From an uncultured Anaerolineales bacterium (GTDB lineage: Bacteria; Chloroflexota; Anaerolineae; Anaerolineales; Villigracilaceae): DNA of 43,022 bases. Positions 1-43,022 of the stretch are shown here, piece after piece. Under the pieces are notes generated by a model that was not told the DNA's origin, made no database searches, and saw only the letters and a list, made by a program, of their open reading frames with translations. Both the position numbers and the translations under genes were made by a program. The stretch lies in the NCBI GenBank assembly GCA_949319575.1, contig CASGHD010000153.1, positions 1 to 43,022 on the forward strand, in the 5' to 3' direction. Within the stretch, counting starts at the first letter, position 1, and each line of letters starts with the position of its first letter.

Positions 1-282
1 AACCACTGGAAGTTTGATTGAACGCTTGCTACCCAAATCAATTCATGCGATCACTGCCAAAGGATTTGAGATCAAGGTCGCTCTCTTTGTTCTCGCTTGT
101 AGCATCAATTTCCTTTGGTAGGTCGCAACTTGGGTTAATTACCAAAACGGAAAATTCGGCAAAGGCAGTCTGATACAAAGACAACAGCCAAGGGCCGGGT
201 AACGAGACGGAGAAGCGACACTTCAATTTCAAATCCCGAGATCAAACACGGTATTTGTAACGTATTTATACATGGAGGTTAG
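1..282. other. Non-coding left edge, no gene recognised
   Basis: No convincing gene is visible before the methyltransferase. A 64-codon open frame on the minus strand (38-232) resembles no family I know and has no ribosome binding site. The stretch may be the 3' flank of a gene outside the window plus the leader of the methyltransferase. Confidence 0.4.
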
Positions 283-1137
283 ATGACAACCCGTACCCCG
301 ACAATCGTAGAGATTCGCGAATATCTATCAGGCTTTTTGCAAGAAGGTGGCGAGAACTGGCAGGAGGAGAATGAGCGATATTTAGACGCCCACGCGCATC
401 GTTTCCACGAATCCCTTCGCTTTATGCCGCCTGCAACCCCGGGTGAAAGGCTGTTAGAACTGGGAGCGGCGCCTTATTTCACCACCCTGCTACTGAAAAA
501 ATATTATCCATATTCCATATCCATCTCCAATGCGGTGATCCCCGGGGAACCGCTGGAAAGTTCGATCAAACTCAACAAGCCCGCCATCGGCGAGGAACAT
601 GTGTTTGAGTATCAAACATTCAACGTTGAACTGGACCGTTACCCATACCCCGACCATAGTTTCGATACTGTGTTATGTTGGGAAATCCTCGAACATCTGC
701 CTCTGGACCCCACGCATATGTTGCTGGAGATCCATCGCGCGCTCAAGCCCGGCGGCAAATTGTTGATCACCACCCCCAACGTTCTTGTGTTACGCAACAT
801 TCTTGCCCTGCTAAAAAACAGGCAAAATATCTATCATCCCTATTCAGGATATGGCGTTTACGGCCGCCACAACCGGGAATGGACGCTGGATGAATTGACC
901 CAGATTTTAAACGGCTGTGGCTATTCGATCCGCGTGGCGGAAATTGTCGACACGTACGCGCATCGCGGGTACTCAAAGATATTAAAACGATTATTTCCAT
1001 CTCTCCGCGATATGCTCGTTGTTCTCGCGCAGGCGGAAACCGAGGCGCAACCGTATTATCCCGAAAATCTTTATACATCCCTGCCAAAAAAATATCTAAG
1101 CGAGAATCCGTTGCCCAGCCGATTGCAGGATCCCTAA
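283..1137 (+). CDS. Class I SAM-dependent methyltransferase
   Basis: A 284-residue protein with a Rossmann-type methyltransferase fold. Motif I is the LLELGAAP stretch at about residues 57-64. The acidic strand and following helix are FDTVLCWEILEHL at about 127-139, and the post-motif strand with LKPGGKLLITTPN ends near 162, the layout of Methyltransf_11/23-type enzymes. The substrate cannot be told from sequence; many relatives act on lipids, glycans or quinones. The start is supported by a GGAGG at 272-276. It is a single gene: no partner lies upstream in the window and metK downstream has its own promoter. Palindromic element A starts on the last base of its stop codon. Confidence 0.85.
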   Translation: MTTRTPTIVEIREYLSGFLQEGGENWQEENERYLDAHAHRFHESLRFMPPATPGERLLELGAAPYFTTLLLKKYYPYSISISNAVIPGEPLESSIKLNKPAIGEEHVFEYQTFNVELDRYPYPDHSFDTVLCWEILEHLPLDPTHMLLEIHRALKPGGKLLITTPNVLVLRNILALLKNRQNIYHPYSGYGVYGRHNREWTLDELTQILNGCGYSIRVAEIVDTYAHRGYSKILKRLFPSLRDMLVVLAQAETEAQPYYPENLYTSLPKKYLSENPLPSRLQDP

Positions 1138-1289
1138 GAAAGTGTTTCTTAAAGGCTTTTTTGTACACGGACGCCACGGATTTCACGTGGTTGCACGGAA
1201 AAACCATCAAAAAAAAGAGGCTCGTCTCCGTCTTTTCCGTGCAATCCGCGTACAAAAAGAAGATGACGCAGACTTAAGAAACACTCTCT
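1137..1289. repeat. Family A palindromic (MITE-like) element
   Basis: Terminal inverted repeats of 16 bases with one mismatch: AGAAAGTGTTTCTTAA at 1137-1152 and TTAAGAAACACTCTCT at 1274-1289. The interior is also self-complementary: GCACGGAAAAA on the left matches TTTTCCGTGC on the right. A TA dinucleotide precedes the left end (1135-1136) and another TA occurs at 1289-1290, so a TA target duplication is possible. The left end shares the last base of the methyltransferase stop codon. No transposase lies inside. Confidence 0.7.
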
Positions 1290-1319
1290 AAGAATCCATC
1301 GCCGGGAACGGCAACAAAA

Positions 1320-1348
1320 TTGACTCATCCCTCCCGCTGTGGTACACT
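1320..1348 (+). promoter_or_regulatory. Sigma-70-type promoter of the SAM riboswitch-metK transcript
   Basis: TTGACT at 1320-1325 and TACACT at 1343-1348 are separated by 17 bases. TGG directly before the -10 makes it an extended -10. Transcription would start near 1355, about 24 bases before the riboswitch aptamer. Confidence 0.75.
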
Positions 1349-1378
1349 GCCGTCACAATTCAATAGCCCTACAAGGCG

Positions 1379-1502
1379 CTCTTATCCAGAGAGGCGGAGG
1401 GAACGGCCCGCTGATGCCTCGACAACCTATCAACAATGTTCTCATTAGACTACCGTTGAAAAGGTGCCAATTCCTACAGACGGATGTTCTGGGAGATGAG
1501 AG
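1379..1502 (+). ncRNA. SAM-I (S-box) riboswitch aptamer
   Basis: The conserved S-box core is present: CTTATCCAGAGAGGCGGAGG at 1381-1400, the GGCCCGCTGATGCC segment, CAACC, and AAGGTGCCAATTCC followed by ACAGACGG. P1 pairs CTCTTATC (1379-1386) with GATGAGAG (1495-1502) with one G-T pair. It precedes metK, the enzyme that makes SAM. In S-box riboswitches SAM binding stabilises P1 and favours the downstream terminator, so metK should be repressed when SAM is plentiful. Confidence 0.96.
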
Positions 1503-1521
1503 GGCTACAAATCAAAAATAG

Positions 1522-1562
1522 ATTTGCCCTTTCTGCTCGTCTGAAAGGGCAAATTTTTTTTT
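1522..1562 (+). terminator. Riboswitch-controlled intrinsic terminator
   Basis: ATTTGCCCTTTC (1522-1533) pairs with GAAAGGGCAAAT (1543-1554) and is followed by a run of about nine T. The alternative antiterminator is visible: GAGAGGGC (1498-1505, overlapping the 3' side of P1) can pair with GCCCTTTC (1526-1533). This makes a transcriptional OFF switch in which P1 and the antiterminator exclude each other. Confidence 0.92.
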
Positions 1563-1579
1563 AAAGGAGTAAGAATGAA

Positions 1580-2791
1580 ATGAGCAACACTTTTATGACC
1601 TCCCCCAAACTGATGTTCACGTCTGAATCAGTGACCGAGGGACACCCCGACAAGATGTGCGACCAGATCTCAGACGCGGTGCTGGACGCGTGTCTCGAGC
1701 AGGATCCGCGCTCGCGCGTCGCGTGCGAGACCGCCACCAAGACCGGCTTCGTCATGTTGTTGGGCGAGATCACCACGAACGCAAGTTTCAACTATGACGC
1801 GCTCGTCCGCAACGTGGTGAACGAGATCGGCTACGACTCAAGCGAAAAAGGATTCGACGGCAACACCTGCGGCGTGCAGGTCGCGATTGCCAAACAATCC
1901 GGCGATATCGCCATGGGGGTAGACAAAGCCCTCGAAGCCAAAGCCGGCGAAATGACCGAAGCGGAAGTGGAAGCCGTCGGCGCGGGCGATCAGGGGATGA
2001 TGTTCGGTTTTGCGTGCAACGAAACGCCCACCCTCATGCCCCTCCCCATCTACCTTGCGCACAAGTTGACCCGCAGGCAGAGCGAACTCCGCAGAGACGG
2101 GAGCATCCCCTGGCTGAGACCGGATGCGAAGAGTCAGGTCACGATTGAGTATTCAAAAGGCATACCCGTCCGCGTGGATACGGTTCTTATCTCCACGCAA
2201 CACGCGCCGGATGTGTCGCAAAACGAAATTACCGAGATCGTCACCGACCAGATCATCATGCCCGCGCTCCCCGAAAACATGGTGGACAAAAATGTGAAGG
2301 TGTACGTCAACCCGACCGGGCGATTCGTCGTCGGCGGTCCGATGGGCGATGCTGGCGTAACCGGTCGCAAAATCATTGTGGATACCTACGGCGGCATGGG
2401 GCGTCACGGCGGCGGCGCGTTCAGCGGTAAAGATCCCACAAAAGTGGATCGCTCCGCGGCATACGCGGCTCGCTACGTGGCGAAGAACATCGTCGCCGCG
2501 GGACTTGCGGATCGCGTCGAAGTGCAAGTAGCCTACGCGATTGGCGTCGCGCATCCGCTTTCGGTGAATGTGGAAACTTTCGGCACCGCGAAAATTGCGG
2601 ATGAAAAGATCGCCTCCCTCGTAGACGAGTACTTCGACCTCCGCCCCGGCGCGATCATCCGCGACCTCGGCTTGCGCAAACCGATCTACCGCAAGACCGC
2701 CGCCTACGGGCACTTCGGACGCGACGACATCGAGTTCCCATGGGAGCGAACCGACAAAGCCAGCGCGCTGAAACAGGCCGCGGGGTTGTAA
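1580..2791 (+). CDS. metK: S-adenosylmethionine synthase
   Basis: 403 residues, slightly longer than the usual 380-400, catalysing ATP + methionine to SAM + phosphate + diphosphate in the cytoplasm. The family signatures are clear: [16 protein letters not shown] near the N-terminus, the [12 protein letters not shown] hexapeptide region near residue 135, and [19 protein letters not shown] near 275, which bind ATP, metal and the triphosphate chain. The SAM-I riboswitch just upstream confirms the role. AAGGAG at 1564-1569 is the binding site. A two-codon frame ATG-AAA-TGA at 1575-1583 precedes and overlaps the metK ATG, and sits closer to the Shine-Dalgarno sequence than the real start. Transcription ends at the 2854-2895 hairpin. 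Confidence 0.98.
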
Positions 2792-2853
2792 TCAAACAAC
2801 AGGTTCATGAGGCAGTTGTACTGCGGTCAGAACCGTTTTCGTGAAATACCGAT

Positions 2854-2895
2854 AATCAAAAAACGGACAGTCGGTTGACTGTCCGTTTTTTGATT
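2854..2895. terminator. Bidirectional intrinsic terminator between convergent genes
   Basis: A perfect 19-bp stem: AATCAAAAAACGGACAGTC (2854-2872), loop GGTT, and its exact complement (2877-2895). The A6 and T6 runs within the stem serve as U-tracts in either direction, ending metK and the minus-strand surface protein gene. Confidence 0.93.
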
Positions 2896-2907
2896 CATAC
2901 TTCGTTG

Positions 2908-5900
2908 CTACGGTGTGGCTGTTTCCGTCGGGCTTGGAACCACGATGGTCGACGTCAGGGTTGGGTTTGGAACCACGATGGTCGGCGTTAGGGTTGGGTT
3001 AGGCAATGCGCCATTCTGCGCCGCCGCCAGACCGAGGTGGATCGCCTCGTAGTCGAGGAACGCGTCACCGTTCGCATTGTTGGACTTCAAGAGGATGCGC
3101 ATCTCACCGCTGGATGAGATATAGCGCGAAATAAACGGTAGTGTCATCAACTGCTTGCGCCACTCCACCGAACTATCCACATTGGTAGCGCCGATCGTGA
3201 GCCATTTCTTCGACCTCCAATCGTACAGCGCGATGGTCCAAACCTGCGCAGAGGGTCCCGGAGATTTGTAGTTGAGTTCCAAGACCATGCCGGTCACCTG
3301 CGAGCGGTTTACATCCGCCGGGATAAAGAACGACTGATACCCGTTATAGATGGTGTCCGGCGTCTGGAAGGCGACGTACGCCTGGGGGTTGTTATCTTTT
3401 CCCTTTTGGTCGAACAGGCTCAAACTGGCGAGGGAGCCGGTGACCGCTCCATTGCTGGTCGTCCATGCGGTTGGGAAGATCGTGCGGATCAACGGCGAAC
3501 CAGGATTGGAGGTGTTCGTCGGTAATGGGCTGATCTGTGTGGATGTGCTCGTAGGCGCGGACACCAGCGTGTTCGTGGGCGCAGATACTGGCGTATTCGT
3601 GTTCACAGGCAGATTCGTCACTCCGATCACAGGAGTATTCGTGATGGTCGGCAGGCTCGTCGCCGGGGGCAACGGCGTGTTCGTAACCGTGGCGCTGGGG
3701 AGCGTGATGCTCGTGGCGGTTGCCGTATTCGAGACAACGGTGGTCGGCGTGGATGTGAACGTGCTGGTCACTGGAACAGATGGCGTGTTGGTGGAGGTTG
3801 CCACAAAAGTTGGAGTGACGTTCGGACCCGCCGTTGCGGTTGGTCCGCCCGTACCATTTGCCGCCTCAGCCCGCGCGATGACTTCAATCTCGCCAAGGGC
3901 GGCGGCATTGCCGCTCACCGAATTGAACTGAATGCGCACAATGCGGGTGAACACTTCAGGGAAGTCGACATTCGTGCCTGTGTCGGTCAATGGACCCGAG
4001 TTTTTATTGGCAACTTCAACAGTCCCAGCCGCATCGCTATACAAGCGGACGGTGGCATCCAACACCTTATTCGATGAGTCGAAACTGGCAGGGTTATACA
4101 AGCGCACCGTGCGGACAGTCACCGGGACGGGGAAGGTCAACGTCACCCATTGCGCGCTGGGGTTGCCGCCGCCGCTCGACCAATAGCGCGGGGTTGCGCC
4201 GTTGGGAATACTCAACTTCACGCGGCGGTCATTGATCCCCGAGGGAGAGCCACTGCCTGTGGAGGAAACCGCCACGGTCGCGCCGGTGGCGAGGTTGGTC
4301 CACTTGGCGGCTTCCGCGTTGGGCACATCGATCATGGTATGCCCGGCGTGACAACCAACGCACGCCGTGACCGATCCGGGGCGGCCATAGTTTTCACCAG
4401 CCACGTGCGCCGCACCGGAGGATTCAAAATAGAACTTGTTATTTCCAACCAGCGGAACTTCATACCCCGGCTGGGCGGAACGGATCTGTTCGAACAGCGG
4501 CACGTTGGCAGGGCTTTGCGCCGTAACAGAACCATCCGGGTTGATTTGTATTTCTTCAAGCAGGATGGGCCAGTCGAAGGCTTCGATGGAACCGGTCTGT
4601 TGCGAACGCTGGTGGTCGATGTAAAAACGGATGGTATTCGCCGAACCGACAGGCATGGCGTTGAGGATATTCACATCCACCGGCGCATTGAAGTACACGT
4701 TCAACGCCTGAAAGGTGAACGTCCCATCGGTGTTGTAGGGACCTTGCGCCAGCGGGGGAAGTTGGCTGGGGTTTTGGGTGATCTTATCGGCAAGGATCGG
4801 GGCAGAACGAGGGCGGATGGCGCGCGCCCGCAGTTCGGTGGCGCCGGCGTTATCATACAGTTTGGTCAAACCACTGCCATCGGCATTGATGATGTACAAG
4901 CCGTAATCCTGTGTCGCATCCTGCGCCCACGAGATGATCACGCGTCCATCCGGCAAAACCTCCGGCTCGCCGGCGTAATTCCCGACGTACACGCCGTACG
5001 AGTTGGGGTTCGTCTTCACGAACTGCTGAACGCTTTCGTCACGAGTGGTGATGCCGATGATGTGAGAATATCCATTCGGCCCGCGTTGGTAGCGGCGGAT
5101 TCCGCCAAAGCCCGCCGCTTCCGTTCCGTTTGCCATCGGAAAGAAGGTAGTGTAGATGGAACCATCCGGCGCGATCGACCCGCCGTAGGCATGATTGATG
5201 TTACTTCCGTTGAAGGTCGTATTGGATTGCCCCGCAAACTGTTCGAGGTCGGTGCCATCAGGGTTGATGGAGGCAAGGAACCACGAGTTGCGTTCCATGT
5301 TGAACTTGCCGCCAGGCTCGAAACAACGCGCGCCGGAACTGTTCAAGGCGCACAGCCCATCTTTCATGATGTATCCGCCGCGCGGATCGGGGATGGTGCC
5401 CATATCGTTGGTGGCAACGCGGTGATTCCGCCACCAGCGTGAGAAAACGATCTTCCCGGTCAACGGGTCGACGAGCGGACGGTCCGCGCCGTTTCGCTCC
5501 GAAGTGATACGGTGAAGGTTGGAGCCATCTCCGTTGACAACATACAAGTTGCTGGTGCGCGCCGCGCCATACATCCCGAACGAGGGCCAGCGTGTGGACG
5601 AGAAAACAACGCGTCCATCCGGAAGCCAGGCAGGATCGGTATCGTCATAGCGCGAGAGCGAGGAAGCCACCCCGCCAAACTGCGACATATTCAGGTTTTG
5701 ATCCGCAAAGGTGAGTTGCCTCAGCCCGGTGCCATCCACATTGATGATGTAGAGTCGCCAGGCGCCCGGGTTATTCATCGGATTTGACGAATACGAACCG
5801 TTTGCCAGACCGGCGAACACGATCTTCGTCCCATCGAACGAAACATCCGGCGCGTTGACATCGATCAGGTTCATCGACGCGGCGGTTGGGGCGGCGCCGT

Positions 5901-6201
5901 CGATCAAAGTACGCGTGGCTCCGCTTGCCTCACGGACGATCAACTTGCCCGGGGTGGCAACCTGGAAGCGGCTGTATGGCATCACGCCCGGCATCGACCC
6001 GCCGGCGGGATAGTACACGCTTCCGTTCGTCGGGATCTTGCGCGAAACAAACACAATCGCGTAACTGAGCGATTGCTCGTTGGCGCTGGCTTTCGCCGGC
6101 GCTACTGCTCCAAACCCTGTGGAGAGAAGCATGAGAAGGAGTAAGCCGAAATTCATGGCTTTCTTCGCGATCTTCATCGAGATTGTAGACATTGTAGACA
6201 T
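2908..6201 (-). CDS. Secreted beta-propeller protein with CxxCH motif and discoidin-like domain
   Basis: 1097 residues. A signal peptide (about 1-39, hydrophobic core LLLLMLLSTGFG, cut near AKAS) is followed by a TolB/PD40-type propeller (about 45-460, with repeats such as DPAWLPDGRVVFSS and EPEVLPDGRVIISW). A single haem-c-type motif CVGCH lies at 614-618, then an F5/8 type C-like domain (about 635-780), a Thr/Pro linker rich in TNTP (about 790-905), a C-terminal beta domain, and a Thr/Pro tail with an 11-residue repeat. A propeller joined to a CxxCH recalls the hydrazine synthase alpha-subunit family, but I would not assign that activity. It probably acts outside the cell or on its surface. 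GGAGG at 6206-6210 supports the first ATG. Confidence 0.8.
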   Translation of the reverse strand: MSTMSTISMKIAKKAMNFGLLLLMLLSTGFGAVAPAKASANEQSLSYAIVFVSRKIPTNGSVYYPAGGSMPGVMPYSRFQVATPGKLIVREASGATRTLIDGAAPTAASMNLIDVNAPDVSFDGTKIVFAGLANGSYSSNPMNNPGAWRLYIINVDGTGLRQLTFADQNLNMSQFGGVASSLSRYDDTDPAWLPDGRVVFSSTRWPSFGMYGAARTSNLYVVNGDGSNLHRITSERNGADRPLVDPLTGKIVFSRWWRNHRVATNDMGTIPDPRGGYIMKDGLCALNSSGARCFEPGGKFNMERNSWFLASINPDGTDLEQFAGQSNTTFNGSNINHAYGGSIAPDGSIYTTFFPMANGTEAAGFGGIRRYQRGPNGYSHIIGITTRDESVQQFVKTNPNSYGVYVGNYAGEPEVLPDGRVIISWAQDATQDYGLYIINADGSGLTKLYDNAGATELRARAIRPRSAPILADKITQNPSQLPPLAQGPYNTDGTFTFQALNVYFNAPVDVNILNAMPVGSANTIRFYIDHQRSQQTGSIEAFDWPILLEEIQINPDGSVTAQSPANVPLFEQIRSAQPGYEVPLVGNNKFYFESSGAAHVAGENYGRPGSVTACVGCHAGHTMIDVPNAEAAKWTNLATGATVAVSSTGSGSPSGINDRRVKLSIPNGATPRYWSSGGGNPSAQWVTLTFPVPVTVRTVRLYNPASFDSSNKVLDATVRLYSDAAGTVEVANKNSGPLTDTGTNVDFPEVFTRIVRIQFNSVSGNAAALGEIEVIARAEAANGTGGPTATAGPNVTPTFVATSTNTPSVPVTSTFTSTPTTVVSNTATATSITLPSATVTNTPLPPATSLPTITNTPVIGVTNLPVNTNTPVSAPTNTLVSAPTSTSTQISPLPTNTSNPGSPLIRTIFPTAWTTSNGAVTGSLASLSLFDQKGKDNNPQAYVAFQTPDTIYNGYQSFFIPADVNRSQVTGMVLELNYKSPGPSAQVWTIALYDWRSKKWLTIGATNVDSSVEWRKQLMTLPFISRYISSSGEMRILLKSNNANGDAFLDYEAIHLGLAAAQNGALPNPTLTPTIVVPNPTLTSTIVVPSPTETATP
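2934..2999. repeat. 33-nt direct repeat, two copies
   Basis: Two consecutive 33-base units starting at 2934 and 2967 (both open with TTGGAACCACGATGGTCG) encode two copies of an 11-residue Pro/Thr unit at the C-terminal tail of the surface protein. They look like an expanding linker repeat. Confidence 0.8.
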
Positions 6202-6436
6202 GGTACCTCCATAAAATTGAATGCCCCATATGCGGGCAAACCCTTTTTGAACAGGGCGTGCCTAAAGGTTACATGCCAACCACATGCATGGATAGTTTCG
6301 CTAAGCAAAAGTTACAAACATTTTTGTAAGAGTCTTCTGAACGAAAGTACTGGGCAGACCAGAGTACCGGCGCGCCTCGTTTGAACCACCTAACAAACAT
6401 GCAAAGTGGAAAAATCTCTCTGATTCCCCGGCAAAA

Positions 6437-6471
6437 AAGACCTCACAGGATGTGTAATCCTGTGAGGTCTT
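6437..6471 (-). terminator. Intrinsic terminator of the DadA-like gene (family E hairpin)
   Basis: A perfect 15-bp stem with a 5-base loop: AAGACCTCACAGGAT (6437-6451) and ATCCTGTGAGGTCTT (6457-6471). Read on the minus strand it lies 4 bases after the stop codon of the FAD oxidoreductase, and six A at 6433-6438 give the U-tract. Its size and core match the in-gene hairpin at 40188-40222, so it may be a captured repeat. Confidence 0.85.
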
Positions 6472-6475
6472 CGCC

Positions 6476-7723
6476 TCAAAACCTTTGCGCCGAGAAAGGC
6501 GTCAAATCCAATTGTGATGCCTCTCCCCTCGCCAACTGTGAAACCAGTTTGCCGGTGATCGGCCCCAGCGACATGCCGAGCATGGCGTGCCCCGCCGCGA
6601 CAATCACATTTTCAAGTTTCTTCACGCGCGAAATGATCGGCAAACCATCGGGCGCGCAAGGTCGAAGCCCGCGCCAGATCTCGATGACTTTTGCCTCCGC
6701 CAACCCGGGCAGATACTCGGCCGAAGCGTTCTGCATCGCCGCCACTCGCCGGGGATTGAACGAAAAATCCATGCCGGCGAGCTCAAGCGTCCCTGCGATG
6801 CGAAGCGCGTGACCTAGCGGGTTGATCACCACACGCGCCTCCGAAAACAACAAGGGCAGGCGCGGCGTCACCGGCGGATTTTCCACGGTCACGCTGTAAC
6901 CCTTGGCAGGTTGAATCGGAACGCGCAACTTCAATGCGCGCGCCACCTGCGGCGACCACGAACCGCTCGCAAGGATGATCTGATTGGCAGTCAACTCGCC
7001 GCGCGTGGTGCGCACTTTCGTCACGCGCCCGCGGTTGGATTCAAACCCAATCGCCTCTGTCTTTGTGTGGAGTTGCGCCCCCAACCCTGACGCCTTCTCC
7101 GCCAACCCAACGACGAAGCGTCGCGGGTCGATGCGCCCGTCGCGCGGATAATACACACCGCCCATAATGGAGGGCAAAAGCGCTGGCTCGAGTCCGAGCG
7201 CTTCGTCGCGGTTCACCATGCTGGCGGGAATCTTGAATTCTTCGAAGAGGCGAATTTCACGCCGTTCTTTTTCGAGCGCTTGTCTCGTAAGGCAAACCAG
7301 TAGCGAGCCTTTGCCTTCGAAGCCAAATTCAAAGCCCGCAGTCTTGGCGAGTTCTTCATACAACAGGCGGCTGGCAAACAACAGATCGCGCAACACCGGC
7401 ATGGATCTCAACATCTGCCCTTCGCGGCTCGCCCACGCAAAGCGCGCCAGCCAGCGTATCAACTCCGCGTCTATGCGCGGCTTGATGTAAAAGGGGCTTT
7501 CCGAGTCGAACAGCCAGCGCAATCCATCGCCGAACGCGCCCGGCGAAGCCAGCGGCACAGCATGGCTCGGCACGATTAACCCGCCGTTGCCGTACGAACA
7601 GCCCGACGCGATCTCATCCTTTTCGATGAGCGTAACCCGCGCGCCGTGTTGCGCCAGAAAGTACGCGGAGCACACGCCGATCACTCCCCCGCCGATGATG
7701 AGGATATCTGTTTTGGATTCCAT
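6476..7723 (-). CDS. DadA-like FAD-dependent D-amino-acid dehydrogenase/oxidase
   Basis: 415 residues of the DAO superfamily. The N-terminal FAD-binding motif is IIGGGVIGVCSAYFLAQHGA, with an ESKxD beta-strand before it and the acidic IEKDEIASGCS after it. The C-terminal part carries RIAGTLELAG and GLRPCAPDGLPIISR, and GHAMLGMSLGPITGKLV closes the FAD site; these are typical of DadA and related deaminating amino-acid dehydrogenases. Such enzymes oxidise D-amino acids to 2-oxo acids and ammonia; the exact substrate is unknown. I prefer the ATG at 7723 over a TTG at 7726, because an extended -10 places the transcription start on this ATG. It is divergent from the MFS gene and ends at its own terminator. 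Confidence 0.85.
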   Translation of the reverse strand: MESKTDILIIGGGVIGVCSAYFLAQHGARVTLIEKDEIASGCSYGNGGLIVPSHAVPLASPGAFGDGLRWLFDSESPFYIKPRIDAELIRWLARFAWASREGQMLRSMPVLRDLLFASRLLYEELAKTAGFEFGFEGKGSLLVCLTRQALEKERREIRLFEEFKIPASMVNRDEALGLEPALLPSIMGGVYYPRDGRIDPRRFVVGLAEKASGLGAQLHTKTEAIGFESNRGRVTKVRTTRGELTANQIILASGSWSPQVARALKLRVPIQPAKGYSVTVENPPVTPRLPLLFSEARVVINPLGHALRIAGTLELAGMDFSFNPRRVAAMQNASAEYLPGLAEAKVIEIWRGLRPCAPDGLPIISRVKKLENVIVAAGHAMLGMSLGPITGKLVSQLARGEASQLDLTPFSAQRF

Positions 7724-7729
7724 CAAGCC

Positions 7730-7738
7730 ATTATAGCA
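7730..7738 (-). promoter_or_regulatory. Extended -10 promoter giving a leaderless transcript
   Basis: On the minus strand the sequence reads TGC-TATAAT, with TATAAT at 7735-7730. Its last base is 7 nt from the A of the ATG at 7723, so transcription should begin at or within a base of the start codon. No Shine-Dalgarno sequence is present. The -35 region is weak. Confidence 0.6.
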
Positions 7739-7898
7739 AACCGCTCAGCGCATCCGATCCGGGAAGTTCGTACGAATTACAAATCAATAACGAACGGCTA
7801 CTTAACAGGATCGAGCGTCAATCTCTCCCAAAAAGCGATTATCATTATCGAAGTCAGCAGGCGGAAAAAACTCCCCGACGCCTGAACACAGGTCTCAC

Positions 7899-9134
7899 AT
7901 GCTCAACAGCATCAAAAAGACGTACAACGGGTTTCCTTCGCTATTTTGGGTCATTGTCTTTACCTCGTTCATCGATTCCATCGGCAGTACGCTCCTCTTT
8001 CCCTTCTTCGCGCTCTACATCACAGAAAAATTCGGCGTCGGCATGACCCAGGCGGGAATCCTCATCGGCATGTCGTCGCTCGCGGGCATCATCGGTTCCA
8101 CCATCGGCGGCGCGTTGACAGACCGCTTCGGTCGCCGCAGGCTGATCCTCTTCGGCTTGGTCTTTAGCGCAATCAGCAGTCTCTCCTTTGGGCTGGCAAA
8201 CGACATCAACCTGCTGTATTTCCTCGTCATTCTTGTGGGGCTGCTCTCACGCGTCGCCGCGCCCGCCCAAGACGCGATGATGGCAGACATCCTGCCGGAA
8301 AACAAACGCCAGGAGGGATTCGGCATCACGCGCGTCGTTTTCAACTTTTCGTGGATCATCGGCACCGCCATCGGCGGGGTGATGGCGGAAAAATCCTTTT
8401 TCGCCCTCTTCCTAACCGACGCGATCCTCAGCGGTCTCGTCGCGCTCATCCTGTATTTCAAATTGCCTGAAACCCAACCCGCGCATCATAAAGAGGCAAA
8501 GCAAAACGAACCGTTGCAAAAAACCTTTGCCGATTATCGAATCGTCCTGCGCGACGCCGGCTACATCTCGTTCACCGTGGCGGGGATACTCTCCCTGCTG
8601 GTGTACCAACAGCAATACAGTTCCCTGCCCGTCTACCTGCGCGACACGCACAATATCAGCCCGAAATATTATGGAGAAATGATCGCCCTCACCGGGCTGG
8701 AGGTGGTACTGCTCCAATTTTGGATCAGCCGAAAAATTCGGAAACTCAAGCCTTTCCTCACCATGACCGCCGGCGTGATGTTCTTCATGGCGGGCTTTAC
8801 CCTCATCGGACTTGTCCACGATCTTCGAATGTTTTACCTCGTCATGATCATCATCACCATCGGCGAGATGATCGTCTTCCCCACCAACCGGGTGATCGCC
8901 ACCGGCTTCGCCCCCGAAGACATGCGCGGACGCTACATGGCAATCTACGATCTCGGCTGGACTCTGCCCGCAACCATTGGTCCCGCCGCGGCGGGGTTAA
9001 TCCTCGATCACTACAACCCAAATTACTTATGGTATATCGGCGGGGCGTTCTGCGCGCTTTCCGCGTTTTGGTACTACATCCTTCATTTGAAACTGGGGAC
9101 CGACTCTCGCTTCCAACCATCCAAAGGCGAATAA
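7899..9134 (+). CDS. MFS transporter
   Basis: 411 residues with about 12 hydrophobic segments and the major facilitator layout. The loop after the second segment carries motif A as GGALTDRFGRRRL (near residue 70), and a related pattern appears after the repeat in the C-half (RGRYMAIYDLGW). The similarity is to multidrug and sugar efflux-type MFS proteins (MFS_1); the substrate cannot be read. It sits in the inner membrane as a proton-coupled carrier by family analogy. It is divergent from the DadA-like gene with about 175 bases between them, so the two may share a control region. No strong binding site precedes the ATG, so the start is moderately certain. Confidence 0.85.
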   Translation: MLNSIKKTYNGFPSLFWVIVFTSFIDSIGSTLLFPFFALYITEKFGVGMTQAGILIGMSSLAGIIGSTIGGALTDRFGRRRLILFGLVFSAISSLSFGLANDINLLYFLVILVGLLSRVAAPAQDAMMADILPENKRQEGFGITRVVFNFSWIIGTAIGGVMAEKSFFALFLTDAILSGLVALILYFKLPETQPAHHKEAKQNEPLQKTFADYRIVLRDAGYISFTVAGILSLLVYQQQYSSLPVYLRDTHNISPKYYGEMIALTGLEVVLLQFWISRKIRKLKPFLTMTAGVMFFMAGFTLIGLVHDLRMFYLVMIIITIGEMIVFPTNRVIATGFAPEDMRGRYMAIYDLGWTLPATIGPAAAGLILDHYNPNYLWYIGGAFCALSAFWYYILHLKLGTDSRFQPSKGE

Positions 9135-9161
9135 TCAGTACTTCATGAAATCGGTCGGCTC

Positions 9162-9340
9162 TACCGTTTTTAACGGGAAGCCCTTTTCAAACACAAAGGC
9201 TTGCATTGACGGTTCGTCTTTCGCTCACCGTGTCGAAAAGACACGACGGTCACAAAGGAAAAACCCAAGGAATGTAGGCTTATTTTCCCTTTGTGTACTT
9301 TGTGTCCATCGTGGTGAGGCTCTTTCCCGTTAAGTACGGA
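9162..9340. repeat. Family B palindromic element, copy 1
   Basis: Inverted ends: ACCGTTTTTAACGGGAA at 9163-9179 and TTCCCGTTAAGTACGG at 9324-9339. The inner arms also pair (ACACAAAGGC/TTTGTGT; CGACGGTCACAAAGG/CTTTGTGTCC). A second copy lies at 36708-36874 and a fragment at about 37389-37447. It contains no gene. Confidence 0.75.
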
Positions 9341-9383
9341 AGACCCCCAATGATAACTGGTCGAACTTTCAAGCCTTTGAGAG

Positions 9384-9423
9384 CCAGCATAGACTCTTTG
9401 AGAGACTCGCGCGTCTATGCTGG
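9384..9423. other. Hairpin upstream of a small membrane protein gene
   Basis: CCAGCATAGAC (9384-9394) pairs perfectly with GTCTATGCTGG (9413-9423) around an 18-base loop, ending 15 bases before the GGAGG of the next gene. It could be a leader structure or a small palindromic repeat. No T-run follows, so it is not an intrinsic terminator. Confidence 0.5.
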
Positions 9424-9449
9424 GAGAAACTTAACCCCGGAGGCGTTCC

Positions 9450-9833
9450 ATGAAAACTATTTCCCTATTTCTCGCATTGATCAATTCCATCGTGGCGGGG
9501 TTATTACTCGCCCTCACCCTATCCACTATGGGGATTCGAGTCGGCGAGATCCCCTGGTTTGTAGCAAAGTTCCTTGCAGGAGCGAGCGTCATCCTCATCG
9601 GCTTGCTCACATGGGTCGCATGCGCCCGCGCCGTCACACCGGGCATTCTTCCCATCGCAGGGCTGTGCCTCGTCATCCTTGGCGCCGCTACCCTCGTGTG
9701 GACGTTCCAACGCGGACTGTTCACCGGCGCCATGGAATACTCCATGGCTTTCTTTGGCGGCAGTCTCCTCGTTCAAGGCATGACCTCCCTGCTCGGCTTT
9801 GCCAGTGACTCGAGAAGCATGGCGGCATCGTAG
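9450..9833 (+). CDS. Small integral membrane protein, four TM segments
   Basis: 127 residues, almost entirely hydrophobic, with four predicted membrane segments (about 4-26, 38-58, 68-88, 93-117) and short polar loops. I do not recognise a family. GGAGG at 9439-9443 is well placed for the ATG at 9450. The lipoprotein gene follows 20 bases later but appears to have its own -10 box. The preceding 315 bases hold a family B element and a hairpin rather than coding sequence. The function is unknown; the composition suggests a structural or accessory membrane protein rather than an enzyme. Confidence 0.65.
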   Translation: MKTISLFLALINSIVAGLLLALTLSTMGIRVGEIPWFVAKFLAGASVILIGLLTWVACARAVTPGILPIAGLCLVILGAATLVWTFQRGLFTGAMEYSMAFFGGSLLVQGMTSLLGFASDSRSMAAS

Positions 9834-9841
9834 CAATTGGG

Positions 9842-9847
9842 TACAAT
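9842..9847 (+). promoter_or_regulatory. -10 box for a leaderless lipoprotein transcript
   Basis: TACAAT, preceded by TGGG, ends 7 bases before the A of the ATG at 9854, the same geometry as at 7730 and 42766. A GAGG directly touches the ATG, too close to act as a normal ribosome binding site. Confidence 0.5.
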
Positions 9848-9853
9848 CCGAGG

Positions 9854-10657
9854 ATGAACCTCAAGCATCTCCTCATCATCATCTTCGTTCTGACATCCTC
9901 CTGCGCTCCGAACCCATCGGGACAAACCGCCTCACCTGCCCTTACAACAGCAGACTCACCCCCGGCGACTCCCGCCGCCCCAACATTCACCGCCCTGCCA
10001 ACCTCCACAGACACACCGCTACCCACCGATACGCCCCTCCCAACAGGAACGCCCACGCTGACGCCGCTCCCCACCGTGGAAAACCTCCCCGCCAAAGTGA
10101 TCGCGGATAAGTTGAGTTGTCGATACGGCCCCGGCGCTGAATATCTATATCTATTCGCCTTCAATGCCACCACCCGGATCAAATTGATTGGGCGCACAGA
10201 CGCCAATAATTGGGTATGGGTGGCAAACAAAGACCAAAACAATCGCGACAACAACTGCTGGGTAAATACAAAATTCATCGAAATCGATGGCAACCCGGGA
10301 CAACTGCCCATCGTGTACCCCGGCTTGAAACTGCCGGTCTCGCCGTATTACCCCGGTCCGGCGTGGGCAACCGCCGAACGCAAGGACGACGACAAAGTTG
10401 TCATTTCGTGGGAGCCGGTGCCCATCAGCCCCGGGAAATATGAGGATGAGAACATGCAACAATACATCATCGAAGTATGGCGATGCGAAAACGGGCAGAT
10501 TATCTTCGAAACCCTCGGCACAAATTTCCCCTTCATCACCGTGGACGCGGATGAACCGGGATGCAGTGTCGCGTCGCATGGGCGCGTGTTCGTGCAGGAA
10601 AAACACGGCTACGGCGGACCGGTTGAAATCCCGTGGCCCCCGGCAGTGACGCCCTAG
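9854..10657 (+). CDS. Lipoprotein with SH3-type domain
   Basis: 267 residues. The N-terminus is a lipoprotein signal: MNLKH, a hydrophobic core and LTSSC with the lipidated Cys at 17. A Thr/Pro-rich spacer (about 25-75) follows. The bacterial SH3-like domain covers about 78-145, with the typical LSCRYGPGAEYLYL start and NNCWVNTKFIEI end. The C-terminal part (about 165-260) looks like a beta-sandwich, possibly fibronectin type III, with VVISWEPVPI and YIIEVWRC. It is probably anchored on the outer face of the membrane, where SH3-like domains often bind peptide or cell wall. The role is unknown. This architecture suits a Gram-positive-like or monoderm Chloroflexota cell surface. Confidence 0.75.
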   Translation: MNLKHLLIIIFVLTSSCAPNPSGQTASPALTTADSPPATPAAPTFTALPTSTDTPLPTDTPLPTGTPTLTPLPTVENLPAKVIADKLSCRYGPGAEYLYLFAFNATTRIKLIGRTDANNWVWVANKDQNNRDNNCWVNTKFIEIDGNPGQLPIVYPGLKLPVSPYYPGPAWATAERKDDDKVVISWEPVPISPGKYEDENMQQYIIEVWRCENGQIIFETLGTNFPFITVDADEPGCSVASHGRVFVQEKHGYGGPVEIPWPPAVTP

Positions 10658-10735
10658 CCTCGCCCAAGATATGAGAGGCAAATCACAGAAGCAGAGAGCC
10701 TCAACGGCATACCTTCAGAATAGTAACTGTTCAGG

Positions 10736-10880
10736 CATGTCGTTGCGAGGAGGGCTCTTGCTCGCCTGCCCCGATGTTTTTTCGGGATCCCGACGCCTGT
10801 CCTGAGCCTGTCGAAGGGAAGCAATCTTCCGGTATGGGGAGACTGCTTCGGCAAAACCAAGAGCGCCTCGCAGCGACATG
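10736..10880. repeat. Family C palindromic element, copy 1
   Basis: Outer ends CATGTCGTTGCGAGGAG (from 10736) and CGCCTCGCAGCGACATG (to 10880) are inverted copies. The interior holds further pairs, including CCCGATGTTTTTTCGGG and a segment reading CCTGTCCTGAGCCTGTCGAA. A second copy is at 19374-19516. Weaker inverted similarity extends outward (AGTAACT near 10724, AGTTACT near 10895). The surrounding interval 10658-10942 shows no gene. Confidence 0.75.
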
Positions 10881-10942
10881 TTCCGAGGCTGAGTAGTTAC
10901 TCAGAATAACAGAATCCGCCAGCCTGCTGTTTTTCATGAGGC

Positions 10943-11434
10943 TCAGTGATGGTGATGCCCTTCTTCGTGGACATGCCCATGCTCAAGTTCTTCCTCATTC
11001 GGCTCGCGCAACTTGACAACCTTCACATAAAAGCGCAATTCATCCCCCGCCAGAGGATGGTTGAAATTTAGCGTAACCGTATCCCCTTCGATGCGGTCGA
11101 CGCGCGCCATGCGGGCATTGTCTTCGTTATCGCGCACCGTCAACTCTACGCCTTCCTCCAATTTCATATCTTTTGGGAATTGGTCGCGCGGCACTTCCAT
11201 GAACGCTTCCTCGTCGAATTCGCCATAGCCGTCCACCGGCTGAACGATCACCTTCTTGCTGTCGCCGATCTTCATCCCCATCATCTCATTTTCCAGCCCG
11301 GGAATGATATTTCCATAGCCGACCAAAAACTGCAACGGGCCCTGCCCATCCGAACTATCCAGCAACTCGCCGTCCACATGCAGGGTGTATTCCATCGACA
11401 CGACTACCCCGTCTTGCACAGAATCTTTACTCAT
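10943..11434 (-). CDS. FKBP-type peptidyl-prolyl isomerase, SlyD-like
   Basis: 163 residues. The FKBP core is split by an insert-in-flap domain in the SlyD manner: VSMEYTLHVDGELLDSS, GPLQFLVGYGNIIPGLE and MKIGDSKKVIVQPVDGYGEF form the first part, and VTLNFNHPLAGDELRFYVKV returns to the FKBP fold. The C-terminus is His-rich (HGHVHEEGHHHH), as in metal-binding SlyD proteins. It probably acts as a cytoplasmic folding helper with possible nickel binding. I chose the ATG at 11434 because AAGGA lies just upstream (11441-11445). The longer in-frame extension to 11542 is translated from tandem octamer repeats and is unlikely to be protein. An extended -10 (TGG-TACAAT, 11470-11465) lies upstream. Confidence 0.9.
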   Translation of the reverse strand: MSKDSVQDGVVVSMEYTLHVDGELLDSSDGQGPLQFLVGYGNIIPGLENEMMGMKIGDSKKVIVQPVDGYGEFDEEAFMEVPRDQFPKDMKLEEGVELTVRDNEDNARMARVDRIEGDTVTLNFNHPLAGDELRFYVKVVKLREPNEEELEHGHVHEEGHHHH

Positions 11435-11464
11435 GATTAATCCTTTTATTGAATTGTTGCGCTG

Positions 11465-11473
11465 ATTGTACCA
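11465..11473 (-). promoter_or_regulatory. Extended -10 promoter of the SlyD-like gene
   Basis: The minus strand reads TGG-TACAAT with TACAAT at 11470-11465, which would start transcription near 11458 and leave a leader of about 24 bases with an AAGGA site. The -35 falls in the octamer repeats. Confidence 0.45.
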
Positions 11474-11487
11474 GCGGGAGGGGTACA

Positions 11488-11542
11488 CGTACACACGGAG
11501 ACAGGTAGGCAAGTAAACACGTATCGATAACTCGTAACTCAT
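11488..11542. repeat. Octamer and heptamer tandem repeats
   Basis: 11488-11519 holds four 8-base units (CGTACACA, CGGAGACA, GGTAGGCA, AGTAAACA) that are the reverse complement form of the octamer array at 24849-24928. They are followed by two 7-base units (AACTCGT, AACTCAT) at about 11529-11542, the heptamer type also seen at 12503-12537. Confidence 0.6.
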
Positions 11543-11569
11543 ACCTTGCCCCCATCATCCTTCATCCTT

Positions 11570-11575
11570 TACAAT
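11570..11575 (+). promoter_or_regulatory. -10 box for a leaderless ATP-grasp-like transcript
   Basis: TACAAT ends 7 bases before the A of the ATG at 11582, with six C/A-rich bases between and no ribosome binding site. TTGCCC at 11546-11551 could be a -35 at 18-base spacing. Confidence 0.5.
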
Positions 11576-11581
11576 CCCCCC

Positions 11582-12466
11582 ATGCATTACGACATCTGCC
11601 TGCCATGGTATTGGGAATACGATATTGATTTCGTTCATTTCGTCGAAAAAGCCTGTAACGAACAAAGGCTGACGCTCTGGCAGGTCACACCCGATAACCT
11701 GCTCGAGTCGGTCAACGCGCTATACAAAGGCGAACACACTTTCCACACCCTGCTGGACCGTTCACAAGGCGAAGATCGCTTCCTCCCCATCGATCACTGG
11801 GCAAAAGAACGCGGCAAAAAAAGGATCAACCCCGCCGAACTTTCCCTATGGTCTGAAGACAAAGCCACGATGCACCTCGAACTCATCACAGCAGGCATCA
11901 TCACGCCTCATACCATTTTACTTCCGCCGTTTCTTGAGCAACCCGTTCTCCCCGAGTTAGATCTGACCCCGCTCGGAGCCCAATTTGTGATCAAGCCCTC
12001 CAACGAAGGCGGCGGCGACGGGGTCATCTTAGGCGCATCATCCCTTGAACAAATTTTGCGCGCCCGTATGCAGTTCCCCAAACAGAAATACCTTCTTCAA
12101 GCCACTGTCATTCCCCGCACCATTCTGGCGCGCCCCGCCTGGTTCCGAGTTTTCTACGCGGTGGGAAAAACATATCCCTGTTGGTGGCATCCGTTCACAC
12201 ACGTGTATGCCGAAATGACAGCGGCGGAGGAACATCGATACGGACTCGCCGCGTTACACGACCTCACCCGACGCATCGCCTCACTCTGCCGTTTAGATTG
12301 GTTCACCACTGAGATCGCTCTCACGCTTGATGATTTTGTCGTCGTGGATTACGTCAACGACCAGATCGACACCCGCATCCAAACGAAAGCGGTAGACGGC
12401 GCGCCGGATGACATCATGCAGGATGTTGCGAGACAATTAGTTGGGCTGGCACGGGGGAGTCGGTAA
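11582..12466 (+). CDS. ATP-grasp-like protein
   Basis: 294 residues. An N-terminal domain (about 1-105) is followed by what looks like an ATP-grasp core: GAQFVIKPSNEGGGDGVILG (about 133-152) resembles the strand and glycine-rich loop that hold ATP in glutathione synthetase and YheC/D-type ligases. Near the C-terminus, TTEIALTLDDFVVVDYVND resembles the metal-binding end of the fold (E...D-x-N). Such enzymes join a carboxylate to an amine or other nucleophile through an acyl phosphate; the substrates are unknown here. I prefer the ATG at 11582 (HYDICLPWYWEYD) because a -10 box is exactly placed for leaderless expression. A start at 11546 would lie before the likely transcription start. Confidence 0.65.
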   Translation: MHYDICLPWYWEYDIDFVHFVEKACNEQRLTLWQVTPDNLLESVNALYKGEHTFHTLLDRSQGEDRFLPIDHWAKERGKKRINPAELSLWSEDKATMHLELITAGIITPHTILLPPFLEQPVLPELDLTPLGAQFVIKPSNEGGGDGVILGASSLEQILRARMQFPKQKYLLQATVIPRTILARPAWFRVFYAVGKTYPCWWHPFTHVYAEMTAAEEHRYGLAALHDLTRRIASLCRLDWFTTEIALTLDDFVVVDYVNDQIDTRIQTKAVDGAPDDIMQDVARQLVGLARGSR

Positions 12467-12502
12467 GTAGTGAACAGTTATCAATGAGCAATCGTACTGC
12501 GT

Positions 12503-12537
12503 AACCTGTAACTTGCAACCTGCAACCTGTAACTCGT
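12503..12537. repeat. Heptamer tandem repeat
   Basis: Five 7-base units in register: AACCTGT, AACTTGC, AACCTGC, AACCTGT, AACTCGT. They lie between the ATP-grasp-like gene and the peptidase gene and are non-coding. They resemble the short heptamer repeats found in many bacterial intergenic regions. Confidence 0.8.
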
Positions 12538-12574
12538 ATCGCAAAAACCATCTTCACATCAAACGGAGGCATGT

Positions 12575-13642
12575 ATGATAAAACCACGCGCGCGCGATTT
12601 AGGGATTCCATTTGAGGGGAACACGGGAACGCACAACGCCATCACCGATGTTGCGGGCGTCGAAGTTGGTTACTCGACCATCATCGAAGGCGAGTCGGCG
12701 CGGACGGGAGTCACCATCCTCCACCCGCGCGGGAAGTCGAACCATGACCCGGTCTTTGCGGCATGGTTCCCGTTCAATGGCAACGGCGAAATGACCGGCG
12801 CGGCATGGGTGGAGGAAGGCGGGTTTCTCGAGGGACCCATCGGCATCACGAATACGCACTCGGTGGGAATTGTGCGCGATACGATCATCGAGTGGCAGGC
12901 AGAGAACAATGCCCTGTTCCAGAAGTGGTCGTGCCCGGTGGTGGCAGAGACCGCCGATGGCTGGCTCAACAACATGAACGGATTCTTCGTCCAACCGCAT
13001 CACGCGCGAGAAGCGCTGGGGAAAGCCAAATCAGGTCCAATCGAGGAGGGAAACGTGGGCGGCGGGACGGGCATGATGAGTTATGAGTTCAAAGGCGGGA
13101 GCGGGACATCCTCCAGAAAACTTCCTGAAAAATTGGGCGGGTGGACAGTCGGCGCGTTCGTGCAATCCAATTTTGGAGCGCGCTATCAATTGACGATCGC
13201 TGGCGTGGCGGTGGGACAATATCTCACCGAACATTGCGCATGGACGAACGGCGAGAACCCATACAAGCGGGAAATGGGATCGTTGATCGTGGTGATCGCC
13301 ACCGACGCGCCCGTGTTGCCGCACCAACTCAAGCGGATCGCAAAACGCGTATCGCTTGGCATGGCGCGAACCGGCTCGTTAGGCGGCAACGGCTCAGGCG
13401 ATATCTTTCTCGCGTTCTCAACAGCAAACCCCAATGCCGCGCTGGCAGGAACGAGAGAGACGGTCGATTTAAAAGCGCTCGATAACGAACAACTCAATCC
13501 GCTCTTTCATGCGACAGCCTTTGCAACCGAGGAAGCGATCATCAACTCGATGATCGCGGCGGAAGATATGACCGGGCATAATGGGTTTTCCGTGAAAGCG
13601 TTGCCGCATGATGAGTTGAAGAGAGTGATGAAAATACAATAG
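12575..13642 (+). CDS. P1-family (DmpA-type) aminopeptidase
   Basis: 355 residues, typical for the family. P1 peptidases are made as one chain and cut themselves into two subunits at a Gly-Ser bond; the new N-terminal Ser is the nucleophile. Here that site is Gly235-Ser236 in EMGSLIVVIATDAPV. Other family marks are ITDVAGVEVGYSTI (about 22-35), GPIGITNTHSVGIVRD (about 89-104) and GNVGGGTGMMSYEFKGG. Known members release N-terminal L- or D-amino acids or beta-amino acids; substrate preference is not readable. The ATG at 12575 has GGAGG at 12565-12569. An out-of-frame ATG at 12571 is ignored. It is apparently a single-gene unit with no partner. Confidence 0.93.
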   Translation: MIKPRARDLGIPFEGNTGTHNAITDVAGVEVGYSTIIEGESARTGVTILHPRGKSNHDPVFAAWFPFNGNGEMTGAAWVEEGGFLEGPIGITNTHSVGIVRDTIIEWQAENNALFQKWSCPVVAETADGWLNNMNGFFVQPHHAREALGKAKSGPIEEGNVGGGTGMMSYEFKGGSGTSSRKLPEKLGGWTVGAFVQSNFGARYQLTIAGVAVGQYLTEHCAWTNGENPYKREMGSLIVVIATDAPVLPHQLKRIAKRVSLGMARTGSLGGNGSGDIFLAFSTANPNAALAGTRETVDLKALDNEQLNPLFHATAFATEEAIINSMIAAEDMTGHNGFSVKALPHDELKRVMKIQ

Positions 13643-13666
13643 ATCCCTGCCTGACAGTTTAAAAAA

Positions 13667-13735
13667 TGGGACGCAGAGAAACGCTGATAAAAAACTTTTT
13701 TCGTCTGTTTTTAAGAAGCCGCGTTCATCAGCGCC
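13667..13735. repeat. Family G palindromic element, copy 1
   Basis: GGGACGCAGAGAAACGCTGAT (about 13668-13688) pairs imperfectly with GTTCATCAGCGCCC (about 13723-13736), around an AT-rich centre. The core (ACGCAGA, AAACGCTGA, TTCATCAGCG) matches the larger palindrome at 31294-31415. Confidence 0.55.
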
Positions 13736-13819
13736 CAAAAGAGGAAAGTACCAGGCGGTTAGTAAGATCGCAAAGCCGGTTACAAATCGGGCTAGATCGA
13801 GCAATTGGTTACATGTGCC

Positions 13820-13848
13820 TTGCCTTTTTATTTCCCTTCATCTAAAAT
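13820..13848 (+). promoter_or_regulatory. Promoter of the secreted nuclease gene
   Basis: TTGCCT (13820-13825) and TAAAAT (13843-13848) with a 17-base spacer. The expected start near 13855 gives a leader of about 140 bases, unusually long for this window. Confidence 0.5.
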
Positions 13849-13995
13849 GGGCGGGCGGGGAAACGAAATGATTTGGTTCGATTGTGATCGATATGAGGAG
13901 GTGCTTGCGTTCGTAAAAACCGAACTTCACAACCGACCAGCCTTTGAGGCATGTTTTCACATACCAACCCATCCATATTTTCTGAGGAGAAACGT

Positions 13996-16900
13996 ATGAA
14001 AAGGTACTTACCCAAGTTGTTTTCTGTCAGTCTGATTCTGGCGCTGATGTTAAGCGGATTTTCAACCGCCAACGTTGCCCAAGCGGCGCCACGCTCGTTT
14101 TCAAACCCCACCTCAACGATCTTCATCAACGAAATCCATTACGACAACGTCGGCGCCGATGCCGGTGAGTCTATTGAGGTTGCCGGCCCTGCAGGCACAG
14201 ACCTGACCGGCTGGAGCATTGTTCTTTACAATGCTTCCGGCGGAGTGACCTACGGCACCGACGCATTAAGTGGAACGATCCCCAATCAACAAGGCGGTTA
14301 TGGGACTGTCTTCCTCTCTTATCCGTTGAATGGAATACAAAACGGAGGTCCGGATGGCTTAGCGCTGGTAAATGCCGGCAATTCTGTCGTTCAGTTTCTA
14401 AGTTATGAAGGGAGTTTTACAGCAACAAACGGACCAGCCAACGGGATGACCAGCACAGATATTGGGGTCTCTCAGGCAGGTTCCGATGCGGCAGGTTCAT
14501 CTCTGCAATTGACCGGTAGCGGCGACGCATACGGTGATTTCACGTGGGTATCCACAGCCGCCCACACGTTTGGCAACCCCAACACCGGGCAGACGTTTGT
14601 TGTGGCTGGTCCCACGAATCCAATCGGCGCGGGTTCCGCCTCCCCGGCGACCGTCGTCCCGGGCGACCCAAGCCTGCTCGCGGTCACTGTAACGCCTGGC
14701 GCGAATCCTGCCAGCACAGGCTTGGCAGTGAGCTGCGACCTTTCATCCATCGGCGGGAGCGCCACGCAAACGTTCCTTGATGATGGCTTGAACGGCGACG
14801 TAGCCGCCGGCGACAACATCTTCTCGTTCTCCGCGACCGTGGACAGCGGCACAAGCGAAGGCGTCAAGACCCTGGCTTGTTCCATCACAGATGCGGAACT
14901 GCGCACGGGAAATACTTCGATCGTATTAACCGCGCAAAACCCTGTCGCCATCGTCATCAATGAAATCCTTGCCGATCCGGATGCTGCCAACGGCGACGCG
15001 AACGGCGACGGCGCAGTCAACACCACACAGGATGAATTTGTCGAGATCGTGAACAACGAACCGACGAGTTTGGACATCAGCGGCTGGACGTTAAGCGACG
15101 GTAATAGCGCGCGCCACACCTTCCCCGCCAGCACCGTGATCCCCGCCAGCTGTTCGATTGTTGTGTTCGCGGGCGGCGCGCCCTCCGGCACATTCGGTTT
15201 CAGCCTTGTGCAAACGGCTTCCGCCGGGCAATTGGGCTTGAACAACACCGGCGATACTGTCACACTGAACAACGGCGCAGTTGACGTGGCAAGTTACACG
15301 TACGGCGCGGAAGGCGGCGACAATCAATCCCTGACGCGCAACCCAGACATCACTGGAGCTGACCCGCTTGTCAAACATTCAGTAGCCACCGGCTCGGGCG
15401 GATCGTTATTCTCGCCCGGCAAGAACGTGGACGGCAGTCAGTTTGGCGGCTGTCCTTCAGAAAATAAGATCCACGATATTCAGGGCAACGGCGCGTCCTC
15501 CCCAATGGCTGGGCAGACCGTGGTCGTTCAGGGTATCGTCGTCGGCGATTTCCAGGATGGCGCCAGCGGCACGAACGGTGACTTCAACGGCTTCCACCTG
15601 CAAGAAGAAGATGCCGATGTGGATGCCGACCCGCTTACCTCGGAGGGTATCTTCATCTTCGATGGAAATTCCCCGGCAGTCAATGTGGCGCTCGGCGACC
15701 TCGTGCAAGTTGTGGGCATCGTATCTGAATTCAATAACCTGACCGAAATCACAGCCTTCACTGGCGTGACTGTGCTCAACAGTGGCAACCCACTCCCCAC
15801 CGCCGCAACCGTATCACTGCCTGTGAGCGCCATATCAGACTTCGAACCTTTTGAGGGTATGCGCGTGACCTTCCCGCAAGCATTGGTTATATCCGAATAC
15901 TTTAACTTCGACCGCTTCAACGAAGTCGTGTTAACTTCGGAACGCCACCTCACGCCGACCGCCGAATTCGAACCCGGCTCGCCGCAAGTAACACAAGCGA
16001 TGCAAGAATTCCTGCTCGACAAGATCACGCTCGACGATGGGCGCTCAACTCAAAACTCGAACCCAGCCATCCACCCCAACGGAAGCCCCTTCGACCTCTC
16101 GAACCTCTTCCGTGGCGGCGATACGGTCACAAATGTGACCGGCGTCATGGACTTTGCGGCTGGCTCATATCGCATTCAACCGACACAGGGCGCATCGTAC
16201 ACCAATGTGAACGCGCGCCCGGTCACCCCGGAAGATGTTGGCGGAAGCATCAAAGTTGCCTCCATGAACACGCTCAACTTCTTCCTGACGCTCGACACCA
16301 CCAACAGCGACACCGGACCCGGCCCCTGCGGCGCGAATCAAAACCTCGACTGCCGCGGCGCCGATGCCAGCCAACCGTTGGAATTCCAACGCCAGCGCAA
16401 TAAACTACTTGCCGCGCTGACCGGCTTGAACGCCGACGTGGTTGGCTTGAACGAGTTGGAAAACACCCCCGGCGTCAGCCCGCTCGGCGACCCCACCAAC
16501 GGAATCGTTGCCGGACTCAACGCAACCTTCGGAACAGGCACATACTCCTTCATCGACACCGGCGTGATCGGCGGCGACGCGATCCGCGTGGGATTCATCT
16601 ACAAGACAACCACCATCGCGCCGGTTGGAAACTTCGCCATCCTCGATTCGTCGGTTGACCCGCGCTTCAATGATGGTAAAAGCCGCCCCGCGCTGGCGCA
16701 AACCTTCGAAGAAATAGCCACCGGCGCGCGCTTCACAGTGGTCATCAACCACTTCAAATCCAAAGGCTCCGCCTGCGTCGACGTTGGCGACCCGGACATC
16801 GGCGATGGTCAGGGCAACTGCAACCAGACCCGCAAAGCCGCCGCCCAAGCCCTCGTCGACTGGCTCGCCACCGACCCGACAGACAGCAACGACGCGGACT

Positions 16901-17838
16901 TCCTCATCGTCGGCGATCTCAACTCCTACGATAAAGAAGACCCGATCGACGCCGTCAAGGCTGGCTCAGACGATACCACCGGCACCAGCGACGATTACAC
17001 CGACCTTGCCTATCACTTCCAGGGCGAGGACGCCTACTCGTACGTATTCGACGGGCAAACCGGCTACCTCGATTACGGCTTGGCAAACAGTTCGCTCTTC
17101 CGCCAGGTTACCGGCATGGCAGACTGGCACATCAACTCTGATGAAGCCGACCTGATCGACTACGACACATCCTTCAAACAAGCCGCGCAGGATGCCATCA
17201 ACGCGCCGGATGCCTACCGCTCATCGGATCACGACCCGGTTCTCATCGGATTGGAACTTGATCCGCCCTTCCCGGGCGCTTCCGTGCTTGACAACTTCAA
17301 CCGCCCCGGCTCCGCTCTCGGACCAAACTGGCGCGGCTCCACCAGCGCATACAAGATCGTCGGCAACCAACAGGTAGATGTGCGCAACAACGGACCCATC
17401 TATTGGAGAAACGCGTTCGGCGTGAACCAGGAAGTCTTCGTAACCCTCACCGATGTCGATGAGGATGCGCTTGAGCAAAACCTGCTGTTGAAAGTTCAGG
17501 GTTCGGTTCTCCCCAACTGGGGCGCCGGTGTGATCGAAGTGCTGTACGATGCCAATAGCAACACGGTCACCGTCTGGACCTTTCGCCCGGATACGCTCGC
17601 ATGGTACGGCTATAGCCCGATCCCCGTCACCTTCGCGGATGGCGATCAGTTCGGCGCGCGCGCCCTCTCCAACGGCTTGGTGCTGATCTACAAGAACGGC
17701 GTGGAGGTTGGCGCTATCACCCTCAACACCGGCGACCAGGCATTCTTCAACCCCAAAGGCGGCCGCATCGGACTCTGGTTCATCAACGCCAAAGACGCCT
17801 ACTTCGACGACTTCGGCGGCGGGAACATAGTCCCGTAA
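13996..17838 (+). CDS. Secreted ExeM-type nuclease with lamin-tail domains
   Basis: 1280 residues. A signal peptide (MKRYLPKLFSVSLILALMLS, cut near AQAA) is followed by a lamin-tail-like domain (about 35-190, INEIHYDNVG), an Ig-like domain (about 195-310), a second lamin-tail domain (about 315-490, IVINEILADPD), an OB-fold region (about 495-620), an endonuclease/exonuclease/phosphatase domain (about 750-1090) and a C-terminal beta-sandwich (about 1100-1275). Catalytic marks of the nuclease fold are present: NELEN near 818, NHFKSKG near 917, GDLNSYDKED near 973 and SSDHDPV near 1076. This is the layout of extracellular nucleases ExeM/NucH. It probably degrades external DNA for nutrients or biofilm turnover. 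GAGGAG at 13984-13989 fixes the start at 13996 rather than 13951. There is no LPxTG anchor. Confidence 0.9.
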   Translation: MKRYLPKLFSVSLILALMLSGFSTANVAQAAPRSFSNPTSTIFINEIHYDNVGADAGESIEVAGPAGTDLTGWSIVLYNASGGVTYGTDALSGTIPNQQGGYGTVFLSYPLNGIQNGGPDGLALVNAGNSVVQFLSYEGSFTATNGPANGMTSTDIGVSQAGSDAAGSSLQLTGSGDAYGDFTWVSTAAHTFGNPNTGQTFVVAGPTNPIGAGSASPATVVPGDPSLLAVTVTPGANPASTGLAVSCDLSSIGGSATQTFLDDGLNGDVAAGDNIFSFSATVDSGTSEGVKTLACSITDAELRTGNTSIVLTAQNPVAIVINEILADPDAANGDANGDGAVNTTQDEFVEIVNNEPTSLDISGWTLSDGNSARHTFPASTVIPASCSIVVFAGGAPSGTFGFSLVQTASAGQLGLNNTGDTVTLNNGAVDVASYTYGAEGGDNQSLTRNPDITGADPLVKHSVATGSGGSLFSPGKNVDGSQFGGCPSENKIHDIQGNGASSPMAGQTVVVQGIVVGDFQDGASGTNGDFNGFHLQEEDADVDADPLTSEGIFIFDGNSPAVNVALGDLVQVVGIVSEFNNLTEITAFTGVTVLNSGNPLPTAATVSLPVSAISDFEPFEGMRVTFPQALVISEYFNFDRFNEVVLTSERHLTPTAEFEPGSPQVTQAMQEFLLDKITLDDGRSTQNSNPAIHPNGSPFDLSNLFRGGDTVTNVTGVMDFAAGSYRIQPTQGASYTNVNARPVTPEDVGGSIKVASMNTLNFFLTLDTTNSDTGPGPCGANQNLDCRGADASQPLEFQRQRNKLLAALTGLNADVVGLNELENTPGVSPLGDPTNGIVAGLNATFGTGTYSFIDTGVIGGDAIRVGFIYKTTTIAPVGNFAILDSSVDPRFNDGKSRPALAQTFEEIATGARFTVVINHFKSKGSACVDVGDPDIGDGQGNCNQTRKAAAQALVDWLATDPTDSNDADFLIVGDLNSYDKEDPIDAVKAGSDDTTGTSDDYTDLAYHFQGEDAYSYVFDGQTGYLDYGLANSSLFRQVTGMADWHINSDEADLIDYDTSFKQAAQDAINAPDAYRSSDHDPVLIGLELDPPFPGASVLDNFNRPGSALGPNWRGSTSAYKIVGNQQVDVRNNGPIYWRNAFGVNQEVFVTLTDVDEDALEQNLLLKVQGSVLPNWGAGVIEVLYDANSNTVTVWTFRPDTLAWYGYSPIPVTFADGDQFGARALSNGLVLIYKNGVEVGAITLNTGDQAFFNPKGGRIGLWFINAKDAYFDDFGGGNIVP

Positions 17839-17885
17839 GCAGACTCAACACACTTGACGCGGACTGACTGTCAAGTGGACAATAA

Positions 17886-17921
17886 AAAAACAGCCCCGCG
17901 AAAAATCGCGGGGCTGTTTTT
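17886..17921 (+). terminator. Intrinsic terminator of the nuclease gene
   Basis: A 16-bp stem AAAAACAGCCCCGCGA / TCGCGGGGCTGTTTTT with a 4-base A loop, followed by T. The A-run on the left also lets it act on the minus strand, after the SUI1 gene end at 18033. Confidence 0.93.
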
Positions 17922-18032
17922 GATGTGTGTGACTTACGCAGTTGGCGGACAGTTATTACTACCGCCGTCATAGCGCGACTTCAACGAAACAGGCTCAACT
18001 GCGTAACCCCTTATTTGAAAAATGCAAAACGA

Positions 18033-18365
18033 TCATCCTCCCGCGATCTTAACCTTGTACCCCAACTTCGACAACAACGCCGCGATCTTCTCACGATGCT
18101 CGCCTTGAATTTCGATCACGCCGTCTTTCACCGTCCCGCCCGTGCCGCACTCCTGCTTGAGCCTCTTCGCCAGCGACTTCACCTCCTCCGCCGACAACAC
18201 AAGATTCTTCACCAACGTCACCGCCTTGCCGCCGCGTCCAGCCGATTCGCGGTGGAGGTAGATGGTTTGTTGTTGACGCGGGACGGATTGTAAATCGGCG
18301 GGCGCTTGATCTTTCTTTCGGAGGTCTCCCTGTTCCGAAGACCAGACTGTTTTGTCGTTTGGCAT
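18033..18365 (-). CDS. SUI1/YciH-family translation factor
   Basis: 110 residues. The C-terminal two-thirds is a SUI1 (eIF1-like) domain: TIYLHRESAGRGGKAVTLVKNL, the LKQECGTGGTVKDGVIEIQGEH region with the conserved CGTGG-x-K, and LLSKLGYKVKIAGG at the end. Bacterial YciH is thought to influence start-site fidelity or act under stress. The gene has no Shine-Dalgarno sequence; TATAAT on the minus strand at 18387-18382 would start transcription near 18375 and leave only about 10 bases of leader. It is divergent from the recombinase-like gene, with 116 bases between them. Confidence 0.93.
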   Translation of the reverse strand: MPNDKTVWSSEQGDLRKKDQAPADLQSVPRQQQTIYLHRESAGRGGKAVTLVKNLVLSAEEVKSLAKRLKQECGTGGTVKDGVIEIQGEHREKIAALLSKLGYKVKIAGG

Positions 18366-18381
18366 GATTGATTCGGATTTT

Positions 18382-18387
18382 ATTATA
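18382..18387 (-). promoter_or_regulatory. -10 box of the SUI1 gene
   Basis: TATAAT on the minus strand, 17 bases from the ATG. No good -35 is seen. The implied leader of about 10 bases has no ribosome binding site. Confidence 0.45.
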
Positions 18388-18413
18388 AGCGCGGCAAATT
18401 ATCAAATATCCCG

Positions 18414-18442
18414 TTGACACCTGCCTCCATTCCCGATAAACT
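18414..18442 (+). promoter_or_regulatory. Promoter of the recombinase-like gene
   Basis: Consensus TTGACA at 18414-18419, a 17-base spacer, then TAAACT at 18437-18442. Transcription should start near 18449, leaving a leader of about 33 bases that includes AGGAG. Confidence 0.7.
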
Positions 18443-18481
18443 ATACGCAATCAAAAAAACAGAAAGAACACAGGAGCTATC

Positions 18482-19375
18482 ATGCCTGAGAAGCTTGCCT
18501 CACATTTAAACCAGAACACACCGCTCATCACCGCCATCAACTCGTGGGAGAGTTACCTCGCCGATCAGGGACGCTCGCCGAACACGATCAAAGCCTTCCT
18601 TTCGGATGCGCGCCTGCTCACCACATTCCTGCCAGAAGATGTGACGCTCGGCAAAGTCACCACCAAAGAGCTAAACCGCTACTTCGAATGGATGGAAACA
18701 GAGCGCGACGTGCCGTGCAGTCCCAAGACGCTGGCGCGGCGCATCACTGCGGTCAAGTCGTTGTTTCGCTGGTTGCACAAATTTGGCGCTCTAGTCGTTG
18801 ACCCTGCCGAGAAGGTGGCGCAACGCTCCGCCATCAGCCCCATCCCCACCGTGCTGACCCCGAAAGAATACGATGAAGCGCTCCTCGCCGCGGACCGTCG
18901 CCGCCGCGCCGCGAAGCCAGACGCGCGTCTGTTTGCGTTGGCGTATTTGTTATTATCAACAGGGATCAAAAAGAGCGAGACTCTCGGAATCAAGCTCGAA
19001 CATCTCGAATTAGACACTCCCAACGGACCGCAGGTCTTCATCAAATATGCGACTCCCGCGAATCGCTACAAGGAGCGGAAGATCACCCTGCCCGAAGATT
19101 GGATTCCCGCTTACGAGGAATATATCGCTCAGTACAAGCCCGAGGAGAAACTCTTCCCCTGGTCACAGCGGCGGCTGGAATATCTGCTTGAAGATGTTAG
19201 CAACGAGGCGGGACTCAACAAACACCTCTCCTTCGACATGTGCCGCTGGACGTGCGCGCTCAACGATTACCGCGCCGGAGTGGAACCGGATGCGATACGC
19301 CAAAAACTTGGCGTATCCAAGATCCAATGGCGCGAGTTGTTCATCAAGTTACAAAAGTTAGCGGGTGGAAAATAA
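18482..19375 (+). CDS. Tyrosine recombinase-like protein, catalytic residues lost
   Basis: 297 residues with XerC/D architecture: an N-terminal SAM-like core-binding domain (about 15-105, YLADQGRSPNTIKAFLSDAR) and a C-terminal catalytic fold (about 120-295). The expected catalytic positions have changed: TG-L-R-x-SE is TGIKKSE (Lys163 for Arg), HxLRH is DMCRW (Asp252, Arg255, Trp256), GH is GV (Val278), and the Tyr nine residues later is Phe287. Only one Arg and possibly Lys198/200 survive. It therefore probably binds DNA without cutting it, as a domesticated regulator or structural protein. AGGAG precedes the ATG and the promoter is strong. A family C palindrome overlaps its stop codon. Confidence 0.8.
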   Translation: MPEKLASHLNQNTPLITAINSWESYLADQGRSPNTIKAFLSDARLLTTFLPEDVTLGKVTTKELNRYFEWMETERDVPCSPKTLARRITAVKSLFRWLHKFGALVVDPAEKVAQRSAISPIPTVLTPKEYDEALLAADRRRRAAKPDARLFALAYLLLSTGIKKSETLGIKLEHLELDTPNGPQVFIKYATPANRYKERKITLPEDWIPAYEEYIAQYKPEEKLFPWSQRRLEYLLEDVSNEAGLNKHLSFDMCRWTCALNDYRAGVEPDAIRQKLGVSKIQWRELFIKLQKLAGGK

Positions 19376-19516
19376 TGTCGTTGCGCGGAGGAGCGCTTCG
19401 GCGAACTCAGCGTACCTCCGCGGCGGCGAAGTAATCTCCTCGCCCTGCCAAAACAAACGTTGGGATGCGGCGAGGAGATTGCTTCGTCAGCCCTTCGGCT
19501 TCCTCGCCGCGACATT
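19374..19516. repeat. Family C palindromic element, copy 2, between convergent stops
   Basis: The ends are AATGTCGTTGCGCGGAGGAG (from 19374) and CTTCCTCGCCGCGACATT (to 19516); the interior also pairs (GAGATTGCTTCG / CGAAGTAATCTC). It fills the space between two convergent genes and shares bases with both stop codons (19373-19375 and 19515-19517). No T-run is seen, so intrinsic termination by this element is uncertain. Confidence 0.8.
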
Positions 19517-20945
19517 AATCGCGGGTCAACGAAAAATAGACTGCCTGCCTTGTTGCTTCCGTCAAGCGGAACGGATGCGCCAGGCGATAGCCAGGCACCC
19601 ATACCACGCGCTCACCCATACACAACAGGGGCCATCGGTCGCGCGCCCGTTGCGGCAATTTCACATTGATAAAGAAATCGGATAACTTCGACTCGTGCCC
19701 GTCCATGCCGAGAGGCTCGAAACGGTCGCCCTCCTGCCTCGCGCGGAGTTCCAGCGTGTCAGAAAGCTCGCCCGCATCCAACCATACCTGAAACGGATCA
19801 TCGTTCGCGCGCGCCTGCTCGATCGCCAGCGAGGGGATATTCCAGCGTTCGCAACTGAACTTCCACCCGCCCGATAACTCCACCTGGTCGGGAACCTGCA
19901 ATGGGACGATCTTCGCTTCTGTCGGAAGTTGGGGCCAGCGCTCAATGGGCAAGGTGATGTGACCCTCCACAACGTAGATCACCGATCCTTCGCGCAGTAA
20001 ATGCATGCCTCTCGCCAGGTCCATGCGCGTGGGACGTTCAGGGTCGATGACAAAATATGCGGCGCGTTCGAGGGTGGCGTAGTTCGCGTCGAGGTTGTCG
20101 GGATGGAGATGCTCCATGGCGCGGCGAATCAGGTTCCGTTGGAGTCCGAGGCGTTGTTGGGTCAGCGCGGAAACATCAAAGGCGACGAAGTTCGCTGTTT
20201 CCTGGGTGACGACATCCTTCCACGCGTCATCCAACACGGTTAACAAGATTTCATGATCGCCCGCCAACGATTTCGATGTGCGCCAGACCGTCTCACGGAA
20301 GCGCGGATTGTACGACTCGAGCGTGGGGATGAGCAGGTGCCGCAAGCGGTTGCGGAAAAAATCGAGCGAGGCGTTGCTGGGGTCGTGCCGCGGGCGAAAC
20401 CCGTTTGCCGCGCAATATACGACAGTTTCCTCGCGCCACACATCGAGCAGAGGGCGCACGATGGGGATTTCGGCATCGAACATGTGGATGATCGTGCGGT
20501 GACTCATGCCTTTCAAGCCAGCCAAGCCCGCGCCGCGCACAAAGTGCATGAGCACTGTTTCAACCTGGTCGTCTGCCGTATGACCGACCGCCACGGCTTG
20601 CGCATTGTAGCGGCGAGCCTGTTTCATCAGGAAGCGATACCGCAAGATCCGCGCGGCTTCTTCCACTGATAGTTTTTCCGCATCGGCAAAGGCGCGCACG
20701 TCGCCATTTTCGATCACCCACTTGAGGTTGAGCCGTCCCGCGGCTTGCTCGACCGTGTTGGCATCCGCGTCGGAATCGGGGCGCAGTTTATGGTTGAAGT
20801 GCGCCACAACGACTCGATACCCTGCCGCGCGAAGCACATTCATTAAACACAAACTATCGGGTCCGCCGGAGACGCCCGCGATGATGGGTTTGTCTTGATT
20901 GAGTCCGCATTGCTCGCGGAGAGTGGAGGCAAGATGTTCGAGCAT
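19515..20945 (-). CDS. tilS: tRNA(Ile)-lysidine synthetase
   Basis: 476 residues, the full two-domain form. It attaches lysine to C34 of the CAU-anticodon tRNA(Ile), changing its reading from AUG to AUA. The N-type ATP pyrophosphatase loop SGGPDS is at 26-31. VVVAHFNHKLRPDSDADA, GHTADDQVETVLMHFVRGAG and DPSNASLDFFRNRLRHLLIP follow, all TilS signatures. The C-terminal domain includes ELRARQEGDRFEPLGM and ends with WPLLCMGERVVWVPGYRLA. This is an essential housekeeping gene. A weak AGGA precedes the ATG. It lies 66 bases after the importer operon on the same strand and may be read through from it. Confidence 0.95.
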   Translation of the reverse strand: MLEHLASTLREQCGLNQDKPIIAGVSGGPDSLCLMNVLRAAGYRVVVAHFNHKLRPDSDADANTVEQAAGRLNLKWVIENGDVRAFADAEKLSVEEAARILRYRFLMKQARRYNAQAVAVGHTADDQVETVLMHFVRGAGLAGLKGMSHRTIIHMFDAEIPIVRPLLDVWREETVVYCAANGFRPRHDPSNASLDFFRNRLRHLLIPTLESYNPRFRETVWRTSKSLAGDHEILLTVLDDAWKDVVTQETANFVAFDVSALTQQRLGLQRNLIRRAMEHLHPDNLDANYATLERAAYFVIDPERPTRMDLARGMHLLREGSVIYVVEGHITLPIERWPQLPTEAKIVPLQVPDQVELSGGWKFSCERWNIPSLAIEQARANDDPFQVWLDAGELSDTLELRARQEGDRFEPLGMDGHESKLSDFFINVKLPQRARDRWPLLCMGERVVWVPGYRLAHPFRLTEATRQAVYFSLTRD

Positions 20946-21011
20946 GATTTTCCTAAACGCGACAGATACAAAGGCTTAAAATCTTTTCGGTCGTGACCTT
21001 CGTGACGAGAA

Positions 21012-21980
21012 TCACTTGCCTCGTTCTCCTCGGATGTACGGAACGCCCAATGCGGCGGGCGCGCCGAGGCGCTTGCGCATGGATTCGCGCGAGCCGATCA
21101 CCAGCACGATGACCGTGAAGGCGTAGGGAATCATCTGCAAAAAGAAACCGAGGTAGGCGTTGTAGTAAAAGGGATTGTCGAACCCTAATAAGGTGAGCGG
21201 ACCTTGAATATCGAGGATGAGACGGCGGAGCGCGCCGAACGCATACGAGCCGATCGCCGCGCGAATCGGATCCCACTGCGCGAAGATGACGAGCCCCACC
21301 GCGATCCATCCCTGCCCGCCGGTGGTCAACTCGCTGAACCAGCCGGGCGCGACTGCCAGGCTGATGGTTGCGCCACCCAGCCCTGCGAGCATTCCGCCTA
21401 CAAAGACGTACGCGTATCGCAAACGATAAACATTAATGCCGAGCGCATCCGCCGCGGAGGGATATTCGCCAACAGCGCGAAGGTGTAAACCCGGGCGGGT
21501 GTGGTTGATGTAATACCACGCCAGGGGCGTCATCAAATAACCGATGTAGACCAATACACTGTGGTTCGTAAAAAAGATCGGACCAAGGATCGGGATAAGC
21601 GAAAGCAACGGGATGGAAAAACTCGGCATGAGCGCAACTGTCCCCGCCTTGCTCAAGCCTTCGCCCAACACGAGGCTGATCCCCGCGCCCACAAGGGTAA
21701 GCGCAAGCCCGCTCACAACCTGGTCTGCGTGCAGGGTGATGGCAATGAACGCATGGATCTGACTGAGCAAGCCAGCCACAACCATTGCGGCAAGCACGCC
21801 AATCCACGGGTTGCCGGTGGCGATGGTGACGCTGAAAGCGGTCATCGCGCCGATCAACATCATGCCTTCGACGCCGAGGTTCAGCACGCCGGAGCGTTCG
21901 GCTAATACTTCGCCCAACGTGGCGAAGAGGAGTACCGTTCCGCTGGCGACGCCCGCCTGAAGAATAACGATGGGATCCAT
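21012..21980 (-). CDS. BMP-type ABC importer permease 2
   Basis: 322 residues, about eight to nine membrane segments, of the BPD_transp_2 family (the YufQ/NupQ-type half). Characteristic stretches are RSGVLNLGVEGMMLIGAM near the N-terminus, LHADQVVSGLALTLVGAGIS, and the cytoplasmic GEYPSAADALGINVYRLRY loop that contacts the ATPase (EAA-like). It pairs with the permease encoded upstream to form the channel of a nucleoside-type importer in the membrane. The start has GGAG about nine bases upstream. It is separated from the first permease by 105 bases that hold a family D palindrome, but remains in the same transcription direction. Confidence 0.92.
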   Translation of the reverse strand: MDPIVILQAGVASGTVLLFATLGEVLAERSGVLNLGVEGMMLIGAMTAFSVTIATGNPWIGVLAAMVVAGLLSQIHAFIAITLHADQVVSGLALTLVGAGISLVLGEGLSKAGTVALMPSFSIPLLSLIPILGPIFFTNHSVLVYIGYLMTPLAWYYINHTRPGLHLRAVGEYPSAADALGINVYRLRYAYVFVGGMLAGLGGATISLAVAPGWFSELTTGGQGWIAVGLVIFAQWDPIRAAIGSYAFGALRRLILDIQGPLTLLGFDNPFYYNAYLGFFLQMIPYAFTVIVLVIGSRESMRKRLGAPAALGVPYIRGERGK

Positions 21981-22007
21981 AAATAATTTCTCCGATGATT
22001 CCTATTG

Positions 22008-22079
22008 AACCGCGAAGCGCGCTAAGAACGCTAAGAAAACCTTTTATAAAACCTATGCGTTCTTCGCGCCTTAGCGGTT
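22008..22079. repeat. Family D palindromic element, intergenic copy
   Basis: AACCGCGAAGCGCGCTAAGAA (left, from 22008) pairs with TTCTTCGCGCCTTAGCGGTT (right, to 22079). It sits between two permease genes, 6 bases from the upstream gene's stop codon. The same element occurs at 36898-36960 and, inside a gene, at 39261-39336 and 40946-41025. Confidence 0.8.
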
Positions 22080-22085
22080 AATAAA

Positions 22086-23210
22086 TTACTCTTCTTCGCC
22101 TTTCACCAAACGAACCCGATACCGCAACAAAAAGTCACTCGCAATCAAACACACAAGGATGATTCCCTGAATCATCTTGGGGATGCCCGAGGGCTGAATC
22201 TCGCGTCCTGCCAGGATCAACGCGCCGAACAGAATCGAAACGACGATAATCGCCAACGGATTCAACTTCGCCAGCCATGCCACAATGATGCCGGTGAAAC
22301 CGTATCCCGCGTTGATGGGGGCTGTCTGCAATCGGCGGACAACGCCCGACACTTCGCTCATGCCGCCCAACCCAGCCAGCGCGCCCGAAAGCGCCATCAC
22401 AAGGATCGTATTCTTCACGATATTCACCCCGGCATATTTCGCCGCATGAGGGTTGTCCCCGATCAAACGAATCTCATAGCCCCAACGACTTCGATACACG
22501 ATGAACCACAAGAGAATCGCCGCCGCAATGCCGAACAACAGACCCGCATGTGTGGTAAGCCCGCGCAAAAAAGGAATAGTTGCGGCGTAATCCGAAAGTC
22601 GCGGCAGGGACGCATTAACGGGAAACTTCGGGCTCATCTGAAAGCCTCCCTCGCTCCACACGCCGAAAATCCAATAATTCACCCACGAGACCGCAATATA
22701 ATTCAACATCAACGAACTGATAATCTCGTTCACGTTGAATTTCGCCTTCAGATAACCGGGGATCAACCCCCACAACGCGCCCATGCCCATCCCCGCCAGC
22801 GCCATCAGCGGGATGAACATCCAGCGCGGCGATTCGGGCGCGAGCGCCGGCGCAAGCACAATCGCGCTCGCGCCCCACGCGCCCATGATGAACTGCCCCT
22901 CCGCGCCAATGTTCCACAATTTCATGCGGAATGCAATCGTACAAGCCAGCGCGGTCAGGATGATCGGCGTCGCCTTCACAATGGTATCCGAGAGCACACC
23001 AACACTCCCAAACGCGGCGCGCGCAATGTGCAGGTACGAAGCGAACGGATTGCCCCCAACAACAGCAATCACCACGCCGCCCAAGATCAATGCCACTGCC
23101 ACCGCGCCGAGCGAGATCAACAGCGATTCTTTTCCACTGGGTTCGTCGAGCCGCGGTTCGATCTTGACGCGCAACCTGCCGCCTGATTTTTTCAAAGACG
23201 ACTCAGCCAT
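22086..23210 (-). CDS. BMP-type ABC importer permease 1
   Basis: 374 residues with about nine to ten membrane segments, BPD_transp_2 family (YufP/NupP-type half). KATPIILTALACTIAFRMKLWNIGAEGQFIMGAWGAS and the loop GDNPHAAKYAGVNIVKNTI are family marks; the latter is the EAA-like contact with the ATPase. A longer cytoplasmic N-terminus (about 1-25) is rich in charge. Its first 8 bases overlap the end of the ATPase gene (ATGGCTGA), so translation is probably coupled. A GGAG site lies within the ATPase 3' end. With its partner it forms the membrane channel. Confidence 0.93.
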   Translation of the reverse strand: MAESSLKKSGGRLRVKIEPRLDEPSGKESLLISLGAVAVALILGGVVIAVVGGNPFASYLHIARAAFGSVGVLSDTIVKATPIILTALACTIAFRMKLWNIGAEGQFIMGAWGASAIVLAPALAPESPRWMFIPLMALAGMGMGALWGLIPGYLKAKFNVNEIISSLMLNYIAVSWVNYWIFGVWSEGGFQMSPKFPVNASLPRLSDYAATIPFLRGLTTHAGLLFGIAAAILLWFIVYRSRWGYEIRLIGDNPHAAKYAGVNIVKNTILVMALSGALAGLGGMSEVSGVVRRLQTAPINAGYGFTGIIVAWLAKLNPLAIIVVSILFGALILAGREIQPSGIPKMIQGIILVCLIASDFLLRYRVRLVKGEEE

Positions 23211-24795
23211 GTTTCTCCACTCCCTCGCTCTGGATATGTTCCAACGGCGAGCCGGTCATCATTAGACCAATCGCCTCGATCAACCTTTCATCTGGTTCGC
23301 CAGTAGCGACTTTTACCTCGCCCATAATTTTCCCCTCGTAGATCACGTAGACGCGGTCGCTCAACGCGAGCAGTTCCTCCAACTCTTCAGAGATGAGCAG
23401 GACTGCCGCATCCGCTTCGCGCTGGGTAAGCAAAAGACGATGGACTCCCTCGATCGCGCCCACGTCCAGCCCGCGCGTCGGTTGAACCGCCACCATGAAG
23501 TTGGGATGCCCCGAAATCTCACGCGCCAGAATGACGCGTTGCAGGTTGCCACCAGAGAGCAGACGCACGGGCGTGTTGACCGTCGGCACGATGATGTCGT
23601 ACGCTTCCTTAAGTTGTTGCGCGAACTTTGACGCCGCGTTCATGTCGATCATCGAACCCTTCGAGATGGGCGCCTTGCGATAATTCTTCATAATGACGTT
23701 GTCGGTCACGCTCAGGTTGGGTGAACTGCCGACGTGCGTGCGGTCTTCCGGCACATACGACATGCCGTGTTGAATTCCGTACAAAGTATCGCGGTTGCTG
23801 ACTTTATCGCCGTTCAACTCCACATCCCCTTGTTCGCATTTGCGCAGACCGGCGATCACCTGCGAGAGTTCGATCTGCCCATTCCCTGCAACACCGGCTA
23901 ACCCTACAATCTCGCCCGCGCGCACATGCAGGGATAATCCGCGCAGGGCAGGCAAGCCTTTATCATTCTCCGCATAGACATCTTTCACATCGAGGATGAC
24001 CTTGCCCGCATCCTTCGGCTTTTTATCCACGAACAGCACCACCTCGCGCCCCACCATCATGCTGGCGAGTTCCTGCTTGCTCACGCCTTTGGCAGGGATG
24101 CCCGAAGCCGTCACCTTGCCGCGCCGCAGCACGCTGACGCGGTCTGCGATGGAGGAAACCTCATTCAATTTGTGGCTGATAAAGATCACCGATTTGCCTT
24201 GCGCTACCATCGAACGCAGAGTCACGAATAACCCGTCAATCTCCTGCGGCGCAAGGACGGCTGTCGGCTCGTCCATCACAAGCACATCCGCGCCGCGATA
24301 AAGCATCTTCAATAATTCCACCCGCTGTTGCTCGCCGACCGATAATTGCCAGATCTTCGCGCGCGGGTCAACCTTCAAGCCGAACCTATCACCCAAGTCC
24401 GCGATTCTTTTATCGTATTCATTCAGGCGCATGAGAAAGCGAGGCTCATCAAGCCCAAGCAAGATATTTTCAGTAACGGTCTGAGAAGGGACAAGCATAA
24501 AATGCTGATGCACCATCCCGATCCCCGCGTTGATGGCATCGCGCGGAGAGGAGAACTCCAGCGTTTTGCCCTTCACTTTGATCGTGCCGGCATCCTGTTT
24601 GTATAACCCCGCCAGCACGCTCATCAATGTGCTCTTCCCCGCTCCGTTCTCTCCCAACAAGGCATGGATCTCCCCTGTGCGCAATTCAAAATCCACATGA
24701 TCGTTAGCAAGCACACCGGGAAAGCGCTTGACGATGCCGCGCATTTCGACGACGAGAGGAGGTTGTTGCGGGTTGGCGTTGGTGGTCGCGTCCAA
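23203..24795 (-). CDS. BMP-type ABC importer ATPase (two nucleotide-binding domains)
   Basis: 530 residues carrying two ABC domains in tandem, as in YufO/RbsA-type proteins. The first is complete: Walker A GENGAGKSTLM near 50-60, signature LSVGEQQRVELLKML, Walker B VLVMDEP. The second has a degenerate Walker A (GVAGNGQIELS), signature LSGGNLQRVILARE and NFMVAVQPTRGLDVG, typical for the family. It powers uptake by the two permeases. The start codon is TTG at 24795, backed by AGGAG six bases upstream; the next Met is inside the fold-forming region at residue 18. The promoter side lies in the octamer repeat array. Confidence 0.93.
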   Translation of the reverse strand: MDATTNANPQQPPLVVEMRGIVKRFPGVLANDHVDFELRTGEIHALLGENGAGKSTLMSVLAGLYKQDAGTIKVKGKTLEFSSPRDAINAGIGMVHQHFMLVPSQTVTENILLGLDEPRFLMRLNEYDKRIADLGDRFGLKVDPRAKIWQLSVGEQQRVELLKMLYRGADVLVMDEPTAVLAPQEIDGLFVTLRSMVAQGKSVIFISHKLNEVSSIADRVSVLRRGKVTASGIPAKGVSKQELASMMVGREVVLFVDKKPKDAGKVILDVKDVYAENDKGLPALRGLSLHVRAGEIVGLAGVAGNGQIELSQVIAGLRKCEQGDVELNGDKVSNRDTLYGIQHGMSYVPEDRTHVGSSPNLSVTDNVIMKNYRKAPISKGSMIDMNAASKFAQQLKEAYDIIVPTVNTPVRLLSGGNLQRVILAREISGHPNFMVAVQPTRGLDVGAIEGVHRLLLTQREADAAVLLISEELEELLALSDRVYVIYEGKIMGEVKVATGEPDERLIEAIGLMMTGSPLEHIQSEGVEKHG

Positions 24796-24811
24796 GGTCG
24801 CTCCTGAGGAA

Positions 24812-24928
24812 TGTACACAAGCACACAGGTAAACAGGTGCTCATGGTATGTTTGCCTGTCTACGTGTTTACGTGTCTACGTGTTTACGTGTCTACCTGTC
24901 TACCTGTCTACCTGTCTACGTGCCTTCG
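24812..24928. repeat. Octamer tandem array with inverted left arm
   Basis: 24849-24928 is ten consecutive 8-base units of the form TGTYTACS (for example TGTCTACG, TGTTTACG, three TGTCTACC in a row), the first and last degenerate. To the left, 24812-24839 carries three to four units of the same octamer in reverse orientation (TGTACACA, AGCACACA, GGTAAACA), so the whole can fold back on itself. It lies in the gap between the bmp terminator and the ATPase gene. Confidence 0.85.
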
Positions 24929-24947
24929 TATGAACTTGCCTACCTAC

Positions 24948-24982
24948 AAAAAACGGGGCAGAACCTCACAGCTCTGCCCCGT
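24948..24982 (-). terminator. Terminator after the binding-protein gene
   Basis: ACGGGGCAGA (24953-24962) pairs with TCTGCCCCGT (24973-24982); on the minus strand a run of T (A at 24948-24953) follows. It lies 14 bases after the stop codon and would cut the amount of ATPase and permease mRNA relative to the binding protein. Confidence 0.88.
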
Positions 24983-24996
24983 TCATTAAACTACAT

Positions 24997-26196
24997 TTAC
25001 TCCGGCAATTCAGCGGTGACGCCTTCAGCCCACCACTTCATACAAACATCGATACTGCACGGCAGACCGAATTCGGGGAACGCATCCAGATCAACCTGCT
25101 CAAGGCTCTGACCCGCAGGCAAGACAACGTTGCCCTTGTTGTCGTTAATCGGTCCCTTGAACACATCGAAGCGGGTGAACTCGCCTGCCAGCATCTGCGC
25201 AAGGATATCGCGGACTTCTTGAATCACAGCCGGGTCGAGACTGGCAACACCGGGAGTAAGTTTCTGCCCTTCCATGAACCCGTACAAGCCCAACGCGCCG
25301 GTTTCCGCATCGAAGTAATCGTAGCCGGGCACATAGGTGCCTGCAATCACTCCCTCCGTAATGCGGACATATTCAGTACCCCACAGCCAATAAGGGGCGG
25401 TAAGACAGGCATCCACTTTGCACGAACCGTACCAATCGTAGGTGACGCCATATTTGCCTTTTTCCTGCGCCACATCGGCAACCGCCGGGGTATCCGCGCC
25501 GGTGAACACAACATACGCGCCCGCATCGAACAACGACGCCGCGGCTTCTTTTTCGATCACGGGGTCATGCCAGGTGCTGAGCCAGCGCACATCCAACGTG
25601 CACTCGGGACAGGTCTTCCGCATACCCAGCGCGATCGCGTTCCCCAACCGAATTTCTTCGGGGATCGGGAAGGTCGCCATATAGCCGAGTTTGGTTTCGC
25701 CATCCGCCTTGGCGCGCGCGCCCGCCAGCATACCGGCGAGAAACTTCATATCTTCCATCGCGCCCATCAGGTTGCCAAAGTTTGTGAAATTGGATTTGAT
25801 GCCGGTAAGATGAATGAACATCGAATCCGGGAACTCACCCGCCACGATCTCCATCGGGTCGCCAAAACCAAACGATGTGCCGATGATCAGGTCGAACCCC
25901 TTGCGCGCCAATGCGCGGAACACCTGCTCCGAATCGGCGCCTTCCGGCACGTTCTCGACATACGCCACGTTCGTGTTCGGGACATTCTCCTTCACATACA
26001 ACAAGCCTTCATAGTGCGCCTGCGACCAGCCGCCGTCATCGTGCGGTCCGATCAAGACCATCGCAATATTGAATTTACCATCATCAACAGCCGGGATTTG
26101 AAACCCTCCCACCTCTTCAGCCTTCGGCGTGCAAGCCGAAAGAACCAATGAAAGCGCCATCAACAAACTGAACACCTGCAAAAGTGACTTACGCAT
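24997..26196 (-). CDS. BMP-family substrate-binding lipoprotein
   Basis: 399 residues. A lipoprotein signal (MRKSLLQVFSLLMALSLVLS then AC, lipidated Cys at 22) leads to a BMP/PnrA-type domain that binds the substrate outside the membrane. Family marks include FNIAMVLIGPHDDGGWSQAH near 40-60, the hinge region GFDLIIGTSFGFGDPM, and FLAGMLAGARAKADG. In characterised members (PnrA, BmpA, YufN/NupN) the ligands are purine or other nucleosides; the ligand here is unproven. AGGAG at 26204-26208 fixes the start. The gene heads the importer operon, has its own terminator, and its upstream region holds two palindromes that may be repressor sites. Confidence 0.92.
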   Translation of the reverse strand: MRKSLLQVFSLLMALSLVLSACTPKAEEVGGFQIPAVDDGKFNIAMVLIGPHDDGGWSQAHYEGLLYVKENVPNTNVAYVENVPEGADSEQVFRALARKGFDLIIGTSFGFGDPMEIVAGEFPDSMFIHLTGIKSNFTNFGNLMGAMEDMKFLAGMLAGARAKADGETKLGYMATFPIPEEIRLGNAIALGMRKTCPECTLDVRWLSTWHDPVIEKEAAASLFDAGAYVVFTGADTPAVADVAQEKGKYGVTYDWYGSCKVDACLTAPYWLWGTEYVRITEGVIAGTYVPGYDYFDAETGALGLYGFMEGQKLTPGVASLDPAVIQEVRDILAQMLAGEFTRFDVFKGPINDNKGNVVLPAGQSLEQVDLDAFPEFGLPCSIDVCMKWWAEGVTAELPE

Positions 26197-26286
26197 TTCT
26201 CTACTCCTATTGTGTGATTTTGGTGAAGATACAACTCAAGCAACAAGAAAATAATTCTTTGGCTTTAGCCTCCTTTCAAAATCTAA

Positions 26287-26312
26287 TTGTCTGACAACTT
26301 GTCTATACAAGT
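26287..26312. promoter_or_regulatory. Paired palindromes upstream of the importer operon, candidate operator
   Basis: TTGTCTGACAA (26287-26297) is a perfect 11-base palindrome around one T. It is followed directly by ACTTGTCTATACAAGT (26297-26312), which has a perfect 6-bp stem. Both carry the TTGT...ACAA spacing common for GntR-type repressor sites. They overlap a possible minus-strand -35 (TTGTAT, 26309-26304) whose -10 would be TTAGAT (26286-26281). No regulator gene lies nearby. Confidence 0.5.
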
Positions 26313-26380
26313 ATATTTTATCACAAAAGGTTGAATCACTCCTATTCTAGACAAACCACACGATATACGCAAGTGCTTTT

Positions 26381-28408
26381 TCATGGATTACACGTGAGCA
26401 TCGTCTGTGCTTCGGATAACGCTTCGCTTCGTTTCGGCTCGCCCAACGCGGCGCGTCCCGGACTTGGGGCTGTCTCAGACTCGACGCGTTCCCACAACCG
26501 ACAAAGGGGTGGACTCATCAACTCCGATTCATCGAACGATTGCATGGATAGCTCAACCGCGCGATCCCACTCCCCCGCATGAGCATACCCCTCGATGAAC
26601 ACGAATCTTTCCGACGGGTCGGCGGGACTCAGACCCTCACCGAACGCCGCATCTCCCAACGATACAACCTCATCCCACTGTTTGAATTGACGCGCCAGTT
26701 CAGCCTTTTGGAAGTAATAACACCATCCAAACTCTGGTTCGGGATAATATGGCTTCGGCATTTGCGACGTTGACTCGGATGAGATCAACTCGTAATTTGT
26801 CAAACGTGATGCGAAGCGCATCAAACTTTGTTCAGGAATCAAACGATTAACGCGATCTACTACAGGATCAAGGATTCGCATACAACCGGGCGGCATGAAA
26901 TAAATTGCCAATGCTTGCGACGTGTTTCCATGAAATTGTCCCGCCAGATATTCGGTGAAGATCGGCAGGTCAGGTTCGAGTTTGGGAAGCGCGTCGCTTT
27001 TCAGGCGCGTGGTGGGGTAGAGCAAGACGTAATCAATATCTTCGCCGCGTTTTTCGGGCGCGTACACCCAATTGACAATGGGACTCAAAGAATTATCCGC
27101 GTAATATTCCAGCGCGCCTTCGTTCATAATGATGGCGGTATCGGGTTTTATCCCCGGCGCGCGCCAGGTGAGTTGCCAGAATAACTCTTTTTGCGTTTGC
27201 CAATCCTGCCGGTAATTGTTCGCCAATAAAAATTGCCAGCCAACAGCGAAGCCAACCAGCGCAACGAGTAAAGCAATGCGAACACGTTCCCAGGGGATCA
27301 AATGGATAACGCCAGCAAAAATCAAACTGACTCCGAACATGAACGGAAGCGTGAATCGGCTCGCGGGCCACGCCAGCGACGGGACAAACCCCACCAGCCA
27401 GAAGGGCCAGCCCGAAAGCAGAAGGGCGAAGAGTCCCAAGCCGATCATCCAAAGCGAATCTGTTATGCTTTTTCGAATCGATTTTATTTCTTCGCGTGAA
27501 ATAAACAAGAAGCCTGCGACCAACGCAAGGACCGCCAACGCAACGACGATGGAATATGAATTGAGAATGGACTGCGCCGATGCAATGTTTGGCAACCGCG
27601 TCGTTTGCATCCACGCATCACCGAGGACGAGAGTCAATGTGAAGCGGATGTTTCGCGCGAGGCTGGCTAACGTCTCCAGCGGCGCAGACCTCAGCGAGGC
27701 TCCCAACCCGATTCCGTAAACCTGATTATTGAAGATGAACAGCCGCGAGAGAACTGCCAGAATGAAAACGATCAGATATGGAAGCCAGAGTGTGAGCGTT
27801 TTTGCCGCGCGTTCGCGCAGGGTCATCGTCTCGCCGCGCAAGGCTGCGAGAATGACTCCCACGCGCATGAGTTCCAACACGTAGAAATATTCCATCATCC
27901 ACAAGTTGAGCGCGGAGAAGATCAGCCCGAACGCGGTCAATCGCCAATAGCGAGTCGGTTCTTCCATGGCGCGCAACATGAGCAGGCAGGAAAACAAAAA
28001 GAAAAACAGAACGATGAAGAAATGGCTGTATAAAAATGCCGACCACTGCTGGTTGAATCCGGGATAAACCAAAAAGAGAAGCGCGACGCCCAACGCAAGG
28101 CGTGGCTTGCCCTTCCATAATTTTTCAACGATGGCGAACACGATCACCGCGCCGAGCCAACGCCAAATCAACGCGAAGACTTGCCAGTAGATCGGCTCAT
28201 CGGGAAGGATGCGCGTTGTGATTTGATACAGCAATCCCCATACGGGACGATTGGTTGAGAAATACTTCGTTAACGCCGCGGGACCGAGTTGGTAAGCGAT
28301 CCACGAGATGGGCAGGTCGTCCCAGTAAAAGCCGAGTTGCGGGATGAGCAATCCGTAAGCGAGGAGGGCGACGAAGAGGAGAGTGGCGTGTGGGAGATAG
28401 CGTTTCAT
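26381..28408 (-). CDS. Polytopic GT-C-like membrane protein, paralog 2
   Basis: 675 residues: about eleven or twelve membrane segments (up to about residue 400), then a soluble C-terminal half. The first outer loop carries GFYWDDLPISWIAYQLG; paired acidic residues in this loop are the hallmark of GT-C glycosyltransferases that use lipid-linked sugars. The soluble part has YYFQKAELARQFKQWDEV and FVFIEGYAHAGEWDRAVELS, which look like TPR-type helix pairs. It is clearly homologous along its length to the neighbour at 28501-30522. The extreme C-terminus has about 10-20 extra residues (GRAALGEPKRSEALSEA) encoded by repeat-like DNA. The function is probably cell-surface glycan assembly; this is inference. 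Confidence 0.7.
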   Translation of the reverse strand: MKRYLPHATLLFVALLAYGLLIPQLGFYWDDLPISWIAYQLGPAALTKYFSTNRPVWGLLYQITTRILPDEPIYWQVFALIWRWLGAVIVFAIVEKLWKGKPRLALGVALLFLVYPGFNQQWSAFLYSHFFIVLFFFLFSCLLMLRAMEEPTRYWRLTAFGLIFSALNLWMMEYFYVLELMRVGVILAALRGETMTLRERAAKTLTLWLPYLIVFILAVLSRLFIFNNQVYGIGLGASLRSAPLETLASLARNIRFTLTLVLGDAWMQTTRLPNIASAQSILNSYSIVVALAVLALVAGFLFISREEIKSIRKSITDSLWMIGLGLFALLLSGWPFWLVGFVPSLAWPASRFTLPFMFGVSLIFAGVIHLIPWERVRIALLVALVGFAVGWQFLLANNYRQDWQTQKELFWQLTWRAPGIKPDTAIIMNEGALEYYADNSLSPIVNWVYAPEKRGEDIDYVLLYPTTRLKSDALPKLEPDLPIFTEYLAGQFHGNTSQALAIYFMPPGCMRILDPVVDRVNRLIPEQSLMRFASRLTNYELISSESTSQMPKPYYPEPEFGWCYYFQKAELARQFKQWDEVVSLGDAAFGEGLSPADPSERFVFIEGYAHAGEWDRAVELSMQSFDESELMSPPLCRLWERVESETAPSPGRAALGEPKRSEALSEAQTMLTCNP

Positions 28409-28432
28409 TGATTACCCCTTACCCCACGGAAC

Positions 28433-28481
28433 GCGGACTTTAGTCCGCCGATGCACAGCAAAATCGCAGACTGAAGTCTGC
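28433..28481. repeat. Family I double hairpin between paralogs
   Basis: Two short hairpins: GCGGAC-TTTA-GTCCGC (28433-28448) and GCAGAC-TGAA-GTCTGC (28466-28481). The preceding CGGAACGCGGACTT matches a segment inside lysA (35765-35787). Confidence 0.65.
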
Positions 28482-28500
28482 GGTCCGAAATCATAACCGA

Positions 28501-30522
28501 TCATTTTTCGCACCCTGTCAACTCGAAGATTTCATTCAACGCTTCGGTTCTTTCTTCACTGGGAGTTGTTTCTGCCTCGATACGTTTCCACAATTTACAC
28601 AGCAGCGGGTCAACGTAACTCTTCGAGACTTGCCGCGCTTCGTTGGATAATCGTATCGCATCATCCCAATCGCCCGCGTGAGCATACCCTTCGATGAAGA
28701 CGAACAGCTCAACAGGGTTGTTGAAATGCTCATCGAGTTTGAACGCGGCGTCGGCGAGGCGGTTCACTTCATCCCAATCGCCGAACTGGCGCGCAAGTTC
28801 CGCTTTTTGGAAGTAGTAGCACCATCCATGCGGGGGTTCCGCGCCGTAGAACGCGGGCATCGACGCGGGCGGCTCGCGCAGAATCCGCTGGGGGTTGGAT
28901 AATGTCGCCGCCTGGCGCATCAGGCTGTCGCCGGGGATGAAGCGGTTGTTTTTGTCCAGATCAGAATCCAGCAGGCGAAGACAATATGGCGGGGCATAGT
29001 AAAACGCGAGAGCGTCCGATGTGTTGCCGTGAAATTCGCCCGCGATATAGCTGTAGCGAATGGGCGTGTTCGGCTCGAGAGAGACGAGCGAGCCATTCAA
29101 ACGGTTGCTCGGATAAAAGATGACGTACTGGATATCGTCCGCGCTTGCGTTGGGATCGTAGATCCAATTCAACCCCGCGCTGATGGAGTTATCGGCGTAA
29201 TACACAAGTTGTTCATTCATCAGCGCGAGCGTATCGGGTTGGAGCGCGGGCGCGCGCCAGCGCATTTGCCAGAACAGGTTTTTCTGTGATTGCCAATCCC
29301 GCAAAAACGAATCGCCGATCATCACCTGCCTGCCAGCCGAAAGCGCGACAATGGTCGCGACGAATACGACGCGAAGTTTTATTGGAATCAACTCGAAGAG
29401 ACCCGCGATCAGCAAGCTTGCGCCAAACATGAACGACATGGTAAAACGACTCGCGGGAAACGACAGGCTGATATCGAGAGACGCCAGCCAATACGGACCG
29501 CCGCCGAGAAGCATGGCGATCAGCCCAATTCCAATCGCCCAATACGCGGAGCGTTTTTCTGTTTGCGCGTCGGCGTTCTTGAAAAAGATGAACACCAACG
29601 CGCCGACGACGATCACCACCGCGAGGTACATCAACGTTGTCAGGGGACCGTCGAGCGCGGCGTTTGGAAATATGAAAATCGCGCCGAACGCTTGCGCGGA
29701 TGCGAGCCAAATATCCGCCGCGATATTTTTTATCAAACCGAGGATTGCCTGAAACGGACTCGAGCGCAATTCAGAGAAGAATACATTTTGATACGCCACA
29801 TTCGTAAACACGAACACGCGATACAAAATATTCGCAAGAAAGACGAGTAGATAAGGAAGCCAGTGTAAAAACGCGCGCCACGCCGTTTGAACTATTTTTT
29901 CCTCCCTCCCGCCCTGCCGCAACGCGTAAAAAATGATCGCCGCGCGGGCTAGTTCGAGCGAGTAAAAATATTCGAGCATCCACAAATTGAGCGCGGAGAG
30001 GATCATCGCAAGGCTGGTGAACAGCCAATACCGCGAGGGCGTGTTTATTGCGCGCAACGTCAACAACCACGATGCAAAAAGGAAACAGACCACGATCCAA
30101 AAATGCGCGGTGAGAAAAGAGGCAAACTGTAAATTGAACCCGGGATAAAGTAAAAATAACAGCCCCGCCAGCGCCGCCATCTTTTCGCGGTCGCGCCATA
30201 GTTCGCGGACGAGTTGCCATAACAACACCACGCTCAGCCAGCGCCACAGGATCGAAAAAATTTGCCATGCCGCAGGCGCGGGCGGAAGGAAGGTCGTCGT
30301 CGCCTGGTACAACACCGCCCACACGGGCCGCGCCGTCGAAAAATATTTTGCCATCGCGTCGCGCCCCAACTCGTAGCGGATCCACGTCATCGGCAGGTCG
30401 TCCCAATAAAAGCCGTGGCGCCAAAACAACAAACCGTAGGCAAAAAACGCGACAATCAAAAACAGCCACGGCGCGTAACGCGGCTCGGCGAGCGATTCGA
30501 TTTTGCGAAACGGTACTTTCAT
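28501..30522 (-). CDS. Polytopic GT-C-like membrane protein, paralog 1
   Basis: 673 residues with the same plan as the next gene: a hydrophobic N-terminal half with GFYWDDLPMTWIRYELG in the first outer loop, AKYFSTARPVWAVLYQ just after it, and a soluble half with PPHGWCYYFQKAELARQFGDWDEV and FVFIEGYAHAGDWDDAI. The two genes look like a tandem duplication that then diverged. The GT-C assignment rests on topology and the acidic pair, not on an identified acceptor or donor. Its start overlaps the end of the GNAT gene by four bases (ATGA), so it is probably translated from the same message. Confidence 0.72.
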   Translation of the reverse strand: MKVPFRKIESLAEPRYAPWLFLIVAFFAYGLLFWRHGFYWDDLPMTWIRYELGRDAMAKYFSTARPVWAVLYQATTTFLPPAPAAWQIFSILWRWLSVVLLWQLVRELWRDREKMAALAGLLFLLYPGFNLQFASFLTAHFWIVVCFLFASWLLTLRAINTPSRYWLFTSLAMILSALNLWMLEYFYSLELARAAIIFYALRQGGREEKIVQTAWRAFLHWLPYLLVFLANILYRVFVFTNVAYQNVFFSELRSSPFQAILGLIKNIAADIWLASAQAFGAIFIFPNAALDGPLTTLMYLAVVIVVGALVFIFFKNADAQTEKRSAYWAIGIGLIAMLLGGGPYWLASLDISLSFPASRFTMSFMFGASLLIAGLFELIPIKLRVVFVATIVALSAGRQVMIGDSFLRDWQSQKNLFWQMRWRAPALQPDTLALMNEQLVYYADNSISAGLNWIYDPNASADDIQYVIFYPSNRLNGSLVSLEPNTPIRYSYIAGEFHGNTSDALAFYYAPPYCLRLLDSDLDKNNRFIPGDSLMRQAATLSNPQRILREPPASMPAFYGAEPPHGWCYYFQKAELARQFGDWDEVNRLADAAFKLDEHFNNPVELFVFIEGYAHAGDWDDAIRLSNEARQVSKSYVDPLLCKLWKRIEAETTPSEERTEALNEIFELTGCEK

Positions 30523-31118
30523 GTGAGAATCAATTCCATGCGATGACGATTGAACGCGCCTTCTATCTGCGAACGCATCACGCGAAAACCTGCCCTAGTA
30601 TACAATGCAATTGCGGCGGCGTTCCCAGCCTCCACGCTTAACTCCACAGACGAAAATCTCTTTTCTCGCGCGGCTTCGATGAACGCGCCCAACAAGTCGC
30701 GCCCCAATCCTTTTTTACGCGCGGATTCATCCACGCCGATATACGTCAACTCGATCGCGCCCGGCTCCATCACAACAGACGCCAATCGTGAGGAGAGGAA
30801 TGCCTGCCAAATCGTTTTTGGATTTGTGACTAACGCCCTCAACATTTGAATGATGAACCACCCCCGCGCCTCGCTCATCCGACGGGCGACCTGCCCCGGC
30901 GTTGGCGAGCCTACCGCCCACCCCAGCGGATTCCCCTGCGCGTCCAACGCGCACACCCCAATCACCGACGAATCCGCGCGGGCAAGTTGATAATAGCGTT
31001 CAAGGAACGGCGCGCCAAGATCGGTCAACAATGAATGCAGGGCGCGGTGATGGAGGAAAGCCAGCTTTTTTGTTTGGTCAGCGTTGAGTTGTGTAAGCGC
31101 AATCATGCTGTACTTCAT
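30519..31118 (-). CDS. GNAT-family N-acetyltransferase
   Basis: 199 residues. The acetyl-CoA binding motif A is YIGVDESARKKGLGRDLLGA (K-K-G-L-G as the pyrophosphate loop, about 120-140), followed by VELSVEAGNAAAIALYTRAGF, the motif B region where Asn and Tyr usually contact the cofactor. The acceptor is unknown. Its stop overlaps the start of the first GT-C-like gene, so acetylation may belong to the same surface-glycan pathway (inference). There is no Shine-Dalgarno sequence at the ATG; TATAAC on the minus strand at 31134-31129 would give a leader of only about 4 bases. Confidence 0.88.
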   Translation of the reverse strand: MKYSMIALTQLNADQTKKLAFLHHRALHSLLTDLGAPFLERYYQLARADSSVIGVCALDAQGNPLGWAVGSPTPGQVARRMSEARGWFIIQMLRALVTNPKTIWQAFLSSRLASVVMEPGAIELTYIGVDESARKKGLGRDLLGAFIEAAREKRFSSVELSVEAGNAAAIALYTRAGFRVMRSQIEGAFNRHRMELILT

Positions 31119-31164
31119 TGTTGGATTGTTATAACATAATTAATCGCAAATATCATGCAATGAA

Positions 31165-31199
31165 AAACAGCCGACCCTGTTGAAGTAGGTCGGCTGTTT
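31165..31199 (-). terminator. Hairpin terminator after the cytochrome gene
   Basis: AAACAGCCGACC (31165-31176) pairs perfectly with GGTCGGCTGTTT (31188-31199). Read on the minus strand it is followed by T (A at 31163-31167). It lies 217 bases after the cytochrome stop codon, with palindrome G in between, and separates this unit from the GNAT gene. Confidence 0.75.
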
Positions 31200-31293
31200 G
31201 AAGATATGTCGGAAGTCGTCACAGCCATGGACTATGGGGACGAACGCAGATTTTTTCGATCTGCGCCACTCCGGAAGGATCAGGAGGGATCAT

Positions 31294-31415
31294 TAGACTT
31301 TATCGGCAATAAGCCGAATAAGGCGTTTTGGACGCGGAAAAACGCAGATTTTTTCTTGAATCAGCGTTCGTCAGCGTTTTTCTGCGTCCCCCCTCTTAAT
31401 TTCCGATAGAGTCTA
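31294..31415. repeat. Family G palindromic element, copy 2
   Basis: Terminal inverted repeats of 13 bases with one mismatch: TAGACTTTATCGG (31294-31306) and CCGATAGAGTCTA (31403-31415). The centre is a second palindrome (GGACGCGGAAAAACGC / GCGTTTTTCTGCGTCC, 31331-31389). The right end touches the stop codon of the cytochrome gene (31416-31418). A shorter related piece lies just to the left (ACGCAGATTTTTTCGATCTGCG, near 31243). Confidence 0.8.
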
Positions 31416-31949
31416 TTATTTCCCGTACCCCATGCGCGCGAACAACTTATCCTTGATGAACAACTGGTGATAGAACGCCGCGCCAACATGCAGAAGGATG
31501 AGCAGGAAGAGCGCGGGCGCAATGAAACCATGCATGGCGCGCGCCGCAAAGTCGAAGAAATCGGCGGGCAACGAGCCAGCGCCGCCAAAGACAATTTGCG
31601 GAAGTCCCGCCTGCATGGAAAGTGCCATCCCGCTGATCGCCATGAGAAAGACCAGCAGGTAGAGGGCGTAATGCGCGAACTTGCCGAGACCGTCGAGGAA
31701 GGCGTTGCCGGTGGAAGCGTAGGCGGGATGCGGAGTCTTCCTCCGCGCAACAAAGCGGACGACGATCACGACCAGCATTGTGATTCCCAACATCATGTGA
31801 ATTGCCAGCGGCGCAAGTTTGGACGCATCGTGGTTCGGCAGGCGGCTCATGTTTTTGCCAACGATGAATGCGGCAAAGACGAGGATGGCGGTCAGCCAGT
31901 GAAGCGTGACCATGAGGGGGCTATAACGGGCAGGCGTGGACTGGGGCAT
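31416..31949 (-). CDS. Cytochrome b561-type membrane protein
   Basis: 177 residues with four membrane segments and the His pattern of the prokaryotic b561/cytochrome b family: SPLMVTLHWLTAILVFAAF in helix 1, LAIHMMLGITMLVVI in helix 2, KFAHYALYLLVFLMAISG in helix 3 and LLILLHVGAAFYHQLF in helix 4. The His residues are candidate ligands for two b haems, carrying electrons in or across the membrane. AAGGAG just upstream sets the start at 31949; an extension to 31991 is discounted. It is the last gene of the minus-strand run that begins with the Crp-type regulator, suggesting a redox or respiratory unit. Confidence 0.88.
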   Translation of the reverse strand: MPQSTPARYSPLMVTLHWLTAILVFAAFIVGKNMSRLPNHDASKLAPLAIHMMLGITMLVVIVVRFVARRKTPHPAYASTGNAFLDGLGKFAHYALYLLVFLMAISGMALSMQAGLPQIVFGGAGSLPADFFDFAARAMHGFIAPALFLLILLHVGAAFYHQLFIKDKLFARMGYGK

Positions 31950-32033
31950 GAATTTCTCCTTGTGTGTGTTGCAGAAATTATAAAGCGGCATCGTGAACTG
32001 TTTATGAAGATATGATGAAGCCGACCTTCCACG

Positions 32034-32390
32034 TTACCTTCTGAACCGCAACAGCGCGAAGATGATCATCCACATGATCACGCGGAACGACATCGCGCCG
32101 ATGCTTTGGGCGGCGACCTGTCCACGAAAGAGGGCGAGCAGGAGCGCGAGAATACTCGCGTGCAGGGCAAAAATCACGATGGAGGCGGCGAGGGCGTAGC
32201 GGTTGTTAACCCAGAGCAAATACGCGGGGATGAGAGTCAGCAAGCCGACGGCAAAGTTGTAAACAGGGAGCCACGAAAGAACGTTGTAGCCCGGTTGCCA
32301 GCCGCGTATCACCATTCCGCCCGCGACGATGGACATTGCGCCGACGAGGAAGGCGAGGATGGAGGGGAGTTTGGCGAGGATGGTGTTCAT
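32034..32390 (-). CDS. Small four-TM membrane protein
   Basis: 118 residues with four hydrophobic segments (about 7-28, 42-62, 67-89, 98-114), a final RFRR and no charged core. AAGGAA seven bases before the ATG at 32390 favours this start over 32438. I do not recognise a family; it is similar in size to accessory subunits of membrane oxidoreductases. It lies between the haem-copper-oxidase-like gene (82 bases upstream) and the b561-type gene (84 bases downstream) on the same strand, so it is probably part of the same unit. Confidence 0.7.
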   Translation of the reverse strand: MNTILAKLPSILAFLVGAMSIVAGGMVIRGWQPGYNVLSWLPVYNFAVGLLTLIPAYLLWVNNRYALAASIVIFALHASILALLLALFRGQVAAQSIGAMSFRVIMWMIIFALLRFRR

Positions 32391-32472
32391 GGTGTTTCCT
32401 TGTTGGTTCGACGCTAGTGAGCGTCTCTTACGAGCCATACATGGAGGACGTTCTCTAGCGTCCGTTGTCGTT

Positions 32473-33651
32473 TCAAAAGTTTTCTATTTTCTTGAACCCA
32501 TCGCGGACGATTTCGAACAGCTCTTTGACGGGCGGAATCATCGCCAGCGCGTAGAGGGCGAAGCCGATTCCGTACAACACGCCGCGCATATCCACGAGGA
32601 AGATGCTGACCCAGACGAGGACGCTTCCGAGAACGATGCCCGCCAGGCTAAGCCAACTGCCGCCAAGTTGAGGAGTTTCCTGTTTGAGGAAGAATCGCCG
32701 CGCAATGTAGGGGATGAGGGCAACGCCGAATTGGAGGATCCAGCCATAAATCAGGGGTTGAGGCGCAATCGATTCGACGGGTCCGCCCGCGATGATGTGA
32801 GTCAGAATCAGCGGCGCGACGAGGACGGGGAGCAGAATCCACGCGTAGGATGCGAGCAAGTGCCAGCCGCCTGCCGTCGAGAGATGACCGCTGGCTTTGA
32901 GGGCGCGTCCCGCCAGAACGATCAACAGGATCGTCGCCGAGAGATGCAGGATCAACCCCGTGACCGTTGGAGGAAGCGAGCCGCCGAGCCAAGGTCCGAG
33001 CACGAGACCGAACGCGCCGAGAGTCATGCCCCAGTAGATGTAGGCAACCGCGTTCTTCACGCCGAGAGGGCGACCCGTGATCATTGGGATGAAGTCCACG
33101 AACAGACCTGCGAAGACCAGCGACATGAAGCCCCACGAGTTGGCGTGGATATGCACTTCGAGCGGGACTTTGATGTAAAGCGCTTCGCTCCAATTGAGCC
33201 ACAAACCTGTGCCGACGATGATGCCGACGAATAGATAGAACACGCCCGCGATGTAAAACTTAAGCGAGGCGGGGGCGTTTCCGCCGCGCGCGTTCCAAAG
33301 TTGCATGAACAGAAGCGTCGCGGCGATGAAGATGAGCGTGCCGCCCGCGAAGATCATCGGATGGTTGACGCCCGCAAATCCCGCCACGAGCGCCACGAAG
33401 CCCGCGTTGAGAGTCAACCAGATGTCCCAGCGAAAGGCGGGTTTTGACTTTTTGGCAAGCGACGCGACGAGAACGGGAAGCAAGCCAAAGATGACTTGTG
33501 AAACGATTCCCAGCGTGATGAAGTGCGCGCGCACCCAACGCAACGCGGGGAACGCGCTGGCGAGATTGAGGCTGACGAGCGACGCGTCCGCCGCGACGAA
33601 GATGGCGACGAAGAGGTAAAGCAGGGCGGTGAGGAGATAAGGGATGGGCAT
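32473..33651 (-). CDS. Haem-copper oxidase-like (NnrS/CcoN-type) 12-TM protein
   Basis: 392 residues, about twelve membrane segments. His residues fall in places reminiscent of haem-copper oxidase and NnrS proteins: RAHFITLGIVSQ in helix 2, PLEVHIHANSWGFMSLVFAG near 170 (the H-x-H-x-N-x-W-G pattern) and LILHLSATILLI near 235. It is shorter than CcoN or NorB (about 450-550) and lacks most of their copper-site signature, so it probably binds haem but may not reduce oxygen or NO. AAAGGAAA precedes the ATG. Its neighbours (Crp-type regulator, cupin, b561-type cytochrome) suggest a response to nitric oxide or low oxygen; this is inference. Confidence 0.65.
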   Translation of the reverse strand: MPIPYLLTALLYLFVAIFVAADASLVSLNLASAFPALRWVRAHFITLGIVSQVIFGLLPVLVASLAKKSKPAFRWDIWLTLNAGFVALVAGFAGVNHPMIFAGGTLIFIAATLLFMQLWNARGGNAPASLKFYIAGVFYLFVGIIVGTGLWLNWSEALYIKVPLEVHIHANSWGFMSLVFAGLFVDFIPMITGRPLGVKNAVAYIYWGMTLGAFGLVLGPWLGGSLPPTVTGLILHLSATILLIVLAGRALKASGHLSTAGGWHLLASYAWILLPVLVAPLILTHIIAGGPVESIAPQPLIYGWILQFGVALIPYIARRFFLKQETPQLGGSWLSLAGIVLGSVLVWVSIFLVDMRGVLYGIGFALYALAMIPPVKELFEIVRDGFKKIENF

Positions 33652-33716
33652 GAGAGTTTCCTTTGGTGAAGTTTATAATGCCGCACAGGGCGCGTCTGCT
33701 TATGCGCCAGTTGTCG

Positions 33717-34028
33717 TTAGGATGCGCCTTTCGAGCCGAGGAAGATCATCCGTGTTTTGGCATTGATCCCGCGCTTCGATCCGCTGGGCGCGATGACCGT
33801 CACGCCAGGTTTGATGGCGAACGTTTCATCGTCCACGGTCATCAGCCCTTCGCCTTCGAGGAAGTGATACAGCGCCGCTTCGGCGGGATGAACGGGAAGT
33901 TGTTGTCCCGCCTCCAATCCCACCACCAGCGCTTTGAATTGCGGCGTGTCGAGCAGAAACTGCGGCTTCGGACCCTCTGCCGAAAAAACGGCTTTTGATT
34001 TTGTGTCTGTGAAATAGATGTCGGGCAT
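33717..34028 (-). CDS. Cupin-domain protein
   Basis: 103 residues forming a single cupin barrel. Motif 1 is LEAGQQLPVHPAEAALYHFLEGEG (His and Glu as possible metal ligands, one His fewer than the classic G(X)5HXH) and motif 2 lies in GVTVIAPSGSKRGI, where the usual His is not obvious. It may therefore bind a metal poorly or not at all. The role is unknown; small cupins often stand beside nitric-oxide or redox genes as sensors. AAGGAG supports the ATG. It lies 83 bases after the Crp-type gene and 65 before the membrane oxidase-like gene. Confidence 0.85.
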   Translation of the reverse strand: MPDIYFTDTKSKAVFSAEGPKPQFLLDTPQFKALVVGLEAGQQLPVHPAEAALYHFLEGEGLMTVDDETFAIKPGVTVIAPSGSKRGINAKTRMIFLGSKGAS

Positions 34029-34079
34029 ATCGTCTCCTTGTTGATATGCCCCACTGTATCCCTTTTCCCCGCTTCTCGC

Positions 34080-34095
34080 CCCGACTTTTGTCGGG
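34080..34095 (-). terminator. Short hairpin after the Crp-type gene
   Basis: CCCGAC-TTTT-GTCGGG, 6-bp stem and 4-base loop, 16 bases beyond the regulator's stop codon. No minus-strand T-run follows, so it may only slow polymerase or protect a 3' end. Confidence 0.4.
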
Positions 34096-34111
34096 TTTCT
34101 AAACCGAATCT

Positions 34112-34801
34112 TTATTCGCCCTGAATCATCGCCCGTTCTGCCAAGCCAGCCCGATCCAAAATGCGGATGGACTGTTTGTCCATTTCGATCAGCCCCGCCC
34201 TGGTCAACTCGCGGATGACGCGGCTCAACACATCGGGGACGGTGCCGAGTCGCGCCGCCATTTCGGTCTGGTTCGTCCAGCGGCGACGTTCGATTACATC
34301 GCCTTCGGCAAACTCAATCAACAACTTGGCAAAACGCGCCTCGACCGTTTTCAACGACAAGTCTGCGGCGAGAGTGACCAGCCCGATGATCTTGTCTGCC
34401 ATGTTTTCGATGATCTGCAACGCCACTTGCGGATGTTCCAACAGAATCTTGTCCAGCGCATAACGTGGGAGAAGCCACACGCCCGACTCTTCCAGCGCGA
34501 TGGCTGTGGCGGGATTCGGCTTCCCCGCCAACGCGCCGACCTCATTGAACACTTCGCCCGCGTAGAGAAATCGCAAAACCTGTTCGCGCCCATCAGACGA
34601 AGTTTTCATCGCTTTGAGCGAACCATATTGCAGGAAGTACAAATTTGATTCGTTATCTCCCTCCCAAAAGATAACCGCGTTGGGCGGATAGACTTTCCAA
34701 GCCGCGCTCTCGGCGATCTGCGTCAACGCGCCCTCGTCCAATCCGCGCAGGAATTCGGAGGCGCGCAGGCGCTTGAGGAACAGGTCGGTGTTTGTGGTCA
34801 T
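34112..34801 (-). CDS. Crp/Fnr-family transcription regulator
   Basis: 229 residues. The N-terminal cyclic-nucleotide-binding-type beta-roll (about 15-130: VIFWEGDNESNLYFLQYGSLKA, GEVFNEVGALAGKPNPATAIA) is followed by a dimerisation helix and a winged helix-turn-helix (about 168-220: TNQTEMAARLGTVPDVLSRVIRELTRAGLI). There are no cysteines at all, so it is not an oxygen-sensing Fe-S FNR, and the cAMP-contact residues are not clearly kept; a DNR-like haem/NO sensor is possible. It overlaps lysA by four bases (ATGA) and precedes the cupin and membrane redox genes it may control. I did not find a clear TTGAT-N4-ATCAA box nearby. Confidence 0.88.
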   Translation of the reverse strand: MTTNTDLFLKRLRASEFLRGLDEGALTQIAESAAWKVYPPNAVIFWEGDNESNLYFLQYGSLKAMKTSSDGREQVLRFLYAGEVFNEVGALAGKPNPATAIALEESGVWLLPRYALDKILLEHPQVALQIIENMADKIIGLVTLAADLSLKTVEARFAKLLIEFAEGDVIERRRWTNQTEMAARLGTVPDVLSRVIRELTRAGLIEMDKQSIRILDRAGLAERAMIQGE

Positions 34802-36165
34802 GGATCGCGCCTGAGCAAATCATCCACCGTTTCCCGGCTCAGCATCACCTCTACTTTCCCCTCATCCAAGATCAACACCTCTGGGCGGCGCGCGCCGTTG
34901 TAATTGGACGACATGCTCAAATGATACGCGCCCGCCACAGGGATGGCGATCAACTCGCCCTCTTTCAATTCAGGCATCGGCAAATCTTCAATGACAATAT
35001 CGCCCGATTCGCAATACGGTCCCGCAATCGAAACCTTCGCGTTGATTTCCCGATTCAATCCCTCGACAGGTAAGCAGGAATACCTCGCGCCATACAACGC
35101 AAAACGCGGATTATCCGCCATGCCGCCGTCGGTGAGAATCCAAATTTTGGCGCCGCGTTGTTTGATCGCGCCGACGCGATAGAGCGCCACGCCTGCCCGC
35201 GCCACGAGACTGCGCCCAGGTTCGAGGTGCAAAACGGGGAGGTCGAGGCCGCGCTTTTTGCATCCCTCGATCACCGCTTCGGCAATTCCGCGCGCATAAC
35301 TTTCAATGGATGGGTTCGGCAGTTCATCTTCGTGATAGGCCACGCCCCATCCCCCGCCGGGACAAAAATGCCATTCGCCGTTGAAGCCGATCTCTTTGGC
35401 GATGTCGAGGGCGAGGTCAATGGCGGGAATCAACGGCTCGGGGTCGCGGAAGTTTGAGCCCTGGTGAAAGTGAATCCCATTGAGCGGAAGATTGTTTTCC
35501 TGGCAGAATTTTGCCGCTTCGATGATTTCTTCGCGGGTCATCCCAAATTTGCTATCGTGTTGACCCGTTTGTGTATGGGCGTGGTGCGTGGAGACGGCGA
35601 CGCCGGGTAAAAGGCGTAACCATAACGAAATGTCACTCTGAGGAAGCCCCGCAGGGGCGATCGAAGAGTCTTGCTCAACGGAGTGGGGATTCTTCGCTTC
35701 GCTCAGAATGACATGAATGTTGTTGAGTTCTGTTAAATTATCTACAACGATTGTCCCCGCCTCCCGGAATGCGGACTTCAAGTCCGCTGTTGATTTGTTC
35801 ACCCCATGCACAAGAATCTTTTCGCGCGGCACGCCGCCAGCAACCGCGATTCCGATCTCGCCCTCGCCGGTGCAATCCACCATCAAGTCGTGAGTTTGAG
35901 TCCACGCGGCGATGGCTTTGCAGAGGAAGGCTTTGCCCGCGTAGGTGATATGCGACTCGCCCGGATAATACGCCCGCAACGCGGATTGATATTCCGCCAC
36001 GGCAAGGTCGAGGGTGGCGCGGTCATATACGTAAAGCGGAGTCAGGCGTCCATCCGCGAGAGAGGCGAGGGAATGTCCCGCGACGAAGAGCGAGTCGCCG
36101 CGCGCGCGAGTCGATTCAGGGAAGAGCGAGAGTCGGTTTGTCATCCAAAAAGGATTAATGGACAT
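34798..36165 (-). CDS. lysA: Diaminopimelate decarboxylase with repeat-derived insertion
   Basis: 455 residues; catalyses the last step of lysine biosynthesis, meso-DAP to L-lysine, with PLP. Marks in order: LYVYDRATL near 43, YAGKAFLCKAI near 75 with the PLP Lys, HGVNKSTADL, TGQHDSKFGM, FHQGSN, the CPGGGWGV loop near 270, LEPGRSLVARAG and DGGMADNPRFALYGARY, then CESGDI. Between ELNNI and LRLLPGV the protein carries VILSEAKNPHSVEQDSSIAP and about ten more residues where the family has a short linker; this is read from a palindromic element (35630-35714). Family I DNA underlies the ADLKSAF segment. It is followed by the Crp-type gene with a four-base overlap. No Shine-Dalgarno sequence is clear; a start at 36144 is possible. 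Confidence 0.92.
   Translation of the reverse strand: MSINPFWMTNRLSLFPESTRARGDSLFVAGHSLASLADGRLTPLYVYDRATLDLAVAEYQSALRAYYPGESHITYAGKAFLCKAIAAWTQTHDLMVDCTGEGEIGIAVAGGVPREKILVHGVNKSTADLKSAFREAGTIVVDNLTELNNIHVILSEAKNPHSVEQDSSIAPAGLPQSDISLWLRLLPGVAVSTHHAHTQTGQHDSKFGMTREEIIEAAKFCQENNLPLNGIHFHQGSNFRDPEPLIPAIDLALDIAKEIGFNGEWHFCPGGGWGVAYHEDELPNPSIESYARGIAEAVIEGCKKRGLDLPVLHLEPGRSLVARAGVALYRVGAIKQRGAKIWILTDGGMADNPRFALYGARYSCLPVEGLNREINAKVSIAGPYCESGDIVIEDLPMPELKEGELIAIPVAGAYHLSMSSNYNGARRPEVLILDEGKVEVMLSRETVDDLLRRDP
35630..35714. repeat. Family H palindromic element inside lysA
   Basis: ATGTCACTCTGAGG (35630-35643) and GCTCAGAATGACAT (35701-35714) are inverted copies with two mismatches. The interior has CCCCGCAGGGGC and further partial pairs. 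It lies in the lysA reading frame without a stop codon. Confidence 0.75.
35771..35787. repeat. Family I palindrome inside lysA
   Basis: GCGGACTTCAAGTCCGC is a perfect 17-base palindrome; with its flank CGGAAT it matches the intergenic copy at 28427-28448. The encoded ADLKSA fits the family alignment in length, so it may be replacement or coincidence rather than insertion. Confidence 0.5.
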
Positions 36166-36188
36166 ATTGCGCCAACGCGATAAATTCA

Positions 36189-36238
36189 GCCACAGAGTTC
36201 ACTGAGACCTTTGAGGAAAAGCTCATTTTCACTGTGGC
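36189..36238. repeat. Possible family F relic
   Basis: GCCACAGAGTTCACTGAGA on the left and CTCATTTTCACTGTGGC on the right are imperfect inverted repeats. The wording (CACAGAG, CACTGAG, CTGTGG) resembles the elements that flank the GxxExxY gene. It fills the gap between the ftsB-like gene and lysA. Confidence 0.45.
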
Positions 36239-36258
36239 GAAGAAATTTTGCGGGAGGT

Positions 36259-36639
36259 CTAATGCTCGCCAAAGAACAAGTCCCACCAGGTTTGGACGTT
36301 CGACACTTGGGTTGGCGCTGTCGCCGGTGTGCTGAGTTCGATGGGCGCGGCGCCGGGTTGACCGATCGGCACGATCGGCAGGTCGCCCTCTTGAACATAG
36401 TGCCCATCGGTGCGCGCCCATGCGTCCACGGCGCCATCCGAAGCGGCAAAAGCCACCTGCGTTTGTAACACGGCCTGGGTCTGCACCGCCTGCGTGGCTT
36501 GTTGTAACACAAGCTCATATTGTTTGTTGAGCAAATTCATTTCCTCGAGGCGGCGATTAAATTCCAACACGATGAACACCAGCGCGATGACGCCGATGAT
36601 CGTTGCGACGCGACGGGCATTGAAAGGCAGGGCGGGCAT
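36259..36639 (-). CDS. FtsB/DivIC-like septum formation initiator
   Basis: 126 residues: a short cytoplasmic N-terminus, one membrane helix (about 11-27, VATIIGVIALVFIVLEF), a coiled coil (about 28-68: RRLEEMNLLNKQYELVLQQA, rich in Leu and Gln), then the family ending WARTDGHYVQEGDLPIVPI, equivalent to the AREqLGyVkPGE motif of DivIC/FtsB. A Pro/Thr-rich tail follows. Such proteins hold the FtsL-FtsB-FtsQ divisome together on the outer face of the membrane. On the minus strand TAAGAT (36651-36646) ends 7 bases before the ATG, again the leaderless geometry, although AGAGG also lies between. It heads the lysA-containing run. Confidence 0.85.
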   Translation of the reverse strand: MPALPFNARRVATIIGVIALVFIVLEFNRRLEEMNLLNKQYELVLQQATQAVQTQAVLQTQVAFAASDGAVDAWARTDGHYVQEGDLPIVPIGQPGAAPIELSTPATAPTQVSNVQTWWDLFFGEH

Positions 36640-36645
36640 GCCTCT

Positions 36646-36651
36646 ATCTTA
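36646..36651 (-). promoter_or_regulatory. -10 box for the ftsB-like/lysA run
   Basis: TAAGAT on the minus strand, last base 7 nt from the ATG at 36639. The AGAGG between them is too close to the ATG for normal use. Confidence 0.45.
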
Positions 36652-36679
36652 ATCGTTCTCTGATTCTCTGGCAAGCGGA

Positions 36680-36685
36680 TATAAT
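36680..36685 (+). promoter_or_regulatory. Candidate -10 box upstream of the epimerase gene
   Basis: TATAAT on the plus strand with a poor -35. If used, the transcript would read through a family B and a family D palindrome before reaching the epimerase start at 36982, giving a structured leader of about 290 bases. Confidence 0.4.
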
Positions 36686-36707
36686 GAGAATTAAGTTTTT
36701 ATGGCTC

Positions 36708-36874
36708 TAACGTTTTTAACGGGAGTCCATTTTTCAAACACAAAGGCTTGCATTCAGCTTGTCGAAACGACACGACGGTCACAAAGGAAAAACCCATGAA
36801 CACAAGGCTCTTTTCCCTTCTTTGCGTACTTTGTGTCCTTCGTGGCGAGGCTCGTTCCCGTTAATTACGGGAGA
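36708..36874. repeat. Family B palindromic element, copy 2
   Basis: Nearly the same as 9162-9340: the TTTTTAACGGGA left end, AACACAAAGGCTTGCATT, GACACGACGGTCACAAAGG, then TTTGTGTCC and the TTCCCGTTAATTACGG right end. It lacks a central piece found in copy 1 (GACGGTTCGTCTTTCGCTC). That piece is present in the fragment at 37389-37447. Confidence 0.8.
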
Positions 36875-36897
36875 CCCGTTTTTATCACGAAGAAATT

Positions 36898-36960
36898 AAC
36901 CGCGAAGAGCGCAAAGGCTTTTACAAGCCTTTCTTGGCGCTCTTCGCAGGCTTAGCAGTT
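36898..36960. repeat. Family D palindromic element, upstream of the epimerase gene
   Basis: AACCGCGAAGAGCGCAAAGGC (36898-36918) pairs with GCGCTCTTCGCAGGCTTAGCAGTT, ending near 36960. The inner stem AAAGGCTTTTACAAGCCTTT is perfect apart from its loop. It ends 22 bases before the epimerase ATG. Confidence 0.75.
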
Positions 36961-36981
36961 CAATATTTTTTGGAGACCCTC

Positions 36982-37386
36982 ATGCCTCATATTAAACAAA
37001 TCAACCACGTCGCCGTTGTTGTGGACGACATGGACAAAGCCCTCTCGTTCTGGCGTGACGCGCTGGGGATGGAGTTACACGAACTGCGCAATGTGCCCGC
37101 CGAGAAATCACAAGTCGCATTCCTTCCGCTTCATGGTTCGGAAGTGGAACTGGTCCAACCCACCTCAGCCGATTCGGGCATTGCGAAGTACCTCGCCAAA
37201 CGCGGCCCCGGCATGCATCACATCTGCCTGGAGGTGGATGACATCGAAGGCATGATATCGCAGTTGACATCCAAAGGCGTGCGCCTGATCAACGATACGC
37301 CTCGCGCCGCCGCCGACGGGAAGAAGTACGCCTTCATTCACCCTGAAAGCACATCAGGAGTATTGGTGGAACTGTATCAACTCTGA
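36982..37386 (+). CDS. mce: Methylmalonyl-CoA epimerase
   Basis: 134 residues, the typical length of the bacterial enzyme, made of two vicinal-oxygen-chelate (glyoxalase-like) halves. It interconverts (S)- and (R)-methylmalonyl-CoA between propionyl-CoA carboxylase and methylmalonyl-CoA mutase. Metal ligand positions are present: His9 in INHVAVVV, Glu or Gln near 56-59, His79/80 in GMHHICLEV, and Glu130 in VLVELYQL. The ending with GVRLINDTPRAAADGKKYAFIHPESTSGVLVEL is characteristic. GGAG before the ATG at 36982 fixes the start; translation from 36934 would come from the family D repeat. No mutase or carboxylase gene is in the window. Confidence 0.93.
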   Translation: MPHIKQINHVAVVVDDMDKALSFWRDALGMELHELRNVPAEKSQVAFLPLHGSEVELVQPTSADSGIAKYLAKRGPGMHHICLEVDDIEGMISQLTSKGVRLINDTPRAAADGKKYAFIHPESTSGVLVELYQL

Positions 37387-37388
37387 TG

Positions 37389-37447
37389 CACCGCAAAGGC
37401 TTACGCTGACGGTTCGTCTTTCGCTCACCACGCCGAAGTGACACAAA
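37389..37447. repeat. Family B fragment
   Basis: CGCAAAGGCTTACGCTGACGG and GTTCGTCTTTCGCTCACC match the left-central part of the element at 9162-9340. It has no right half and lies 3 bases after the epimerase stop codon. Confidence 0.65.
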
Positions 37448-37510
37448 GAACGCATGAGGGGCCAGGAAAAATCCTCCCAACATTTTGTATCCTTCGCGCT
37501 CACGAAAAAA

Positions 37511-38422
37511 ATGACACACTGGCAAAACTACCTCAAACCCAAGACCCTCGACGAAGCCATGGACGCGTTCGCCAACGCGCCGCGTCCCATCATTCCCATC
37601 GCGGGCGGCACCGATCTTCTCCTCGATCTCGAACAAGGCAGGCATTCACCCGTCCAAACTTTATTGGATGTGACTTCCATACGCGAACTGACTCTCCTCG
37701 AACAACGCGGGGATGAACTCTTCATCGGCGCCGCCATTCCCGTCAACCGCGTCGCGCTCGACCCTCTACCTGTTCGCCATGCGGAGGCTTTGACTGAAGC
37801 CTGCGACCTGATCGCCGGTCCGCAAGTCCGCAACGTGGCGACTCTCGGAGGCAACGTCGCCCACGCCCTCCCCGCCGCCGACGGGACGATTGCCCTGCTC
37901 GCGTTGGATGCCCAAGCGGAGATCATCGCGCTGAGCGGAGCGACGAGTGATAACGAGGAGCGCAGACGAAGCGGCGTTGCAAGAAAAATCCCCTTCAAAG
38001 ATTTATTCCTCGGTCCCGGCAAATCCTCTCTCAAACACGGCGAGGAACTCATCGTCGGCTTCTACTTGCCACTTTCCACTTCCCATCAAGCCTCTTGCTT
38101 CAAACGGATCATGCGTCCGCAAGGCGTCGCGCTTCCCATCTTGAACTGCGCCGTCTGGCTCGAACGTGAGAACAATACAATCAAAGACATCCGCATTGCC
38201 GTCGGTCCCAGCGGCGGGACTCCCTTCCGCGCCACGCAAGCCGAAGATACTTTGCGCGGCAAATCTTTGAGTATCAAGTTGATTGAGTCTGCGACTGAAG
38301 CATTGCTCGCCCAAACCCAATTCCGCACCTCGGCTCGCCGCGCCAGCGCGGACTATCGTCAACACATTGTCAGCGGGTTGTTCGAGGATACGCTTGAGTC
38401 TGCGTGGGAAAGAGCGGGCTAA
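37511..38422 (+). CDS. Xanthine dehydrogenase-type FAD-binding subunit
   Basis: 303 residues of the CoxM/XdhB/HcrB family, which passes electrons from the 2Fe-2S centres to an acceptor through FAD. The N-terminal FAD site is IPIAGGTDLLLDLEQG (about 34-49). The second site RNVATLGGNVAHALPAADG (about 106-124) carries the conserved TxGGNxxxxxPxxD pattern. The C-terminal CO_deh_flav_C part runs from about 190 (FKRIMRPQGVALPILNCAVWLE) to the end. The start at 37511 (THWQNYLKPKTLDEAM) fits the family; there is no clear binding site, and the upstream extension is repeat DNA. Its stop codon (38420-38422) overlaps family F copy 1. Confidence 0.92.
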   Translation: MTHWQNYLKPKTLDEAMDAFANAPRPIIPIAGGTDLLLDLEQGRHSPVQTLLDVTSIRELTLLEQRGDELFIGAAIPVNRVALDPLPVRHAEALTEACDLIAGPQVRNVATLGGNVAHALPAADGTIALLALDAQAEIIALSGATSDNEERRRSGVARKIPFKDLFLGPGKSSLKHGEELIVGFYLPLSTSHQASCFKRIMRPQGVALPILNCAVWLERENNTIKDIRIAVGPSGGTPFRATQAEDTLRGKSLSIKLIESATEALLAQTQFRTSARRASADYRQHIVSGLFEDTLESAWERAG

Positions 38423-38487
38423 CCACTGAGACACGGAGACACTGAGATTTAAAAAATTATTCTCTGTGTTTCAGTGTCTCCGTGGTT
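38421..38487. repeat. Family F palindromic element, left of the GxxExxY gene
   Basis: AACCACTGAGACACGGAGACA (38421-38441) pairs with GTGTCTCCGTGGTT ending at 38487, with AGTGTC and an AT-rich centre between. It is nearly identical to 38931-38992 and shares two bases with the stop codon of the FAD subunit. Confidence 0.85.
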
Positions 38488-38506
38488 AATAATGAATGGA
38501 TGATCT

Positions 38507-38923
38507 ATGTTACGTAACTTTCCTGTTCCTCAGAATAAGAATAATCAACCACTGTTGGAAAAAGAACTGACCGATAAGATCATCGGCGCGGCAATTGAGG
38601 TTCATAAGGCGCTTGGTCCTGGTTTGCTCGAGTCGTCGTATCAGGTGTGTCTGGAACATGAAAGCAAGATTCAGAAAATGCCTTTTGAACATCGAGTGAA
38701 ATTGCCTGTGAAGTACAACGGAATTGAACTGGATGTAGGTTACGAGATTGACCTTATTTACGACAAGCGCGTGATTGTCGAACTGAAAGCCGTGGAACGG
38801 ATAATTCCTGTTCACGAAGCGCAATTGCTGACCTATATGAAACTGACTGAAATTCGAGTTGGTCTGTTGCTTAACTTCAACGTCCCTGTTTTGAAAGACG
38901 GAATTTACCGTCGCGTGCTATAA
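38507..38923 (+). CDS. GxxExxY-family protein, PD-(D/E)XK-like fold
   Basis: 138 residues. The motif naming the family is at 39-45 (GLLESSY), within ALGPGLLESSYQVCLEHE. Later, EIDLIYDKRVIVELKAVE shows Asp82, Glu92 and Lys94 in the D-(X9)-E-x-K order of PD-(D/E)XK nucleases, followed by EAQLLTYMKL, the usual Q-x-x-x-Y helix. The family has no proven function known to me; nuclease activity or a restriction/mobility role is inferred from the fold. It lies between the FAD subunit and the Fe-S/Mo subunit of one enzyme, which should be adjacent, and is bracketed by two family F palindromes, so it has probably been inserted. The ATG lacks a good binding site (GGATG nearby). Confidence 0.88.
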   Translation: MLRNFPVPQNKNNQPLLEKELTDKIIGAAIEVHKALGPGLLESSYQVCLEHESKIQKMPFEHRVKLPVKYNGIELDVGYEIDLIYDKRVIVELKAVERIIPVHEAQLLTYMKLTEIRVGLLLNFNVPVLKDGIYRRVL

Positions 38924-38930
38924 GAACGGG

Positions 38931-38992
38931 AACCACTGAGACACGAAGACACAGAGATTTTAAAAACTCCGTAACTCAGTGTCTCCGTGGTT
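38931..38992. repeat. Family F palindromic element, right of the GxxExxY gene
   Basis: AACCACTGAGACACGAAGACA (38931-38951) pairs with CAGTGTCTCCGTGGTT ending near 38992. It begins 7 bases after the GxxExxY stop codon and ends 19 bases before the next ATG. It has the same orientation and sequence as 38421-38487 except in the centre. Confidence 0.85.
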
Positions 38993-39011
38993 CAACTCTT
39001 TTGAGGTGACT

Positions 39012-42008
39012 ATGAACAATCAAATCTCCCTTACCGTCAACGACATCCAGCATACCCTCGAAGCCAAGCCGAATGAAACGCTATCGGATTTGCTCCGTTA
39101 TCGCCTGCGCCTCACAGGGACAAAGATCGGCTGTGATGAAGCCGAGTGCGGCGCGTGCACCGTCCTTGTGGATGGCGAGCCTGTGGTCTCGTGCATCTAT
39201 CCCGCCGAGCGGGCGGATGGGAAGACGGTGGTGACGATTGAAGGGCTGGCGGGAGAATTTACCGCTAAGAGCGCAAAGAACGCGAAGAAAGACAAAAGAG
39301 GAAAGAATCTTAGCGACCTTGGCGAGCTTAGCGGTTCAAACGCTCTTCACCCTCTCCAACAAGCCTTTGTGGAGCATGGCGCGGTGCAGTGCGGATTTTG
39401 CATCCCCGGGCAGATCATGACGGCGTACGCGTTGCTCGAGCGGAATCCGAACCCGACGAGGGATGAGGTGCGGTTTGCGTTGAAGGATACACTCTGTCGT
39501 TGCGCGGGGTATCCAGCGATTGAGAATTCGATCCTCGCCGCGGCGGAATCTTTGCGGACAGGGGAACCTGTTAGGAAGCCGAATGTCCCTGATTCGATTC
39601 ATGTCCATAAATCAGTTGGGCATACTCACCTGCGACCCGATGGAATCGAGAAGGTCAATGGAAAAGCCATTTACACCGATGACCTTGTGTTCGATGGCAT
39701 GTTGTATGCCAAAGTAAAACGCGCGATGATTCCACACGGGTTCTTGACGAAACTTGATATTTCAAAAGCGAAAGCATTGAAAGGCGTTGCCGCGGTGTTA
39801 ACCGCCGAAGATATTCCCGCCGAACGCAATCATGGACTCATTATCTATGACTGGCCCGTGATGGTGGGAGTTGGGGAACGCGCCCGCTATGTGGGGGATG
39901 CGATCGCAATCGTCGCGGCAGAAACGGCTGAGATTGCGAGTCAGGCTGAACGTCTGATCGAAGCGGAGTTCGACCTCCAGCCTGTGATCACGAATCCCGT
40001 GATGGCGCGCGAGGAGGGAGTCCCGCAGATCCATGAAAAGGGAAATTTACTTAAGCACATCAAAGTCCGCAAAGGGGACATGGAAAAAGGATTCGCCGAG
40101 TCGGATGTGATCCTTGAACATACTTTTCATACGCCGACGTATGACCACGCGTTCATCGAACCCGAATGTAGTATCGCGGTTCCAGTAAAACCTGACAGGT
40201 CTCCTGAAGACCTGTCAGGTTTCAGACTTGAAATTTATTGCGGCTCGCAAATTCCATATCAGGACAGAACGCAAGTGGCGCGCGTGATGGGCTGGGATGA
40301 ATCGCGCGTGCGCGTGGTTGGGCAGTTGATGGGTGGCGGCTTCGGCGGTAAGGAAGATGTGATGGGGCAGATCCATGTGGCGATGCTGGCGAATGTCACG
40401 CAACGGCCCGTGAAATTATTGTTTGATCGTCATGAAAGTTTGCTTGTGCATCCCAAGCGCCACGCGACGCAAATCCGAATCAAGATCGGTGCGAAAAAAG
40501 ATGGACATATTATGGCATCCGAGTCTGAACTGTATGGCGACACGGGCGCGTACGCGTCGCTCGGCGAGAAGGTGATGACGCGCGCCACCACGCACTCGGC
40601 GGGTCCGTATAATGTGCCGAATGTGCGCGCCGATTGTTATGCCATGTACACCAACAATCCGCCCGCGGGCGCGTTTCGCGGATTTGGCGTCACGCAATCG
40701 GCGTTTGCAGTTGAATCAATGATGGACATGCTCGCCGAAAAATTAAATATCGAACCCGTTGAACTTCGTCGCATCAACGCCCTGCATGTCGGGAGCATCA
40801 CGAATACGGGACAGGAGTTGCGCGAGTCGGTGGGGCTGATGGAGTGCATTGATAAAGTTTCAAGCGCCATGTGTCAGGTTTCAGGTTTGTCGGAGAGTGA
40901 GTTGTTCAAGCCGCGTGTTGTTTCCGGCAGTGACGAAAAGAATTTAACCGCTAAGCACGCTAAGAGCGCAAAGAAGAAAGAGGAAAGAAGAAAGAATCTT
41001 AGCGGACTTCGCGGTCTTAGCGGTTCAAATCATCTCGTGAGAGCGTGGGGATTTGCGGCGGCATACAAAAACACGGGACTCGGCGGTGGCGCGCCCGATA
41101 TTTCCAACGCGGAAGTTGAGTTGTACGATGACGGCACATTCCAAGTGCGGAGTTCATCCGCTGAAATGGGGCAGGGCCTTGTCTCCGTGATGCAATTGAC
41201 TGTTGCCGAGGAGATGGCGGTTCAACCGAATCAAGTTCGTGTGTTGGTGATGGACACGGATTTGACTCCGAATGGCGGACCTACGACTGCCTCACGCCAA
41301 ACGTACGTCACTGGTAATGCTTCACGTTATGCGGCAAAGACTCTGCGCGATGCAATCACTGCGACTCTCGCTGAAAAATATGATGTGCGCCCTGAACAGA
41401 TTCGTTTTGAAAATGGAATCGTCCACGCCAATGGACATTCCATGACTTACGCCGAAGTCGCCAAAGAAATGAAGTCGCTGGGACAACATCCGCGCGCGCT
41501 GTACGAATACGAAGCGCCGAAGACGCAACCTCTCGGCACAGGCGGCGACATGCACTTCGCTTTCTCGTTTGGAGTGCAAGCCGCGGAAGTGGAAGTGAAC
41601 AAGTTGACTGGCGAAGTGAGCGTGCTGAGAGTCATCTCTGCCAACGATGTGGGCATGGCGGTCAATCCGCTTGGCTTGCAGGGACAAGTCGAAGGCGGCG
41701 TGATGATGGGGCTCGGCAACGCCCTCACCGAAGAATTCATCATGGATAACGGCAATGTGGTCACTGACCGTTTGGCGCGTTATCGCATCCCCGGTATTAT
41801 GCTCACGCCTGAGATCACGTCCATTATTGTTGAACATCCTACTGCGGAAGGTCCATACGGAGCGAAGGGAGTTGGCGAGATATGCAGTATCCCAACCACG
41901 CCCGCGATCACGAACGCCATTTACAATGCGGTGGGTGTGAGGATTGATAAGTTGCCGGTGGATCAGGAGATGATTGCAAGGGAGATTTGGGAGAGGGAAG
42001 AAAAATAG
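39012..42008 (+). CDS. Xanthine dehydrogenase-type 2Fe-2S/molybdopterin subunit with repeat-derived insertions
   Basis: 998 residues, a fusion of the small Fe-S subunit and the Mo subunit. Cysteines for the plant-type 2Fe-2S cluster are 41, 46, 49 and 61; those for the second cluster are 127, 130, 162 and 164. The Mo part (about 195-998) carries QLMGGGFGGKED, PPAGAFRGFGVTQ and, near the C-terminus, KGVGEICSIPTTPAI with the probable catalytic base Glu956. Substrate is uncertain: a purine or another N-heterocycle. Three in-frame palindromes add peptides at about 83-109, 393-404 and 645-671, all outside the cluster and active-site motifs, so the enzyme may remain active. GAGGTGA sets the start at 39012. 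Confidence 0.93.
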   Translation: MNNQISLTVNDIQHTLEAKPNETLSDLLRYRLRLTGTKIGCDEAECGACTVLVDGEPVVSCIYPAERADGKTVVTIEGLAGEFTAKSAKNAKKDKRGKNLSDLGELSGSNALHPLQQAFVEHGAVQCGFCIPGQIMTAYALLERNPNPTRDEVRFALKDTLCRCAGYPAIENSILAAAESLRTGEPVRKPNVPDSIHVHKSVGHTHLRPDGIEKVNGKAIYTDDLVFDGMLYAKVKRAMIPHGFLTKLDISKAKALKGVAAVLTAEDIPAERNHGLIIYDWPVMVGVGERARYVGDAIAIVAAETAEIASQAERLIEAEFDLQPVITNPVMAREEGVPQIHEKGNLLKHIKVRKGDMEKGFAESDVILEHTFHTPTYDHAFIEPECSIAVPVKPDRSPEDLSGFRLEIYCGSQIPYQDRTQVARVMGWDESRVRVVGQLMGGGFGGKEDVMGQIHVAMLANVTQRPVKLLFDRHESLLVHPKRHATQIRIKIGAKKDGHIMASESELYGDTGAYASLGEKVMTRATTHSAGPYNVPNVRADCYAMYTNNPPAGAFRGFGVTQSAFAVESMMDMLAEKLNIEPVELRRINALHVGSITNTGQELRESVGLMECIDKVSSAMCQVSGLSESELFKPRVVSGSDEKNLTAKHAKSAKKKEERRKNLSGLRGLSGSNHLVRAWGFAAAYKNTGLGGGAPDISNAEVELYDDGTFQVRSSSAEMGQGLVSVMQLTVAEEMAVQPNQVRVLVMDTDLTPNGGPTTASRQTYVTGNASRYAAKTLRDAITATLAEKYDVRPEQIRFENGIVHANGHSMTYAEVAKEMKSLGQHPRALYEYEAPKTQPLGTGGDMHFAFSFGVQAAEVEVNKLTGEVSVLRVISANDVGMAVNPLGLQGQVEGGVMMGLGNALTEEFIMDNGNVVTDRLARYRIPGIMLTPEITSIIVEHPTAEGPYGAKGVGEICSIPTTPAITNAIYNAVGVRIDKLPVDQEMIAREIWEREEK
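39261..39336. repeat. Family D palindromic element inside the Fe-S/Mo subunit gene, copy 1
   Basis: ACCGCTAAGAGCGCAAAGAA on the left and CTTGGCGAGCTTAGCGGTT on the right are inverted copies. It is open in the gene's frame and encodes TAKSAKNAKKDKRGKN followed by LSDLGELSGSN, placed between TIEGLAG and ALHPLQQAF, where relatives have only a few residues. Confidence 0.9.
40188..40222. repeat. Family E hairpin inside the Fe-S/Mo subunit gene
   Basis: AAACCTGACAGGTCT (40188-40202), loop CCTGA, and AGACCTGTCAGGTTT (40208-40222): a perfect 15-bp stem with a 5-base loop, the same dimensions as the hairpin at 6437-6471. It is read in frame as KPDRSPEDLSGF between SIAVPV and RLEIYCG. Confidence 0.9.
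40946..41025. repeat. Family D palindromic element inside the Fe-S/Mo subunit gene, copy 2
   Basis: AACCGCTAAGCACGCTAAGAG (left) pairs with CGCGGTCTTAGCGGTT (right). In frame it encodes TAKHAKSAKKKEERRKN and then LSGLRGLSGSN, nearly the same peptide as the first copy, placed before LVRAWGFAAAYKNTGLGGG. Confidence 0.9.
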
Positions 42009-42028
42009 AAAGTGGAAAGTAGAAATTG

Positions 42029-42066
42029 AAAAGGACACTCAAGGTTTCAATCTTGAGTGTCCTTTT
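42029..42066. terminator. Bidirectional intrinsic terminator
   Basis: AAAAGGACACTCAAG (42029-42043) pairs perfectly with CTTGAGTGTCCTTTT (42052-42066) around an 8-base loop. T follows on the plus strand and A-runs serve the minus strand, ending both the dehydrogenase gene and the convergent nucleotidyltransferase gene. Confidence 0.9.
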
Positions 42067-42085
42067 TGGGTTGAGAGCCGATGAT

Positions 42086-42676
42086 CTAAAACTCATCATC
42101 CTCATCTGTCGTTTGGATTTCCTGATTGACCAATTCCTCCCATAACTTCATAACGCCCTCGTCCGCATTTTCCGCTTTCAATCGTTCCATTACCAGTCCG
42201 CCTGATTGTTTTAGGTCTGGAAATGCAAGTAAGAGCATGGCAATATCGCGCCAATCTGTTCCTGATTTGGGTTGTCCACGTCGTTGGTAATAAGCAATAA
42301 CTTTGAGGGCAATCAGTTCTTCAGGTGAGGCGACAAGTACCTGTGAAATTCGCTGTGAGGGAGGAAGGCTTGCAACGAGTCGAATATCAACCAAATGACG
42401 GTTTCCTGATTTTTGGACCTGATATAACCTGAAACCACGCCCGTCCGCGACCTCGCGCACTCGTATCGCGATGTGGAAACGATCACTTAGATAAGTACGA
42501 ATCTCCTCGGCTAATTCCGCGGCGCGCGGCGAAAGCAGGTCAATATCCTGACTCATGCGCGGTTCAGGCACATAAGCATTGACCGCTTGCGCGCCAAACA
42601 CAACCGCATCCTCGCGTCCGCGCAAGAACTCTAAAACCGCCTCCTGAATGGTCGCAAGCGGCAGAGATTCGTTCAT
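42086..42676 (-). CDS. Nucleotidyltransferase-fold protein (AbiEii/MNT-like)
   Basis: 196 residues. FGAQAVNAYVPEPRMSQDIDLL (about 28-49) resembles the nucleotidyltransferase core of AbiEii-type toxins and related proteins, where the G-(G/A)-x-A-V helix and the D-x-D pair bind nucleotide and metal. RHLVDIRLV supplies a third acidic residue near 93. The C-terminal half has SPEELIALKVIAYYQRRGQPKSGTDWRDI, as in the helical part of such proteins. There is no partner gene (no AbiEi-like or HEPN gene), so a toxin-antitoxin role is not supported. CAGGAG before the ATG at 42676 sets the start; an upstream in-frame ATG at 42715 is exactly at the expected transcription start and may be an alternative leaderless start. 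Confidence 0.8.
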   Translation of the reverse strand: MNESLPLATIQEAVLEFLRGREDAVVFGAQAVNAYVPEPRMSQDIDLLSPRAAELAEEIRTYLSDRFHIAIRVREVADGRGFRLYQVQKSGNRHLVDIRLVASLPPSQRISQVLVASPEELIALKVIAYYQRRGQPKSGTDWRDIAMLLLAFPDLKQSGGLVMERLKAENADEGVMKLWEELVNQEIQTTDEDDEF

Positions 42677-42721
42677 AATGAACTCCTGAAAAGTTAGCGA
42701 ACCGGTCTCGAACATAAAATG

Positions 42722-42730
42722 ATTGTAGCA
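42722..42730 (-). promoter_or_regulatory. Extended -10 of the nucleotidyltransferase gene
   Basis: On the minus strand TGC-TACAAT (TACAAT 42727-42722). The ATG at 42715 starts 7 bases after its last base; the Shine-Dalgarno-backed ATG at 42676 would have a leader of about 39 bases. Confidence 0.55.
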
Positions 42731-42765
42731 TAATTTACGGCGGTATCGTCTGCTTTTATATCGGG

Positions 42766-42771
42766 TAAAAT
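42766..42771 (+). promoter_or_regulatory. -10 box of the threonine synthase gene, leaderless geometry
   Basis: TAAAAT, last base 7 nt before the A of the ATG at 42778, no ribosome binding site between (CAACGC). Divergent from the promoter at 42722-42730. Confidence 0.5.
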
Positions 42772-42777
42772 CAACGC

Positions 42778-43022
42778 ATGTCCAAATTCATCGGCTACCG
42801 TTGTTCGCTGTGCGGCACGGAATATTCGCCCACCGAAGTCGCTTACACTTGCCCGAAAGACGGCGGGAATTTGGATGTGTTGCTCGATTACGATTCCATC
42901 AAGACCAAGTACCAACCTGAAGATATTCTTTCGCGCAACGACCCGTCGCTGTGGCGGTATCTGCCGCTTCTGCCGGTGGATGAACCCCAAGGCGATTCGA
43001 CTCCGCTTCACGCGGCGGGCGG
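42778..43022 (+). CDS. thrC: Threonine synthase, N-terminal part (runs off the window)
   Basis: The open frame has no stop before the window ends; 81 codons are visible. The N-terminus is SKFIGYRCSLCGTEYSPTEV, with CSLCG and a later TCPKDGG forming a four-Cys-like zinc-ribbon start that many thermophile and Chloroflexota threonine synthases have, followed by SRNDPSLWRYLPLLPVD and GDSTPLHAAG, which matches the GxTPL motif of the PLP fold type II N-terminus. The enzyme converts O-phosphohomoserine to threonine. A leaderless promoter fits the ATG at 42778. Only the PLP Lys-bearing part would confirm it, and that lies outside the window. Confidence 0.85.
   Translation, partial: MSKFIGYRCSLCGTEYSPTEVAYTCPKDGGNLDVLLDYDSIKTKYQPEDILSRNDPSLWRYLPLLPVDEPQGDSTPLHAAG

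Follow-up and report, generated by a model that had tools for sequence, protein, structure and literature searches.

Why does a single enzyme gene carry several palindromic repeats that are read through as protein? We addressed this question in a window of 43,022 nucleotides (the whole stretch of DNA that was analyzed) from a bacterium of the Chloroflexota, probably of the order Anaerolineales. An earlier note on this DNA had described two palindromes in one xanthine dehydrogenase-like (XDH-like) gene, both open in its frame, and we found both there; two intergenic copies that it had assigned to the same family, here called family A, were recovered as matches to our covariance model R1. The features concerned are as follows.

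39012 to 42008, plus strand: fused 2Fe-2S and molybdopterin subunit protein of the xanthine dehydrogenase/aldehyde oxidoreductase superfamily, 998 aa (Pfam, NCBIfam, and model match)
39261 to 39336, plus strand: family A palindrome, copy 1, in-frame TAKSAKNAKK...LSGS, encoding FTAKSAKNAKKDKRGKNLSDLGELSGSN (residues about 83 to 110); absent from many orthologues
40188 to 40222, plus strand: family D palindrome (AAACCTGACAGGT...ACCTGTCAGGTTT), AAACCTGACAGGTCTCCTGAAGACCTGTCAGGTTT, in frame in the XDH-like gene and read as KPDRSPEDLSGF (residues 393 to 404)
40947 to 41025, plus strand: family A palindrome, copy 2, in-frame TAKHAKSAKK...LSGS, encoding LTAKHAKSAKKKEERRKNLSGLRGLSGSN (residues about 645 to 673); absent from many orthologues
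22007 to 22083, unstranded: family A copy in the gap between two genes of the minus strand, adjoining a stop codon (R1)
36897 to 36964, unstranded: intergenic family A copy, degenerate (R1)
38422 to 38486, unstranded: sister palindrome with an 8-nt unit (ACCACTGAGACACGGAGACACTGAG...)
38932 to 38991, unstranded: second sister palindrome with an 8-nt unit, just upstream of the XDH-like gene

The XDH-like gene and its inserts

The gene product matched the Pfam domains Fer2, Fer2_2, Ald_Xan_dh_C, MoCoBD_1, and MoCoBD_2; its top NCBIfam model was TIGR03311 (740 bits, below the cut-off of 830), and its AlphaFold model matches 1sij. The right-hand 57 nt of copies 1 and 2 are 86% alike. The family D palindrome, missed in the earlier note, is unrelated to family A; its core pattern occurs at 3 places in the bacterium's own genome, and orthologues have at its site a short turn such as LPDG or other palindromes.

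Compared with solved relatives, insert 1 separates the two FeS domains and insert 2 lies where nicotinate dehydrogenase splits into two chains. The two longest low-confidence stretches of the AlphaFold model are residues 82 to 110 and 641 to 671, and further weak stretches occur in the core (e.g., 513 to 523 and 907 to 925). The alignment, the mapping onto solved structures, and these low-confidence stretches support the placement of inserts 1 and 2 in predicted loops, as the earlier note had it.

A dispersed palindrome and its reading frame

Family A is an imperfect palindrome of about 60 to 80 bp, longer wherever another segment is nested inside it, with 9-nt units (NNCGCNAAG ... CTTNGCGNN) and with the terminal inverted repeats expected of a MITE, here the palindromic arms ACCGCNAAG...CTTNGCGGT. 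A typed 30-nt consensus occurred with ≤3 mismatches at 7 places in the own genome, versus 0 for the reversed control. R1, built from ten sequences that match by construction, gave 147 matches there at E ≤ 1, which merged by hand into at least 80 places, a lower bound, since scoring covered the best 150 of 3468 candidates; the six weakest places together make up a tandem cluster (C50, with E from 5e-4 to 3e-3). Three genomes held 80, 71, and 69 copies (220 in total), and a search with a peptide model was without a match in 4 of 18 genomes of the genus. At the gathering score, Rfam matched none of the palindromes, the only match in the window being a SAM riboswitch elsewhere.

Most family A copies lie outside genes, many of them within narrow gaps between same-strand genes. 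At 30 of the 80 own-genome places, the element lies between same-strand coding frames that are both ≤40 nt away; the upstream stop precedes the element by 5 to 26 nt in 24 of these 30, and the element's own left-end TAA serves as the stop at some of the remaining gene-gap places. The upstream stop lies at, inside, or beyond the element at 6 of the 30 junctions. Pfam searches of five of these found different families on each side of three (L052, L067, and L072) and no match on the downstream side of two, which are possible broken genes (L068 and L078); at the sixth (C31), the tail of an O-antigen-ligase-like protein runs through the element. Comparable junctions in relatives (8 in genome G017 and 5 in G013) were judged from sequence only. 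Three gene-end copies (C31, C70, and C224) were not tallied as in-gene; C70 lies upstream of a molybdopterin oxidoreductase, and C224 lies upstream of an anthranilate-synthase-like protein.

Twenty of the 220 copies lie inside genes, at 10 distinct sites, and all are in frame, partly by construction, since in-gene copies were recognized by an uninterrupted frame (an open frame plus codon score) and a copy that breaks the frame of a gene with a weak score could escape notice. The TAKxAKxAKK peptide, for which the earlier note had proposed a search, indeed turned up in several unrelated hosts, and the Lys/Ala frame TAKxAKxAKK...LSGS is read at 9 of the 10 sites. The own-genome hosts are the XDH-like protein (twice), a heparinase-like, a TlyA-like, and a MurE-like protein, an HSDR/N6 methylase, an ABC ATPase, and a gamma-glutamyltransferase; those in relatives are EcoEI_R, RlmN, MetH, and GAF/TPR proteins. 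Among 13 long-frame peptide matches from relatives, the element is in the coding frame in 11 (the exceptions are L345 and L348). Four unrelated proteins contain a composite form, in which family A carries in its right arm an inner segment read as DTSIKLSAS or a close variant; this is compatible with the composite moving as a single unit.

Lengths divisible by 3 were found for 17 of 20 in-gene copies and 67 of 189 outside copies, a comparison that is partly circular and was not used as proof. The choice of frame was assessed with in-gene sites listed by hand and with 11 of the 220 copies left out for unclear ends; three G013 places (C182, C186, and C206) were excluded. In outside copies whose length is a multiple of 3, frame 0 is open as often as frame 1 (92 versus 91 readings), whereas in-gene sites of such length use frame 0 in 9 of 9 cases (P = 8e-4). 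A limited search among the family A copies of the three genomes found no demonstrated broken gene. The earlier suggestion of selection for frame, or for low harm, fits these observations, of which the in-frame reading is partly by construction. Removal of the palindromes from mRNA or protein, in a splicing-like manner, found nothing in its favor, and both the retention of frame and the choice of frame argue for translation, making such removal scarcely plausible.

Loops that take unrelated palindromes

Many XDH orthologues have short loops at the insert sites, including that of the isolate Pelolinea submarina (L186), the genomes compared being otherwise metagenome assemblies. The alignment thus shows that the residues are not conserved in all relatives; the earlier note's view of them as insertions stood, and a reading as native protein was rejected. 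Across the three loops in 69 rows (the query and 68 orthologues), we distinguished six palindrome families, with letters A to F assigned by eye. Parsimony gave at least 10, 9, and 10 family changes at loops 1, 2, and 3 (56, 68, and 65 rows scored, with 13, 1, and 4 of the 69 left out), as counted on the full quick tree, whose 66 inner branches include 28 weak ones. The AU test rejected a single clade for the loop 1 palindromes of family A (P = 2.9e-13), for those of family D at loop 3 (P = 2.5e-6), and for family A taken together with its variant at loop 2 (P = 1.9e-4).

Extra stretches of >8 aa are confined to the three loops. Stems scoring ≥12 occurred at loops 1, 2, and 3 in 9, 11, and 9 of the 69 rows (29 in total, 2 of them, L179 and L183, in rows scored as insert-free), within about 118 of the 998 residues, compared with 10 in the remainder of the protein and 2 of equal score in 20 codon-shuffled genes. 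Those 10 stems elsewhere, the 2 in shuffled genes, and the variability of the loops even without palindromes are what native loop sequence or chance palindromes would lead one to expect, but the dispersal of the family, the short loops of relatives, and the excess of stems in the loops make this reading, on sequence comparison, very unlikely and indeed close to negligible.

The native loop residues QRVHEEMK, LPDG, and DPANPN are absent where an XDH palindrome is present, so that the palindrome seems to have replaced them instead of being cleanly inserted, and among the XDH orthologues we saw no empty site that had a target duplication. Inserts nested in one another were found in L093, L094, L144, L149, L156, L330, L347, L351, and L387. 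In other species, the same loops hold unrelated peptides (SPSPSGRG, PLRLPPNS, and EVTVTSEVTVTS) or none, and insert length varies, with one row (L192) lacking the right arm. This diversity weighs against a selected function of the Lys-rich peptide, for example as a linker or in contacting a partner or nucleic acid; the strong bias to one frame and the presence of inserts at orthologous sites in several species favor such a function, which we nevertheless consider improbable.

Similar inserts occupy orthologous sites of several species in the heparinase-like protein, the gamma-glutamyltransferase, the TlyA-like protein, and the N6 methylase. One possible origin is recombination between homologous genes, which would have carried them from species to species as loop alleles, in place of repeated insertion. 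Vertical inheritance explains the shared inserts equally well, however; close relatives hold different, unrelated families in the same loop, and recombination can transfer an allele but not generate one. We judge this route unlikely.

Two further hosts were compared, one with Pfam S4 and FtsJ domains, here called TlyA-like, and one with Mur ligase domains, here called MurE-like. Among 44 genomes (47 loci, with the duplicate loci of three genomes dropped), the TlyA-like loop held a significant palindrome (0/100 shuffles) in 23 and none in 21, the palindromes belonging to several unrelated sequence families; no control stretch was significant, and occupancy is inflated because loops were picked for the own-genome insert. 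Significant palindromes were present in 3 of 17 MurE-like loops (0/60 shuffles); the nested case L387 was not significant (14/60 shuffles), though palindromic by eye. Two relatives (L383 and L384) have, in frame within their MurE-like loop, a repeat that resembles the palindrome at 38422 to 38486.

The hairpin itself, and not the peptide, may be what stays at such loops while sequence families turn over, either with new elements entering or replacing existing hairpins or with an mRNA hairpin selected at a domain boundary, where it might, for example, slow the ribosome during domain folding. The TlyA-like results, with several families and palindrome-free controls, would agree with this, as would the nested inserts and the position of XDH inserts 1 and 2 at domain boundaries. 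Many loops are palindrome-free, however (39 of the 56 scored rows at XDH loop 1, besides the TlyA-like and MurE-like loops counted above), and tolerance alone may suffice; we hold the explanation to be doubtful. Equally tentative is its extension, that hairpin sockets are kept long-term in housekeeping genes (TlyA-like, XDH-like, and MurE-like) and have their peptide repeatedly replaced by unrelated palindromic repeats.

Tolerated repeats and known systems

We favor, with a probability of roughly 0.75, the reading that MITE/REP-like repeats persist in genes only if they are in frame, lie in a tolerated loop, and encode a mild linker. Family A would be a nonautonomous, presumably mobile element of this kind, and purifying selection would spare only those gene-entering copies whose net change preserves the frame, that sit in a tolerated loop or an interdomain linker, and whose frame gives a hydrophilic linker of Lys/Ala followed by Ser/Gly/Leu. 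The enzyme would still fold, and presumably work, as before, with 25 to 30 residues appended as a flexible segment. Tolerated loops would be few and hence reused; in related species the same loop does hold palindromes of other, unrelated families, sometimes nested.

As for the means of movement, GTAG lies near an end in 2 of 80 own-genome copies and CGTC in 1 of 80, and a search reaching about 1.5 kb from each of the six Y1_Tnp loci of that genome returned no family A copy (best E, 0.29); a RAYT-mobilized REP was rejected for want of the tag and of a linked RAYT. We dropped an argument for recent jumps from the identical copies in G017 and G013, since these have flanks in common or sit at contig ends and so do not prove such jumps.

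The system offers a natural replicate experiment on which enzyme loops tolerate 10 to 40 extra residues, how fast residues are gained or lost, and whether one hairpin draws in another. The data further suggest a possible repeat origin for TAKxAKxAKK, SPSPxGRG, and KPDRS stretches in the proteins of these bacteria.

By description, family A resembles the small dispersed repeats of cyanobacteria, which are short, dispersed, and nesting. Bacterial MITEs such as ERIC and YPAL are short palindromes with frames fused in frame to host genes (PMC2229807); for family A, in contrast, no target duplication was seen and no partner transposase was found in the Y1_Tnp search. GTAG/CGTC REPs (PMC3733652) lie mostly between unidirectional or convergent genes near a 3' end, often provide a stop codon with their ends, fall in part inside ORFs of unrelated proteins, are reported, for the GTAG type, in the phylum Chloroflexi, and include, in two Xanthomonas species, different REPs at nearly the same position in recB. 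Family A likewise occupies same-strand gaps, provides some stops, and enters some genes, but it has a 9-nt internal period, a nearly absent tag, and no nearby RAYT gene, and the reuse of single loops is more extensive here (three in XDH, the TlyA-like, and the MurE-like).

Rickettsia palindromic elements (RPEs) are dispersed between genes and lie in frame inside many unrelated protein genes, and the one RPE-bearing enzyme tested, guanylate kinase, was active with a changed substrate affinity, according to PMC2229807. The parallel drawn in the earlier note holds at the level of how the element works, family A being dispersed intergenically and in frame in unrelated genes. RPEs are 105 to 146 bp long and belong to Rickettsia, whereas family A has about 60 to 80 bp in 9-nt units and belongs to Chloroflexota, where several families unrelated to one another occupy the same loops. 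Rickettsia and some REP-rich genomes are already known to have in-frame palindromes in genes, and by analogy family A appears to work like RPEs and intragenic REPs; distinctive here are the many related genomes and the several repeat families at the same loops.

Palindromes within a xanthine dehydrogenase-like gene

In the 998-residue product of 39012-42008 (+), 2Fe-2S and molybdopterin subunits are fused; it belongs to the xanthine dehydrogenase/aldehyde oxidoreductase superfamily (XDH-like). The earlier note held that two copies of one palindrome lie within this gene and share a family with two intergenic copies near 22008 and 36898; both claims were borne out, with all four copies fitting a dispersed palindrome that we call family A. 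We also found a third in-gene palindrome, unrelated to family A (family D), whose core pattern has three occurrences in the same genome.

Palindromes and other features of the window
22007-22083: family A copy, intergenic
36897-36964: family A copy, intergenic
39261-39336: family A, copy 1, in frame in the XDH-like gene (loop 1)
40947-41025: family A, copy 2, in frame in the XDH-like gene (loop 2)
40188-40222: third palindrome, in frame in the XDH-like gene (loop 3)
1379-1502 (+): SAM riboswitch (RF00162, 78.7 bits); no other Rfam family reached its gathering score in the window
9194-9346, 36747-36877 and 37394-37444: another dispersed repeat, containing GACGGTTCGTCTTTCGCTCACC, copies 77-90% alike over 51-78 nt

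Judged against solved relatives, insert 1 lies at the boundary of the two FeS domains, and insert 2 falls at the junction of the two molybdopterin-binding halves, the point at which nicotinate dehydrogenase is divided into two chains. The AlphaFold model (mean pLDDT 79) matches the fold of 1sij; its two longest low-confidence stretches are residues 82-110 and 641-671, and the third palindrome forms the turn joining strands 385-392 and 405-410. The predicted structure and the domain-boundary positions are consistent with the proposal that the inserts sit in loops; the low confidence there may also come from a thin alignment, and some core stretches of the model are weak as well.

Reuse of single loops by different palindromes

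We compared the three loops across the query and 68 orthologues from Chloroflexota assemblies. Short loops (EGLAQRVHEEMKL, CSIGVPLPDGRMEI and FxPxVDPANPNLVRAWG) were common, and those of the isolate Pelolinea submarina were similar to them; the palindromic residues, absent from these relatives, are, as the earlier note had supposed, additions rather than native protein. Extra stretches of more than 8 residues occurred only at the three loops. Other orthologues carried unrelated palindromes at these same loops, of the CCCTCTCCC type (SPSPSGRG), the CCCCCCTC type (PLRLPPNS), AACCTGACAGGT (KPDRS), GAGGTGACAGTCAC (EVTVTSEVTVTS) and one ending in STRPSAQ. Stems of score ≥12 were found in loops 1, 2 and 3 (118 residues together) in 9, 11 and 9 of the 69 rows; two of these stems fell in rows scored insert-free. 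Another 10 lay outside the loops, and 20 codon-shuffled genes gave 2.

On a tree built with the loop columns left out (28 of 66 inner branches weak), parsimony required at least 10, 9 and 10 family changes at the three loops, the 9 merging both family A variants (12 if separate), and 9, 7 and 9 changes for presence or absence alone. A single clade was rejected for family A at loop 1 (AU test, P value = 2.9 × 10−13), for family A plus its variant at loop 2 (P value = 1.9 × 10−4) and for family D at loop 3 (P value = 2.5 × 10−6). Parsimony is blind to gain versus loss, and losses could also yield a scattered set, whereas different families at one loop cannot come from losses.

Some orthologues were irregular. 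Away from the loops, L201 spans two overlapping frames (a frameshift or an assembly error), and L016 (G007:C110) has one TGA within the match, its long frame starting after the N-terminal residues. In L173, L198 and L204 the match runs about 800 bp past the open frame, perhaps as a partial duplicate.

Two other genes behaved similarly. The loop of a MurE-like gene (Mur ligase domain) holds family A in the query's own genome, an 8-nt-unit sister palindrome in two relatives, a nested CCCTCTCCC-like insert in one and short loops in others, with significant palindromes in 3 of 17 loops (0/60 shuffles). In a TlyA-like gene (S4 and FtsJ domains), the loop before ALIKPQF was palindromic beyond all 100 shuffles at 25 of 47 loci (23/44 genomes after removal of duplicates), the 30 family-level loci having scored highest among 44 matching genomes; by the same test, a neighboring control stretch was never palindromic. 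By eye, these palindromes comprise several unrelated families. One pattern from this loop, CTTTCNTCTTTC...GAAAGANGAAAG, was present in all six genomes searched, matching 3 to 18 times on each strand with overlaps counted, versus 0 to 2 times for a reversed control.

Dispersal of family A and choice of reading frame

Family A was modeled from ten aligned copies (76 positions, 20 base pairs). Its arms are built of 9-nt units, NNCGCNAAG and CTTNGCGNN; because 9 nt equals three codons, a unit of one arm encodes x-Ala-Lys in one of its frames, and a unit of the other arm encodes Leu-x-x. In the query's genome the model matched at least 147 times at E ≤ 1, and manual merging left at least 80 places (150 of 3,468 candidates scored); the stretches analyzed from two congeners contained 71 (G017) and 69 (G013). 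Thirty of the 80 places lay between same-strand coding frames, both within 40 nt of the element, and for 24 of them the upstream gene stops 5-26 nt before it; at some others the first TAA of the element is itself the upstream gene's stop codon.

Outer flanks like TTTGAGGGCGGACAG accompany some copies (L224-L228 in G017; L001, L002 and L005 in the query's genome). Five identical G017 copies share such flanks, so these copies may lie within a larger repeat. At C50:4701-5148 (L087, query's genome), short degenerate family A-like units form a tandem cluster, about 62 nt apart.

Twenty of 220 copies lay in genes (8, 6 and 6 in the three genomes), representing ten distinct sites: XDH-like loops 1 and 2, heparinase-like, TlyA-like, MurE-like, gamma-glutamyltransferase, HSDR/N6 methylase, ABC ATPase, a GAF/TPR protein and one protein without a Pfam match. 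The TAKxAKxAKK peptide named in the earlier note is encoded in unrelated proteins, and a limited check of junctions demonstrated no gene broken by entry of family A. A model of the insert-derived peptide matched 14 of the 18 genomes of the genus; the element was in a coding frame at 11 of the 13 long-frame matches examined, with EcoEI_R, RlmN and MetH proteins as new hosts. Since the heparinase-like, gamma-glutamyltransferase, N6 methylase and TlyA-like sites are common to several species, the inserts there are probably old.

Among copies outside genes with lengths divisible by three, open strand readings numbered 92, 91 and 19 in frames 0, 1 and 2. At nine of the ten hand-listed in-gene sites the gene reads frame 0, which gives TAKxAKxAKK...LSGS or something close to it; at the tenth, TlyA-like, the left arm is in another frame (SYRQAREDRK). 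Nine of nine sites against a share of 0.455 gives a binomial P value of 8 × 10−4. Frame 1 often encodes one Arg-rich and one hydrophobic stretch. If all open frames have the same chance at entry, this bias points to selection on both the peptide and the frame, in line with the earlier inference of selection for frame or low harm.

Probable movement and comparison with known systems

In the mechanism we favor, the repeats would move, most arrivals in genes would be purged, and insert-bearing enzymes would still work. Four unrelated proteins (the XDH of L144, the gamma-glutamyltransferase L094, L330 and the N6 methylase L351) share a composite family A form whose inner segment reads DTSIKLSAS or a near match, which fits movement as a unit. 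Two observations speak against simple insertion: rows with a palindrome lack the native loop residues, and no link to a transposase emerged from the ~1.5-kb flanks of the six Y1_Tnp loci in the query's genome. In-frame segments nested inside family A (PALSKAEVEK, DTSIKLSAS and similar) were seen at L093, L094, L144, L330, L347 and L351.

Rickettsia palindromic elements, the parallel drawn in the earlier note, and other MITEs are described as fused in frame to genes in a 2007 review by Delihas (PMC2229807). A 2013 paper (PMC3733652) describes REPs inside ORFs, stop codons supplied by REP ends and, in two Xanthomonas species, recB genes that carry different REPs at roughly the same position. The kind of element is therefore known. 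We found no report of family A or of multifamily loops in Anaerolineales in our searches of open-access papers; what is unusual is that a single loop is reused by many families.
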